Assembly: GCA_027619975.1 (NCBI GenBank) | Contig: JAQCGX010000026.1 | Coordinates: 1 to 49,668, forward strand | From: Nitrospinota bacterium | GTDB taxonomy: Bacteria; Nitrospinota; Nitrospinia; Nitrospinales; VA-1 | DNA: 49,668 nucleotides | Reading direction: 5' to 3' | Part shown: positions 1 to 49,668 of the stretch, in pieces | How positions within the stretch are numbered: the first letter of the stretch is position 1 | How the letters are laid out: every line of letters starts with the position of its first letter | The notes under the pieces: model-generated | What the model saw: only the letters and a program-made list of their open reading frames with translations | Databases searched by the model: none | What the model was told of the DNA's origin: nothing | Program-made: the position numbers and the translations under genes

Positions 1-140
1 TGCTTCGGTCTCGTGTGAGACAATGTGAAATCAATATAGTTACTCCGATCGATAAGAGCAAGCTTTATTTCTAATAATTTTCAAATACTGCTCAAATATT
101 CTCATAACATATTGAAAATATTTATTTAATAGATGGAAAA

Positions 141-1892
141 TTAAACTTCTTGGGGCTTGTCCTGTTCTATCATTTGTAAACTCTTGAGAGTGTAGAGACG
201 GTGATAGAGTCCTCTCTGCTCCATAAGCTCTTGATGATTACCGGTTTCCACGATTTTACCCTTATCCATAACTATGATTTTGTCTGCATTGTGTATGGTG
301 GAAAGCCGATGGGCGATGACAAATGCGGTGCGGCCCTGCATCAGTCTCTCCAGGGCATCCTGTATCAATAATTCGGATTCATTATCCAGTGCTGAGGTGG
401 CTTCATCTAGAATTAACAGCCTGGGGTTCTTTAAAATGGTGCGGGCGATGGCGATTCTTTGCCGTTGACCGGCTGAAAGGCGAATGCCTTTCTCACCGAC
501 AACTGTCTGGTACCCGTCCGGGCAGTCCATGATGAAGTTGTGGGCGTTGGCGGCTTTGGCCGCATCGATGATTTCTTCCTGGGTTGCGTTCAGGCGGGCG
601 TATTCAATGTTTTCCTGAATGGTGCCGCCGAACAGAATGGTTTCCTGGGGAACCAGGCCGATCTGGCTCCAGTAGCTGTTGAGGCTGACTTCCCGGATCG
701 GGATTCCATCCACACGGATTTCTCCTGAAACCGGGTCGTAAAAGCGGTGCAGGAGTTGGATGAGGGTGCTTTTTCCCGCTCCGCTGGGGCCTACCAGGGC
801 GATGACTTGACCGGGTTCGGCTGAGAAACTGATGCCATGCAAAACTTCCTGGTCTTCCCGGTAATGGAAGCGGATCTGATCAAACTCGACTTTCCCGGAA
901 ATGACTGGCAAGTGTTTTGCGTCCGCCGAGTCGGCCACTTCGGCCTCTGTCTCCAGAATATCGAAAATCCGCTGGCTGGCGCCAATGCCCTCCTGTACAC
1001 GGGTAAATAAACGCGCAAAACTGCCCATCGGCCCGGCTATGATGGTTGCGTATAATATGAAAGCAATCAGTTCTCCGGGGCTGATGCCACCGGTGATGAC
1101 TTCCCGTCCTCCATACCAAAGCAAAACCAGGGAAGTGGAAAAGGCGATGAAGCCGATGGTCGGTCCGAAGAATGAGGATATAATCACGCGCTTTTTGGCG
1201 CTTTCAAAACTGTCTTCCACGGCACTGGAAAAGCGCTCGGTTTCCAAAGGGGCCCGGACAAACGATTTGACCACCTGGACGCAGGAAATATTTTCCTCCA
1301 GAATGGTGGTGGAGGTGGCCAGTTTGTCCTGAATTTCAGTGGAGAGGCGTTTTAATTTTCTGCCAAAGGTCTTTGCGAACAGGACCATGACGGGAGCCAG
1401 TATCAGAATCATGAACGTGAGTTTCCAGTTCATGTAGATTATGATAATAACGCCGCCAACCAATCGTATCGATTGCTGGAGGGCTGTGGCGGGTACGTCG
1501 GTGATGAGGTTTTCCAGGGTGGTCACGTCATTGGTCATGCGCGACATGATCTCGCCCGTGCGCCGCTTGGCAAAAAAGCTGAGCGACAGGGTTTGCAGGT
1601 GCTTGAAGATTCTTGTGCGAAAATCGGTGGTGATGCGTTTTTCGGTCAGGTCAAACAAATAATTGTGGGCCGTGGAAAATAGCAGTTGCAGAAGAAACAA
1701 CCCGCCGATGTTCAAGGCGATGTTATTGAGCATCTGCAGATCTTTCTTGACCATGACCACATCGACCAGGTCCTTTATCAAAAGAGGGATCGCCAGGTTG
1801 GTCAGGGAAGCACCAATGAGGAACACACTGCCAATGATCAAAGCCTTTTTATGGGGCAGAAGTAATTTGAGAAGTCTTTTGTATTTATTCAT
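141..1892 (-). CDS. msbA: MsbA-type lipid A/phospholipid ABC exporter (fused permease-ATPase)
   Basis: A 583-residue half-transporter with an N-terminal six-helix exporter domain (about residues 15-310) and a C-terminal ATPase domain (335-575). The ATPase shows Walker A GPSGAGKST at 368-376, the signature LSAGQ at 472-476, Walker B LLILDE at 492-497 and the switch histidine in IAHR near 528. Length and domain order match the MsbA/LmrA group, which dimerises in the inner membrane and flips lipid A-core or other amphipathic substrates using ATP. Substrate is inferred; a multidrug exporter of the same fold cannot be excluded. It stands alone, divergent from the prenyltransferase gene to its right. 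Confidence 0.85.
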   Translation of the reverse strand: MNKYKRLLKLLLPHKKALIIGSVFLIGASLTNLAIPLLIKDLVDVVMVKKDLQMLNNIALNIGGLFLLQLLFSTAHNYLFDLTEKRITTDFRTRIFKHLQTLSLSFFAKRRTGEIMSRMTNDVTTLENLITDVPATALQQSIRLVGGVIIIIYMNWKLTFMILILAPVMVLFAKTFGRKLKRLSTEIQDKLATSTTILEENISCVQVVKSFVRAPLETERFSSAVEDSFESAKKRVIISSFFGPTIGFIAFSTSLVLLWYGGREVITGGISPGELIAFILYATIIAGPMGSFARLFTRVQEGIGASQRIFDILETEAEVADSADAKHLPVISGKVEFDQIRFHYREDQEVLHGISFSAEPGQVIALVGPSGAGKSTLIQLLHRFYDPVSGEIRVDGIPIREVSLNSYWSQIGLVPQETILFGGTIQENIEYARLNATQEEIIDAAKAANAHNFIMDCPDGYQTVVGEKGIRLSAGQRQRIAIARTILKNPRLLILDEATSALDNESELLIQDALERLMQGRTAFVIAHRLSTIHNADKIIVMDKGKIVETGNHQELMEQRGLYHRLYTLKSLQMIEQDKPQEV

Positions 1893-1973
1893 TTTTTAAG
1901 GTATTGATTCAAAACCCCTATTATTGATAACTGTTTGGATGAATACAAGACCTTTCCTGTATATCGAGTTGAG

Positions 1974-2837
1974 ATGACAAACTTTACCAATAAGCTCAAA
2001 ATAATTTTTTCCGACATCAAACTCCAGCACACCATTTTTGCGTTGCCCTTTGCCATCATGAGCGCATTTCTGGCGGCGGAAGGGCTTCCTCAGGCTGAAA
2101 AGTTGTTCTGGATCGTTGTCTGCATGGTGACGGCGAGAAGCGCGGCGATGTCCTTCAATCGCATCGTGGACGCCCGTTTTGACGCTTCCAATCCACGCAC
2201 CGAGGGTAGGGCGCTGCCTTCCGGAAAAATCCACGCCGGGACGTATATTATATTTCTAATAGCCTCATCCTTAGCCTTCATATTTGCCAGCGCCATGCTG
2301 AATAAACTGGCTTTGTATCTTTCCCCACTGGCACTGGCGATCGTGTTCTTTTATTCCCTGACCAAGCGTTTCACGGCGTGGTCGCATTTCTGGCTGGGGA
2401 TTGCTCTTTCCGTCGCGCCGGTGGGAGCGTGGGTGGCCATCCGCGAAGAAATTTCCCTGATTTCCCTGATCCTCGGTGCGGCGGTGGTGTTCTGGCTGAT
2501 CGGTTTCGATATCATCTATTCCTGTATGGATGTCAGGGTGGACTCCAAATTGGGCCTTCATTCCATTCCCCAACGATATGGAGTCGAACGGGCCTTAATG
2601 CTGGCAAAAGCCGCGCATGGCGTGATGATAGTCTTTCTGCTGGCCTTATTGTGGTCCCCGTTCTTGGGAGGGCTTTATTTTGCAGGGGTGGCGGGGGTGG
2701 CAGGATTGCTGTGGTACGAGCATTCCCTGGTCAGCCCTGACGATCTTTCCAAGGTGAACGTTGCCTTTTTCAACGTCAACGGTTGGATCAGCCTGCTGTT
2801 GATGGCGTTGATGATTGGGGACTGTTTGTGGGTGTAG
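1974..2837 (+). CDS. mqnP: UbiA-family prenyltransferase, probably MqnP (menaquinone)
   Basis: A multi-spanning membrane protein of 287 residues. It has the two aspartate-rich prenyl-diphosphate/Mg sites of UbiA enzymes: N-R-I-V-D-A-R-F-D at about 62-70, and D-x-x-x-D in CMDVRVDSK in the middle third. UbiA proteins attach a polyprenyl chain to an aromatic acid in the inner membrane. Because mqnE of the futalosine menaquinone route lies 0.9 kb downstream on the same strand, the substrate is more likely a dihydroxynaphthoate-type acid (MqnP) than 4-hydroxybenzoate (UbiA); that choice is inference. The ATG at 1974 begins the conserved region; an in-frame TTG at 1935 would add 13 residues. Neither start has a strong ribosome binding site. 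Confidence 0.85.
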   Translation: MTNFTNKLKIIFSDIKLQHTIFALPFAIMSAFLAAEGLPQAEKLFWIVVCMVTARSAAMSFNRIVDARFDASNPRTEGRALPSGKIHAGTYIIFLIASSLAFIFASAMLNKLALYLSPLALAIVFFYSLTKRFTAWSHFWLGIALSVAPVGAWVAIREEISLISLILGAAVVFWLIGFDIIYSCMDVRVDSKLGLHSIPQRYGVERALMLAKAAHGVMIVFLLALLWSPFLGGLYFAGVAGVAGLLWYEHSLVSPDDLSKVNVAFFNVNGWISLLLMALMIGDCLWV

Positions 2838-2904
2838 GGGAGGGGAACCAAATGAACACCGATAGGACCACGCCTGGCGGGAGTAAAAAAAGTTGAAATC
2901 ACAC

Positions 2905-3571
2905 TCAGCCCTCTATTGAGGGACTCTCTTTCCTCTTTATTTCACGATAAGCAAGCATGCTCATTAAACCTTCTTCATCAGAAAAAAGCGAAAAAGCATT
3001 AATATTCATGAGGTCAAGTTTTGCCAATACCTTATTTCTCTCCTTGCCAGGAATAATATATTTCTTTAATAGATCTTGGTCATTTCCATATTTAACAGAT
3101 TCATGGTTCCCGTAAATATGGTTTTCACCAGGATCTTTCTTCCCTGTAATAGAATAGGTGTATCGGCTCTGTTGTTGATAATGCCTTTTGTGAGTACGGA
3201 TGTATGGTCCTAACCCCCAAATAAACGGTTCGCTCAGTGAACTATTTTTCCCATTTCCTAGATATTCCCTGAAGGTGTAAATTGCAACTTCTTTGTCTTC
3301 TTTAGCTTCATTGAGGGCGAAAAAAGCGGCCACATATGGTGATACTGTCCAATCTAATATAGTATTGTTTGCATGACCATTCTTTTTTGGACATTCTTTC
3401 CAAGGAGGTTAATAATTTCCAATCTGCATCCCCTTGGCCACGAAAAAGAAGATCATCTACGAAAGTCGAATTCTCCTTTTTTTTAAGTTTCTCGCATTCG
3501 CTTCGTTCTTCTTCAATTATTTTTTCAAATTCTTCCCAATTTTGTAATTTTTTGGTCCCTGAATCGCTCAT
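2905..3571 (-). pseudogene. Broken FRG-domain protein gene (frameshift plus internal loss)
   Basis: Two leftward reading frames together make an FRG domain. The upstream frame (3571 down to about 3390) gives an 87-residue piece with the family's opening motif FRGQGDADWKLLTSLER. It then reads out of frame to a stop. The other frame contains ILDWTVSPYVAAFFALNEA, the central FRG motif, and continues to 2905 through QQSRYTY. The frames must join near 3375-3395. Intact FRG proteins carry some 40-100 residues between these motifs, but only about 10 are present here, so there is a deletion as well as a shift. The family (named for F-R-G) occurs in uncharacterised and phage- or defence-linked proteins. 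I call it a decayed gene; a sequencing error alone would not explain the lost segment. Confidence 0.7.
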
Positions 3572-3681
3572 TTTAAATCCAACCCAATGAAAATAATATT
3601 TATGGAAATGATTATACCAAATTGATATAAAGGAAAAAAATCAAGTTCTGTTCTAACTATTTCAATCCCCCCATCCCCTCC

Positions 3682-3711
3682 TTGCACCTGAACCGGACCT
3701 TCAGGTATAAT
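3682..3711 (+). promoter_or_regulatory. Candidate sigma-70 promoter for mqnE
   Basis: A perfect -10 box TATAAT lies at 3706-3711, with a partial -35 TTGCAC at 3682-3687 and an 18-base spacer. The mqnE start codon follows 32 bases later. The -35 matches consensus only in its TTG. Confidence 0.45.
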
Positions 3712-3743
3712 TACCACTTACAATTTTTACATGGGAATTTTTT

Positions 3744-4844
3744 ATGCTGTTTGAATTTGAAGATAAAGCGTTGGCCCCTTTGGAAGAGAAAGTTCGCGCT
3801 CAGGAGCGCCTGTCTTTTGAGGACGGGGTGTTGCTGTGGAATTCGTTTGATCTGTTGGGGGTGGGGTATCTGGCCAACATCGTCCGGGAACGCCTGCACG
3901 GCGATAAAACTTATTTCATTCACAACCGTCACATCAATCCAACCAATATCTGTGTCAACAGCTGCCGGTTTTGCGCTTTTGGCGTGAAGGCGGACGATCC
4001 CACGGCCTACGAAAAATCTTTGGATGAAATTTTTTCCGATGCGGAAAAATACATGAACGGCAAGGTCAGCGAGTTTCATATCGTCGGTGGCCTGCATCCC
4101 GACTGGTCGTTTCAGTACTATATCGATTTACTGCGCGGCTTGAAGGAACGCTTTCCCACGGTGCATATCCAGGCCTTCACCGCGGTGGAAGTGCAATACC
4201 TGGCGCAACTTGCGGGGCTTCCCTTAAGGGAGACTTTGATCCAGCTCAAGGAAGCGGGGCTGGGCTCCAACCCCGGCGGCGGTGCGGAAATTTTTGCTCC
4301 CCGCGTGCGTAAAAAAATCTGCGGCGAAAAAACCACGGGTGAGGATTGGCTGAACGTGCATCGGACAATCCACGAGGTGGGTTTGCAAAGCAACGCCACC
4401 ATGCTGTACGGACACATTGAAAATGCCGAGGACCGCACCGATCATCTGATTCGCTTGCGCGAGTTGCAGGACGAGACCGGAGGATTCCTCACTTTCATCC
4501 CGCTCGCTTTTCATCCTGAGAATACCCGTCTCGACCACCTGCACACCACTCCGGGGCAGTTGGACTTGCGGGCGCTGGCGGTTTCCCGCTTGATGCTGGA
4601 TAATTTTCCGCACATCAAGGCGTTCTGGATCATGATCACCCCCAATATCGCGCAACTCTCGCAATCGTTCGGGACCGATGATATGGATGGCACGGTGGTG
4701 GAGGAGAAGATCATCCATGCGGCAGGTGCGGCCACGGAGCAAATTTTTCGTAAGAACTCCATCATCGACATGATTTGCGAATCTGGAAGACAGCCCGTCG
4801 AGCGGGACACGCTTTATGAACAGGTTCAGGAGTGTCACGTATAA
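3744..4844 (+). CDS. mqnE: Aminofutalosine synthase MqnE (radical SAM)
   Basis: A 366-residue radical SAM enzyme with the 4Fe-4S motif C70-x3-C74-x2-C77 (ICVNSCRFCAFG). The conserved motifs HIVGGLHPD, IQAFTAVE, GGGAEIF and SNATMLYGH follow in the order seen in the MqnE/MqnC/CofH group. The glycine-rich GSNPGGGAEIF and overall length fit MqnE, which joins 3-[(1-carboxyvinyl)oxy]benzoate to the adenosyl moiety of SAM to form aminofutalosine in menaquinone synthesis. The UbiA-type gene upstream is a plausible partner acting later in the pathway. mqnA, mqnB, mqnC and mqnD are not in the window. MqnC is the main alternative but less likely. Confidence 0.9.
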   Translation: MLFEFEDKALAPLEEKVRAQERLSFEDGVLLWNSFDLLGVGYLANIVRERLHGDKTYFIHNRHINPTNICVNSCRFCAFGVKADDPTAYEKSLDEIFSDAEKYMNGKVSEFHIVGGLHPDWSFQYYIDLLRGLKERFPTVHIQAFTAVEVQYLAQLAGLPLRETLIQLKEAGLGSNPGGGAEIFAPRVRKKICGEKTTGEDWLNVHRTIHEVGLQSNATMLYGHIENAEDRTDHLIRLRELQDETGGFLTFIPLAFHPENTRLDHLHTTPGQLDLRALAVSRLMLDNFPHIKAFWIMITPNIAQLSQSFGTDDMDGTVVEEKIIHAAGAATEQIFRKNSIIDMICESGRQPVERDTLYEQVQECHV

Positions 4845-5297
4845 AAAAAATTTCTCCTCCCTCCCCAGAAAAAATCCCCTATCGCATTGAAGTGTTTTTC
4901 TCATTTTCCCACTATTTTTATCCCCAGTCCGTAACTTATAACGAAAAATAATCGGTAGTTTTTCAAATGTTTTCCGCCTTTTGGAGGAGGAAAATGAGTT
5001 TCGGGGTGAGGGTGGGGGAGCAAAAAATCCTTCCAATTACCATCTAGTCTTTATATAATATCCATATTATAACCTTTAAAAACAAATAGATATTTTCGTT
5101 GACAATATTACATTACCAGTTTATTTATAGAGTATGCTTTGGTGAAATTTGGGGGAATCAAGAGTGCTATTTCTTTGAGTAAAAAGAAAGCGCATGATTG
5201 CTAAATTCGGCATAAGAAATTTATTTTAATAGTATTTTGTTTAAGGCAAGAATTAATCTTTTTCTAACCATGTGACTTGAAACTGGAGGGGAGAAAT
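4845..5297. other. Intergenic region before the chemotaxis block
   Basis: About 450 bases without a convincing gene. It holds a perfect 10-base inverted repeat (4900-4909 with 4989-4998) enclosing 79 bases, a purine-rich stretch at 4983-5023, and an AT-rich segment from 5040. A TTGACA at 5099-5104 could be a -35 box for cheY, but no good -10 follows at normal spacing. Confidence 0.5.
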
Positions 5298-5675
5298 ATG
5301 GCGTACGAAGGCAAGAAGGTTTTAGTGGTAGACGACTCAAACGTAATGCGACAAATCATCAAAAAGACTCTGAAGGAATTGGGATTTGCCGATATTACCG
5401 ATGCTGAAGATGGAGCCGCAGGTTTTAAGAAGTTGGGGGAGGGATCTTTTGATTTGGTGGTGTCTGATTGGAATATGCCCAAAATAACTGGTATAGAGTT
5501 TTTGAAGGCCGTGAGGGCGGATGCTGGGCTGAAGGCTACAAATTTTCTCATGGTTACTTCGGAAGCGGATAAAGAAAAAATTATGGAAGCAGTTACGGCG
5601 GGTGTGAGCCAGTATATTGTCAAACCCTTTAATGCCAATCAATTGGAAGAAAAGATTAAGGCAATTTTTAAATAA
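5298..5675 (+). CDS. cheY: Chemotaxis response regulator CheY
   Basis: A single receiver domain of 125 residues with the acidic pair D12/D13, phospho-acceptor D57 (in VVSDWNMP), T87, Y106 and K109, i.e. every residue of a working CheY. It is phosphorylated by CheA and should act on the flagellar switch or an equivalent motility output. The ATG at 5298 follows a strong GGAGGGG site at 5284-5290; an upstream in-frame TTG at 5277 overlaps that site and is rejected. It is the first gene of the block cheY-cheX-cheA-cheW. No output domain is present. Confidence 0.93.
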   Translation: MAYEGKKVLVVDDSNVMRQIIKKTLKELGFADITDAEDGAAGFKKLGEGSFDLVVSDWNMPKITGIEFLKAVRADAGLKATNFLMVTSEADKEKIMEAVTAGVSQYIVKPFNANQLEEKIKAIFK

Positions 5676-5701
5676 CCAAAATTCCAAGGCATCTGGTTTT
5701 T
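5674..5701 (+). terminator. Weak possible terminator after cheY
   Basis: AACCA (5674-5678) can pair with TGGTT (5694-5698), followed by Ts. The stem is only 5 bases with a 15-base loop, so this is weak. The 280-base gap before cheX suggests separate or attenuated transcription. Confidence 0.25.
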
Positions 5702-5954
5702 CGACAGGATCGCGGGAATTTTTGATCAATACCTTGATTAAAAACCATTTCGTCCGTTAAGCAACCCAGAAAGAACCGGGATATCAAATAATGCGGGATG
5801 AATTTTGTTATTTTAAATTTACATTGACTGTATGTTGATTGTCTGTATAATTATAGGGAATTTGTTTAAGTTTACTTAAATAAATCGATTTTGAAGCCCT
5901 AAACCGTTCAATTAAATTATGGATATTAACTGAACAGGAAGAAAAGGATTCGAT

Positions 5955-6473
5955 ATGGCCACGAGTGATATCAAGAAAAATGAAATGCCGGAAGTGATCA
6001 CTGATTGTGTGAGTGGTTCGGTTTCTTCCATATTTAATACGATTATTGGGTCAGCTCCAAGGTTTAAAGGGGATGACAGCGACAAAAAAATCGGGGATGG
6101 TGTTGTGGGGATCATCTCCTTTGTTGGCGACGCATCCTGGATACTGATGTTGGCATTGCCGAAGGACTCCGCTGAAAATATTGCAAACACTTTTTGCGGT
6201 TTTGAGGTGAGTTACGACAGTCCTGAGATGGGCGATGTCGTGGGCGAACTGGCCAATGTTCTGGCTGGAGATATCGTTGCCCGGCTTGGGGAAGAAGGTA
6301 TTAAAGTCGTGATGTCCCTTCCTACGGTGATGCGTGGGCACGATGTCGAACCTTTAATGCCCAGGGGACTTCCAGATAAAAAAATGCATTATTCTTTGCC
6401 TGGAGGAGACCTCATGGTCAAAATTGCCGTGGCCAATCCAGGAGACATGATGGGGCGGACACCTGGTACTTGA
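5955..6473 (+). CDS. cheX: CheX-family CheY-P phosphatase
   Basis: A 172-residue protein of the CheC/CheX/FliY family. The catalytic helix motif E98-x-x-N101 (GELANVLAGDIVARL) is clear. CheX dephosphorylates CheY-P, setting the signal decay rate; it replaces CheZ in many bacteria outside the gamma/beta-proteobacteria. Only one ExxN motif is visible, as in CheX rather than two-site CheC. It lies between cheY and cheA, so the kinase, its substrate and the phosphatase are neighbours. The start at 5955 follows an AGGAAGAAAAGG stretch. Confidence 0.82.
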   Translation: MATSDIKKNEMPEVITDCVSGSVSSIFNTIIGSAPRFKGDDSDKKIGDGVVGIISFVGDASWILMLALPKDSAENIANTFCGFEVSYDSPEMGDVVGELANVLAGDIVARLGEEGIKVVMSLPTVMRGHDVEPLMPRGLPDKKMHYSLPGGDLMVKIAVANPGDMMGRTPGT

Positions 6474-6521
6474 AATCTAGTGTGCGCCTTGAGAGTTGCT
6501 CGTTCTGATTCAGGTGGAAAG

Positions 6522-6559
6522 GGATTATCGTGATTTTGAAGGATTATCGTGATTTTGAA
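6522..6559 (+). repeat. Perfect 19-base tandem duplication before cheA
   Basis: The unit GGATTATCGTGATTTTGAA occurs twice head to tail (6522-6540 and 6541-6559), ending 21 bases upstream of the cheA ATG and just 5' of its ribosome binding site GAGGATT. It looks like a recent replication slippage event. Confidence 0.9.
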
Positions 6560-6580
6560 AAAGTTTAATACGAGGATTTA

Positions 6581-8995
6581 ATGGATAAAAACTCGAAATC
6601 AAAACCAAATTCTGATTTGGAAGAGGGGATGGAACCCGTTGCCCCCGATATGACCCCGGACTCAATTAATGAGGACGTTGCTGTCAGTGAAACCGGGGCC
6701 TCTTCAGACGACAACCTCGAGGAAATGAGTGGTATGGATGCTATTGTTAATGAATTCCTTGTAGAAAGTAATGAAAACCTCGATCAACTGGATCAGGACC
6801 TTGTTGATCTGGAGCAAAATCCTACTGAAACAGGCATTATAGCCAGTATTTTTCGAACCATTCATACCATAAAGGGAACTTGTGGTTTTATCGGTTTTTC
6901 CAAGTTGGAATCCGTTGCCCATGTCGGGGAAAGCCTCTTGAGCAAGCTCAGGGAGGGGGAGTTGACGATTAATCCGCCCATCACCAGCGCTCTCCTTGCC
7001 ATGGTGGATGCCATACGGCAGATTCTGTCCTGTATTGAAAACAGTCAAAATGAGGGTGATGTTGACTATTCCGAGTTGATTGGAACGCTTACCAGTCTGC
7101 AAAAAGGTGAGAGCGTTGTAACGGCGGTAGCGGCCTCAGAAGCCGCGCCAGGACTTTCTAAAATTAAAAGTACCGAAGAGGTTTCGGAAAGTTTGGATGA
7201 AGAAGAGCAAAGTCAACCTCCCGCACCGTTGAGCCAGAGCCCTAAATCGAGTGTCTCGGAAAAACAGGATGATGCTGAAAGTGGAGTGGAGAAAAAACAA
7301 GAAGGCCGGGGAGTGGCCGACACCAATATACGTGTGGACGTAAAACTTCTGGATCGGCTGATGAACCTGGTGGGAGAACTGGTGCTCGCCAGGAACCAGA
7401 TTTTACAGTTCAATCCCAATGATCAGGATTCGACCTATGCCGCCACAACTCAGCATCTCAATCTGGTGACCACGGAACTTCAGGAAGGGGTGATGAAGAC
7501 CCGAATGCAACCGATTGGAAACATATGGAGCAAGTATCCCCGTGTGGTTCGAGATTTAGCTGCATCCTGCGGCAAAAAGATACGGTTGGAGATGGAAGGG
7601 AAAGAAACTGAGCTGGATAAAACCCTGATTGAGGCGATAAAAGATCCATTGACCCATATCGTCCGCAATTCAGCGGATCATGGTATTGAAACTCCAGAAG
7701 CAAGAAAAGCCGCTGGAAAACCCGAAGAGGGAATGTTAAAGCTGCGGGCTTTTCATGAGGGCGGCCAGGTCAATATTGAGATCAGTGATGACGGCGGCGG
7801 AATTGATCCGGAAAGAATCAAACAAAAAGCCCTGGAAAAAAACTTGATCACCCCGGAAAGAGCGGCGCGAATGAGCGATCGTGAGTTGGTTAATCTTGTC
7901 TTCGCTCCAGGGTTTTCCACTGCGGCGAAGATAACCAATGTTTCCGGGCGCGGCGTTGGGATGGATGTGGTGAAAACCAACATTGAAAAAATCGGCGGGA
8001 CGGTTGATATTCAAAGCACGCACGGGCAGGGAACCACGCTTAAGGTAAAAATTCCTCTGACCTTGGCAATTATTCCCGCCCTTACCATTACGACAGGTGG
8101 CGATCGATATGCCATTCCTCAGGTGAACCTGCTGGAGCTGGTGTTGTTGGAGGGTGAGCAGGCCAAAAAGAATGTGGAATTTATCCAGGGGGCTCCGGTG
8201 TACAGACTGAGAGGACACCTGCTTCCATTGATCTATTTACACGAACAACTCAAAGTGGAGAAAAAAGAGGCGAAGGACACGATAAACATCGTGGTGCTAC
8301 AGGCGGATGATCGTCAATTTGGCCTGGTGGTGGAAGGGGTTAATGATACAGAGGAAATCGTGGTCAAGCCTCTGAGCCCGCAATTAAAAGGAATAGCTGC
8401 TTTCTCCGGGGCAACCATAATGGGAGATGGAAAGGTGGCATTGATTTTGGATGTGATTGGCCTGGCGCAGACTGCCAAGGTAGTCACTCAGAATCGTGAG
8501 CGTGCCAGGGTGGAATCATCCGAGAAAACGCAGGCCGCAGGCAGTGAAAAACAGACTCTCCTCATTTTTGGAATCGGCAAGGAGGGGCGAATGGCCATCC
8601 CGCTCTCCATGGTTGCTCGACTTGAAGAGTTTAAACGTTCCGATGTGGAAAGGTCCGGGGCTCAGGAGGTGGTTCAATATCGAGGTGAGATCATGCCGCT
8701 CATTTATCTCTCCAAAATATTCAATGGGAACCAGGACTATGCTGAAAAAGAAACGATGCAGGCCGTGGTTTATACTCAAAATGGGAAAAGCGTGGCTTTA
8801 GTGGCCGATAAAATCCTCGACATCGTGGATGAGGTCATCACGGTTCAGCGCGGCTCCAACCGGAAGGGAACCCTAGGCACTGTGGTCGTTCAGGACATGG
8901 TCACGGATCTTTTGGATGCTGAAGCGATTGTTCGTGAAAATGACCCAACCTTTTATGAAGATCAACCTCTTGCTACCGTACGAATAGGAAACTAA
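6581..8995 (+). CDS. cheA: Chemotaxis histidine kinase CheA with two CheW-like domains
   Basis: An 804-residue kinase. The order is: acidic N-terminal tail (1-50); HPt/P1 domain with phospho-accepting H95 in RTIHTIKGT; a low-complexity linker (about 178-245) where a CheY-binding P2 domain would normally be; dimerisation P3 (250-310); HATPase P4 with N-box HIVRNSADHG near 359-368, G1 ISDDGGGID at 401-409 and G2 GRGVGMD at 456-462; then two tandem CheW-like P5 domains at about 495-632 and 656-788. Most CheA proteins have one P5. The kinase passes phosphate to CheY and CheB and couples to receptors through CheW. The start is set by GAGGATT five bases before the ATG. Confidence 0.95.
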   Translation: MDKNSKSKPNSDLEEGMEPVAPDMTPDSINEDVAVSETGASSDDNLEEMSGMDAIVNEFLVESNENLDQLDQDLVDLEQNPTETGIIASIFRTIHTIKGTCGFIGFSKLESVAHVGESLLSKLREGELTINPPITSALLAMVDAIRQILSCIENSQNEGDVDYSELIGTLTSLQKGESVVTAVAASEAAPGLSKIKSTEEVSESLDEEEQSQPPAPLSQSPKSSVSEKQDDAESGVEKKQEGRGVADTNIRVDVKLLDRLMNLVGELVLARNQILQFNPNDQDSTYAATTQHLNLVTTELQEGVMKTRMQPIGNIWSKYPRVVRDLAASCGKKIRLEMEGKETELDKTLIEAIKDPLTHIVRNSADHGIETPEARKAAGKPEEGMLKLRAFHEGGQVNIEISDDGGGIDPERIKQKALEKNLITPERAARMSDRELVNLVFAPGFSTAAKITNVSGRGVGMDVVKTNIEKIGGTVDIQSTHGQGTTLKVKIPLTLAIIPALTITTGGDRYAIPQVNLLELVLLEGEQAKKNVEFIQGAPVYRLRGHLLPLIYLHEQLKVEKKEAKDTINIVVLQADDRQFGLVVEGVNDTEEIVVKPLSPQLKGIAAFSGATIMGDGKVALILDVIGLAQTAKVVTQNRERARVESSEKTQAAGSEKQTLLIFGIGKEGRMAIPLSMVARLEEFKRSDVERSGAQEVVQYRGEIMPLIYLSKIFNGNQDYAEKETMQAVVYTQNGKSVALVADKILDIVDEVITVQRGSNRKGTLGTVVVQDMVTDLLDAEAIVRENDPTFYEDQPLATVRIGN

Positions 8996-8998
8996 ATA

Positions 8999-9454
8999 AT
9001 GGCTGAATCGAAACAATTTTGTACTTTTTATCTCGGCGATCTATTTTTTGGTGTGAAAGTGGAAAACGTTCAGGAAGTATTCCGGTACCAGGATATGACC
9101 AAAGTTCCCCTGGCGCCTTCGGCGGTTCGTGGTTTGATCAACATTAGGGGACAGATCATCACGGCTATTGATTTGCGTAGTCGGCTTGGCATGGAAGAAT
9201 GGAAAGAAGACAAGCTTCCCATGAATGTGGTCGTTCGCACTGAGGGAGGGGTCGTCAGTCTTCTGGTCGATGAAATTGCTGATGTTCTGGAGGTTGCTGA
9301 AGAAAATTTTGAACGCCCACCGGATACCATCGATGAAATCACTCGAGAGCTGGTCCTCGGCGTTTACAAATTAAAAGATAAGCTGTTGCTGATTCTGGAT
9401 ACGAAAAAAACGGTCCACGTCGGTCCAGCTGAAAGCCTGGTGGCGACTCACTAG
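8999..9454 (+). CDS. cheW: Chemotaxis coupling protein CheW
   Basis: A 151-residue single CheW domain. It has the typical FCTFYLGDLFFGVKVENVQEV opening, the PLAPSAVRGLINIRGQI core (receptor and CheA contact surface) and a DTKKTV end. It bridges chemoreceptors and CheA at the membrane array. It begins three bases after the cheA stop, so the two are surely co-transcribed and probably translationally coupled. Together with the two CheW-like domains of CheA this gives three CheW modules in the cluster. Confidence 0.93.
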   Translation: MAESKQFCTFYLGDLFFGVKVENVQEVFRYQDMTKVPLAPSAVRGLINIRGQIITAIDLRSRLGMEEWKEDKLPMNVVVRTEGGVVSLLVDEIADVLEVAEENFERPPDTIDEITRELVLGVYKLKDKLLLILDTKKTVHVGPAESLVATH

Positions 9455-9503
9455 GAGATTTTGTCCCTTTGTTCCCGTTTCGTGGCAGGGGGTAGAGGGG
9501 GGG

Positions 9504-10598
9504 CTAGCGCCCCACTTTAGCAATTCTGATGATTTCCTGGCCAATTTGATTTAACGGCAGCACCTTATCTGCCAAGCCTGCCTTGGCAACAAACCCTGGC
9601 ATTCCCCAAACGACACTACTTTCCTCATCCTGTACAATCACCTGCCCACCAGCGTCTTTTATGTGTTCACAACCGATCATTCCGTCCTGACCCATTCCCG
9701 TTAATATGACTCCGAGAATGTTGGGTCCGTAAAGGTTTGCCACAGATCTAAAAAGGACATCCACCGCCGGGCGGCAGGAGTTTTCAGGGTGGTCCTGATT
9801 GGTTTCAATTTTGACGTGGGTTCCATTTCTTCGTAGCACCATATGGTAGTCGCCGGGGGCGATCCAGGCTTTTCCGTTTTCCAAAACCTGTCCGGGGGCT
9901 CCTTCAGTAACTGTAACTTCAGACTTGGAGGATAGTCTGTCCGCCAGCAGTTTGGTGAAAAATGGCGGCATGTGCTGAACCAACACAATCGGTACCGGGA
10001 AATCTTTTGGAAATACCGGGAACAGTTCCGCCAGGGCATTGGGACCCCCCGTGGACACGCCAATGGCGACGATATCTATTTTTGCATTGGCAGGTGACCT
10101 TGAACCCGTTTTAACAGGCGGTCTAATCCTTGGCGCAACTTTGACTGTCGGGCTTGGTTTCCCCGTGAGTGGTGGTTTTAATCCTGCCTTCTCGGCGCAG
10201 AACATTTTAACCTTCGGAATGAGCTCATCCCGCACTCTTTGCATGGCGATGGAGACACTGCCTACATTAGCCGGCTTGGTTACATAATCCGTGGCGCCTA
10301 AAGATAAAGCTTCAAGGGTTTTGGCCCCGCCGCGTTCCGTCAGGGTGCTGAACATGATGACTGGAAGGGAAGGGTACAATTTCCGGACTTCCACCAGTGT
10401 TTGCAGGCCGTCCATTTCGGGCATTTCTATGTCCAGAGTTAAAATATCTGGATTTATTTGTGGGATCTTTGCCAGGGCAATCCGCCCATTGGCAGCTACG
10501 CCGACAACATCGATTTCCGGGTCGGAAGATAGAACGTCCGTCACAATTTTACGGACAACCACGGCATCATCGACAACCAGAACCCTTATTTTTCTCAT
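9504..10598 (-). CDS. cheB: Chemotaxis protein-glutamate methylesterase CheB
   Basis: A 364-residue protein with an N-terminal receiver domain (D10/D11, phospho-D56, K in TKPAN) and a C-terminal methylesterase domain. The catalytic triad is recognisable: Ser in GVSTGGP, His in QHMP and Asp in LTGMGQDGM. CheB removes methyl groups from receptor glutamates once phosphorylated by CheA, giving adaptation. It converges on cheW, with a GGGGC/GCCCC hairpin across its stop codon (9500-9513). The ATG at 10598 starts the conserved MRKIRVLVVDD; an upstream in-frame start at 10667 is unlikely. No cheR gene lies nearby, so the methyltransferase must be elsewhere. Confidence 0.93.
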   Translation of the reverse strand: MRKIRVLVVDDAVVVRKIVTDVLSSDPEIDVVGVAANGRIALAKIPQINPDILTLDIEMPEMDGLQTLVEVRKLYPSLPVIMFSTLTERGGAKTLEALSLGATDYVTKPANVGSVSIAMQRVRDELIPKVKMFCAEKAGLKPPLTGKPSPTVKVAPRIRPPVKTGSRSPANAKIDIVAIGVSTGGPNALAELFPVFPKDFPVPIVLVQHMPPFFTKLLADRLSSKSEVTVTEGAPGQVLENGKAWIAPGDYHMVLRRNGTHVKIETNQDHPENSCRPAVDVLFRSVANLYGPNILGVILTGMGQDGMIGCEHIKDAGGQVIVQDEESSVVWGMPGFVAKAGLADKVLPLNQIGQEIIRIAKVGR

Positions 10599-10785
10599 AT
10601 CGTTTTCTTGGAAATATAGAGTACATTTGATATTATTCGATCTAATAAATCGAGAAAATCGGATCAAAAAATATCGGATAAAATGAAATTAAAAGTTAAA
10701 AAACCATTACGAATCAAATAGTTATTGGCATTATCCTAAGGTAACTTAAATTTGTTAGTTTTACCAGCCTTATTTGAAAGCGTTC

Positions 10786-10813
10786 TTGAGGTTTGGGATG
10801 AATACGGTATATA
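10786..10813 (+). promoter_or_regulatory. Candidate promoter for the 85-residue gene
   Basis: TTGAGG (10786-10791) and TATATA (10808-10813) are 16 bases apart in the gap between the divergent cheB gene and the small gene at 10878. Confidence 0.4.
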
Positions 10814-10877
10814 TGATGGGCGGTTAATTTAGGGATTTGGAGTTGGTTTTAAAGGTAAATATTTTGAGGAATAGACT

Positions 10878-11135
10878 ATGGTAAAACTGATGAATAAAAA
10901 TGGGATGGAAATCCATAATTCAGCAAAACATGTTTTTGATGAGCTGATGCGTGGCACGGGATGCGTTATTGCCGATAAATCATCTATTTTTATAGAAACT
11001 GAAAATTTTAATGAAAAACATATCGTAGTCTCCAGAGTCCCGGAACAGCAGGGGCCGGTGATAGCAAAAAAATTCCCATCCTCTCATTTTAAGGATGCCT
11101 GGGAGGTTTTTAATAATTGGCCAGAAGCCAAGTAG
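10878..11135 (+). CDS. Small conserved-looking hypothetical protein (85 aa)
   Basis: An 85-residue soluble protein of mixed charge with no signal peptide or membrane segment. I do not recognise a family. It is preceded by a plausible ribosome binding site (GAGGAATAG about 6 bases before the ATG) and a candidate promoter. It ends 62 bases before the ACT-domain gene, so the two may be co-transcribed. The sequence has a helical N-terminal half (HVFDELMRGTG) and a beta-rich second half. Confidence 0.6.
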   Translation: MVKLMNKNGMEIHNSAKHVFDELMRGTGCVIADKSSIFIETENFNEKHIVVSRVPEQQGPVIAKKFPSSHFKDAWEVFNNWPEAK

Positions 11136-11196
11136 TTTCAGAGCGCTGGAGTTGATGGTAAATTATCTCCAAAACACTTTTTCTGAGAAATCCGTT

Positions 11197-11721
11197 ATGA
11201 AAAACTGGTTCATGCTCACTCTTGTGGGTAAAGATCACGCTGGCATCGTTGCAACAATCACCGAAGCCTTATACCTGAATAATTGTAATCTTGGCGAAGC
11301 CTCAATGACACGTCTGGGGGGGAGTTTCACGATCATGCTGATGGTTCAATTTGAAGGAAAGGCGGAAGAACTGGATCACACTCTTCAAACCGTGTGTGAT
11401 TCCCTGAATCTTCGCCATCATGTGGATAAAATAGAGGGGGAACTGCACCATCACCTGGAACCAAATGTCCGGTTAAGCGTTCACGGATCTGACAGATCGG
11501 GAATCGTGGCTCAAGTCACTCGTGTTTTGGCTGATGCAGGGCTAAGCATCCTGAATCTGGAGTCAGATGTAGGGGGCACAACCGACAAGCCCCTGTATAT
11601 CATGCATATCGAGGGAATTGCGGCAAAGGGTGTTGACGCTTTGCAAAATGCGTTAAAGGTGTTTGAAAGCGAAAATGATATCGAAGTGCATCTTTCGGAA
11701 CTTGAAACTCTCAGGGGTTAA
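11197..11721 (+). CDS. ACT-domain regulator, GcvR-like
   Basis: A 174-residue protein made of two ACT domains: one opens with MLTLVGKDHAGIVATITEAL, the second with RLSVHGSDRSGIVAQVTRVL. Tandem ACT proteins of this size resemble GcvR, the glycine cleavage repressor partner, and bind amino acids as dimers. No DNA-binding domain or enzyme domain is present, so it probably acts through another protein. The start is uncertain: ATG at 11197 begins the conserved part, while ATG at 11155 has a somewhat better upstream GGAG. It is 5 bases from def, so the pair is an operon. Confidence 0.75.
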   Translation: MKNWFMLTLVGKDHAGIVATITEALYLNNCNLGEASMTRLGGSFTIMLMVQFEGKAEELDHTLQTVCDSLNLRHHVDKIEGELHHHLEPNVRLSVHGSDRSGIVAQVTRVLADAGLSILNLESDVGGTTDKPLYIMHIEGIAAKGVDALQNALKVFESENDIEVHLSELETLRG

Positions 11722-11726
11722 GTACG

Positions 11727-12236
11727 ATGGCTGTTTTAGAGATTCTTGTTTATCCAGATGAGCGGTTGAAACAAATATCCAAACCCGTCGAGAAATTTGA
11801 TGAATCGCTTTTGAATTTTGTCAGCGACTTGGAAGAAACCATGCATGCCGGACCTGGGAGCGTGGGTATCGCGGCGCCGCAGGTCGGGCGCTTTGAGCGC
11901 ATCGTTTTGGTCGATGTTTCCTGCAAGCCTAAAATAAAAAGTCATGGCCACCTGGTTATGATAAACCCCGAAATCACCGACAAGGAAGGTAATGTTGTCG
12001 GAAGGGAAGGGTGTATGTCGGTTCCGGATTATACCGGCAATGTTGTGCGCTGGGAGTTTATTCAAGTGAAGGCTTTTGATAAATTTGGCACCTCTCACAA
12101 TTACGAAATGGAAGGTTATGAAGCCCGAGCGGTTCAGCACGAGATGGATCATCTGGACGGATTGTTGTTTCTCGACCGGGTGGTGAGCCGCCGGGACGGT
12201 TTGTTTCGGCGCAAGGTTTATGACAAAAAATCTTAA
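11727..12236 (+). CDS. def: Peptide deformylase
   Basis: A 169-residue enzyme with all three deformylase motifs: GIAAPQVG at 47-54, EGCMSVP with metal ligand C96, and QHEMDHLDG with metal ligands H138 and H142 and catalytic E139. It removes the formyl group from the initiating methionine of new proteins. Length is normal. It follows the ACT-domain gene at 5 bases. Confidence 0.96.
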   Translation: MAVLEILVYPDERLKQISKPVEKFDESLLNFVSDLEETMHAGPGSVGIAAPQVGRFERIVLVDVSCKPKIKSHGHLVMINPEITDKEGNVVGREGCMSVPDYTGNVVRWEFIQVKAFDKFGTSHNYEMEGYEARAVQHEMDHLDGLLFLDRVVSRRDGLFRRKVYDKKS

Positions 12237-12325
12237 AAAAACTGATTCGGTCTTGAACGGCCCCTTCCCCCTGCCTCAAAAATTTTGATCAAGAATCCAC
12301 TCAACCTTCTTTAAAAGGTTTAATA

Positions 12326-13441
12326 ATGGCGCTGAAATTATCAAATTCCATTCGGTCGGGGAGACGGATAGCTGTAAAGCTTTGTTTTTTTCTCGTTGTC
12401 TTTTTATTGAGTGGTTGTTCCGGCTTGGGGCCTTCAACGTTAAAAGGCAACCGGTATAACTACAACACCACCATCCAAAGGTCCAACGATCAGCAGTTAT
12501 TGCTGAATCTGGTTCGCCTCAAATACCGGGATACTCCCTATTTTCTTGAGGTCAACAGCGTTGCGGCCCAGTTTAAATTTCGCGCCAACGCCGATGCCGA
12601 CGCCACCCTTCAGAATGGCGTCAAGGGCCTTTTCGGATTTTCGGCTGGGGCCAGTGTGGAGGAAAATCCAACTGTATCTTATGCGCCTTTGCAGGGCGAA
12701 CAATTCATTCAACGTTTTTTGTCACATATCCCCCTGGAGAACATATTCCTGCTGACCCGTTCGGGCTGGAGCTTTGAACGGATTTTACGGGTTTGCCTGG
12801 AGCGAGTCGGCAATTTGAAAAATGCTCCCACAGCCTCTGGACCGACTCCGGAAACTGCGCCTGTTTATGAGGATTTTGCCCAAGCGGCTAATTTGATCCG
12901 AAAATTACAGCTAAAGGATGCCCACACCTTGTCTCTGGGAGCCAGCGGCAACATCCCGGAATTGATTTTTCAGTTTGAAAAGACGGAAAATGGTTTTCCG
13001 GAGCTTCAGGAGTTGAACGTTCTTTTGGGATTGCCCCCGGAAAACTTGCGGTTTGTTTTGACCCCGTACCCTTCTCCCGATGACCCACAACACATCCGGG
13101 TGGAAACGCGCTCCCTGCTGGGAATGATGTACTACCTGTCCCACGCGGTGGAAGCTCCTGAAGAAGATCAAATGGGCGGCAAGGTCACGTTGACCCGCTA
13201 TTCATCCGGCAAGCCGTTTAACTGGGCGGATGTCACCGGAGAACTTCTTAAGATTCACTCCCAGTCTACTCAGCCCGCTCAGGCGGCGATGGCCGTGAAT
13301 TATCGGGATAGTTGGTTTTATATAGACGATTCCGATCTCCAATCCAAATCCACTTTTTCCCTGCTGGCACAGATATTTTCGCTGCAGTCAGGGAACGCGA
13401 AGGACAAGGGACCCTTACTGACCCTGCCTCTGGGGAATTAG
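12326..13441 (+). CDS. Putative lipoprotein of unknown function (371 aa)
   Basis: The N-terminus is positively charged, followed by a hydrophobic stretch and lipobox LLSG-C31, so it is predicted to be a lipoprotein, probably in the outer membrane. The mature part begins with a segment rich in N, Y and Q (NYNTTIQRSNDQQLLLNLVRLKY). It has no enzyme motif I recognise. The ribosome binding site AAAGG lies 8 bases before the ATG. The gene lies 89 bases after def and converges on the MscS gene. Function unknown. Confidence 0.8.
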   Translation: MALKLSNSIRSGRRIAVKLCFFLVVFLLSGCSGLGPSTLKGNRYNYNTTIQRSNDQQLLLNLVRLKYRDTPYFLEVNSVAAQFKFRANADADATLQNGVKGLFGFSAGASVEENPTVSYAPLQGEQFIQRFLSHIPLENIFLLTRSGWSFERILRVCLERVGNLKNAPTASGPTPETAPVYEDFAQAANLIRKLQLKDAHTLSLGASGNIPELIFQFEKTENGFPELQELNVLLGLPPENLRFVLTPYPSPDDPQHIRVETRSLLGMMYYLSHAVEAPEEDQMGGKVTLTRYSSGKPFNWADVTGELLKIHSQSTQPAQAAMAVNYRDSWFYIDDSDLQSKSTFSLLAQIFSLQSGNAKDKGPLLTLPLGN

Positions 13442-13477
13442 CTTTCCATCCGTTGAGTGGGCTTGACGGAGAGACGA

Positions 13478-14581
13478 TTATTTTTTCCTCTGCGGGGGGC
13501 TCAGCATTTCATTTTCGAGCGGTTTTGCCAAATGGATGGTCGAGGTGGGAAAGGCTATTTCAGCCCCCTGGCCTTCAATAATTTTTATGACCCGGAGCAG
13601 AATTTCCTGCTTGACCTCGTGAAAATGAACCCAGTTCGTGGTTTTGGTAAACGTATAGATAAAAAAATCAAGGGAGGAGGGGGCGAAGGAGTTGAAGTTG
13701 ACGATCAGCGTTTGCTGAGAGTCGATTTCAGAGTGATTCTGGAGCATCTCTTTCACATTTTGAATGATAGAGGGAATTTTTGCCGCATCCTCGTAACGGA
13801 TACCGATCGTTTCATAGATCCTTCGATTTTTCATTCTGGAAGGATTCTCCACAGCGATGGTTGTAAAAATCGAATTAGGAACGTATAGCGGTCTTTTGTC
13901 GAAGGTCCGGATACAGGTCAGTCGCCATCCGATTTTTTCAACGGTACCTTCTATTTCCCGGTCGGGTGAACGAACCCATTCGCCAACCGCGAAAGGCCGG
14001 TCCAGATAGATGGTCAGTCCGCCAAAGAAATTTGCCAGTAAATCCTTGGCCGCAAAGCCGATGGCGATACCGCCGATACCGCCAAACGCCAACACGCCGG
14101 AGACACTGTACCCCAGAGTTTGCAGGACAACCAAGGCCGCCGTTATGAAAACTGATATGCGAAGCAGTTTGGAAAAGGCATCGATCGTAGTGTGGTCAAC
14201 ATCCTTTTCCTTTTCGATATAGGTATTTTCAATATTATTGATCAGCCGGACGAGGAACCAGGCGAGAGCCGCAATGATTACGGTATCTCTGACAGGTTGG
14301 ACAGCGCTGAAAATAACAGCTTTAGTGGATTTCTGAATGATTTCCGCCGCCAGTGAGATTCCGGCGGCCCAGATGATGACACTCAGGGGTCTCCTGACTG
14401 CGGCGATCAAGGCGTCGTCCCATCTATTTTCTGTTTCCTCCAGCCGTTTTTGGAGTCGTTTTAAAATTCGCCGTTGAATGTAGTCAATGATGAGAGAACC
14501 GAAAACAACGATAAATGCCTGTATCATATAACTGTTGTTTGCGATTAAGATGTCTTCCAGAGTTTTAAAATTCAGATCCAT
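13478..14581 (-). CDS. MscS-family mechanosensitive channel
   Basis: A 367-residue protein with about four hydrophobic helices in the first half. The pore-lining glycine/alanine-rich segment follows (GVLAFGGIGGIAIGFAAKDLLANFFGG), then the beta domain (VGEWVRS...GTVEKIGWRLTCIRTFDKR) and the C-terminal alpha-beta domain. This is the standard MscS core with one or two extra N-terminal helices. Such channels open under membrane tension to release solutes after osmotic downshock. The C-terminus is rich in charged residues and partly variable. Confidence 0.92.
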   Translation of the reverse strand: MDLNFKTLEDILIANNSYMIQAFIVVFGSLIIDYIQRRILKRLQKRLEETENRWDDALIAAVRRPLSVIIWAAGISLAAEIIQKSTKAVIFSAVQPVRDTVIIAALAWFLVRLINNIENTYIEKEKDVDHTTIDAFSKLLRISVFITAALVVLQTLGYSVSGVLAFGGIGGIAIGFAAKDLLANFFGGLTIYLDRPFAVGEWVRSPDREIEGTVEKIGWRLTCIRTFDKRPLYVPNSIFTTIAVENPSRMKNRRIYETIGIRYEDAAKIPSIIQNVKEMLQNHSEIDSQQTLIVNFNSFAPSSLDFFIYTFTKTTNWVHFHEVKQEILLRVIKIIEGQGAEIAFPTSTIHLAKPLENEMLSPPQRKK

Positions 14582-14724
14582 AATTTATAAGGGCTTTATG
14601 TTGGAGTTGCTTTGCAAGTGGTTCAAGTTGACAATATTAGCAATATGGAACAGAAAAATCCATACAAGTCCTCAATCGCTCTCCGTAAAGGGTGTGAATT
14701 AATAACGACTATAGATGGTTTGAT

Positions 14725-15882
14725 ATGAACATAGACTTACCCTTTCACCGTGCCTGGCTGGATGAGGATGACATCAATGAGGTTGTGGATACTCTGAAGT
14801 CGGGCTGGTTCACGACGGGTCCTAAAACCCATCAGTTTGAAGAGGAGTTCAAGCAATACATCGGTTGCAAACACGCTTTGGGGCTGAACTCATGTACAGC
14901 GGGACTTCATCTCTCTATTGTCGCCAGTGGGTTTCCGGAAGGGAGTGAAGTGATCACCACTCCCATGACATTCCCGGCTACCGCCAGCGTGGTGGTGCAT
15001 GAACGCTTGCGGCCCGTCTTTGTGGATATTGAACCGGGGACGCTGAATATCGATGTCAGTAAAATTGAAGCAAAAATCACTCCGAAAACCCGCGCAATAT
15101 TTCCCGTCCACTTTGCCGGTCATGCCTGCGATATGGATGCCATCGAAGCAATTGCCGAGAAGTATAACCTGGCTATTATCGAAGATGCCGCGCATGCGCT
15201 GGAATCCTCGTACAAGCAAAGAAAAATCGGCAACCTGGGGCATCTGACTTCGTTCAGTTTTTACGCCAATAAAAATATCACCACCGGAGAAGGGGGCATG
15301 CTGACCACCAACGACGATGCGCTGGCAGATAAAATCCGGGTACTGCGATTGCACGGTTTGAGCAAGGACGCCTGGAAGCGGTTTGGCAAGAGCGGCTATT
15401 CCCACTGGCAGCTTCATGCTCCCGGCTATAAATACAATATGCCGGATATAAGCGCCTCCCTTGGCATTCATCAGCTACGAAAAGTGCATCGATTTTATGA
15501 ACTGCGAAAACGCTATGCAACGATGTATGACGAGGCGTTTAAAAATATTCCCGAAATAGAAACTTTGATTACTAAAAGTTATGCGCAACCCGCTCATCAC
15601 CTTTACATCATCGCTCTCAATCTCAATCAATTGTCAATTTCACGGGACCAGTTTGTCGACGAAATCCAGTCACGGGGAATCGGCGTGGGCGTGCACTACG
15701 TGGGTTTGCACTTGCAACCTTTCTACCGAGAAGAATTCCATACCCGCCCGGAAGATTACCCGGTAGCCACGAACTATTCAGAAAGAGTATTGACCTTGCC
15801 CTTATACCCTAAAATGACACTGCAGGAGGTGAACCGAGTCATCGAAACGGTCTCAGACATCATCATCAAGTCGCGCCGTTGA
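14725..15882 (+). CDS. DegT/DnrJ/EryC1/StrS-family PLP aminotransferase
   Basis: A 385-residue sugar aminotransferase of fold type I. The PLP lysine is K183 in FSFYANKNITTGEGG, the cofactor-ring aspartate is D154 in IIEDAAHA, and the N-terminal GWFTTGP motif is that of nucleotide-sugar 4-aminotransferases such as ArnB and PseC. The enzyme should transfer an amino group from glutamate to a keto-sugar nucleotide, for surface polysaccharide or lipid A decoration. The partner sugar epimerase at 17254-18174 is nearby but on the other strand. The exact sugar cannot be read from the sequence. The ribosome binding site is weak. Confidence 0.87.
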   Translation: MNIDLPFHRAWLDEDDINEVVDTLKSGWFTTGPKTHQFEEEFKQYIGCKHALGLNSCTAGLHLSIVASGFPEGSEVITTPMTFPATASVVVHERLRPVFVDIEPGTLNIDVSKIEAKITPKTRAIFPVHFAGHACDMDAIEAIAEKYNLAIIEDAAHALESSYKQRKIGNLGHLTSFSFYANKNITTGEGGMLTTNDDALADKIRVLRLHGLSKDAWKRFGKSGYSHWQLHAPGYKYNMPDISASLGIHQLRKVHRFYELRKRYATMYDEAFKNIPEIETLITKSYAQPAHHLYIIALNLNQLSISRDQFVDEIQSRGIGVGVHYVGLHLQPFYREEFHTRPEDYPVATNYSERVLTLPLYPKMTLQEVNRVIETVSDIIIKSRR

Positions 15883-15912
15883 TTTCCCTAAACTAATGAG
15901 GAGGAAAATATC

Positions 15913-16107
15913 ATGAATACCAAAAGACGTATCCATGATGGAATCGTCGGAGCCGTAGTTGCGGCGGGGTCGGCGTTGGGATATTGGATCGACCCTGTCT
16001 GGTTGCTTGTGCCGGGAATTCTGGGCGTCACTCTCCTGCAGAGTGGGCTCACGGGATTTTGTCCTTTATATTTTATCCTGGACAGAGGCTGTGCGGACGA
16101 CGGATGA
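15913..16107 (+). CDS. Small YgaP-like inner membrane protein (DUF2892)
   Basis: A 64-residue protein with two hydrophobic segments and the ending GLTGFCPLYFIL, which is diagnostic for the DUF2892/YgaP transmembrane family. The conserved cysteine lies in TGFCPLY. In YgaP this domain is fused to a rhodanese; here it stands alone. A strong GAGGAGGAAA site precedes the ATG at 15913. It begins 30 bases after the aminotransferase and is followed by another tiny membrane protein gene. Confidence 0.8.
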   Translation: MNTKRRIHDGIVGAVVAAGSALGYWIDPVWLLVPGILGVTLLQSGLTGFCPLYFILDRGCADDG

Positions 16108-16148
16108 AGAATTTGAGAGTTGCTCAGAAAATTTTATAGGAGGATTCG

Positions 16149-16322
16149 ATGTCGGCAAATAGTGGCCTGCGTAGTATTTTTATTATATTCTGGGTCATCG
16201 GATCGATCTTTTGGGTTCTGATTGGCGCGTTGGATGGGAATTTTATTCGCAGTGTGATTTATATTGGCATCGGATGGGTGGTGATTTTTGCCTATCTGAG
16301 CATCAAAGATACCCTTAAGTAA
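16149..16322 (+). CDS. 57-residue membrane protein
   Basis: Translation from the ATG at 16149 gives 57 residues: a short polar N-terminus, a hydrophobic helix (SIFIIFWVIGSIFWVLIGAL), a short polar loop DGNFIR, a second helix (VIYIGIGWVVIFAYLSI) and a KDTLK tail. The ribosome binding site is excellent (AGGAGG ending 5 bases before the ATG). It sits 41 bases after the DUF2892 gene, so both are probably one transcript. I do not recognise a family; a two-helix hairpin in the inner membrane is the simplest prediction. Confidence 0.65.
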   Translation: MSANSGLRSIFIIFWVIGSIFWVLIGALDGNFIRSVIYIGIGWVVIFAYLSIKDTLK

Positions 16323-16480
16323 GAAGAAATGAAAATTTACTGAAATCCATCCACTATTGCCACGACTTACTAGCTATTAAGATTATTTATTTTGATACCT
16401 GGTGAAATTCTTGTTCTAATAACAATTTCCAATAAGACGTTGGTAAGTTTTTTCCATGTTCTGAGTTTTTCAGGGAGAAT

Positions 16481-17221
16481 ATGCAGACTATTCATTGTTC
16501 TGAAGTTTGGGGTGGTAATCATAAAATCGACACGGAAGTTTGCGCTGGAGCCTTGACGGCCAGTCTTTTTTCCAGGGGGACGGATGGTGAAAAGGGCGGC
16601 GATATCTATTATTTGAGTGTCTGCGGCCGGGAAATGCTGACCCGAATTGCGATTGCCGATGTTACAGGGCATGGACAAGCCGTCAGTTCCACCAGTCAGT
16701 GGCTTTATCGTTCCATGGTGTCCCATATGAACGATTTGGAAGGGAATTTAATCCTCGGGGACCTGAATAATTTGGCTAAACATGAGGGGACGCAAGCTCT
16801 GACAACCGCTCTAATCATCACTTTCGATAAGGGGGATTCCAATCTTCACTTTTCATCTGCGGGGCATCCCCCCGTCCTGATTAAAAAGGCTGGAGAAAAC
16901 CAGTGGAACAAGTTGACGCTTAAAAATCCCACTCGAAAAGCCAATTTGCCTCTGGGAGTGATAGCAAATGCGATCTATGACAGGGAATGCGTGCCCTTAA
17001 ATGCTAACGATTCTCTATTTCTTTATACCGATGGTGTTCTGGAAACGCGAAATGAGGAAAACCAGTTATTCGGCATGGACCCGCTGATCGAAGTATTGAA
17101 CAGGAACTCTCATGGCAGTGCCCAGGAAATAAAAACCGCAGTGCTGGATTCTTTATTGGAGTTCTCCGGAGGAAACTTTGACCACGACGACGTGACTATG
17201 ATGGCATTGAAAGTCCAGTAA
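16481..17221 (+). CDS. SpoIIE/RsbU-type PP2C serine phosphatase
   Basis: A 246-residue stand-alone phosphatase domain. Metal-binding motifs of the PPM/SpoIIE family are present: GGDIYY, IADVTGHG, SSAGHPP, LYTDGVLE and the terminal FDHDDVTMM. These enzymes use two Mn/Mg ions to dephosphorylate a serine on an anti-sigma-factor antagonist in partner-switching pathways. There is no sensory or receiver domain and no STAS or anti-sigma partner next door, so its input and target are unknown. The start follows GGGAGAAT directly before the ATG. Confidence 0.87.
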   Translation: MQTIHCSEVWGGNHKIDTEVCAGALTASLFSRGTDGEKGGDIYYLSVCGREMLTRIAIADVTGHGQAVSSTSQWLYRSMVSHMNDLEGNLILGDLNNLAKHEGTQALTTALIITFDKGDSNLHFSSAGHPPVLIKKAGENQWNKLTLKNPTRKANLPLGVIANAIYDRECVPLNANDSLFLYTDGVLETRNEENQLFGMDPLIEVLNRNSHGSAQEIKTAVLDSLLEFSGGNFDHDDVTMMALKVQ

Positions 17222-17226
17222 TTTAA

Positions 17227-17249
17227 AAAGAAGAAGAAAAATCTTCTTT
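17227..17249 (-). terminator. Possible terminator between converging genes
   Basis: AAAGAAGA (17227-17234) and TCTTCTTT (17242-17249) form an 8-base stem with a 7-base loop. Read leftward it is followed by Ts, so it could end the epimerase transcript. It is AT-rich and therefore weak. Confidence 0.4.
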
Positions 17250-17253
17250 GATT

Positions 17254-18174
17254 TCAACTCTGTTGCGAGAAGAATTCATAAGTTTCTCCCAACCCCTCCT
17301 TAAGAGAGACCTTTGGGATCCAGGCCGTATTTTTTCGGAACTTTCCTGAGTCAATAACACTTCTTTGCAGTTCTCCCTTGCGGGGCGCGTCATGTTGGGG
17401 AGTGACTGCGTTGCCTGCCATGTTGGCGATATTTTTCAGCAGTTCATTGACGGTGGTTTCTTTCCCAGTGCTTACATTGAAGATACCCGTGAGAGAGCTG
17501 TTGAGAGCCATCACATTTGCCTGTGCCACATCGAGGACCGATATGAAGTCGCGGGTTTGTTCTCCATCGCCATAGATGGTGGGTTGTGACTTTTTTAAAA
17601 GTTTCTGGCAAAAAATAGCGACTACACCTGCTTCGCCATGCGGGTCTTGGCGTGGGCCATAGACATTGCTGTAACGCAGGGTGATGGTGTTCAGTCCGTG
17701 GACTTTTCTATAAAAATTAAGGTAGTTTTCCACTGAATACTTTGAAATGGCATAAGGGCTTTCCGGTCGGCAGGCATGGTTTTCGTCTGCCGGGAAGGAG
17801 TCCTGCACGCCATAAATAGCGCCCCCGGTGGATGCGAATATAAATTTTTTCACGCCGCAGGATTTGGCCGATTCGAGCAGTTTGATACTTCCCATAATAT
17901 TGATATTGGCATCTTCAAGTGGGTCGGTCACCGATTGGATTACAGAAATCTGGGCCGCATGATGATTGATAACCTCTATGTTTTCATCCTTTAAAAGCTG
18001 CACCACTTTAGGGTCCAAAAGATCCATTTCATAAAAAACGGCTTTAGGGGGAATGTTCTTCTTTTTCCCTGAAGACAAATTATCCAGAATAACCACCCGA
18101 TGCCCCAGTTTCAGGTAGGCATCGGAGATATGAGATCCAATAAACCCGGCCCCGCCAGTAATTAAAATATTCAT
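17254..18174 (-). CDS. NAD-dependent sugar-nucleotide epimerase/dehydratase
   Basis: A 306-residue extended short-chain dehydrogenase. It has the NAD motif GGAGFIGSH at residues 7-15, the catalytic serine/threonine in FASTGGAIYG, and Y-x3-K in PYAISKYS. The sequence follows UDP-glucose 4-epimerase (GalE-like) enzymes, including RYSNVYGPRQDPHGEAGVV and GDGEQTRDFISVLDVAQA. It likely makes a nucleotide sugar for surface glycans. Exact specificity cannot be told. A TTCCCC-TGT-GGGGAA palindrome (18219-18233) lies in its upstream region. Confidence 0.87.
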   Translation of the reverse strand: MNILITGGAGFIGSHISDAYLKLGHRVVILDNLSSGKKKNIPPKAVFYEMDLLDPKVVQLLKDENIEVINHHAAQISVIQSVTDPLEDANINIMGSIKLLESAKSCGVKKFIFASTGGAIYGVQDSFPADENHACRPESPYAISKYSVENYLNFYRKVHGLNTITLRYSNVYGPRQDPHGEAGVVAIFCQKLLKKSQPTIYGDGEQTRDFISVLDVAQANVMALNSSLTGIFNVSTGKETTVNELLKNIANMAGNAVTPQHDAPRKGELQRSVIDSGKFRKNTAWIPKVSLKEGLGETYEFFSQQS

Positions 18175-18218
18175 TGTTTATGTTTTATTTATTAAAATAA
18201 GGTTTATGACTTTAGGGA

Positions 18219-18233
18219 TTCCCCTGTGGGGAA
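18219..18233. repeat. Palindrome upstream of the epimerase gene
   Basis: A perfect 6-base inverted repeat TTCCCC-TGT-GGGGAA, 45 bases upstream of the epimerase start and next to a TATAAT-like stretch (18237-18244). It could be an operator; its binding protein is unknown. Confidence 0.4.
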
Positions 18234-18368
18234 AGTATTATAATACAATATCTTAATAAGATTTACAGTGAAAAAAGGCAGGGGACGGCTAGAGTCCAGA
18301 AATTCAGAGGTTTTCCTGTCCGGAAGAAAGGGTTTGTTGAAACGCTATTTCTTTTTTGGCGATTGAGC

Positions 18369-18917
18369 CTATTCGTTTCCAGTTTTTTTGAACTGATAAT
18401 AGCGAATCAGGATCGCCACCGCCATGACTCCTGCCAAAGCTGAAGCAAGAATAAATCCAGGAATAATGAGAGCTGCGGAAAGCGGGGTGTTCTCAAGGAC
18501 CCATGAAACCACTTTTTGCAGTCCGTACCACGATTCAGGATTTGTAACCCATGAATGCAGGGCGGTGCTCTCAAATAGAAAGTTGAAAACCATAACAAGA
18601 GGAAATTCCGTCCACACTCCGTCGATAAGCCAGAGCAGGGTTTGATACCCGATCAGACAAACTCCGGAAAGAACGATCAAGGAGGACAAAAATCCAAATA
18701 GCGCGTTCAAACCACCACAAATAAAATCCATGGGGGTGGATTTAGAAACGAAAAATTTGATTTCTTTAATCCCCTGGGTCAACCCTCTATTGAATAAAAT
18801 TTTACCAGTTTCCCAAACCTCCCCAAAAAACGCCTGTGCGTGGTCCAGAGAATTTGATAAATGTTTCAACCATTGCGAATGGTCAAAATTCTGATTTTGA
18901 AAATTTTCTTGATTCAT
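18369..18917 (-). CDS. Membrane protein of unknown function (182 aa)
   Basis: The first 70 residues are polar and rich in N and Q; the rest contains three hydrophobic segments (about residues 75-105, 110-130 and 150-175). The start at 18917 is chosen because GGAGG lies 7 bases upstream; the longer frame to 18938 runs through that site. There is no recognised domain. It stands alone, facing left, with about 175 bases between it and the 42-residue gene. Confidence 0.7.
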   Translation of the reverse strand: MNQENFQNQNFDHSQWLKHLSNSLDHAQAFFGEVWETGKILFNRGLTQGIKEIKFFVSKSTPMDFICGGLNALFGFLSSLIVLSGVCLIGYQTLLWLIDGVWTEFPLVMVFNFLFESTALHSWVTNPESWYGLQKVVSWVLENTPLSAALIIPGFILASALAGVMAVAILIRYYQFKKTGNE

Positions 18918-19093
18918 AATACGACCTCCTTCAACCAAATTGTTGAAGAGTTAATAAAATTAAACCTGAAGAAGATTTAATCACACTCTCTTAACGTATC
19001 CCTGTTTTCCATATTTTTAAAGGGGTCAGATTTAAAAAAACAATCCGGTCGATATGGGAAGGGGGAGTCATTTAACTTTCAGAACCGAATGAT

Positions 19094-19222
19094 TTAAAGG
19101 AAATACCAGATCCCGACAATCATTCCAATGGCGGCCAGAAGCTTGACAAGCATTCCCGCATGGATGAATGTGTTGAAAATGGGGCTTTCATTGTAGTTGA
19201 ACCATCGGCTCTTTTTCGTCAT
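19094..19222 (-). CDS. 42-residue single-helix membrane protein
   Basis: Reading leftward from the ATG at 19222 gives 42 residues: a charged start (MTKKSRWFNYNESP), a hydrophobic stretch from FNTFIHAGMLVKLL to the end, and WYFL at the C-terminus. AGGA lies 9 bases upstream of the ATG. The gene follows mltG by 37 bases on the same strand and so closes the reductase-yicC-gmk-hisC-mltG operon. Its family is unknown to me. Confidence 0.6.
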   Translation of the reverse strand: MTKKSRWFNYNESPIFNTFIHAGMLVKLLAAIGMIVGIWYFL

Positions 19223-19259
19223 TGGACTTTATCCTGTGGACTGTTGTGTGAGAGTGCGA

Positions 19260-20288
19260 TCATTGCTGAACCCGGGTGGCAATTCTCCTCAATTGGTATT
19301 TTTGAACGGCCCGATTGTGGTCAATTAGATTCGAAGAAAATTGATGACTTCCGTCCTTACGGGATACGAAGTAGAGATAGTCCGTGTCATTGGGGGCAAG
19401 GGCGGCGAGAATAGATTGGAGGCCGGGGCTGGCGATGGGGCCAGGGGGCAACCCGCCATATTTATAAGTATTGTAAGGGGAGTCGATGGATAGGTCTTTT
19501 TTGCGAATGTTACCATCAAAATTGCTGATGGCGTAAATGACGGTAGGGTCCGTTTGCAACCGCATGTTTTTTTTCAATCGGTTGTGGAAGACGGATGAAA
19601 TAATTTTTCTTTCCTCGTCGATGCCGGTTTCTTTTTCGATCAGAGACGCCAGCGTAACGATCTGATGGAAAGATAGGTTCACTGCTTTGGCCCGATCCAT
19701 CAACTCTGGGGCCGCAACCTGTTCTTTGAACGTATTCAGCATTATCTGAATGATTTTTTGTTCAGAGGTGTTTCGGCTGAAATGGTAGGTTTCCGGGAAC
19801 AAATAGCCTTCCAGAGAATTTCCTGGAATACCGGTGGATTGAATCAACTCTCTATCCTGGGTTTGCCGGATGAATTCCTCTCGGTTGGCCAGTCTCCTTT
19901 CTTCCAAGAGAGCTGCAATTTCCGTGATCCGGTATCCTTCCGGAATGGTAACGGTGTGCAGGACCGTTTTGCCAGACGTGACTTTTGCCAATATTTCTCT
20001 GGGTGTCATGGAAGGCGATAATTCATATTCGCCTACTTGAATTTGCCCCTGTTTTTTTTGCAGATGCGCCAGAAGTTGAAATGAAATTGCACTGCGAATC
20101 AGATTTTGTTCCGCAAAATACGTGGAAATTTTTTTCAAGGGCATTCCCGGGGCGATGTTCACAATTTCAGGATGAAATTTTTCAGAAACCGAATGCGTTG
20201 CCTGATAGTAAAAAACACCACCGCAAATCCAGAATAAAACCAGGAATGCTCCGAAAGAACTCAAGGCGGCTTTTTTGAATTTGCTCAT
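19260..20288 (-). CDS. mltG: Endolytic murein transglycosylase MltG
   Basis: A 342-residue YceG-family enzyme with an N-terminal membrane anchor (residues 8-30), a LysM-like domain and the catalytic domain with ASLIEKETG, whose first glutamate is the catalytic acid. The signatures SSVFHNRLKKNMRLQTDPTV, SPYNTY, GLPPGPIASPG and YLYFV are all typical. MltG cuts growing glycan strands in the periplasm and may end elongation. It lies 22 bases downstream of hisC. Confidence 0.95.
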   Translation of the reverse strand: MSKFKKAALSSFGAFLVLFWICGGVFYYQATHSVSEKFHPEIVNIAPGMPLKKISTYFAEQNLIRSAISFQLLAHLQKKQGQIQVGEYELSPSMTPREILAKVTSGKTVLHTVTIPEGYRITEIAALLEERRLANREEFIRQTQDRELIQSTGIPGNSLEGYLFPETYHFSRNTSEQKIIQIMLNTFKEQVAAPELMDRAKAVNLSFHQIVTLASLIEKETGIDEERKIISSVFHNRLKKNMRLQTDPTVIYAISNFDGNIRKKDLSIDSPYNTYKYGGLPPGPIASPGLQSILAALAPNDTDYLYFVSRKDGSHQFSSNLIDHNRAVQKYQLRRIATRVQQ

Positions 20289-20310
20289 CGTTTCAGGCTC
20301 GCAACATTAA

Positions 20311-21387
20311 TTATCCTGTCCCCCTTATTTTACCTAAAATGGCTAAAAAGCGGTCATTTTCTTTTGCTGTGCCGCCGGTCACTCGCAAACAGTTTTTTAA
20401 GAGGGGATGGGCGCTCAAATTGCGGACAAGAATGCCATTTTCCATCAATTCTTCAAATAATTTATCGCCCCCATCGTCGACCCGAAAAAGGATGAAATTG
20501 GAATCCGAAGGAAACACGGTTATGAAATCCAATTGCGAAAGGCCCTGTATCAAACGGTCCTGTTCCGCCAAAATTGTTTTTATTTGTTCACGTACCGGCT
20601 CAAAATTTCTAAGAAGCAGGGTGGCAAAATCCTGGGAGATGGTGTTGGAGTTGTACGGCAGACGCACTTTATTGATTTGTTCGATAACAAATGGATTGGC
20701 CATTCCATAGCCCACGCGCAACCCGGCAAGCCCGATTTTTGATAAACTTCTCAGGACGATCAGATTGTTGTGTTTATTGATGGACTGGTAAAAAGTTTTG
20801 TTCGCAAAATCAAAATAAGCTTCATCCAGAACCACTATTCCCTGAAAATTCTCGATGACCTTTTTGATTTCCTGTTCAGAGTAACAGTTCCCGGTGGGGT
20901 TGTTGGGGTAACTGAAAAACACGACTCTGGCATTTTTCTCGGCCAAAAAATCCAGATAGTCGTCCGCTTTAAAATCCCAGCGTGCATCCAAAGGGAAAGG
21001 CTGGGGGACGAGCCCCATGCCTTCACCAATGATCGAATACATTCCAAAGGTCGGGTCTGGAAAAGAGTAGGACTCTCCGGCGTCGCAAAATATTTGCAGG
21101 ATCAGTTGAATAAGCTCGTCCGACCCATTGCCAATGACCAGAGATTCGGCAGAAATATTATTGATATTCGAGATAGCGGCTTTCAGAAGATGACAATCCG
21201 GGTCCGGGTAGCGGTTTAACTGGATATCTTTAAAACTCTCCTGGAACTTGCGCGATAGTTCTTCTGGCGGGGCAAACGGGTTTTCATTGGCGTGGAGTTT
21301 GATTGCGCAGTCGATATTTTCGACATGATAGGCTTTCAGGGATTTGATTTTCTCCCGAATCAAATCTGTGAGGTCAACGGTGGACAT
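20311..21387 (-). CDS. hisC: Histidinol-phosphate aminotransferase
   Basis: A 358-residue fold-type I aminotransferase. It has the HisC opening ANENPFAPP, SLVIGNGSDELIQL, SYPNNPTGN, VLDEAYFDF and the PLP-lysine motif SLSKIGLAGLRVGY. HisC converts imidazole-acetol phosphate to histidinol phosphate using glutamate. The start at 21387 (5 bases after gmk) is preferred to 21408, which would overlap gmk. A HisN-like phosphatase for the next step is encoded at 38496-39281, 17 kb away. Some HisC homologues also act on aromatic amino acids. Confidence 0.92.
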   Translation of the reverse strand: MSTVDLTDLIREKIKSLKAYHVENIDCAIKLHANENPFAPPEELSRKFQESFKDIQLNRYPDPDCHLLKAAISNINNISAESLVIGNGSDELIQLILQIFCDAGESYSFPDPTFGMYSIIGEGMGLVPQPFPLDARWDFKADDYLDFLAEKNARVVFFSYPNNPTGNCYSEQEIKKVIENFQGIVVLDEAYFDFANKTFYQSINKHNNLIVLRSLSKIGLAGLRVGYGMANPFVIEQINKVRLPYNSNTISQDFATLLLRNFEPVREQIKTILAEQDRLIQGLSQLDFITVFPSDSNFILFRVDDGGDKLFEELMENGILVRNLSAHPLLKNCLRVTGGTAKENDRFLAILGKIRGTG

Positions 21388-21392
21388 TAGAT

Positions 21393-22049
21393 TTACCTTT
21401 CCTTGCAATCCAACAAAGCCTGAATATCCTTTGCTGGCGGGATAAAACGGGCGGTTCTTAATTTTTCTGCGTTAATGATCGAGATGAGATTGTCAACCGT
21501 TTCCTCGACCTCCCGATTTGTCAAAATGTAGTCATAGGTGAGGCATTTTTTTATTTCCTTCAATCCTGTTTCGAGCCGAAGGTTTATTTTCTCTTCCGAT
21601 TCTGTCGCTCTGTTTTTCAATCGGGCCTTTAATTCTTCAAGGGAAGGTGGAAGAATAAATACAAAAATCGCCGGATATTTTAGCTCACGCAGAGATTCAG
21701 CGCCTTGCACGTCCAATTCCAAAATAAAATCCTGCCCCATCTTGTGAGATGCTTTTACTGAACCAAAAGCGGTTCCGTAAAAATTTCTGTTAATTTGGGC
21801 CCATTCAAGGAAGTCTCCTCGATCTCTCATAGTATTAAATTCCGTTTCCGAAATGAAAAAATAATCCTCTCCGTCGATTTCTCCTTCTCGTGGAGGGCGC
21901 GTGGTATGGGAAACAGTGAACTTGAGATCGGGCAGTTTTTCCATCAGCCGATGGCAGAGGGTGGTTTTGCCGGTTCCGGAGGGGGCTGAAAGTACTAACG
22001 CGATCCCTTCCTCTTTTGAAAATGATGGGTTTTGCGAAGAAGAGCTCAT
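21393..22049 (-). CDS. gmk: Guanylate kinase
   Basis: A 218-residue nucleotide kinase with P-loop SAPSGTGKTTL, the guanylate-binding TVSHTTRPPREGEIDGEDY and the lid motif RLKNRATES. It phosphorylates GMP to GDP. The N-terminus has about 15 extra residues compared with E. coli Gmk. It follows yicC by 31 bases, the frequent yicC-gmk pairing. The usual rpoZ partner is not adjacent. Confidence 0.96.
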   Translation of the reverse strand: MSSSSQNPSFSKEEGIALVLSAPSGTGKTTLCHRLMEKLPDLKFTVSHTTRPPREGEIDGEDYFFISETEFNTMRDRGDFLEWAQINRNFYGTAFGSVKASHKMGQDFILELDVQGAESLRELKYPAIFVFILPPSLEELKARLKNRATESEEKINLRLETGLKEIKKCLTYDYILTNREVEETVDNLISIINAEKLRTARFIPPAKDIQALLDCKER

Positions 22050-22080
22050 TTGACGGGATTAGTACCTTTTTTATCGAGGG

Positions 22081-22962
22081 TCACTCAATATTCTGTAATT
22101 GCTCTCTGATTTTTTCCAGGTCGCTCTTAATTTCTATCACCATTTGGGAAACCTCTGAGTCGATGGTTTTGGAGCCGATGGTGTTGGTTTCCCGGTTAAT
22201 TTCCTGAATGAGAAACTCCAGTTTTCTTCCCATCGGTTGTTTGGTTTCCAGGAGGCTCCTGAATTGCTTGATATGACTTTCCAGGCGAATAATCTCTTCG
22301 GTGACGTCACAGCGGTCGGCCATGATGGCGGTCTCCTGAGCCAGGCGCTGAGGATCGGCTTCCACCCCATCCGTAAGCACTTTGATCCGCTCTGCGAGGC
22401 GTTCTTTGTAGCCGTTGATGGCTTCGGGTTGCCGGGTCTTAATGGATTCCCCATGTTTTTCTATAGAGTCCAATCGGGCTAATATATCCGTTTGCAGGTT
22501 TTCGCCTTCTTCTTCCCGCATTTTTATGAGGACTGACAAGGCATTGTCCACCGTATCCAGGATCAACTCTTCTCTGGAGGGGTCCAGAGCCAGCGGCTCA
22601 ACCTGGATCATATCTTTCATGGTCAGCAGGGATTTGATATCGATCCCGCCTTTCAGGCCGAGGTGGTCCTGGATTTTTTGAAACGCCTGATAGTATTGCG
22701 AAGCCAGGTTCAAATTGGGTTGAAGAACCAGATCTCCTGCATCGTCATTTAATTTTTCAATCGAAATGTTAAGGTCAAATGACCCTCGGGCGCAACGGGA
22801 TTTTATCCGTTTCTTGAGGGCCGCTTCCAGGGCCATCATGGATTTTGGAATCCGGGTGTTAATTTCAATATAACGATTGTTTACAGATCGAACTTCCGCT
22901 TTACAGGAATAATCTCCGTTCTCAGATTCGTGCCGACCAAAGCCGGTCATACTTTTTAGCAT
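22081..22962 (-). CDS. yicC: YicC/YloC-family endoribonuclease
   Basis: A 293-residue protein opening with the family hallmark MLKSMTGFGR and EVRSVNNRYIEI, ending with a DUF1732 domain (KLEFLIQEINRETNTIGSK). YicC homologues are oligomeric endoribonucleases implicated in small-RNA decay. Its start lies 6 bases after the reductase stop, and AAAGAGGA, its ribosome binding site, lies at the reductase end, so the two are tightly coupled. Confidence 0.93.
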   Translation of the reverse strand: MLKSMTGFGRHESENGDYSCKAEVRSVNNRYIEINTRIPKSMMALEAALKKRIKSRCARGSFDLNISIEKLNDDAGDLVLQPNLNLASQYYQAFQKIQDHLGLKGGIDIKSLLTMKDMIQVEPLALDPSREELILDTVDNALSVLIKMREEEGENLQTDILARLDSIEKHGESIKTRQPEAINGYKERLAERIKVLTDGVEADPQRLAQETAIMADRCDVTEEIIRLESHIKQFRSLLETKQPMGRKLEFLIQEINRETNTIGSKTIDSEVSQMVIEIKSDLEKIREQLQNIE

Positions 22963-22968
22963 TCCTCT

Positions 22969-25362
22969 TTAAACCTTTTCTATAATCATTTTGAAGTGGC
23001 CATTATCTTTTTCTAGCGACACCAGTTTATGCCCGTCATTCTGGACACTTCTGGGAACATTTTCTGCCGGTTCGCCATCGTCCAGAAGAACTTCCAGTGT
23101 GCTCCCAGATTCCATGGTTTCCAGTTTAAGTTTCGTTTTGACGTAGTTGAACGGACATTTCACTCCCAAAAGATCTATTTTGGCGGTTTCCTTTTTACCG
23201 TTTGATTTCTGTGGCGCCGATGCTTTCTTATCGGAAGGAGCCACACGAATTCTTAAGGTTTTCTCGGTCTGCATTTTGTCATTGACCCCTTTGCATTCTT
23301 CCAAGAGATCATGGGTTTCCTTGAGCCACCAGGCGGCCTTTTCCTGATCCGGGGATTCGAGGGCGTCATCATAATGATCGATCAGATCGGCATATTTGGG
23401 AGAGACGATTTCCATGTCCACGATCAAGGATTGAAACTTTGTCAGACACTCGCGGTCTTTATTGAAATCGATGCCTTCCGTTGCCAATAAGGCTCGAGAG
23501 CAAGCGACAAGCGTCTTGCAGGCTTTTTCCTGGGCATCCAGGTAATTTTCTTTTTCAAGGCTCAGTTTGCCCTGGAAATTTGCCCGGTCGGCATCAGACA
23601 ACAGGTTTTGAATCAAGTCCGTCATCGCACCAGCGCATTCCCCCTGGCCTCTGTCTTCAAGGGAAAATTTCTGCGTCGAGCCGTAATCGATATAGCTTTC
23701 AGGGGACTCTTCAATAGAAGGCAATGACAGTAATGGCGTTAGCAATTCCTTAAAATATTTTTTACCCTGCCGGTCGAAGTAATCACCGAAGGCTTCGCCT
23801 TCCTTTTTCCCGGCTTTAAAATCATCGATGGTCATTCGCACCACATCGGGGCCGCGTTTTGCGGGAACCTTGATGACCGGAGTTCCAAACACCGCTCCAT
23901 CCTCTGAAATCCGCCCGCCCAGAAAAATTTCGTAATGAGGGGTGAGCACGTCATTGACCTTTTTCGCTCCGCCATGAAACCCAATCGATGCGATATGATG
24001 CTGGCCGCAGGAATTGGGACAACCGCTGGCTTTGATGGACATGTGCTCCAGATCATCGGAAAAAGTAAAACCATTATTGTCCAGTTTGTCATTCAAATCA
24101 GCCACCAGACCTCTGGACGCGGTGATTCCTAAATTACAGGTTTCCGAACCCGGACAGCAGGTGATATCTCTGATTTCTTCCGTACCGGATCTGTGCAGGC
24201 CGACTTTTTTTAGCTCTCCATAAATCGCGCCCATGACATCTTCTTTGACCCACGGGATCATCATGTTCTGATTGACGGTATTGACAATTTCTCCGCCGGC
24301 ATAAGTTTCCGCAATTTTAGCGATGGCGCGGGCCTGAGGAATGTCCAGATCTCCGAGAAGCAATTTGATTTGCACGTTGAAAAAACCGGACTGTTTCTGC
24401 GATAAGGAGTTGCGTAATTTCCAGGCCAAAAACTCCGGATCGTTGTTAAATTCCGAATTTGGGGTGGAGGCCGGAATATTGGGAATGCTTTCCTCGGGCA
24501 CTTCGATCGGAGCATAGGGCTTGCCTTCCAGGGCGGCGTATTCCTCTTCAAAAAGTTCCTTGGTTTTTTCCAGACCCAGTTTATCCAGAACGAATTTAAA
24601 CCGGGCTTTGTTGCGGTTCACTTTGTCGCCATATTTGTCGAATACGCCGACGATGGCCTCACAAAGACTCAGCAGGTTGTCTGCAGGAACAAAGTCCGTC
24701 AACAATTTCGCCGCGTGGGGAAAGGAACCGAGTCCGCCGCCAAACCACACCTTGAAGCCACGCACGTCTTTGCCATTGTCCTGCTGAATGACGGCTTTCA
24801 AGCCGATGTCGTGAATGGGAGCCAGGCCACAGCCTGCACATCCGCCGAGGCTGATCTTGAACTTACGCGGCAGATTTTGGGTGAGCTGATGGCGCAATAA
24901 ATATCTATAGACCGCGTTTCCGTAAGGGGTGACGTCGAAGGCCTCATTGGAGCAGGTTCCCGCCTTATGGCAGGCGGTGACGTTACGTACGGTGTTGCCG
25001 CAGGCTTCGCGGGTGGTGACACCATGATCGGCGAGATCCTGCAAGCCCTGAGGTACATTCTTAATTTTTACATAGTGAAACTGAATGTCCTGCCGCGTGG
25101 TGACGTGCAAAATCCCATGCGAATATTTATCCGCGAAATCCGCCATACAGACTAACTGGTCAGAAGTAAATTTCCCCAGCGGCAGTTTGGTTCGCACCAT
25201 CTGCTCTTCGTCTTGCCGTTGGCCGTAAATGCCTTGCTGAAGTCGAAACCGCTTGAACTCATCCTCAGGCACTTCGCCCCGGGTGCGCCGTTCGACTTCC
25301 GCTGCAAAATCTTCAATTTCCCTTTTGACCACTTCGGGAATATTTAATGACTTAATATCCAT
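22969..25362 (-). CDS. Siroheme sulfite/nitrite reductase with a C-terminal TusA domain
   Basis: A 797-residue fusion. Residues 1-545 are a sulfite/nitrite reductase hemoprotein with two ferredoxin-like half-domains and two siroheme regions. The siroheme-[4Fe-4S] cysteines are C403-x5-C409 (CCPGSETCN) and C448-x3-C452 (CPNSCGQHH). Residues 560-700 are an alpha-helical segment starting SLEDRGQGECAG that I do not recognise. Residues about 728-797 form a TusA/SirA domain with the CP motif (GVKC736-P737) that carries persulfide in sulfur relay. The enzyme reduces sulfite to sulfide or nitrite to ammonia, presumably using ferredoxin. The TusA tail favours sulfur over nitrogen as substrate, but that is inference. 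RBS AGAGGTAA sits just before the ATG. Confidence 0.9.
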   Translation of the reverse strand: MDIKSLNIPEVVKREIEDFAAEVERRTRGEVPEDEFKRFRLQQGIYGQRQDEEQMVRTKLPLGKFTSDQLVCMADFADKYSHGILHVTTRQDIQFHYVKIKNVPQGLQDLADHGVTTREACGNTVRNVTACHKAGTCSNEAFDVTPYGNAVYRYLLRHQLTQNLPRKFKISLGGCAGCGLAPIHDIGLKAVIQQDNGKDVRGFKVWFGGGLGSFPHAAKLLTDFVPADNLLSLCEAIVGVFDKYGDKVNRNKARFKFVLDKLGLEKTKELFEEEYAALEGKPYAPIEVPEESIPNIPASTPNSEFNNDPEFLAWKLRNSLSQKQSGFFNVQIKLLLGDLDIPQARAIAKIAETYAGGEIVNTVNQNMMIPWVKEDVMGAIYGELKKVGLHRSGTEEIRDITCCPGSETCNLGITASRGLVADLNDKLDNNGFTFSDDLEHMSIKASGCPNSCGQHHIASIGFHGGAKKVNDVLTPHYEIFLGGRISEDGAVFGTPVIKVPAKRGPDVVRMTIDDFKAGKKEGEAFGDYFDRQGKKYFKELLTPLLSLPSIEESPESYIDYGSTQKFSLEDRGQGECAGAMTDLIQNLLSDADRANFQGKLSLEKENYLDAQEKACKTLVACSRALLATEGIDFNKDRECLTKFQSLIVDMEIVSPKYADLIDHYDDALESPDQEKAAWWLKETHDLLEECKGVNDKMQTEKTLRIRVAPSDKKASAPQKSNGKKETAKIDLLGVKCPFNYVKTKLKLETMESGSTLEVLLDDGEPAENVPRSVQNDGHKLVSLEKDNGHFKMIIEKV

Positions 25363-25386
25363 TACTTACCTCTTTGGTATCTTAAT

Positions 25387-25403
25387 GATTGAATGCTTCA
25401 ATC
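25387..25403. promoter_or_regulatory. Palindrome in the reductase leader
   Basis: GATTGAA-TGC-TTCAATC is a perfect 7-base inverted repeat 24 bases upstream of the reductase start codon. It could be an operator or an mRNA hairpin close to the ribosome binding site. Confidence 0.4.
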
Positions 25404-25420
25404 GGTAGTTTAATATAATT

Positions 25421-25511
25421 TAGACAAGATGTGAGGCCGAACTCTGACTCCCCTTGATTGTACTCCAAGGTCGGAGCCTGAAGAACTCACATTTGGATGA
25501 ATAGTTGTCTA
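25421..25511. repeat. Nested inverted-repeat element (possible structured RNA or DNA site)
   Basis: Four stems are nested in 91 bases: TAGACAA/TTGTCTA (25421-25427, 25505-25511), ATGTGAG/CTCACAT (25429-25435, 25486-25492), CTCTGAC/GTCGGAG (25442-25448, 25470-25476) and CTTG/CAAG (25453-25456, 25466-25469). The third pairs fully only as + strand RNA (one G-U). It lies between the leftward reductase and the rightward ICMT gene. I know no family that matches. Confidence 0.45.
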
Positions 25512-25717
25512 TCTTATAACAAAAATGCCCTAAAAAACAATCAAATGCAGATTTGAAAGTAAGAAAAATCCTTAAAAATTAAGCATTTGTGCGATTTAGT
25601 GCCATGCATCTTCTAAAACTCAATGGTAACTTGAGAATATACAGTAAAATATTTGAAAACTATAAGCTATGGGGAAATTATTGACCTGTCGAACTGAATG
25701 GGTCATTGGATGAAATT

Positions 25718-26437
25718 ATGGCATCGTTCTACATAAACCTCAATTTCGGAATCTACCTGGCCGTGTTCGGCTGGGCTCTGATCCGCAATTTCAACTTCAA
25801 CATCATTCTGGTGGGTTGTATTTATCTGGCCCCGTTGATTCCTCTCGGGCTGACCCCGGAAAATGCCGACCGTTTTCTTCTGGTGTCGTTTTTTAATACG
25901 ATTTTTGGCGTTATAGAATTGATAATTTTCGTTGTCACCGTAAAAAAAGAGGATGTGACTTTTAACCGGCCGTTTATCGAGCAATTGTTCGGTCACTCGC
26001 TACCCATCGGCGCGGCCCTGATCGGTTTGTCCTATGTTGCGCGAATGACCGCCATTCCCGTTGCCCCGGTCGAGTTGACTTTTATCCTGGCATTGTTTGT
26101 CGGGGGATCGTTGATGCGTGTGGCGGCGGTTTACCAGTTGGGGGCTTTGGCGTTTAAATTCGACATTGCCTTCAGGGATAAGCAGACTTTGAAAACCGAT
26201 CAGTTGTACGGTCTGATGCGGCATCCCTCCTACACGGCAATGATGATCGTCATCCTCGCCTTTGCCGTAACCACCCATTCCTGGCTGGCGGCCATTCCTG
26301 GCATATTGTCCGCCTGGTTCGGGTTTCAGTTTCGTATTCATCATGAAGAAAAAGCCCTGGCCGAACAATATGGCCCGGACTACGAGAACTTCCGCTCCAG
26401 AACGGGGATGTGGCTGCCAGGTGTTAGCAGAGGATAA
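25718..26437 (+). CDS. Isoprenylcysteine methyltransferase-like membrane protein
   Basis: A 239-residue integral membrane protein with about six helices. The C-terminal half is the ICMT/PEMT methyltransferase domain: GLMRHPSYTAMMIVI contains the RHPxY motif, and RIHHEEKALAEQYGPDYENFRSRTG is the standard ending (E-E-x-x-L near the SAM site). Such enzymes methylate lipids or small molecules in bacteria. The substrate is unknown. The N-terminal half is hydrophobic and unassigned. ATG 25718 is chosen over an in-frame TTG at 25706; both have weak ribosome binding sites. Confidence 0.8.
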   Translation: MASFYINLNFGIYLAVFGWALIRNFNFNIILVGCIYLAPLIPLGLTPENADRFLLVSFFNTIFGVIELIIFVVTVKKEDVTFNRPFIEQLFGHSLPIGAALIGLSYVARMTAIPVAPVELTFILALFVGGSLMRVAAVYQLGALAFKFDIAFRDKQTLKTDQLYGLMRHPSYTAMMIVILAFAVTTHSWLAAIPGILSAWFGFQFRIHHEEKALAEQYGPDYENFRSRTGMWLPGVSRG

Positions 26438-26619
26438 ATTATTTTTAACAAAAGCCGTTCAACCCCTCCATGAAGAAAAACGGTCCAGCCTTAAATCCAT
26501 TTTTCAATTTTTACACGACTTACTCAGAATCATCAGGGGAATAAAACATGAATGAGAAGGGTCTTACATTCAGGAGTTAGTTTAAGTTTAATCAACCAAT
26601 TAAAGTAGGGGGAAACGCC

Positions 26620-26769
26620 ATGAGCGCTCCATTTTTTGCCCATCATGGAATTCGATACTCTGCTGACCAGGCGGGTCAAAACAGGTTTCCGCAGGAATCC
26701 CTTTTTCATAAGATTTGGATCACTTCTCTTCTTGTTGTATTTTTTCTGGTCCTGCTTCTTTTTTTGTAG
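26620..26769 (+). CDS. 49-residue single-helix membrane protein
   Basis: From ATG 26620 the frame encodes 49 residues: a polar head (MSAPFFAHHGIRYSADQAGQ, then a short polar stretch to FHK) and a very hydrophobic C-terminal helix (WITSLLVVFFLVLLLFL) that runs to the stop. It is preceded by an excellent AGGGGGA ribosome binding site. A different frame covers the same bases but lacks such a signal and would run into the CBS gene. It lies 58 bases upstream of the CBS gene, on the same strand, so it may be part of a CBS-antiporter module. Its family is unknown to me. Confidence 0.6.
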   Translation: MSAPFFAHHGIRYSADQAGQNRFPQESLFHKIWITSLLVVFFLVLLLFL

Positions 26770-26827
26770 TTTTTTAAATTCGCCTGTTTGGTGCCATTTT
26801 ATAAATTTTCTTCAAGAGGTGATTGCT

Positions 26828-27229
26828 ATGAAGACCAAAAAGGCCTCGGAAATAATGACTAGGCCGGTGGTGGCCGTTAAGGAAAATGCCTCAGCCCGGG
26901 ATGTGGTTCTGCAATTAATCACAGGCCTTTTCAGCGGGATGCCGGTAACCAACGATGAGGGGGAGGTAGTCGGGATCATCACCGAAATGGATATTTTGGC
27001 GGCTGTCGATGATGGCAGAGAGCTTACCAGAACAACGGTCAAGGAGATAATGACTCGCGATGTCGCAAGGGCCAATCCCGAAACAACCGTTGAGGAACTC
27101 ATTAAAATTTTACGGGAATTTCACCTCATTCGGGTCCCAATCGTTAAAGATAATCGATTGGTCGGTATTGTTTCCAGGAGTGACATCCTGAGATGCCTTA
27201 TTGAACCTGAATTTGAAACGTATATGTGA
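26828..27229 (+). CDS. CBS-pair domain protein
   Basis: A 133-residue protein consisting of two CBS motifs: MTRPVVAVKENASARDVV...GMPVTNDEGEVVGIITEMDIL and EIMTRDVARANPETTVEEL...RVPIVKDNRLVGIVSRSDIL. A CBS pair forms a Bateman module that binds adenine nucleotides. With no other domain it probably regulates a partner. The next gene is a CPA2 antiporter, a plausible target by context only. ATG 26828 follows AGAGGTGATT; a longer upstream frame overlaps the 49-residue gene and is rejected. Confidence 0.85.
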   Translation: MKTKKASEIMTRPVVAVKENASARDVVLQLITGLFSGMPVTNDEGEVVGIITEMDILAAVDDGRELTRTTVKEIMTRDVARANPETTVEELIKILREFHLIRVPIVKDNRLVGIVSRSDILRCLIEPEFETYM

Positions 27230-27393
27230 TCCTCCATCCCTTCTGGAAGAAGCGCCGCTTATAAGTCAGAATTGGCAGTGCTGAGCCTTACCCTTTTTCT
27301 TTGTCATTCGGTCGAAAATGGCATATCAATACTTGGAAAAGGTAGCGTGGTTGGTCGCCGGCCAAATTTTTTCTGATTGATTGAAAGTCGAAA

Positions 27394-28596
27394 ATGGACC
27401 CTGTATTCAAGCATCTCTTGATTCTGATGGTGGTGGTATGGACCGTGGCGGTGGTTCTGCGCCGCATTGGTCTGCCCACCATTTTTGGCGAGTTGGTTGC
27501 GGGGGTGACTTTAGGCCCTGCGGTTCTGGGCTGGGTGCAACCCAATGAGATCATAGAAGTTCTGGCCCAGATGGGGATTTTCTTTCTGATGCTCCATGCG
27601 GGCGTCACCACGGAACCGAGGGAATTTTTTAAAGCGGTAAAAAGTTCTATCGGTGTGGCGGTGGTGGGCGCGCTGGTTCCTTTTGCGGTGAGTTTCTCCG
27701 TCGCCAGGGCTTTTGGCCTTTCAATAGAACCGGCGGTGTTCGTGGGTCTCACCATGACGGCAACGGCTGTGGTCGTGACCCTGAAAATTTTTCAGGACCT
27801 TAACCTGCATAAGACCCGCCTGTCTCGCCTGGTGGTTGCTGTGTCCGTCGTCGATGCCATGCTGACCCTCCTCATTTTCAGCATCGTGATAAGCATTTTC
27901 AATGGAAAATCCATAAATGCCGAAGATATTCTTATCATCGTCGCCAAGGTGGTAGGTTTTTTCGGGTTGGTGATAGTTACTGGAAAATGGTTTTACCCAT
28001 TCTTCAAGCATCCTTTTCGGCACCGCGAGGGCAAGGGGTTCACCTTCGTTCTCATCCTGGGCCTCACTTTTGGATTGCTGGCTGAGGCCATCGGCCTGCA
28101 CATGATACTTGGGGCCTATATGGCGGGCCTTTTCTTCCGCGAAGAGGTCGCTCACAAAATCCTGATCGAAAAAGTTGAAGACCGGCTTTACGGGATCGCC
28201 TATTCTTTCCTGGGCCCCATTTTTTTCATATCGCTGGGTTTCCATGTGACCTTTGATGCGCTTCAAGGGCAGGGGTTGGGGTTTGTGCTGGCGCTCACCT
28301 CGGCATGCGCTGTGGGCCAGATTGTCAGCGCCGGAGGCATGGCCCGCAGGGAAGGGTTTTCCTGGTTAGAATCCCTGACCGTCGGCGTGGGAATGATGGG
28401 GCGGGCTGAGATGGCTTTCGTTCTTGCCGCCCTCGGGCTCAGCATGAATGCGATCAGCGAAGACGTGTTTTCTATCCTTATCTTCGTCACCTTCCTGATG
28501 AACATGCTGGCCATCATCGGTCTCAAGGTGTGTGCCATCTACCTGAAAAAGGAAGGTCTTGCAGGGGACGATAAAATACTTGAGGGAATCGGATAG
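27394..28596 (+). CDS. CPA2-family monovalent cation:proton antiporter
   Basis: A 400-residue, roughly 12-helix membrane protein of the KefB/NapA type. Family marks: GLPTIFGELVAGVTLGPAVLGW, the discontinuous helix region TMTATAVVVTLKIFQDL, the buried acidic AVSVVDAMLTLLIFSIV and GMMGRAEMAFVLAALG near the end. It has no C-terminal TrkA-N/C domain, unlike KefB/KefC, so it is the short form (Na+ or K+/H+ exchange). The CBS gene and the 49-residue membrane gene precede it in the same direction. Confidence 0.9.
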   Translation: MDPVFKHLLILMVVVWTVAVVLRRIGLPTIFGELVAGVTLGPAVLGWVQPNEIIEVLAQMGIFFLMLHAGVTTEPREFFKAVKSSIGVAVVGALVPFAVSFSVARAFGLSIEPAVFVGLTMTATAVVVTLKIFQDLNLHKTRLSRLVVAVSVVDAMLTLLIFSIVISIFNGKSINAEDILIIVAKVVGFFGLVIVTGKWFYPFFKHPFRHREGKGFTFVLILGLTFGLLAEAIGLHMILGAYMAGLFFREEVAHKILIEKVEDRLYGIAYSFLGPIFFISLGFHVTFDALQGQGLGFVLALTSACAVGQIVSAGGMARREGFSWLESLTVGVGMMGRAEMAFVLAALGLSMNAISEDVFSILIFVTFLMNMLAIIGLKVCAIYLKKEGLAGDDKILEGIG

Positions 28597-28629
28597 GCGG
28601 CGATGTCGAGAGAGTTATTTGGTTCCCTC

Positions 28630-28641
28630 CCACTTAAGTGG
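28630..28641. repeat. 12-base perfect palindrome between converging genes
   Basis: CCACTTAAGTGG, between the antiporter end and the leftward membrane gene whose stop starts at 28642. No T-run follows in either direction, so it is not a typical terminator. Confidence 0.5.
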
Positions 28642-29052
28642 TCAGGAGCCTAACACCGCAAGAAATTCTTCCGACTGAAAATAATCGGCGAGCAAAAGGA
28701 TCAGGATCAGGTAGCTGTAACTGGCAAAATAAAACAGCGGCTTGTTGATTGTTATGCCGGCATACTTTTTGTTTCCCGGTTGGCTGAAGGATTGGATGCG
28801 AAAATAATTGGCTATAGCCGCGATGAAAAACAGGATAAAAAACTGATAATGCAAAATGGCCATCAACCCTGCGGATGGCACTGCCACAGCAAACATGACG
28901 GGTATTTTTATAACGCTATTTTTGGTAATATCATCGAGCACGTTCAGGGCGGCCTGATAACACACAAGATAAAACAGGCCCGATAGTGCGAGCCAGATCA
29001 GGAAGGATGCAACGCCTGCTCCTCCGGGGATATCGTCGAGTCCAAGAATCAT
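28642..29052 (-). CDS. Membrane protein of unknown function (about 136 aa)
   Basis: Four hydrophobic segments are visible (near SFLIWLALSGLFYLV, IPVMFAVAVPSAGLMAIL, FILFFIAAIANYF and YFASYSYLILILLLA), making an integral membrane protein similar in style to Yip1/DUF-type four-helix proteins. I cannot assign a family. ATG 29052 is taken as the start; a TTG at 29088 would add 12 residues, and neither has a clear ribosome binding site. It is divergent from the yraN gene. Confidence 0.6.
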   Translation of the reverse strand: MILGLDDIPGGAGVASFLIWLALSGLFYLVCYQAALNVLDDITKNSVIKIPVMFAVAVPSAGLMAILHYQFFILFFIAAIANYFRIQSFSQPGNKKYAGITINKPLFYFASYSYLILILLLADYFQSEEFLAVLGS

Positions 29053-29105
29053 GCGCGAAATAGTAGCAGGCGAAGAGGGGAGAGGCAAACGGGATTTAAA
29101 ACTCT

Positions 29106-29477
29106 ATGACCAAAAAACGTCTGGATTTTGGCAAAAAAGGTGAACAGGCCGCCGCCTCTTTTTTGAAGAAGCAGGGCTACCGCATTTTGAAGAAAAATTT
29201 TAGCGTCTCTATCGGGGAAATTGATCTCATCGCCGAGCACAAAGATGTGCTGGTTTTCATCGAGGTCAAATCGCGCACGGATCATTCCTTCGGTCATCCT
29301 TCCATGGCCGTAACTCGGGCAAAGCAGAAAAAGATCGTGCAAACCGCGCAAGTCTTCCTCATGAAGCATCCCATCAAAGGCCGGCAAGTTCGTTTTGACG
29401 TGGTTTCCATCCTGCCCGGTAAGGAAGATCCGGATTCGTTGCGGGTTGAAGTGCTTCAGGATGCTTTCCGTGTATAA
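29106..29477 (+). CDS. YraN/UPF0102-family endonuclease-like protein
   Basis: A 123-residue protein with the UPF0102 signature FGKKGEQAAASFLKKQGYRIL, IGEIDLIAEH (the D-x-E-x-K-type nuclease acidic residue) and VFIEVKSRTDHSFG (E-x-K). The fold is that of Holliday-junction-resolvase/restriction-like nucleases, but its in vivo role is not established. The length is standard. Confidence 0.9.
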   Translation: MTKKRLDFGKKGEQAAASFLKKQGYRILKKNFSVSIGEIDLIAEHKDVLVFIEVKSRTDHSFGHPSMAVTRAKQKKIVQTAQVFLMKHPIKGRQVRFDVVSILPGKEDPDSLRVEVLQDAFRV

Positions 29478-29740
29478 ATAATTATTCGCTATTGCAATAT
29501 TTAGAGGTGATGGAACTTTTCCATTCCGCCTAGGCTGTTTTTAAAAATGTGGGCAATGAGATGATGGGGCGGCAAAATAAATCTTTCTCAGGCTTTATTC
29601 CTCTAATAACTGAAAAAGGCAGTAATTGAGCTTATTTCCAGTGGGCTTGGAGTATTTGTTTAGATAAAGTGCTATAAACTTGCATTTGATCAAAGAAGTC
29701 ATAATTTGTACCCATTAAATAATTTTAGGAGATTGCCATC
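29478..29740. other. Gap before the Nfu gene
   Basis: About 260 bases of AT-rich sequence without a supported gene. It ends in the strong TAGGAGATT ribosome binding site of the Nfu gene. No clear promoter could be chosen. Confidence 0.4.
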
Positions 29741-30538
29741 GTGTCTCTGGTGAAAAAATTAAAGAATATTTTTGCGGGAAGCGAACCCGCCATAGATGAG
29801 AGCAATTCCACCCCTACGGTGGATACGGAGGTCAGTGCTTCCGCGGCCCCTGTGGAAACTGCCGATGTGCCGGCCAATTTTCCAAATCTGCCCAAGGAAC
29901 GCCGGGTGATCAAGGCTTCTATCATTGACGGAAATGCGAATTCTCAGCCGTCGAGTGAAATTCTAATTAAAGCGCAACCGTCCGTCACAGGAGACCAATG
30001 CGTTTTTATGGTGAACCGAACGCTGATGGAAGGACATTCCTGGTTTTTTGCAAGTTTTGAACATGCGGCGGAATCGACTTTGGCTGAGGCGTTATTCAGC
30101 CTCGATGACGTGGAAACAGTGCTGGTTCTGGAGTCCACTCTTACAGTGACGCGCAAGGATAAAACCATTGTCGACTGGCGACCTCTCGCTGGGGATGTGG
30201 GAACGGCAGTGCGCGGGGTTCTGGAGCAGGGCGGCGCGTTGATTGCTGAAAAAATTATCAAGGAATTGCCTACGGAAGAGTCCATCCGTGAAGGCATCCA
30301 AAAAGTGATCGATGCGGAGGTCAATCCGGGAGTCGCCGGACATGGAGGCAATGTCACTTTACTGGACGTGAAGGGAAACACTGTGACCATTAAGATGGGA
30401 GGCGGTTGTCAGGGATGCAGTGCCGCAGACTTGACTCTCAAACAGGGGATTCACACCTCTTTTCGTAACGCGGTTCCAAAGGTGGGGGCGATTCTGGATG
30501 AAACGGATCACTCCGCTGGCGTGAACCCTTATTTTTAA
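29741..30538 (+). CDS. Nfu-type Fe-S scaffold/carrier protein
   Basis: A 265-residue protein. Residues 1-55 are an acidic low-complexity head; about 75-145 is an Nfu_N-like domain (MVNRTLMEGHSWFFASFEHAA...VLVLESTLTVTRKD); and about 185-255 is the NifU C-terminal domain with the cluster cysteines CxxC (MGGGCQGCSAADLTL). Nfu proteins pass 4Fe-4S clusters to target enzymes. The gene starts with GTG at 29741 after TAGGAGATT. Nfu with Nfu_N is common across bacteria; the acidic head is unusual. Confidence 0.88.
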   Translation: MSLVKKLKNIFAGSEPAIDESNSTPTVDTEVSASAAPVETADVPANFPNLPKERRVIKASIIDGNANSQPSSEILIKAQPSVTGDQCVFMVNRTLMEGHSWFFASFEHAAESTLAEALFSLDDVETVLVLESTLTVTRKDKTIVDWRPLAGDVGTAVRGVLEQGGALIAEKIIKELPTEESIREGIQKVIDAEVNPGVAGHGGNVTLLDVKGNTVTIKMGGGCQGCSAADLTLKQGIHTSFRNAVPKVGAILDETDHSAGVNPYF

Positions 30539-30640
30539 TTGCCGCTACAGGAAGGCAAACTCAGCATCAATAGGATTTTGTTAGCTATAAATCCATAATA
30601 CAATAATATCTCCTCCAGCGGTACGCTGGTGAAATGAACC

Positions 30641-30985
30641 ATGCCTAAATTGAATAATTTTAAGGTAAAAATCGAAACGGGGGATCAGGGAACGCAGGGA
30701 CCCGTGCAGTTCAATATCAATAATCACACCTTACCCTTTGAAAACCCCACGGGTGAAACTGGGGCGGGGGGTGTTTTTGAGGGCGGATTTAATGTCAACA
30801 GTTTTGCCCACAGTTTGACCCTGGTAGGTCCTCAGGAGGGCCAATGGCATATCAAAAGGGTCCAGGTCGATTTCGATTGTGAAAGCGTGAAACCGTACTC
30901 TGTGACCTTTGGCGAAGTGACACTCGATGATGCCAGTCAGTTGGATATCTGGCAGGACCCGCCTCTGCCCACGTTTGACGTTTAG
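30641..30985 (+). CDS. Hypothetical beta-rich protein (114 aa)
   Basis: A soluble 114-residue protein with no signal peptide. It is rich in glycine, asparagine and aromatic residues (GDQGTQGPVQFNINNH, GAGGVFEGGFNVN), suggesting beta structure. I recognise no family. It sits 102 bases after the Nfu gene on the same strand and its stop is only 3 bases from the stop of the converging DUF3108 gene. An annotation beyond hypothetical is not justified. Confidence 0.55.
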   Translation: MPKLNNFKVKIETGDQGTQGPVQFNINNHTLPFENPTGETGAGGVFEGGFNVNSFAHSLTLVGPQEGQWHIKRVQVDFDCESVKPYSVTFGEVTLDDASQLDIWQDPPLPTFDV

Positions 30986-30988
30986 GTG

Positions 30989-31942
30989 TTACTGCAGGGT
31001 GGGTAAGAAGGTGGATGCAGGAGTGATTCCGGTTCTTTCCGAACGCTGATCAATTCGTTCTTTGAAGGTGACATGAAGGTCGCCAAGAAAGATATAATCT
31101 TTTACCGTGGATTCGATGGGAATAAAGTGATTGGAAGCCCAGAGCCGAATTATTCCTGATTCGGTATTAAAAATACTTTTGGGGACCACGATATCGACCA
31201 GAAGATCCTCTCCCGATTTACTTCCTCCTGCTTTCCTGACGTTATTTTCCTCCCCATTATCTCTTACATGGATGGTAATTTCATCGAAACCTTTCTCGGG
31301 TATGGTTTTGATGGTGTACTTTTCTCCTTTGCGGATGAGGCCGTAGACCCCATTGCGAAAATTATAAAAGGCGGTCAGTACATCGTCAAAATTGGTTTCC
31401 GGCGGGATTTTCTCTTTCTCTGATTCTTCTAAGTCTCCATTTTTGTATTGCGACCACTGGTGTTCCCGTGTTTGATAGTCAAAAAAATGGTCCGCCCTTT
31501 CTACATTGCCGCCTTCAATGACTTTTCTCATAAACTTTTTGGCGCGGACCCGCTTGCCTCCATCGATAATTTCAAAGTTGGCTTGATAAATGTGACGCCG
31601 GTAAGCGGTGAAAAATCCGACAAATCCTTTGGTTTGGGCATCCAGATAAGCATAATAAACGCCATTTTTTTCATAAAATCCTACATAGGCCGTGGCGGCA
31701 TTTTCAAACCATAAAAAGCTGATATCAAAATACAGGGTTTCTCCAACGAATCGCCGAATATCCCCCTCTGGTTGGAAAGAGGCATATTGTCCATAAGGTA
31801 GAGAATTCTTTGGGTTGGATTGAGCTTCAAAGGGAAAGCGGATAATAAAAAATAACAAAAGAATACTGAACCCTGCGGCAAGGATTTTTTTCCCTGAAGC
31901 CAGTCGAAAGAAAGAGATTGTTTGACTAAACAATTGAAACAT
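30989..31942 (-). CDS. DUF3108 domain secreted/periplasmic protein
   Basis: A 317-residue protein with an N-terminal signal or anchor segment (about 17-35, KKILAAGFSILLLFFIIRF) and a beta-rich DUF3108 domain: GETLYFDISFLWFENAATAYVGF, FDYQTREH and the typical NFDDVLTAFYNFRNG. The family is widespread in Gram-negatives, periplasmic or outer-membrane linked, with no assigned biochemical role. Divergent from clpS with a 130-base promoter region between. Confidence 0.85.
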   Translation of the reverse strand: MFQLFSQTISFFRLASGKKILAAGFSILLLFFIIRFPFEAQSNPKNSLPYGQYASFQPEGDIRRFVGETLYFDISFLWFENAATAYVGFYEKNGVYYAYLDAQTKGFVGFFTAYRRHIYQANFEIIDGGKRVRAKKFMRKVIEGGNVERADHFFDYQTREHQWSQYKNGDLEESEKEKIPPETNFDDVLTAFYNFRNGVYGLIRKGEKYTIKTIPEKGFDEITIHVRDNGEENNVRKAGGSKSGEDLLVDIVVPKSIFNTESGIIRLWASNHFIPIESTVKDYIFLGDLHVTFKERIDQRSERTGITPASTFLPTLQ

Positions 31943-31996
31943 AATAAGTTTATTGTAAAAATAACAAAATATTTGAAAATCTTATTTAGACCCACT

Positions 31997-32011
31997 ACTA
32001 TATTTTATAGT
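31997..32011. promoter_or_regulatory. ACTATA-TTT-TATAGT palindrome between divergent genes
   Basis: A perfect 6-base inverted repeat in the gap between the DUF3108 gene and clpS. TATAGT could serve as -10 for clpS while the dyad could bind a regulator. Confidence 0.3.
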
Positions 32012-32071
32012 ATAAACAGGGTTCCGACAGAATTTTGATAAGAAAGCAGATTTATTTTAAACAGGTCGTCT

Positions 32072-32395
32072 ATGACAACAGAAACATTACCATTTGCTCC
32101 AGGCATTGACGAAGAAACGGGTCGTTCCACCGATAGAGCGTACCTCCCACAGTATAACGTTATTATGTGGAATGACGAAACCACCACCATGGAATTCGTC
32201 GTTCGTGTTTTGGTCAACCTGTTCAGCAAAAGTTACGAAACAGCGGAAGAGTTGATGTATGAGATTCATCATAAGGGATCATCTCGTGTCGCAACCATGC
32301 CTTTGGAACAGGCGGAGTTTAAAGTGGAGCAGGTTCACATGGCCGCTTCAATGGAACAATTCCCCTTTACCTGCACGATAGAACCCGCCTCCTAG
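32072..32395 (+). CDS. clpS: ATP-dependent Clp protease adaptor ClpS
   Basis: A 107-residue protein with the ClpS core YNVIMWNDETTTMEFVVRVL (N-degron binding NDxxTxx motif) and the GSSRVATMPLEQAEFKVEQVH segment. ClpS binds proteins with N-terminal destabilising residues and delivers them to ClpA in the cytosol. Its usual partner clpA is not adjacent. Length and motif order are normal. It converges on citrate synthase. Confidence 0.94.
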   Translation: MTTETLPFAPGIDEETGRSTDRAYLPQYNVIMWNDETTTMEFVVRVLVNLFSKSYETAEELMYEIHHKGSSRVATMPLEQAEFKVEQVHMAASMEQFPFTCTIEPAS

Positions 32396-32415
32396 AGTTT
32401 CCTTTTCCGACGTTT

Positions 32416-33705
32416 TCATTTTCTTTGTTCAATTGGGAGGTAATCCCGTTGAGCATGGCCTTTGTATATTTGACGGGGACGCCCGATCTTAAAACTTTTG
32501 TCTTCCTGTAATTCCTTCCATTGGGCGATCCAGCCCGGCAACCGTCCCATTGCGAATAGCACCGGGAACATATTAACGGGAAAGTTCAGGGCTTTATAAA
32601 TGATTCCAGAATAAAAATCCACGTTGGGATAGAGTTTCTTTTCCACAAAATATTCATCCTTGGTGGCGATCTCTTCCAGTTCAAGGGCAATTTCCAGCAA
32701 GGGTTCCTTGGTTCCCAGTTTCTTCAGAATTTCATGGGCCAGTGTTTTTATGATCCGGCTTCGCGGGTCGAAGTTTTTATAGACGCGGTGGCCGAATCCC
32801 ATGAGACGAAAAGAATCCTCCGGGTCCTTGGCTCGCTGAATATATTTTTGAACTCCACCCTCTCCATCATGAATTTCCTGAAGCATTTCGATCACCGCCT
32901 GGTTCGCGCCTCCATGCAGGGGGCCCCAAAGAGCGTATATCCCTGCGGAAACGGAGGCAAACAGATTGCACATGGAACTGCCCACCAGTCGCACGGTGCT
33001 GGTGGAACAGTTTTGTTCATGGTCGGCATGCACGATCAATAAAACGTCCAGAGCTTTTGCGGCCAGAGGGTCTACTTCGTAAGGCTCACAGGGAGTGGAG
33101 AACATCATTTTTAAAAAATTAGTGGTGTAGTCCAGAGAGTTGTCCGGATAGGGCAGGGGCTGGCCGATGGACTTTTTATAACTGTATGCGGCTATTGTAG
33201 GTAATTTTGCGATGAGACGATGGATGGTGATTTCAATTTCCCGTTCATCCCGAACGTTCAACTGGTTTTCGTAAAATGTTGCCAGGGAACCGACCACGGC
33301 GCTGGTTACGGCCATGGGATGCGGGTTGTTGGGGAATCCGTCGTAAAAATTCTTCATGGATTCGTGCAGCATGGAATGATGGGTGATGTGAAAATTAAAA
33401 TCATCCAGTTCTCTTTGAGTGGGCAGGTCTCCATAAATTAAAAGATAAGCGGTTTCCAGGAAGGTGCTTTTTTCCGCCAGTTGTTCGATAGGAATGCCCC
33501 GGTGCAATAAAATCCCCTGATTGCCTTCCAGAAAGGTGATGTTGCTCTCGCAAGACCCGGTGCTGAGAAATCCTGGGTCCAGGGTGATCAGACCCGTATC
33601 CGAACGCAGGGTTGAAATATCGAAAGCTTTTTCTCCGCAGGTTCCTTCTACTACTGGAAACTCATAGGTCTTTCCCTGATAGGTGAGCTTGACGGTTTCT
33701 ACCAT
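32416..33705 (-). CDS. gltA: Citrate synthase
   Basis: A 429-residue type II citrate synthase. The conserved catalytic motifs are visible: the first active histidine in ALWGPLHGGANQAVI, the second in RLMGFGHRVYKNFDPR, and VDFYSGIIYKALN around the catalytic aspartate. It makes citrate from oxaloacetate and acetyl-CoA. The length matches the NADH-sensitive hexameric type found in Gram-negatives, with the N-terminal beta domain present (VKLTYQGKTYEFP...STLRSDTGLITLDPGF). Single gene, 5' end facing the symporter gene. Confidence 0.97.
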   Translation of the reverse strand: MVETVKLTYQGKTYEFPVVEGTCGEKAFDISTLRSDTGLITLDPGFLSTGSCESNITFLEGNQGILLHRGIPIEQLAEKSTFLETAYLLIYGDLPTQRELDDFNFHITHHSMLHESMKNFYDGFPNNPHPMAVTSAVVGSLATFYENQLNVRDEREIEITIHRLIAKLPTIAAYSYKKSIGQPLPYPDNSLDYTTNFLKMMFSTPCEPYEVDPLAAKALDVLLIVHADHEQNCSTSTVRLVGSSMCNLFASVSAGIYALWGPLHGGANQAVIEMLQEIHDGEGGVQKYIQRAKDPEDSFRLMGFGHRVYKNFDPRSRIIKTLAHEILKKLGTKEPLLEIALELEEIATKDEYFVEKKLYPNVDFYSGIIYKALNFPVNMFPVLFAMGRLPGWIAQWKELQEDKSFKIGRPRQIYKGHAQRDYLPIEQRK

Positions 33706-34062
33706 GATTTACCTCTCAATTGGTGGGCGACTGGATAAAACTTTAGCACGTCTTTCTTGCTTATTTCAAAGATACTTTTGCTCATCCGAAATGTTCCGCA
33801 TCTAATTAAAGTAAGGGGGAACTTACTAATTCAGGAATCACTAAGCCTTGTCCGCATTGAGAAATTGTTTTACGATACCTGCTTTCGTAGCGCTAAAAAA
33901 TTTATCTTACGATAGGTTTGGAAATTGTTAATTGTCTTTCAAAAAAATTGTGATTAACCCTTTGCCTCTTGCATGCCGAAAAATTAAGAGAATGGTTTTA
34001 CCCTGTTAGCCTTTAGCCCCTGCAAGTATTCAGTCCTTTAAAGAGAAATGGCATAATTCAAA
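33706..34062. other. Divergent promoter region of citrate synthase and symporter
   Basis: About 360 bases without a gene. TTACGATA occurs at 33870-33877 and 33907-33914, and GAAATTGTT at 33861-33869 and 33921-33929; these direct repeats could be regulator sites. No clear promoter boxes can be singled out. Confidence 0.35.
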
Positions 34063-35298
34063 ATGAAAAATAACAATTTTCTTTTATACCTGATGCTTAC
34101 GGGGATTGCCTCCGGGGTGATTTGTGGGTGGTTTTTTGGCCAGGAAATGCAGGCGGTTGCCTGGATCGGGGAAATTTTTCTCAAACTCCTCAAGATGCTG
34201 GTGATTCCGCTGATCATTTCCTCGATAATCGTGGGAGTCTCCGGTCTTGGAGACATCCGCAAGGTGGGCATGACGGGAGCCATCACCCTTGCCTATTTCA
34301 CGATCACTACCGCTATTTCCGTCAGCCTGGGACTGATCGTGGTCAATATCATTAAACCGGGTGCAGGTTTGAAAATGGTTTCGGATGGACTGCCGGCTAA
34401 AGTAGCGGAAAAGGAGGCGGTGGGAATCACCGATATCCTGCAAAGCTTTGTTTCGGACAACCTGGTGCACTCCATGGTCCAGATGGAAATTCTTCCTATC
34501 ATCATTTTCTCGCTGGTGTTTGGTGGCGTTCTGACCACGTTGGGAGAAAAGGGAAAACCGGTCATCGCTTTTTTCGACGGCGTGAATGAAGCCATCATGA
34601 AAGTGGTGCATTTGATCATGGTTGTGGCTCCTGTCGGTGTGTTCGCCTTGATTGCTTCCAAATTGGGAGCGGCGGGGGGAGGGGACTTATTTTTGGCAGA
34701 ATTGATGAAGCTGGGAAAATATACACTGACGGTAGCTTTGGGCCTGCTGATTCACGCGGCGGTGGTTTTGCCTCTGATCCTTTATTTTGTTACCCGAAGA
34801 AACCCCTTAGTCTATTTAAAAAATGCCAGCGAGGCGGTGACCACGGCCTTTTCCACGGCGAGCAGTTCAGCGACCCTGCCGGTAACGATAGAATGCGCCG
34901 AGGAGAAAAATAATGTTTCCCGTAAAGCCTCATTATTTGTGCTTCCTCTGGGAGCGACCGTCAATATGGACGGGACGGCCTTATACGAGTCGGTAGCCGC
35001 TCTCTTCATTGCGCAAATGTTGGGGATCGAGCTGGGATTTGGAGAGCAAATGATTGTTTTTCTGACCGCCACCCTGGCGGCCGTGGGAGCGGCTGGAATT
35101 CCCGAAGCGGGTCTGGTTACTATGGTCATGGTATTGCATGCTGTGGGGTTGCCGCTGGAGGGCATTGGTATGTTGCTGTCCATCGATTGGTTTCTCGACC
35201 GACTCCGCACGGCCACCAATGTCTGGGGCGATTCCATTGGCGCCGCAGTCGTGGACACTTTGGAAGCGAAATACGTAGAGGGAGGGAATAAAAATTGA
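34063..35298 (+). CDS. Dicarboxylate/amino acid:cation symporter (DAACS family)
   Basis: A 411-residue symporter of the GltP/DctA family. It has about eight helices with two re-entrant loops: the serine-rich SSSATLPVTIEC (hairpin HP1), the ion-binding NMDGTAL motif in helix 7 (VNMDGTALYESVAALFIAQ) and IPEAGLVTMVMVL in HP2, then the R-TATNVWGDSIGA ending of helix 8. It takes up aspartate/glutamate or C4-dicarboxylates with Na+ or H+. Which of these cannot be told. The stop overlaps the next gene. Confidence 0.92.
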   Translation: MKNNNFLLYLMLTGIASGVICGWFFGQEMQAVAWIGEIFLKLLKMLVIPLIISSIIVGVSGLGDIRKVGMTGAITLAYFTITTAISVSLGLIVVNIIKPGAGLKMVSDGLPAKVAEKEAVGITDILQSFVSDNLVHSMVQMEILPIIIFSLVFGGVLTTLGEKGKPVIAFFDGVNEAIMKVVHLIMVVAPVGVFALIASKLGAAGGGDLFLAELMKLGKYTLTVALGLLIHAAVVLPLILYFVTRRNPLVYLKNASEAVTTAFSTASSSATLPVTIECAEEKNNVSRKASLFVLPLGATVNMDGTALYESVAALFIAQMLGIELGFGEQMIVFLTATLAAVGAAGIPEAGLVTMVMVLHAVGLPLEGIGMLLSIDWFLDRLRTATNVWGDSIGAAVVDTLEAKYVEGGNKN

Positions 35299-35648
35299 TC
35301 ATCAAGATTGTGCTGGGATTTATGGTTGGAATCCTTTCATCCGGTTCCGGGTTGGGGGGAGGGTTTCTGGTGGTTCCATTTTTGGTCTATTTAGGCCACG
35401 AGGCGAAAATCGCGGTGGGAACTTCTGTTCTTTTTGTGGCGCTGGTAGCGGTTTCCTCACTCTGGGCGCATTCCCGGTTAGGAAATGTGGATCTAAAAAC
35501 CGGCCTTTTGCTTGCCGCAGGAGGAATTTTGGGTGCCCAGCTGGGGCCCCAGGTATTGGCGAATATATCAGATCAGAATTTTAAAAGAGGATTTTCATTT
35601 CTTCTCATCGCGACGGGGATCTGGTTGCTCGTCAATTCCAAATCATGA
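35295..35648 (+). CDS. Half-size TSUP (TauE/SafE) family permease
   Basis: A 117-residue membrane protein that looks like one half of a TauE/SafE transporter: the family's repeated GILSSGSGLGGGFLVVPFLVYLG signature, the VGTSVLFVALVAVSSLWAH segment and the closing FKRGFSFLLIATGIWLLV are present once, whereas full proteins contain two such halves (about 250 residues). Half-size TSUP proteins would need to dimerise. It starts with TTG at 35295, overlapping the symporter stop by 4 bases (TTGA), so the two are translationally coupled. Confidence 0.82.
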   Translation: MIIKIVLGFMVGILSSGSGLGGGFLVVPFLVYLGHEAKIAVGTSVLFVALVAVSSLWAHSRLGNVDLKTGLLLAAGGILGAQLGPQVLANISDQNFKRGFSFLLIATGIWLLVNSKS

Positions 35649-35768
35649 TCGTTCCTCCGCGGAGGGCGAGTTTGCTCACGCCGGATAACGGTTTTTGGTT
35701 TCGGTTCGAAAATTTTTGCTTCAGGTCCATGAACCGGGGACTCTTCGGGTTCCCGAAATCCCCGGATA

Positions 35769-36191
35769 TCAGGATTCCTTCCGGGTTCCCCGCACCAGCC
35801 TGACGGCAAAAGGCCCTTCCCCAAATTTATTGATCCAGCTTGAGCGACCCTTCACCAGACTGAACATCATCGCGCGTTCTCCGTTGATTGTATCCGTCCA
35901 GGTGCTGTCTGCGCATCCCGGTTCAAAGGCAGGAGGGATGTGGATCTCATTTTTACCAAAGTCCATGAGGCTGAAGTTGTTATCGAAAATGGTTTTTATA
36001 TCTTCCAATTTCGGCACCCGCCAGTCATCAAAGCCGCCAAATTTCGCGGCGTTTTGCTCGGCGGCGAATTTTTCAGACTTTTCAAGATGCATCCACTTTC
36101 CACTTATTTGCCGTGAATCTTTTTTAAACCAGGTCAAGCCGGTTTCAGTGTCGGTGATTGTTTCGTTTTCATTATCTATGAATCTGGACAT
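35769..36191 (-). CDS. Lcl/DUF1566-domain protein
   Basis: A 140-residue protein made of a single Lcl C-terminal (DUF1566) domain. Hallmarks are DTETGLTWFKK at the start, a middle GGFDDWRVPKLEDIKTI and the end FAVRLVRG. The domain occurs in bacterial surface or secreted proteins. There is no signal peptide here, so it is either cytosolic or exported with help. No enzymatic motif. The gene lies 120 bases after the TSUP gene on the other strand, and its ATG at 36191 has only a weak RBS (AGGATGAGAG). Confidence 0.82.
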   Translation of the reverse strand: MSRFIDNENETITDTETGLTWFKKDSRQISGKWMHLEKSEKFAAEQNAAKFGGFDDWRVPKLEDIKTIFDNNFSLMDFGKNEIHIPPAFEPGCADSTWTDTINGERAMMFSLVKGRSSWINKFGEGPFAVRLVRGTRKES

Positions 36192-36323
36192 AAGCTCTCA
36201 TCCTCTATTTAATAAATTAAGGTTCCACAAGTATATATTAAATAATTCCGAAAAAATGGGTGGAATAGGTGAAGGAATTTTAATCGGTTGGTATTTTTGG
36301 TTCTATTTATTTCGAGGAAGCTT

Positions 36324-36779
36324 TTATTTAAGAGTGAAGAACTCCAGTCCTTGAAACTTGTACTGCATATGGGGAGGAAGTTTGGCGGTGAAAAATGTTT
36401 GGTCATAGGGGGGAGTGAAAGCATCAGCAATTTTTAATTTGTAGTCATAGGCGCTTTCTTCGCAGGATTTAAAGAAGCACCAGTGAATATAAATTGAAAC
36501 ATCTTTTTCTCGTTTTAATATAATTCCGTAGATATTTTTTCCATCGGAAAAAAATTGCAGAATAAAATCTGAGTGCGTCACCTGATACGATTTTCCGTGG
36601 TCCATTTTTGTCAAATCCATCGGGTTGGGAAAAGGAAGGGCCAATTGGGGATAGGTTTTTAAGGAGATGATTTCGGGTTCATTGGAAAGGCTTAGTGAAG
36701 GGCTGAAAAATAAAACCATTGCCAGAATTAACAAGCAAAGCTTGAGTTGCGGAAAGAGAGAGGTTTTTTTTTTCTGCAT
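36324..36779 (-). CDS. Secreted or periplasmic hypothetical protein (151 aa)
   Basis: The N-terminus is a clear signal peptide: MQKKKTSLF, hydrophobic LCLLILAMVLFFSPSLS and a likely cleavage after SLS-N. The mature part of about 120 residues has an FQFFSDGKNIYGIIL-like beta stretch and a cysteine-rich spot (CFFKSCEES). I recognise no domain. ATG at 36779 is taken as start; TTG at 36785 adds two residues. It faces left, with a run of hairpins upstream. Confidence 0.65.
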   Translation of the reverse strand: MQKKKTSLFPQLKLCLLILAMVLFFSPSLSLSNEPEIISLKTYPQLALPFPNPMDLTKMDHGKSYQVTHSDFILQFFSDGKNIYGIILKREKDVSIYIHWCFFKSCEESAYDYKLKIADAFTPPYDQTFFTAKLPPHMQYKFQGLEFFTLK

Positions 36780-36807
36780 AAACAAATAACCTTAAATCAA
36801 AAGAATT

Positions 36808-36828
36808 CCTCGTAGCTCTGCTACGGGG
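36808..36828. repeat. Hairpin 1 of a five-hairpin cluster
   Basis: CCTCGTAGC (36808-36816) pairs with GCTACGGGG (36820-36828) around TCT; 9-base stem with one T-G pair. Confidence 0.8.
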
Positions 36829-36842
36829 TTTCCTTTCACATT

Positions 36843-36863
36843 CCCCTCCTTTGCAAGGAGGGG
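36843..36863. repeat. Hairpin 2 of the cluster
   Basis: CCCCTCCT (36843-36850), loop TTGCA, AGGAGGGG (36856-36863). The following TTAGGGGAGG repeats part of it. A CCCCTCC-GGAGGGG pattern followed by TTAGGGGAGG recurs widely as an intergenic repeat in bacteria. Confidence 0.75.
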
Positions 36864-36897
36864 TTAGGGGAGGTTATAAAAAAACTACCTTTAAATA

Positions 36898-36917
36898 CCC
36901 CGCCCCTTGGGGCGGGG
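36898..36917. repeat. Hairpin 3 of the cluster
   Basis: CCCCGCCCC (36898-36906), TT, GGGGCGGGG (36909-36917): perfect 9-base GC-rich stem with a 2-base centre, so a DNA palindrome or extended dyad rather than a comfortable RNA loop. Confidence 0.75.
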
Positions 36918-37019
36918 ATCATTTATTGGAAATTCTGCCCTCTAACTAGTTTAAACGCACCTTTTGGGTAATGGAACCCGGAAAAGGTGATACTTCCGAA
37001 GTTTGAAAAAACAGACAAA

Positions 37020-37054
37020 AAAAACCGATAGAATGAAACATTCTATCGGTTTTT
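37020..37054 (-). terminator. Strong rho-independent terminator after the secreted protein gene (hairpin 4)
   Basis: A perfect 16-base stem: AAAAACCGATAGAATG (37020-37035), loop AAA, CATTCTATCGGTTTTT (37039-37054). Read leftward it is followed by a long T-run, so it should end the 37103-37549 transcript; it works both ways. Confidence 0.85.
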
Positions 37055-37066
37055 AAATAGTTTCAA

Positions 37067-37084
37067 GGGCGGGAGAACCCGCCC
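37067..37084 (-). repeat. Hairpin 5 next to the gene's stop codon
   Basis: GGGCGGG (37067-37073), loop AGAA, CCCGCCC (37078-37084), a very stable 7-base GC stem (8 with the flanking A-T) between the stop codon and the 16-base terminator stem. Confidence 0.7.
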
Positions 37085-37102
37085 TCAAAGCTTAAATTAA
37101 AA

Positions 37103-37549
37103 TTACTTCAAAGTCGGATGGACTTCTGCACATTGTGCTTGAGAAACCAGATTTTCCTTCATGTATCCATCTCGGCTTTGGCCCATTTGTTTTCGGTATG
37201 CATCGCTGGAGTTGTCGCCTCGGCAGTCGCCAGGAACGAGACCGACAACAACGCCTACATCTTCTACTGTCTTCCATTGTTTCCAAGACTGGTCGGATTG
37301 AGATTGACCGAATTGATGGTCCGTATTAACCGCTGCGCCGGGTGCGTTCATAATGGTCCGAGACATTGCATTGACTCGGTTAGTAGCGGCACGGTCGCTG
37401 GCGCCCATTTGCATCATGGTCCGACCCACGCCCATAACACTTTGATCTACATTGACACCCGCTCCTGGCAGTACTTCATCAGCAGATGCTACAGAACCCA
37501 AGCCCAAAATAGCCGCACATACTATTGCTGAAACAACTGATTTTTTCAT
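37103..37549 (-). CDS. Secreted hypothetical protein (148 aa)
   Basis: A typical signal peptide (MKKSVVSAIVCAAILGLGSVASA, cleaved before DEVLPG) leads to a 125-residue mature protein rich in methionine, asparagine, glutamine and serine (VGRTMMQMGASDRAATNRVNAMSRTIM). It has two cysteines (DCRGDN, QCAEVH) that could form a disulphide. I know no domain. GGAGG lies about 15 bases and AGGG about 5 bases before the ATG. The gene is followed by two stable hairpins, one a strong terminator, so it is a monocistronic unit, possibly highly expressed. Confidence 0.75.
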   Translation of the reverse strand: MKKSVVSAIVCAAILGLGSVASADEVLPGAGVNVDQSVMGVGRTMMQMGASDRAATNRVNAMSRTIMNAPGAAVNTDHQFGQSQSDQSWKQWKTVEDVGVVVGLVPGDCRGDNSSDAYRKQMGQSRDGYMKENLVSQAQCAEVHPTLK

Positions 37550-38111
37550 TACCCTAGCCTCCCCAGTAAATGTTTGGAATAACTATTCCTTAAAAAAATC
37601 TACCTTCATCCAGACAAAAAAATTATCACACAGCTGCCGAGTAACTTCTGGCCACCCCCCCTCGTGCATCCGGGTTATTTATATTTGCTTTGAAAAAGTA
37701 CCTGACCATTACTCACATTTATTAATAATTATGATGAAATCATCATCGTTAGTTTCCGTTCAGGTTGCCAGAACTTATAATCTTATGGCCTCTTTGTCAA
37801 TAAAAAAACAACATTCCTTTATTGGTTTTGGGAGGGAACAAGGGATTCCGGGGCTTGCCTTTACCGAGATTTAAATTCTGCCTCCCGATCTTTACGGTTG
37901 ATAATACAGTTCAATCAATGAAATTTTTGAATTTCATTTGTATATCATTGATAATATTAATGTTTTAATAACTCAACACTTTCTTACTCCTGAAAGTTAG
38001 ACGTTGAGAAAGTGCTTTTAGTTAAAATATAATGATTGTCAGGTGGTTTGTCGAGTCCAGCTTGAAAAAACACCATTAATTCTTGAAATCGTGGTCGGGA
38101 GCCGTTCTTTT
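37550..38111. other. 560-base gap without a supported gene
   Basis: An AT-rich region upstream of the 37103-37549 gene and of the DUF2203 gene. Short frames exist (such as 47 residues from 37732) but none has a ribosome binding site or plausible composition. An 8-base pair CACTTTCT/AGAAAGTG (near 37974 and 38008) is the only dyad seen. Promoters for both flanking genes probably lie here. Confidence 0.5.
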
Positions 38112-38492
38112 ATGTCGCAAAAAAAATATTTTACACTTGAAGAAGCCAATTCCATAGTCCCTCAACTTTTAAATGAAGTCCCGCGCATACAGACCCTGGC
38201 GTCGGACTTACAAAACAAATATCCCGATGTAAAAAATGCCTGGGAAAAACATAAATACAATGGCGGTAGTGTTGAGGGAACCTTGTATTTAGGGACGGCT
38301 TTGAGGCTCAATAAAATCATGAGTGACTTGGAAGGGAAAGGATGCATTGTTAAAGGTATCAGGGAAGGGTTGGTGGATTTTCTTGCCATTCGCGAGGGTC
38401 GGGAAGTCTATCTTTGCTGGAAGGCTCCAGAAAAGGAAATTCAATTCTGGCACGAAATCGATTCCGGGTTTGCCAGTCGGCAGAGAATCTGA
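38112..38492 (+). CDS. DUF2203-family protein
   Basis: A 126-residue soluble protein. It carries the DUF2203 features KYFTLEEANSIVPQLLNEV at the N-terminus and GCIVKGIREGLVDFLAIREGREVYLCWKAPE at the end, with a helical middle. The family is widespread and its function is unknown. ATG 38112 is preferred over an upstream start at 38043 because the family begins here and GGGAG precedes it. It ends 3 bases from the stop of the converging phosphatase gene. Confidence 0.82.
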   Translation: MSQKKYFTLEEANSIVPQLLNEVPRIQTLASDLQNKYPDVKNAWEKHKYNGGSVEGTLYLGTALRLNKIMSDLEGKGCIVKGIREGLVDFLAIREGREVYLCWKAPEKEIQFWHEIDSGFASRQRI

Positions 38493-38495
38493 CTT

Positions 38496-39281
38496 CTACC
38501 CTTTTTGCTTTTTGCTCTCGCTATAAAGTTTCCGCACCTGTTGGACCAATTGCGGATTCCCCGAAATGGCGGTTTCTTCACAAATGCTGGATCGGTTTCC
38601 GGAAAAATTCGCGAATTTTCCTCCCGCTTCTTCGACCATGATTTTACACGGCGCATAATCCCAGATATAGGCGAGCGGGTCCACCATCACATCCACGGCT
38701 CCTCTAGCGGCCATGAGATGGCCGAAAGCGTCCGGATACGTGCGGATAATATTTGCTTCCTTGCTTAACTTGTTAAACAGCCCGGTGCATTTTTTTTTAT
38801 GGAAACAATATAGATCCGCTGTGGCAATAAAGGCTTGGGACAAGTTTTTACAGGAAGAAACGTTTAAACGGGTTTTTCCGCAATAGGCCCCTTCTCCCTT
38901 TACTGCCCATGAAACCTCTCCCAGGGCGGGTAGAGAAATGATACCCATGACAGGTTCGCCACGATGAAGAAGGGCGATCAGGGACGCGAACAGGGGCAGT
39001 CCCCTTATGAAAGACCGCGTTCCGTCTATAGGATCAATGGTCCAGACCCATTCCGCGTTGCTGTTTTCTTGGCCAAATTCTTCGCCGATGATCCCGTGGC
39101 CGGGAAAATCTTTTGCAATTTTTGCGCGGAGAACCTCTTCAGCATTTTTGTCGGCAATGGTTACCGGGCTGAGGTCGGTTTTTTTTTCAACGGAAAAATC
39201 TTTGCGGTACCATTTTATTATTTCCGCATCCGACGTTTCCATGTAGGTCAAAGCGGTGTTTTTAACTTTCATCAAATTCAT
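38496..39281 (-). CDS. hisN: Inositol monophosphatase-family enzyme, likely histidinol-phosphatase
   Basis: A 261-residue metal-dependent phosphatase. Metal ligands are seen in GEEFG, in DPIDGTRSFIRGLP (the classic DPIDGT motif) and WDYAPCKIMVEEAGG. The RSFIRGLP variant after DPIDGT is characteristic of HisN rather than SuhB or CysQ. HisN dephosphorylates histidinol phosphate, which would follow HisC (20311-21387) in histidine synthesis. An inositol monophosphatase role is possible. Start at 39281 is favoured by AAGG upstream. Confidence 0.85.
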   Translation of the reverse strand: MNLMKVKNTALTYMETSDAEIIKWYRKDFSVEKKTDLSPVTIADKNAEEVLRAKIAKDFPGHGIIGEEFGQENSNAEWVWTIDPIDGTRSFIRGLPLFASLIALLHRGEPVMGIISLPALGEVSWAVKGEGAYCGKTRLNVSSCKNLSQAFIATADLYCFHKKKCTGLFNKLSKEANIIRTYPDAFGHLMAARGAVDVMVDPLAYIWDYAPCKIMVEEAGGKFANFSGNRSSICEETAISGNPQLVQQVRKLYSESKKQKG

Positions 39282-39508
39282 TTATTTAAACCTTGAAAAG
39301 TTTAAATGCCTTGGGGACGTCTTCATCGCAAAGCTCAAGAATGCCGTCTGAAACTCTCTCAAACAGAACCCGGATAGGCCAAATGGCTCTATTATCAATT
39401 GATTGGGTCGAAATAGGCCATCGCTTTTTGTTTGCTTTAATATGCGATTAAACTATAATCAAATTCCAAACTTTTCCAAACACATTTATTTGCGATGATT
39501 GATATTGT

Positions 39509-40405
39509 ATGAAAGATAAAAACCTGATGATAGGCATCATCGGCTGTTTTGCGATAACCGTATTATTTCTTCTGGTGATTATATGGGAAATCAAGAAATC
39601 CGTTGACCACGATAAAGTCGTTGCCAAATTGGCTGTCAAAGCCAAAAACGTCGAAATTGATGATAACCGGGACTTCAGTATCTTTGAAACCCTGGTGGGT
39701 GATGACGCCAGAGAAATGATTCTCATTCCCGAAGGGGTCTTTACCCGAGGGTCGGACTCTGGTGGGTTCGATGAAAAGCCCCAGCAGGAAATCTACCTCG
39801 ATGCTTTTTATGTTGATAAATACGAGGTGACTGTTGAGTCCTACAATAAATTCAGAAGAGCCGCCAACTACATAGAACCTGCAGTTCCCTTTTTTCAGGG
39901 GGACCATACCGTTTTGCAAACTCCTGGCTTTCCGGTGGTCGGAGTTTCATGGCTTGATGCTGTAAACTTTTGCAAGTGGGCGGGCAAGCGTTTATTGACA
40001 GAAGCGGAGTGGGAAAAAGCGGCCCGTGGAACCCACGGTCTGGTTTACCCGTGGGGAAATAAAATCTTGCCTAAAAGAACAAATTTAGCCGGTAAGGCCG
40101 ATGGTTTTGAGTTTATGGCCCCGGTTGGTAGTTTCCCCATGGGACGTAGCGTTTACGGTGTCTATGATATGGGCGGGAATGTCTCGGAGTGGGTTGAGGA
40201 TTGGTACGATCAATTTTATTATCAGACAGCTCCTCTCATGAACCCTACCGGGGTGGATAACAGCAAAAACAGGGTATTTCGAGGTGGCTCCTGGGATTCC
40301 CGAACGGTCGATATTCGGGCCGCAAAACGGTTTGCTGCAACGCCGGGCCGCAAAGACGCTGTTGTCGGGTTTCGCTGTGGCCGCTCCAAATCGGCTTCCG
40401 AATAA
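39509..40405 (+). CDS. SUMF1-fold (FGE-sulfatase domain) membrane-anchored protein
   Basis: A 298-residue protein with one N-terminal membrane helix (residues 7-27) and a formylglycine-generating-enzyme-like domain: EMILIPEGVFTRGS, DAFYVDKYEVTVESY, GVSWLDAVNFCKWAGKRLLTEAEWEKAARG, NVSEWVEDW and RVFRGGSWDS...VVGFRCG. The active-site cysteine pair of true formylglycine-generating enzymes, which follows the RGGSW motif, is absent: this stretch reads SWDSRTVDIRAAKRFA. The domain is therefore likely used for binding or another reaction outside the cytosol. It starts a rightward run with the membrane/SpeE fusion 18 bases later. Confidence 0.87.
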   Translation: MKDKNLMIGIIGCFAITVLFLLVIIWEIKKSVDHDKVVAKLAVKAKNVEIDDNRDFSIFETLVGDDAREMILIPEGVFTRGSDSGGFDEKPQQEIYLDAFYVDKYEVTVESYNKFRRAANYIEPAVPFFQGDHTVLQTPGFPVVGVSWLDAVNFCKWAGKRLLTEAEWEKAARGTHGLVYPWGNKILPKRTNLAGKADGFEFMAPVGSFPMGRSVYGVYDMGGNVSEWVEDWYDQFYYQTAPLMNPTGVDNSKNRVFRGGSWDSRTVDIRAAKRFAATPGRKDAVVGFRCGRSKSASE

Positions 40406-40423
40406 CCCGCTTTTACTTAAAAG

Positions 40424-43400
40424 TTGTCTCCATTGAGTCCCATTTCCAGAACCTGGGTTTTTCTCTTTTTTTTGATCTCAGGCGCCACGGGTCTGATTTA
40501 CGAGGTGGTCTGGACGCGTTTGTTGACCCTCGTCATGGGCAACACGCATTATTCCATCGCCACAGTTCTCACCACCTTTATGGGCGGCCTTGCCCTTGGC
40601 AGTTATGTGGGTGGCAGAGTCATAGACCGTTTTTTTAATCCCCTTGCCTTGTATGCAGTTCTTGAAGCGGCCATCGGGTTGTATTGCCTGGCCATTCCCA
40701 GTCTCATTGACTGGGCGTTTCCCTTGTTCAAGTCCATTTATCTGAGTTCGGAACTTTCCTATTCGTCATCCAGTTTTTACCGCTTTTTAGTCTGCTCGGC
40801 CATTCTTATCATTCCCACTTCCTTTATGGGAGCCACGCTTCCCGTTCTCAGCAAATTTGTGTCCACAAAGCCCGAGTTCGTAGGCCGGGATGTGGGGACA
40901 CTTTACGCCATAAACACCTTTGGCGCGGTTTTTGGAGCCGCTACCAGCGCTTTCGTTTTCATGCGACTCCTAGGCCTCAATGCGACGATTGGGATCGCAG
41001 CGGCGTTCAACATCGGGATCGCCGCCGTAATATTTTTTATCTTCCGACCGCCGTTGAGCCGGGTGCATGAAAATATGCAAACTCCCAAGGAAACTGAAAC
41101 CGGACCGACTCCCTGGAAGGAAGGGTTCATTCTTTTTGGATTTGCGATTTCCGGTTTCTGTGCCCTGGTTTATCAGCTCACCTGGAACCGGATTTTGTCC
41201 CTGCTTTTGGGGTCTTCCGTTTATGCATTCAGCCTGATTCTGGCAATTTTTATCCTGGGCCTGGCGCTGGGGACGGTTTGCTTTTCCCGCTGGATGACGC
41301 GGTTTAAGGACCTGATCAAGGTTTTTGGCTTTCTGCAAATTGGAATTGGGATTTCGGCACTTGCCGCCCTGCCTTTTTTTGGCGAAATACCCTTTGTGAA
41401 CCGTTGGGTCTATCAGAATTGGGATGTGGATTTCACGGTAGTTCAGTGGTCCAACTTTCTGATTATTTTTTCGTTGTTGTTTGCGCCTACCTTTTTTATG
41501 GGCGGTCAGTTCCCGGTTGTGGTGAAACTTTTAACACGCGGAATTTCCAATTTGGGTCGCGATGTCGGCAGGGTGTATGCCTCGAATACAGTGGGGACCA
41601 TCATCGGCTCTTTTGTGGGCGGTTTTCTCATGGTTCCGGTGCTTGGCATTCAGAACTCGGTTCTTACGGCAGTTTTAATCAACGTCCTGCTGGCGGCGGT
41701 CCTGCTCTGGCTTGCTCCCAGTTTGTCCCCCCGGCTGAAATACTATGGTGTGCCTTTCCTGGTGATTTTTTGTATATGGGGAGGCCGTTCCATGGATGCC
41801 TGGGATAAAGCCGTCATTTCCAGCGGGTCCTTTATGCCGTACCGGATCAAGGATCTGCATGAAGCTGAAAAAAAGTCCAACAAGATTCTGTACTATAAAG
41901 AAGGGACCCATACGACGGTGACCACAGAGCTTGCCGTGTCGGGAAATATTTTCCTGCGCGTTAATGGCAAAACCGATGCCTCTTTGGCGCTGGATATGCG
42001 CACTCAGTTGCTCTCCGGTTATCTTCCCATGTTTTTGAAGGAGAACCCGCAATCCGCTTTGGTGATAGGGCAGGGGAGTGGCATCACCCTGGGGGCGGTC
42101 GAGCAGTTTGCCGTCAAGGATATCGATCTGGTGGAGATTTCACCGGCTGTCATCGAGGGCTCACGCTATTTTGGTCCATTCAATCACCAGGCGTTGGACG
42201 ATGAGCGCTTGACCATCATTCTGGAAGATGGGCGCAATCATGTGGCGTTGAGCGACAAGAAATATGACGTCATTATATCCGAGCCTTCCAACCCCTGGAT
42301 TTCGGGTGTTGGCGCCTTGTTTACCATCGACTTTTTCCATTTACTCAAAGCAAGATTGAGTGTGGATGGCGTGGCCTGTATCTGGGTGCATACTAATATG
42401 TCTCCAGACAGTTTTAAATCCATCACCCGGTCCTTTACGGAAGTTTTTCCTTACGTGACCATGTGGGAATCCATTGTTGGAGACGATTATCTATTGATCG
42501 GCTCTTCCAAAGAGTATGGCCTGCCGTATGAAAAGGTGGAAAAATTTCTCACTCAAGAAACCATCGGACACGATCTGAAACGCATCGGCATTCAAAGCGT
42601 GAGAGACCTGTTCAGCCTGATGCTCATGGATCGGGACTCGATCGTTCAATTCAGTGGCGACGCTCCCATTCATACCGATGATAATTCCCTGCTGGAGTTC
42701 AATGCTCCCAAATACATTTACCGGGATGAACGGGATGTGCTGGTGCGGCAGTTAACCCCTTTTATCAAGGTGGACAATGGGTTTATTAAATTCAGTTCTC
42801 TTGAAAGCGATCAGCGTGCGAGTGTTCTTGAGAAACTGTCTACTCTGGATCGGTCTGAAAGCCAGGTGGCGGAGATCAAGCGGCATGCGCGAATCGATCA
42901 ACTTCTGGATATGGCGGTGAACGAAGTCAATTCGGGCGATCCTGTGAAGGCTCTGGGCTATTACGAAGATATCCTGAAAATGGACCCTGAACATGTGATG
43001 ACTTATTTTAACCTGGGAAATGTCTTCAACTCTCTCAGTCGCTATGAGGAGGCGGAAAGGGCGTATCAAAAAACATTGTCTCTCAACCCTTACTATGTAT
43101 TTGGTTCGGTAGCGCTCTCAAAACTTTATATATCCACGCGCAGACCTCAACAGGCGGTGGAGGTTTTAGAGAAAGTTCTTGAATGGTATGTTGGCGACAG
43201 TGAGGTCCGGCTTTACCTGGGATTAGCCTATTCGTTACAAAAAAATTCCCAACGTGCCGTGGAGGAAATGGAAAAAGCTCTGCAATTGGACTCGGGTAAT
43301 TATTCGGCCCACTATTATCTGGGGATACAGTATCAAAGCATCAATTCCAGGAAAGCAAAAAAGCATTTGCAGGCGTTTATTGCCCAGGCCGAAGTTGAAG

Positions 43401-43453
43401 GTGGAAATCAGAAAATGATTGCCACGGCAAAAAATTTATTAAAGAAACTTTGA
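40424..43453 (+). CDS. Fused membrane/spermidine synthase-like/TPR protein (1009 aa)
   Basis: A very large fusion. Residues about 1-460 hold many hydrophobic helices (MFS-like, two repeats each beginning with SGATGLIYEVVWTRLLTL or SGFCALVYQLTWNRILSLL). About 470-740 is a spermidine-synthase/class I methyltransferase-like domain with ALVIGQGSGITLG near 544 (SAM-type loop), DLVEISPAVIEGS and the family mark ISEPSNPWISGVGALFT near 618. Three or four TPR repeats (about 838-1000) form the tail. Known fused MFS/spermidine synthases have the first two parts; the polyamine activity is not proven for them. Starts with TTG at 40424 or 40433; no clear RBS is visible, perhaps coupled to the SUMF1 gene. 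Confidence 0.85.
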   Translation: MSPLSPISRTWVFLFFLISGATGLIYEVVWTRLLTLVMGNTHYSIATVLTTFMGGLALGSYVGGRVIDRFFNPLALYAVLEAAIGLYCLAIPSLIDWAFPLFKSIYLSSELSYSSSSFYRFLVCSAILIIPTSFMGATLPVLSKFVSTKPEFVGRDVGTLYAINTFGAVFGAATSAFVFMRLLGLNATIGIAAAFNIGIAAVIFFIFRPPLSRVHENMQTPKETETGPTPWKEGFILFGFAISGFCALVYQLTWNRILSLLLGSSVYAFSLILAIFILGLALGTVCFSRWMTRFKDLIKVFGFLQIGIGISALAALPFFGEIPFVNRWVYQNWDVDFTVVQWSNFLIIFSLLFAPTFFMGGQFPVVVKLLTRGISNLGRDVGRVYASNTVGTIIGSFVGGFLMVPVLGIQNSVLTAVLINVLLAAVLLWLAPSLSPRLKYYGVPFLVIFCIWGGRSMDAWDKAVISSGSFMPYRIKDLHEAEKKSNKILYYKEGTHTTVTTELAVSGNIFLRVNGKTDASLALDMRTQLLSGYLPMFLKENPQSALVIGQGSGITLGAVEQFAVKDIDLVEISPAVIEGSRYFGPFNHQALDDERLTIILEDGRNHVALSDKKYDVIISEPSNPWISGVGALFTIDFFHLLKARLSVDGVACIWVHTNMSPDSFKSITRSFTEVFPYVTMWESIVGDDYLLIGSSKEYGLPYEKVEKFLTQETIGHDLKRIGIQSVRDLFSLMLMDRDSIVQFSGDAPIHTDDNSLLEFNAPKYIYRDERDVLVRQLTPFIKVDNGFIKFSSLESDQRASVLEKLSTLDRSESQVAEIKRHARIDQLLDMAVNEVNSGDPVKALGYYEDILKMDPEHVMTYFNLGNVFNSLSRYEEAERAYQKTLSLNPYYVFGSVALSKLYISTRRPQQAVEVLEKVLEWYVGDSEVRLYLGLAYSLQKNSQRAVEEMEKALQLDSGNYSAHYYLGIQYQSINSRKAKKHLQAFIAQAEVEGGNQKMIATAKNLLKKL

Positions 43454-43617
43454 TCCGCAAAATAGATAACGTTATACTCCCCTCATCTTGAACTCAAAGA
43501 TAGCGATGCCATCGTTTTTCTATATTTGGTCCGCCCTCTGGCATGAGCCGGGAGAGCCTTCATTTTAATTAAATAAATGGACTTGATGATTCATTATTAC
43601 AAATTCAGAGGTTTATC

Positions 43618-44397
43618 ATGCCCACCAAGGTAAAGATACTGTGGGTTTTCTGCAATATCATAATTGTGCTTGGCTTTATTGAACTGTCTTATAGTAGAGA
43701 GATGGGGAGAGCCAGAGAATACGAGGAAACTCAGGAGAAAGTGGCCCTGGAAAGGGCGCAAGAGGGTGCAGTTATCAGCAAAATGAAAAAAGAGCAACCA
43801 GCCCCGCCGCCTGCCGATCCCCTGAAAGTGATCAAAGATCTCAATGCCCAGGGTAAATATGAAGAGGCCGCGAAACTGGCACAGAGCCTGTCTGAAAAGA
43901 ATCCAAAAAATTCCGCGCTTTATAGCTGGTGGGGAATATCCCTGGTTAAATCGGGACTAAGAAGCGCGGCCATCGAAAAGTTTGTAAGGTCCACCCAGTT
44001 GGATCCGACTAATTCTCAAGCGTTCCTTTACTGGGGATTGACTTTAGCAATGGATGGTCACTATCAGGATGCCCTTGAAAAATATAAAACGGTAATCCAA
44101 TTGACTCCTGAAAACGGTAATGCGTTTACTTATATGGCGGCTTCTCTCGATCAATTGGCACGGTACAAAGAAGCGGTGGAAAGTGCCAACCAGGCTCTGG
44201 AAATCAATCCATCGAATTCTGCGGCTTTTGAAGTGTTAATAGAGGCCCTTCGCCATTCGGAAGATTATCAAGGTGCGTGGGAAATTGTGGATCGGGCCAG
44301 GGAAGCGAATGTTGATATTTCGAAGAAAATAGTTGATGAATTGGCTGAAGCTCTGCCGAGAACCATAAAAACCCCTGAAAATAATGCGGATAACTAA
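43618..44397 (+). CDS. TPR-repeat protein, membrane-anchored or secreted
   Basis: A 259-residue protein with an N-terminal hydrophobic segment (VKILWVFCNIIIVLGFIEL) followed by a charged region rich in E, K, R, then four or so TPR units (from about residue 75: KVIKDLNAQGKYEEAAKLAQSL..., SALYSWWGISLVKSGLRSAA, SQAFLYWGLTLAMDGHYQDAL, NAFTYMAASLDQLARYKEAV). It is a protein-protein scaffold on the periplasmic side. The preceding gene also ends with TPR repeats. Confidence 0.8.
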   Translation: MPTKVKILWVFCNIIIVLGFIELSYSREMGRAREYEETQEKVALERAQEGAVISKMKKEQPAPPPADPLKVIKDLNAQGKYEEAAKLAQSLSEKNPKNSALYSWWGISLVKSGLRSAAIEKFVRSTQLDPTNSQAFLYWGLTLAMDGHYQDALEKYKTVIQLTPENGNAFTYMAASLDQLARYKEAVESANQALEINPSNSAAFEVLIEALRHSEDYQGAWEIVDRAREANVDISKKIVDELAEALPRTIKTPENNADN

Positions 44398-44599
44398 TAA
44401 ATTGTATTATCTTTAATTTGGCTATAGACGTTTCTTAATCAATCCTTTATGCTGTGATATGGTATGTCGATTAGGTTTTATTTGTGAGGCATCTTTTGGT
44501 ATAGTTACACCGGAATCGTGGTTCCGTAGAGGAAAGCCCAGTCTTAATCCCAAAAGAGGGTTGTCCCCTGAATAAATCAGTTTTATACGGGAGGTAAAA
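44398..44599. other. Leader before the MlaA-family gene
   Basis: About 200 bases with no gene. A CGGAA/TTCCG hairpin is near 44511-44526. The segment resembles a 5' untranslated leader, ending in the strong GGGAGG ribosome binding site before the GTG start. Confidence 0.35.
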
Positions 44600-45640
44600 G
44601 TGGTTAAAAGGTTGCGGGAAATTAAGGTTACTGGTTTAACTTTATGCCTTATGCTTCAATTGGTCGGTGTTCCTATGTCGGCGAATGCCAATTCCCTTCT
44701 TGATTCTCCAGAACCCAGGCATTTGGTGCAATCAATGCCGCAGTTCGTGTATGAAGTAGATGGAACCCTTTTAGCTCAAACCTCCGAAATCACCATATTG
44801 CTAGAGAAAAAAGTTTCCCCTGGAGATATCAAAAAAGATATAAAGCCGGAAATTCCTGAGGAAAAGAAGGTTTCCAAGAGTGACGATCTGGAGTCTGCTG
44901 AATCGGACCCGGAAAATGTAAAAAACTCCGAAGATATCGGGCAAATGGCTTCTGCCCTGGAAACAGCGCCATCCGCTAAATTTTATGAAGAACTGGAAGA
45001 TCCTTTTGGTCCGCCAAAAAAGAATGGGTTTCCTGAATTAAAGGATCCATTTGAAGGTTACAACCGCTTCATGTTCAACGTCAATGAACACCTCTACGAT
45101 TACCTTATGGAACCGGTCGCCCGTGGCTGGAGGTTTGTCCTTCCTGAAGATCTTCGGATTGTGATCCGCAATGCGTTTGATAATGCTCTGACTCCCGTAA
45201 AATTAGTCAGCACTTTGGTCCAGGGAGAGTGGGAAAAATCTGGACGAGTATTGAGCCGGGTCTTAATTAACACCACGGCGGGATTGGGAGGAATGCTTGA
45301 CGTTGCGGGTCAAGAATATGGCATTGAAAATGTTGATGAGGACTTTGATCAGGCTTTGGGGCATTACGATATTCCCACGGGTCCTTACATTGTTCTACCC
45401 TTTTTTGGACCTTCCACAGCCAGGAACGTATCTGGACGCGTGGTCGATTCCATTCTCAGCCCTACTATATTTTTCTCACCGGGATTTCTTGTCGGCGCTG
45501 GAATCACCACTGCAGAAACCACCAATGACATCTCGTTTATCATTGACGACAAAAAAGCGCTTGAAGAAAGCGCCATCGACGAATATGAAAGTGTCCGCGA
45601 TTTTTACCATCAATATAGAGAAGGTTTGTTAAAGAAATAA
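44600..45640 (+). CDS. mlaA: MlaA/VacJ-family outer-membrane lipid asymmetry protein, atypical N-terminus
   Basis: The C-terminal 215 residues (from about 150) are a MlaA domain: FEGYNRFMFNVNEHLYDY, VIRNAFDNALTPVKLVSTLVQGEWEKSG, INTTAGLGGMLDVA, DFDQALGHYDIPTGPYIVLPFFGPST. MlaA extracts misplaced phospholipid from the outer leaflet. Unlike E. coli MlaA this protein has no lipobox after its signal peptide (GVPMSANANS). Instead there is an acidic, low-complexity linker of about 110 residues. The start is a GTG at 44600 with GGGAGG upstream. The rest of the Mla pathway is not in the window. Confidence 0.88.
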   Translation: MVKRLREIKVTGLTLCLMLQLVGVPMSANANSLLDSPEPRHLVQSMPQFVYEVDGTLLAQTSEITILLEKKVSPGDIKKDIKPEIPEEKKVSKSDDLESAESDPENVKNSEDIGQMASALETAPSAKFYEELEDPFGPPKKNGFPELKDPFEGYNRFMFNVNEHLYDYLMEPVARGWRFVLPEDLRIVIRNAFDNALTPVKLVSTLVQGEWEKSGRVLSRVLINTTAGLGGMLDVAGQEYGIENVDEDFDQALGHYDIPTGPYIVLPFFGPSTARNVSGRVVDSILSPTIFFSPGFLVGAGITTAETTNDISFIIDDKKALEESAIDEYESVRDFYHQYREGLLKK

Positions 45641-45847
45641 TATCGTTTCCCTGTCATCTGATTATTGGCGTTGATCGCCCTTATCGGTTCGGGGAATATT
45701 TTTTTTCAATTCCACCGTCCTTATATTTCATCTTCCTGTCTCTTTGGGGTTCATTCCTGAGCCCACATTCTGTATCCTGTTGACATTCTAATTTATGGTA
45801 AGCAACCAAACTCGGAATAAACTTTTATTCCCTGAAGGAGTGTATTT

Positions 45848-48037
45848 GTGGAAACGCCCAAACACGAAAACCGGTTGATCACCGAAACCAGCCCTTACCT
45901 TTTACAGCATGCGCATAACCCTGTGGACTGGTACCCCTGGGGGCCGGAAGCGCTGGAAAAAGCCAGACAGGAAAACAAACCCATCTTTCTCAGCATCGGT
46001 TATTCCGCCTGCCATTGGTGCCACGTGATGGCCCATGAATCTTTTGAAGATGAAGAAACTGCGAAGCTCATGAATCAGTGGTTCATCAACATTAAAGTAG
46101 ACCGTGAGGAACGTCCGGATGTCGATGCTGTCTATATGAAAGCTCTGGTCGAGTTAACGGGGCACGGCGGGTGGCCGCTCAGTATTTTTTTGACGCCGGA
46201 GCAGGAACCATTTTATGCGGGGACTTATTTTCCGCCTTCCAAAAAATACAACCGGCCAGGATTTTCCGAAATTTTGCAGCAGGTGCATGAGAGATTCACT
46301 GGCCAAAAGGATGAGATTCAGTCGCGGGTAAAAACCATCATGAGTAAACTCAATCAAAGTCCAGCCGTAAAAAGTGGTGGTCAACTTCCGGGCGTGGATT
46401 TGATCGATCAGGCGTTTGCGATGCTGGAAAGCCGGCACGATTCCGAACACGGCGGGTTTGGACAAGGCATGAAATTTCCCGAGCCGATGGTATACACTCT
46501 GCTACTGAGACATTGGCAGAGGACGGGGTCGCAAGAGGCGATGGAGATACTGGATAAAAGTTTGACCTGCATGGCTGAGGGCGGCATCTACGATCATTTG
46601 GCTGGTGGGTTTCATCGTTACTCCACCGACCGGGAATGGATAGTTCCCCATTTCGAGAAGATGCTTTACGACAACGGTCTGTTAGCCAAATTATTCGTAG
46701 AAATGTTTCAGGCCACCAAACAGGAAATTTATAAAGTTACCGCTATTGGAACATTGGATTATATCCTGCGAGAAATGACGTCTGCCGAGGGGCCATTTTT
46801 CGCCAGTATGGATGCGGACACCGCAGGCGGGGAGGGCGAATATTATGTCTGGGAATTGAAAGAAGTTCTTAACCTTCTTGGTCCCCAGCACGCAAAGATA
46901 TTTGCCCGTGCGTATGGCATCACGCCGTCAGGAAAATTTGCAAAGAAGAATGTGCTGCATATTAAAGAGTCCATGGAAAAAGTTTCCGAGGCGGAGGGCA
47001 GAGCTATTTTTGAAGTCCAGCACATTTTGAACAAGGGCAAGCAAACTTTATGGGATGCCCGGAAGAAACGCGAGAAGCCCGATACAGATGAAAAAATAAT
47101 CACCGCCTGGAACGGGCTCATGATCACTGCTTTCAGTAAGGCCGCTTCCGTATTTGGCGAGAAGAAATATTGCGAAACCGCCAGCCGATCCGCACAGTTT
47201 ATTTGGGAGCATCAATGGAGCGAGAAAGGCCTGTTAAGAATCTATAAGGACGGGCAAAGTAAGATAGCCGGATGTCTCGACGATTACGCCTACTTTCTGG
47301 AAGGGCTGTTAGCGCTGTATGAGGCTTCGTTTGAGTATGGATGGATCGAGAAAGCCCGGCAGGTGGCCGATAAAATGATCGAAGAATTTTGGGACGAAAC
47401 AGACGGCGGGTTTTTTATGACCGGCAACAGCCAGCAACAATTGATCGCTCGTCTCAAAAACCCTGCCGATGAGGCGGTCCCCTCTGCCAACGCCATCGCC
47501 GCGCATTCCCTATTACAACTCGTGCATCTCACCGGTAAGAAGGAGTACCGGCAAAAAGTGGAGGCCATGCTGAAAGCCTATCAACCAAGAATGGAAAGAA
47601 GTCCGGCGGCGCATACCGGGTTACTATCAGCGTTGGACTACTATTTGGCATCACCCACGGAAGTGGTGTTTGCCGGACCCAAAGACGATAAGGCGTTTCA
47701 GGAAATGCGGGACACCGTGCAGGAGGATTTCCGTCCTCATAAAGTTTTGCTTTGGAGCGAGAATGAAAAGGTTCAAAAGGAACTGCCGCTCACCGAGGGG
47801 AGGTCGGCAGTCGGTGGCAAGGCCACGGTTTATCTGTGTCAAAAGCAGACCTGTCATCCACCTGTCCATTCGGGCCAGGCTTTGATGAATCTTCTGGAAC
47901 GGCCACAGGAAATCCGCCTTAATATTTTTGATCTGGATAAACGCGCCGCTGAGATTCAGGCTAAGGAACAGGATAAATTTTTTAGCGCCATGGGCGAGAT
48001 CTTCAAACACTCCGGCCTGGGTGGGAAGAAGCAATAG
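45848..48037 (+). CDS. DUF255 (YyaL/SPATA20-type) thioredoxin-fold protein
   Basis: A 729-residue cytosolic protein. Residues 1-165 are a thioredoxin-like domain with CHWC at about 56-59 ([18 protein letters not shown]), the rest an (alpha/alpha)6 barrel like N-acyl-glucosamine epimerases ([52 protein letters not shown]). The family, widespread, lacks an agreed function. The N-terminal opening [21 protein letters not shown] is diagnostic. It begins with GTG at 45848 after AAGGAGTGTATTT. Confidence 0.92.
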
Positions 48038-48157
48038 CCTGTAAGAAAAACGTAGATGCAGTCAGGGAATGATCGGCTCCCTTTACTTTTTGGTAGTTTT
48101 TTTGATGATATCGAGGTATTCTGGTTGCGATAGGTGCAACCGGAATAGGTTTTTATT

Positions 48158-48442
48158 ATGAGTGACAAAACGACAATGGGTGTGAAGCTGGATGAAGCAA
48201 CCCGCAACCGACTCAAGAATCTTGGTAAAACCAAGGATCGTTCGCCTCATTGGCTGATGAAGGACGCCATCTCCCGTTATCTGGATAGAGAGGAAGAGAT
48301 TGAACGTCGTAATCATGAGGCCGACGAGGCTTGGAAAGAGTACCAAAAGACCGGCCAGTCTGTTAGCCACGAAGCCATGATGGAATGGTTTGATACCTGG
48401 GGAACAGATGAGGAAGGTCAATGCCCGCCAACAAAAAGCTGA
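48158..48442 (+). CDS. CopG/RHH-type antitoxin
   Basis: A 94-residue protein with an N-terminal ribbon-helix-helix (TMGVKLDEATRNRLKNLGKTKDRSPHWLMKDAISRYLDREEE) and an acidic C-terminus for toxin binding. It overlaps the toxin gene by 22 bases, as is usual for ParD/RelB-type antitoxins, and would repress its own operon through the RHH domain. The ATG at 48158 has only a weak upstream ribosome-binding signal. Whether it is ParD- or RelB-like cannot be fixed by eye. Confidence 0.85.
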   Translation: MSDKTTMGVKLDEATRNRLKNLGKTKDRSPHWLMKDAISRYLDREEEIERRNHEADEAWKEYQKTGQSVSHEAMMEWFDTWGTDEEGQCPPTKS

Positions 48443-48720
48443 TTTGGACGCTTCCCGCCCGAGAGGATATTATCCGGTTGCGGGAGTTCATCGAGCCGCA
48501 CAATCCTGAAGCCGCCCGCAGAGCCGCTGAAAATTTAAAGAAAGCGGCGTTGCTTCTTCTTGAGAATCCACATATAGGAAAGCCCGTCGAGCGCAGGGAG
48601 GATAGAGAATTGATCGTTCCTATCGGGAGGCGGGGTTACGTTATCCGCTATCGCGTTATGGGTGATGAAATTATCATCCTGCGCGTGTGGCACGGTCTTG
48701 AGGAAAAAGGAACAACTTGA
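48421..48720 (+). CDS. RelE/ParE-family toxin
   Basis: A 99-residue protein: LPAREDIIRLREFIEPHNPEAARRAAENLKKA (two helices), LENPHIGKPVERREDRELIVP and GYVIRYRVMGDEIIILRVWHG, the strand pattern of ParE/RelE toxins with the VxRVxHxxE end. RelE cuts ribosome-bound mRNA while ParE poisons DNA gyrase; the -VWHG- ending and RRY-like strand fit the ParE branch. Its ATG lies within the antitoxin end. Confidence 0.88.
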   Translation: MPANKKLIWTLPAREDIIRLREFIEPHNPEAARRAAENLKKAALLLLENPHIGKPVERREDRELIVPIGRRGYVIRYRVMGDEIIILRVWHGLEEKGTT

Positions 48721-48739
48721 CTTCTTACCCCCTTTTTAG

Positions 48740-48766
48740 ACAGGATTAACGGGATGTGCAGGATGG
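48740..48766 (+). repeat. Degenerate 9-base tandem repeat
   Basis: ACAGGATTA-ACGGGATGT-GCAGGATGG: three imperfect 9-base units just after the toxin gene. A related CAGGATTAACAGGAT repeat is frequent in bacterial intergenic DNA. Confidence 0.55.
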
Positions 48767-48789
48767 AAACCGCGGCCCAATATATGGTC

Positions 48790-48808
48790 AACCCCCTCAA
48801 GGGTTTTT
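48790..48808 (+). terminator. Candidate rho-independent terminator of the toxin-antitoxin operon
   Basis: AACCC (48790-48794) and GGGTT (48801-48805) around CCTCAA, followed by TTT (48806-48808). The stem is short. It stands 70 bases after the toxin stop. Confidence 0.4.
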
Positions 48809-48815
48809 ACAATCT

Positions 48816-48840
48816 CCTCTCCCTTCACTATAGGGAGAGG
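48816..48840. repeat. Intergenic palindrome
   Basis: CCTCTCCCT (48816-48824), loop TCACTAT, AGGGAGAGG (48832-48840), followed by TCGGGTGAGGGT. This pattern (CCTCTCCC...GGGAGAGG then GGGTGAGGG) recurs widely in Gram-negative genomes as a REP-like intergenic repeat. Confidence 0.7.
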
Positions 48841-48855
48841 TCGGGTGAGGGTGCT

Positions 48856-49545
48856 TCATACCCGTTCAAAAATGGCTTTGATGTTTCCGAATTCCGAGGA
48901 CCAAACTAAAACCTCTTTAAACCCGTGAGCTTCTAAAAGCTGTTTCAAATCCATTTCGGAATACAGGCAGACCGGTTCATGAATCTGATGCTTTAAAGCT
49001 ATTTCCTTGTTCAATGGCGAATAGCGGTCGTGAACCGCTTTTTCCCGATCCCGATAACCGACAGCAAGTTCCGTATCGATCCCCGATGCCGATAGGAACA
49101 CCCGCCCGCCTGTCTCCATTTTCTCTGCCATCATCTTGATTAACGCCTCCGCCTCCTCGAATTTCAAGTAGTGAATGAATCTCTGCGAGTACAGAATTTG
49201 AATCTTTTCAGGCAGGTCTTGTGGCAATAAAAGACGGGCGTCTTTTTGCAGAAATTTGATGTTTTGCAGATTCAACAGACCGGCGCATTGCGCAACCCTG
49301 TTTCCTATATCATTGGAATCGATGAGCAGGGTTTTGATGCCTGTAAGGGCAAGACGAGTTCCCTGAACTCCCAACCCGCATCCCAGATCGACCGCCGCCA
49401 GGTCATCGGACTTTTGCTCCAAGGCGAACTGAAGACATTTACGGTCCAGATCATCCATCCGCTGAGAAGAAATATCGACCCCTTGCGTTCCCGCGAGGTT
49501 TTGCATCTTGTCCCCATATAAATTTAGAATTGAATCATCGACCAT
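48856..49545 (-). CDS. Class I SAM-dependent methyltransferase
   Basis: A 229-residue methyltransferase-fold protein with motif I AAVDLGCGLGVQGTRLAL (SAM loop), DSNDIGN on strand 2 and KFLQKDARLLLPQ on strand 3, then SQRFIHYL. This is a typical Methyltransf_11/25 layout. The substrate is unknown. GGGGAT lies upstream of the ATG at 49545. The gene is separated from the toxin-antitoxin pair by about 130 bases of repeats. Confidence 0.82.
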   Translation of the reverse strand: MVDDSILNLYGDKMQNLAGTQGVDISSQRMDDLDRKCLQFALEQKSDDLAAVDLGCGLGVQGTRLALTGIKTLLIDSNDIGNRVAQCAGLLNLQNIKFLQKDARLLLPQDLPEKIQILYSQRFIHYLKFEEAEALIKMMAEKMETGGRVFLSASGIDTELAVGYRDREKAVHDRYSPLNKEIALKHQIHEPVCLYSEMDLKQLLEAHGFKEVLVWSSEFGNIKAIFERV

Positions 49546-49668
49546 TCCATATCCCCTGAGCCTTTTTGAAAAACCTGAAGAGAATCTATTTTATGATGGG
49601 CATCTCTAAAAATTAGTTTTCACAGAAAATAGACTCGTGTGCAAAATTTACTTAAATCAGTGGCACGG

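Follow-up and report, generated by a model that had tools for sequence, protein, structure and literature searches.

A siroheme sulfite reductase joined to HEPN and TusA domains in a Nitrospinota bacterium

Gene neighbourhoods that combine ThiS/MoaD-like, JAB, E1, SirA (TusA), PAPS reductase, sulfite reductase and O-acetylhomoserine sulfhydrylase genes were described in 2006 (Burroughs, Iyer and Aravind, 2006, Table 1, row 4e; PMC1779556), together with the proposal that the sulfur of sulfate or sulfite ends on the ThiS-like carrier and that SirA has a rhodanese-like role. The same source notes that in some actinobacteria sulfite reductase carries ThiS at its C-terminus as a fusion; we found no mention there of a fusion of TusA to sulfite reductase (SiR), nor any report of a SiR-HEPN-TusA fusion in the open-access literature. 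For Nitrospina, both NirA and Sir are listed and sulfate assimilation is complete (PMC3578206), and Sir is missing from most of the non-Nitrospinia classes (PMC10839748). The gene described here has, in other bacterial groups, the same partners around it as the row 4e system. SirA is a separate protein in that system as far as the source describes it, whereas here TusA is fused to SiR via a HEPN domain, and in the Nitrospinaceae the fused gene stands alone.

The window, the whole 49.7-kb stretch of DNA analysed, belongs to a 2.93-Mb draft genome of 72 contigs whose nearest named relatives are Nitrospinaceae. The gene (22969-25362, minus strand, as are all features below) is a single open reading frame with an ATG start and without an internal stop, and encodes 797 amino acids arranged as SiR, GECAG tail, HEPN, linker and TusA according to the open reading frame list, Pfam and AlphaFold2 model m311a0194e595. 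Pfam recognised NIR_SIR and NIR_SIR_ferr, two halves of each, and a single TusA domain. The full-chain model, built from an alignment of 40 relatives (mean pLDDT 89, pTM 0.80), places the end of the reductase near residue 545, keeps the tail ordered as far as roughly residue 570 and gives the GQGECAG motif (residues 571-580) a pLDDT of 69; it further shows five helices within residues 583-700, an unstructured linker at residues 704-723 (23194-23253, pLDDT below 50) and TusA at residues 726-795. A gene that is probably of the YicC type (22081-22962) starts 6 bp past the stop codon, and the same order is seen in two relatives (L032 and L034). The leader (25363-25520) contains a long hairpin that folds better than shuffled sequences (z -2.8). 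We considered it as a regulatory RNA and set this aside: it has no Rfam match and, by eye, no evident counterpart in relatives.

The preliminary description had read this gene as one chain of siroheme reductase, helical region and TusA, and the same three-part chain indeed occurs in other genomes. Nitrospinaceae genomes encode it with about 62-82% identity over its length, the middle domain is found in 60 of the 77 genomes of the phylum, mostly together with TusA, and the fusion is conserved in the Nitrospinales. Outside the phylum, a sample of 291 genomes yielded the full chain in nine families (G239, G101, G259, G284, G093, G242, G155, G214 and G089), to which a search with TusA added two (G279 and G138), giving 11. 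Recurrence of the chain in Nitrospinaceae genomes and in these 11 families shows that its parts were not joined by chance. It also rules out an assembly artefact: an assembly chimera or frameshift fusion, for which we found no support, would have to have arisen alike in many independent assemblies and is exceedingly improbable. SiR-HEPN enzymes lacking TusA are also common, including in Bacteroidota (Persicobacter, Aureibacter). On the reductase tree, the presence or absence of TusA has to change seven times or more, an approximate count given several long branches, so TusA has been gained or lost repeatedly.

The siroheme/4Fe-4S reductase spans residues 1-545 (23728-25362; Pfam NIR_SIR and NIR_SIR_ferr, Foldseek). 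Its best structural match is NirA of Mycobacterium tuberculosis (1zj8), followed by plant nitrite and sulfite reductases (NiR and SiR) and E. coli SiRHP. With NirA and the plant enzymes it has in common the core fold, the cluster cysteines and the SiR arginine/lysine pattern; those enzymes lack the GECAG tail, HEPN and TusA. The two cysteine pairs named in the preliminary description, C403/C409 (24136-24156) and C448/C452 (24007-24021), were correctly placed as cluster/siroheme ligands and are invariant in 40 of 40 relatives.

Preference for sulfite or nitrite in this enzyme class is governed by the second active-site position, which is Lys or Asn. The fused enzyme has LPRKFK, with K167 and K169 (24856-24864) invariant among the aligned relatives, while the plant NiR sequences in PDB alignments show Asn in place of the second lysine; the tobacco N226K mutant appears in the same list. 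The genome encodes two siroheme reductases, the fused chain and a 527-residue NirA with LPRKFN (L117, contig 1), which leaves the fused chain as its only sulfite-type one; CysH and CysD/CysN are encoded elsewhere in the genome. The gene following nirA encodes 275 residues and resembles FNT-type channels; we take it, from its sequence, to be a nitrite channel. The lysine pair in PRKFK, the sulfate-assimilation gene clusters of relatives and the separate NirA strongly support a sulfite-type reductase of sulfate assimilation, and make sulfite rather than nitrite the likely substrate, as the preliminary description had favoured. An assimilatory nitrite reductase would agree with the top PDB sequence matches, which are annotated as nitrite reductases. 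Such an enzyme should, however, show PRKWN or PRKFN rather than PRKFK, and the genome already has a NirA beside the presumed nitrite-channel gene, whereas the relatives' fused genes lie in sulfate-assimilation neighbourhoods. We rejected this identity on the difference between LPRKFK and the LPRKFN of the genome's own NirA, and consider it very unlikely.

The reductase is followed by a tail (residues 546-582, 23617-23727, delimited by structure prediction) that ends in G-x-GECAG, here GQGECAG. Its cysteine, C576 (23635-23637), is present in 40 of 40 aligned proteins, as are C403, C409, C448 and C452. Some shorter enzymes end at the motif, namely that on a Thermus oshimai plasmid (L059) and L118, L119, L120 and L129 (GRGECAV, EGECAA, EGECMA). 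C576 thus belongs to the reductase and needs neither HEPN nor TusA. L117 and L121-L127, reductases of the NiR type and others, do not have the motif. Segment 549-570 was predicted confidently only with the reductase present and was poorly ordered when folded without it, which suggests that it packs on the reductase. In the Thermus-type sulfite reductases L059, L118 and L119 the C-terminus falls exactly at GRGECAV, and the T. oshimai gene is clustered with cysH, sat and genes for siroheme.

The preliminary description had also pointed to cysteines in the middle region, and SLEDRGQGECAG, KACK, VACS and ECL are all found there (C576, C615, C621 and C639). A functional role for the last three is not borne out, since C615 occurs in only 1/39 relatives, C621 in 5/39 and C639 in 5/38; C690 is kept in 13/38. 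A relay via C615, C621, C639 and C690 was discarded for this lack of conservation.

The helical domain (residues 583-703, 23254-23616), which the preliminary description could assign to no family, is a HEPN/UPF0332-type domain. This identity is visible only through the family alignment and not from the single window sequence: on its own, the window copy matched nothing in Pfam or in a PDB sequence search, but Pfam HEPN (PF05168) matches the middle domains of 20 of 33 relatives (best E-value 2.4e-8), and one full-length relative (L085) passes the Pfam cut-off with 24.4 against 22 bits. A PDB search with the family profile led to 2hsb (UPF0332/HEPN, 9.8e-8) and to a further two HEPN proteins. 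Folded separately (pLDDT 86), the domain again has 2hsb as its top Foldseek match, with a TMt of 0.80 and a probability of 1.00 but an E-value of only 6.7e-3, and HEPN structures make up the majority of the first ten matches. A match of this segment to a known domain had been named beforehand as an outcome that would speak against the original reading, and for the middle segment it applies, since the segment is HEPN-like. It shares its fold and family-profile match with HEPN/UPF0332 proteins such as AF0298 (2hsb), and differs from them in being part of a metabolic enzyme and in lacking RX4-6H. This nuclease motif is absent from the window protein and from most relatives, so that an RNase role appears unlikely.

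The C-terminal TusA domain with its CP motif, C736-P737, was recognised correctly from the start: Pfam TusA (PF01206) matches residues 728-796 with an E-value of 2e-20 in the whole protein (72.8 bits, cut-off 28.6), and Foldseek pairs the chain end with E. coli TusA (3lvj, TMt 0.84). The domain (residues 726-797, 22972-23187) belongs to a CPxN subfamily by alignment. Although it has the fold and the Cys-Pro motif in common with E. coli TusA and YedF, its motif is CPxN[YF] as against the CPxP of usual TusA proteins, and it does not reach the curated NCBIfam cut-offs for TusA (PRK00299, 23.9 against 78 bits) or YedF (43.6 against 79 bits). No other TusA domain was found in the source genome. Cys736 (CPFNYVK, 23155-23157) is invariant in the 17 fused copies aligned.

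Most close homologues carry the TusA tail, the opposite of what would have weakened the earlier reading. Natural variants exist nonetheless: G007 and G008 have Tyr for Cys (KYP instead of KCP), the domain is absent from the enzyme in G009, G010 and G012, and no TusA match was obtained in G011. The reductase tail and HEPN are retained. A replacement TusA was sought in G009, G010 and G012, and the only TusA-fold proteins there lack the cysteine. Three genomes are uninformative for TusA, one because of a run of N (G057) and two because of contig edges (G022 and G044). Because relatives with the Cys-to-Tyr change or without TusA keep the reductase, some lineages can do without the TusA step. L130, L131 and L132 are small TusA-fold proteins that have no Cys-Pro motif and come from Nitrospinales genomes with no fused TusA.

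Gene neighbourhoods place the fused enzyme among sulfur genes outside the phylum. In other bacterial groups the fused gene adjoins cysH, cysD and cysN (L066, L067, L069 and L072), occurs with JAB and ThiF (L067 and L070) or with ThiS, ThiF and a DsrE-like gene (L066), and has a Cys/Met-metabolism PLP enzyme and cysK nearby; JAB lies close to it in five of the nine fused outsiders (G239, G155, G093, G101 and G284). Pfam confirmed ThiS, ThiF, DsrE2, two JAB, one Cys/Met PLP enzyme and one PAPS reductase, and the other neighbours presumably are what their sequences suggest. The CPxN subfamily also occurs as a separate small protein in clusters of the JAB-SiR-ThiS-CysK type (L175 and L178), so that the earlier link of this TusA to sulfite reductase holds both in fused form, in many lineages, and in unfused form inside SiR/ThiS/JAB clusters. 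Since the neighbours of the fused gene match row 4e as presented in PMC1779556, the association of SiR with TusA has been known since 2006 and the TusA-HEPN fusion is its fused variant. In the Nitrospinaceae the fused gene lies apart from cys, JAB and ThiS genes; in the source genome, SiR, SirA, ThiS, JAB and E1 genes do not share one neighbourhood, JAB and cys genes being on other contigs, whereas relatives in other bacterial groups do have them together.

A gene of about 190-200 codons directly follows SiR-HEPN(-TusA) in at least five genomes (L077:8147-8716, L080:5210-5815, L068:8500-9072, L078:8002-8604 and L128:2332-2904; also L079 and L081). Compared with the first member, the products show 27-35% identity, and 18 columns of their alignment are invariant; two members tested had no Pfam match. 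These genes are an unnamed partner family of the SiR-HEPN reductase.

For this marine, nitrite-oxidising Nitrospinaceae bacterium we favour, with a probability of roughly 0.55, an assimilatory sulfite reductase that carries a non-nuclease HEPN domain and a TusA domain that would take up product-derived sulfur and hand it on. The enzyme would act after CysD/CysN and CysH, and the reduction of sulfite to sulfide at its siroheme is the strongly supported step of the scheme. HEPN would serve as a helical module, probably for packing or for binding a partner. Attached through a flexible linker, TusA would probably load Cys736 with sulfur that stems from the product of the reductase and pass it to the sulfur-using partners of the cell; a hand-over within one chain, as the preliminary description proposed, is a plausible hypothesis. 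In lineages with the full cluster, gene neighbourhoods point to an E1-activated ThiS-like carrier with a JAB protease as the recipient, which would feed cysteine synthase or O-acetylhomoserine sulfhydrylase. Sulfite reductase yields sulfide (S2-), but the sulfur on TusA is sulfane sulfur (S0); loading TusA directly thus requires a disulfide or an intercepted intermediate. Either sulfide might attack a cysteine in oxidised form, such as a disulfide of Cys736, or a partly reduced intermediate might be caught; for the second route C576 is the best candidate, yet it is also kept without TusA. Because some relatives lack the relay, it would be accessory.

The same relatives bear on a simpler possibility, which we consider the less probable one but a serious competitor: an ordinary sulfite reductase releasing free sulfide to CysK, with HEPN and TusA serving only to stabilise, oligomerise or tether and TusA carrying no sulfur. 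The Cys-to-Tyr and TusA-less variants within the same order (G007/G008 and G009-G012) fit this account and count against a TusA relay, as do the many TusA-less SiR-HEPN enzymes of other bacteria, some of them beside cysH, cysD and cysN. The relay is also weakened by the distance of the Nitrospinaceae gene from cys, JAB and ThiS genes, and the shorter enzymes ending at GECA fit the simpler account. That account sits poorly, however, with a TusA cysteine that never varies in the remaining fused copies, which span 11 distant families, and with the recurrence of a separate TusA of the same subfamily in SiR/ThiS/JAB clusters. Alternatively, C576 might itself be the primary sulfur acceptor, its tail reaching into the siroheme pocket and passing sulfur on, to TusA where present. 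The idea is borrowed by analogy from DsrAB-DsrC, in which a cysteine tail takes sulfur from a siroheme reductase, although DsrC is a separate protein and the fused enzyme is only remotely similar to the Dsr subunits. Such a role would suit a cysteine that is as conserved as the cluster ligands, that persists even where the enzyme stops just behind it, that the NiR-type enzymes and the other SiR relatives examined do not have, and whose tail is predicted to be ordered only alongside SiR. The motif is modelled with a pLDDT of only 69, however, its conservation would also fit a structural or redox-switch function, and assimilatory sulfite reductases normally complete the six-electron reduction alone, so we regard this reading as unlikely. 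Just as doubtful is its extension to the clade, by which these reductases would not simply release sulfide: C576 would enter the siroheme pocket and take the sulfur, and TusA-fused members would pass it within the chain to Cys736 and on to protein carriers, keeping it protein-bound from sulfite to cysteine or homocysteine.

Should the relay by TusA fail, what stands is a corrected annotation, that of a widespread fused form of sulfite reductase with a HEPN middle domain, and the invariant C576 is an unexplained cysteine in a well-studied enzyme class. Should it work, sulfate would be assimilated with protein-bound sulfur instead of free, toxic sulfide, and this would concern abundant marine nitrite oxidisers and many other bacteria.
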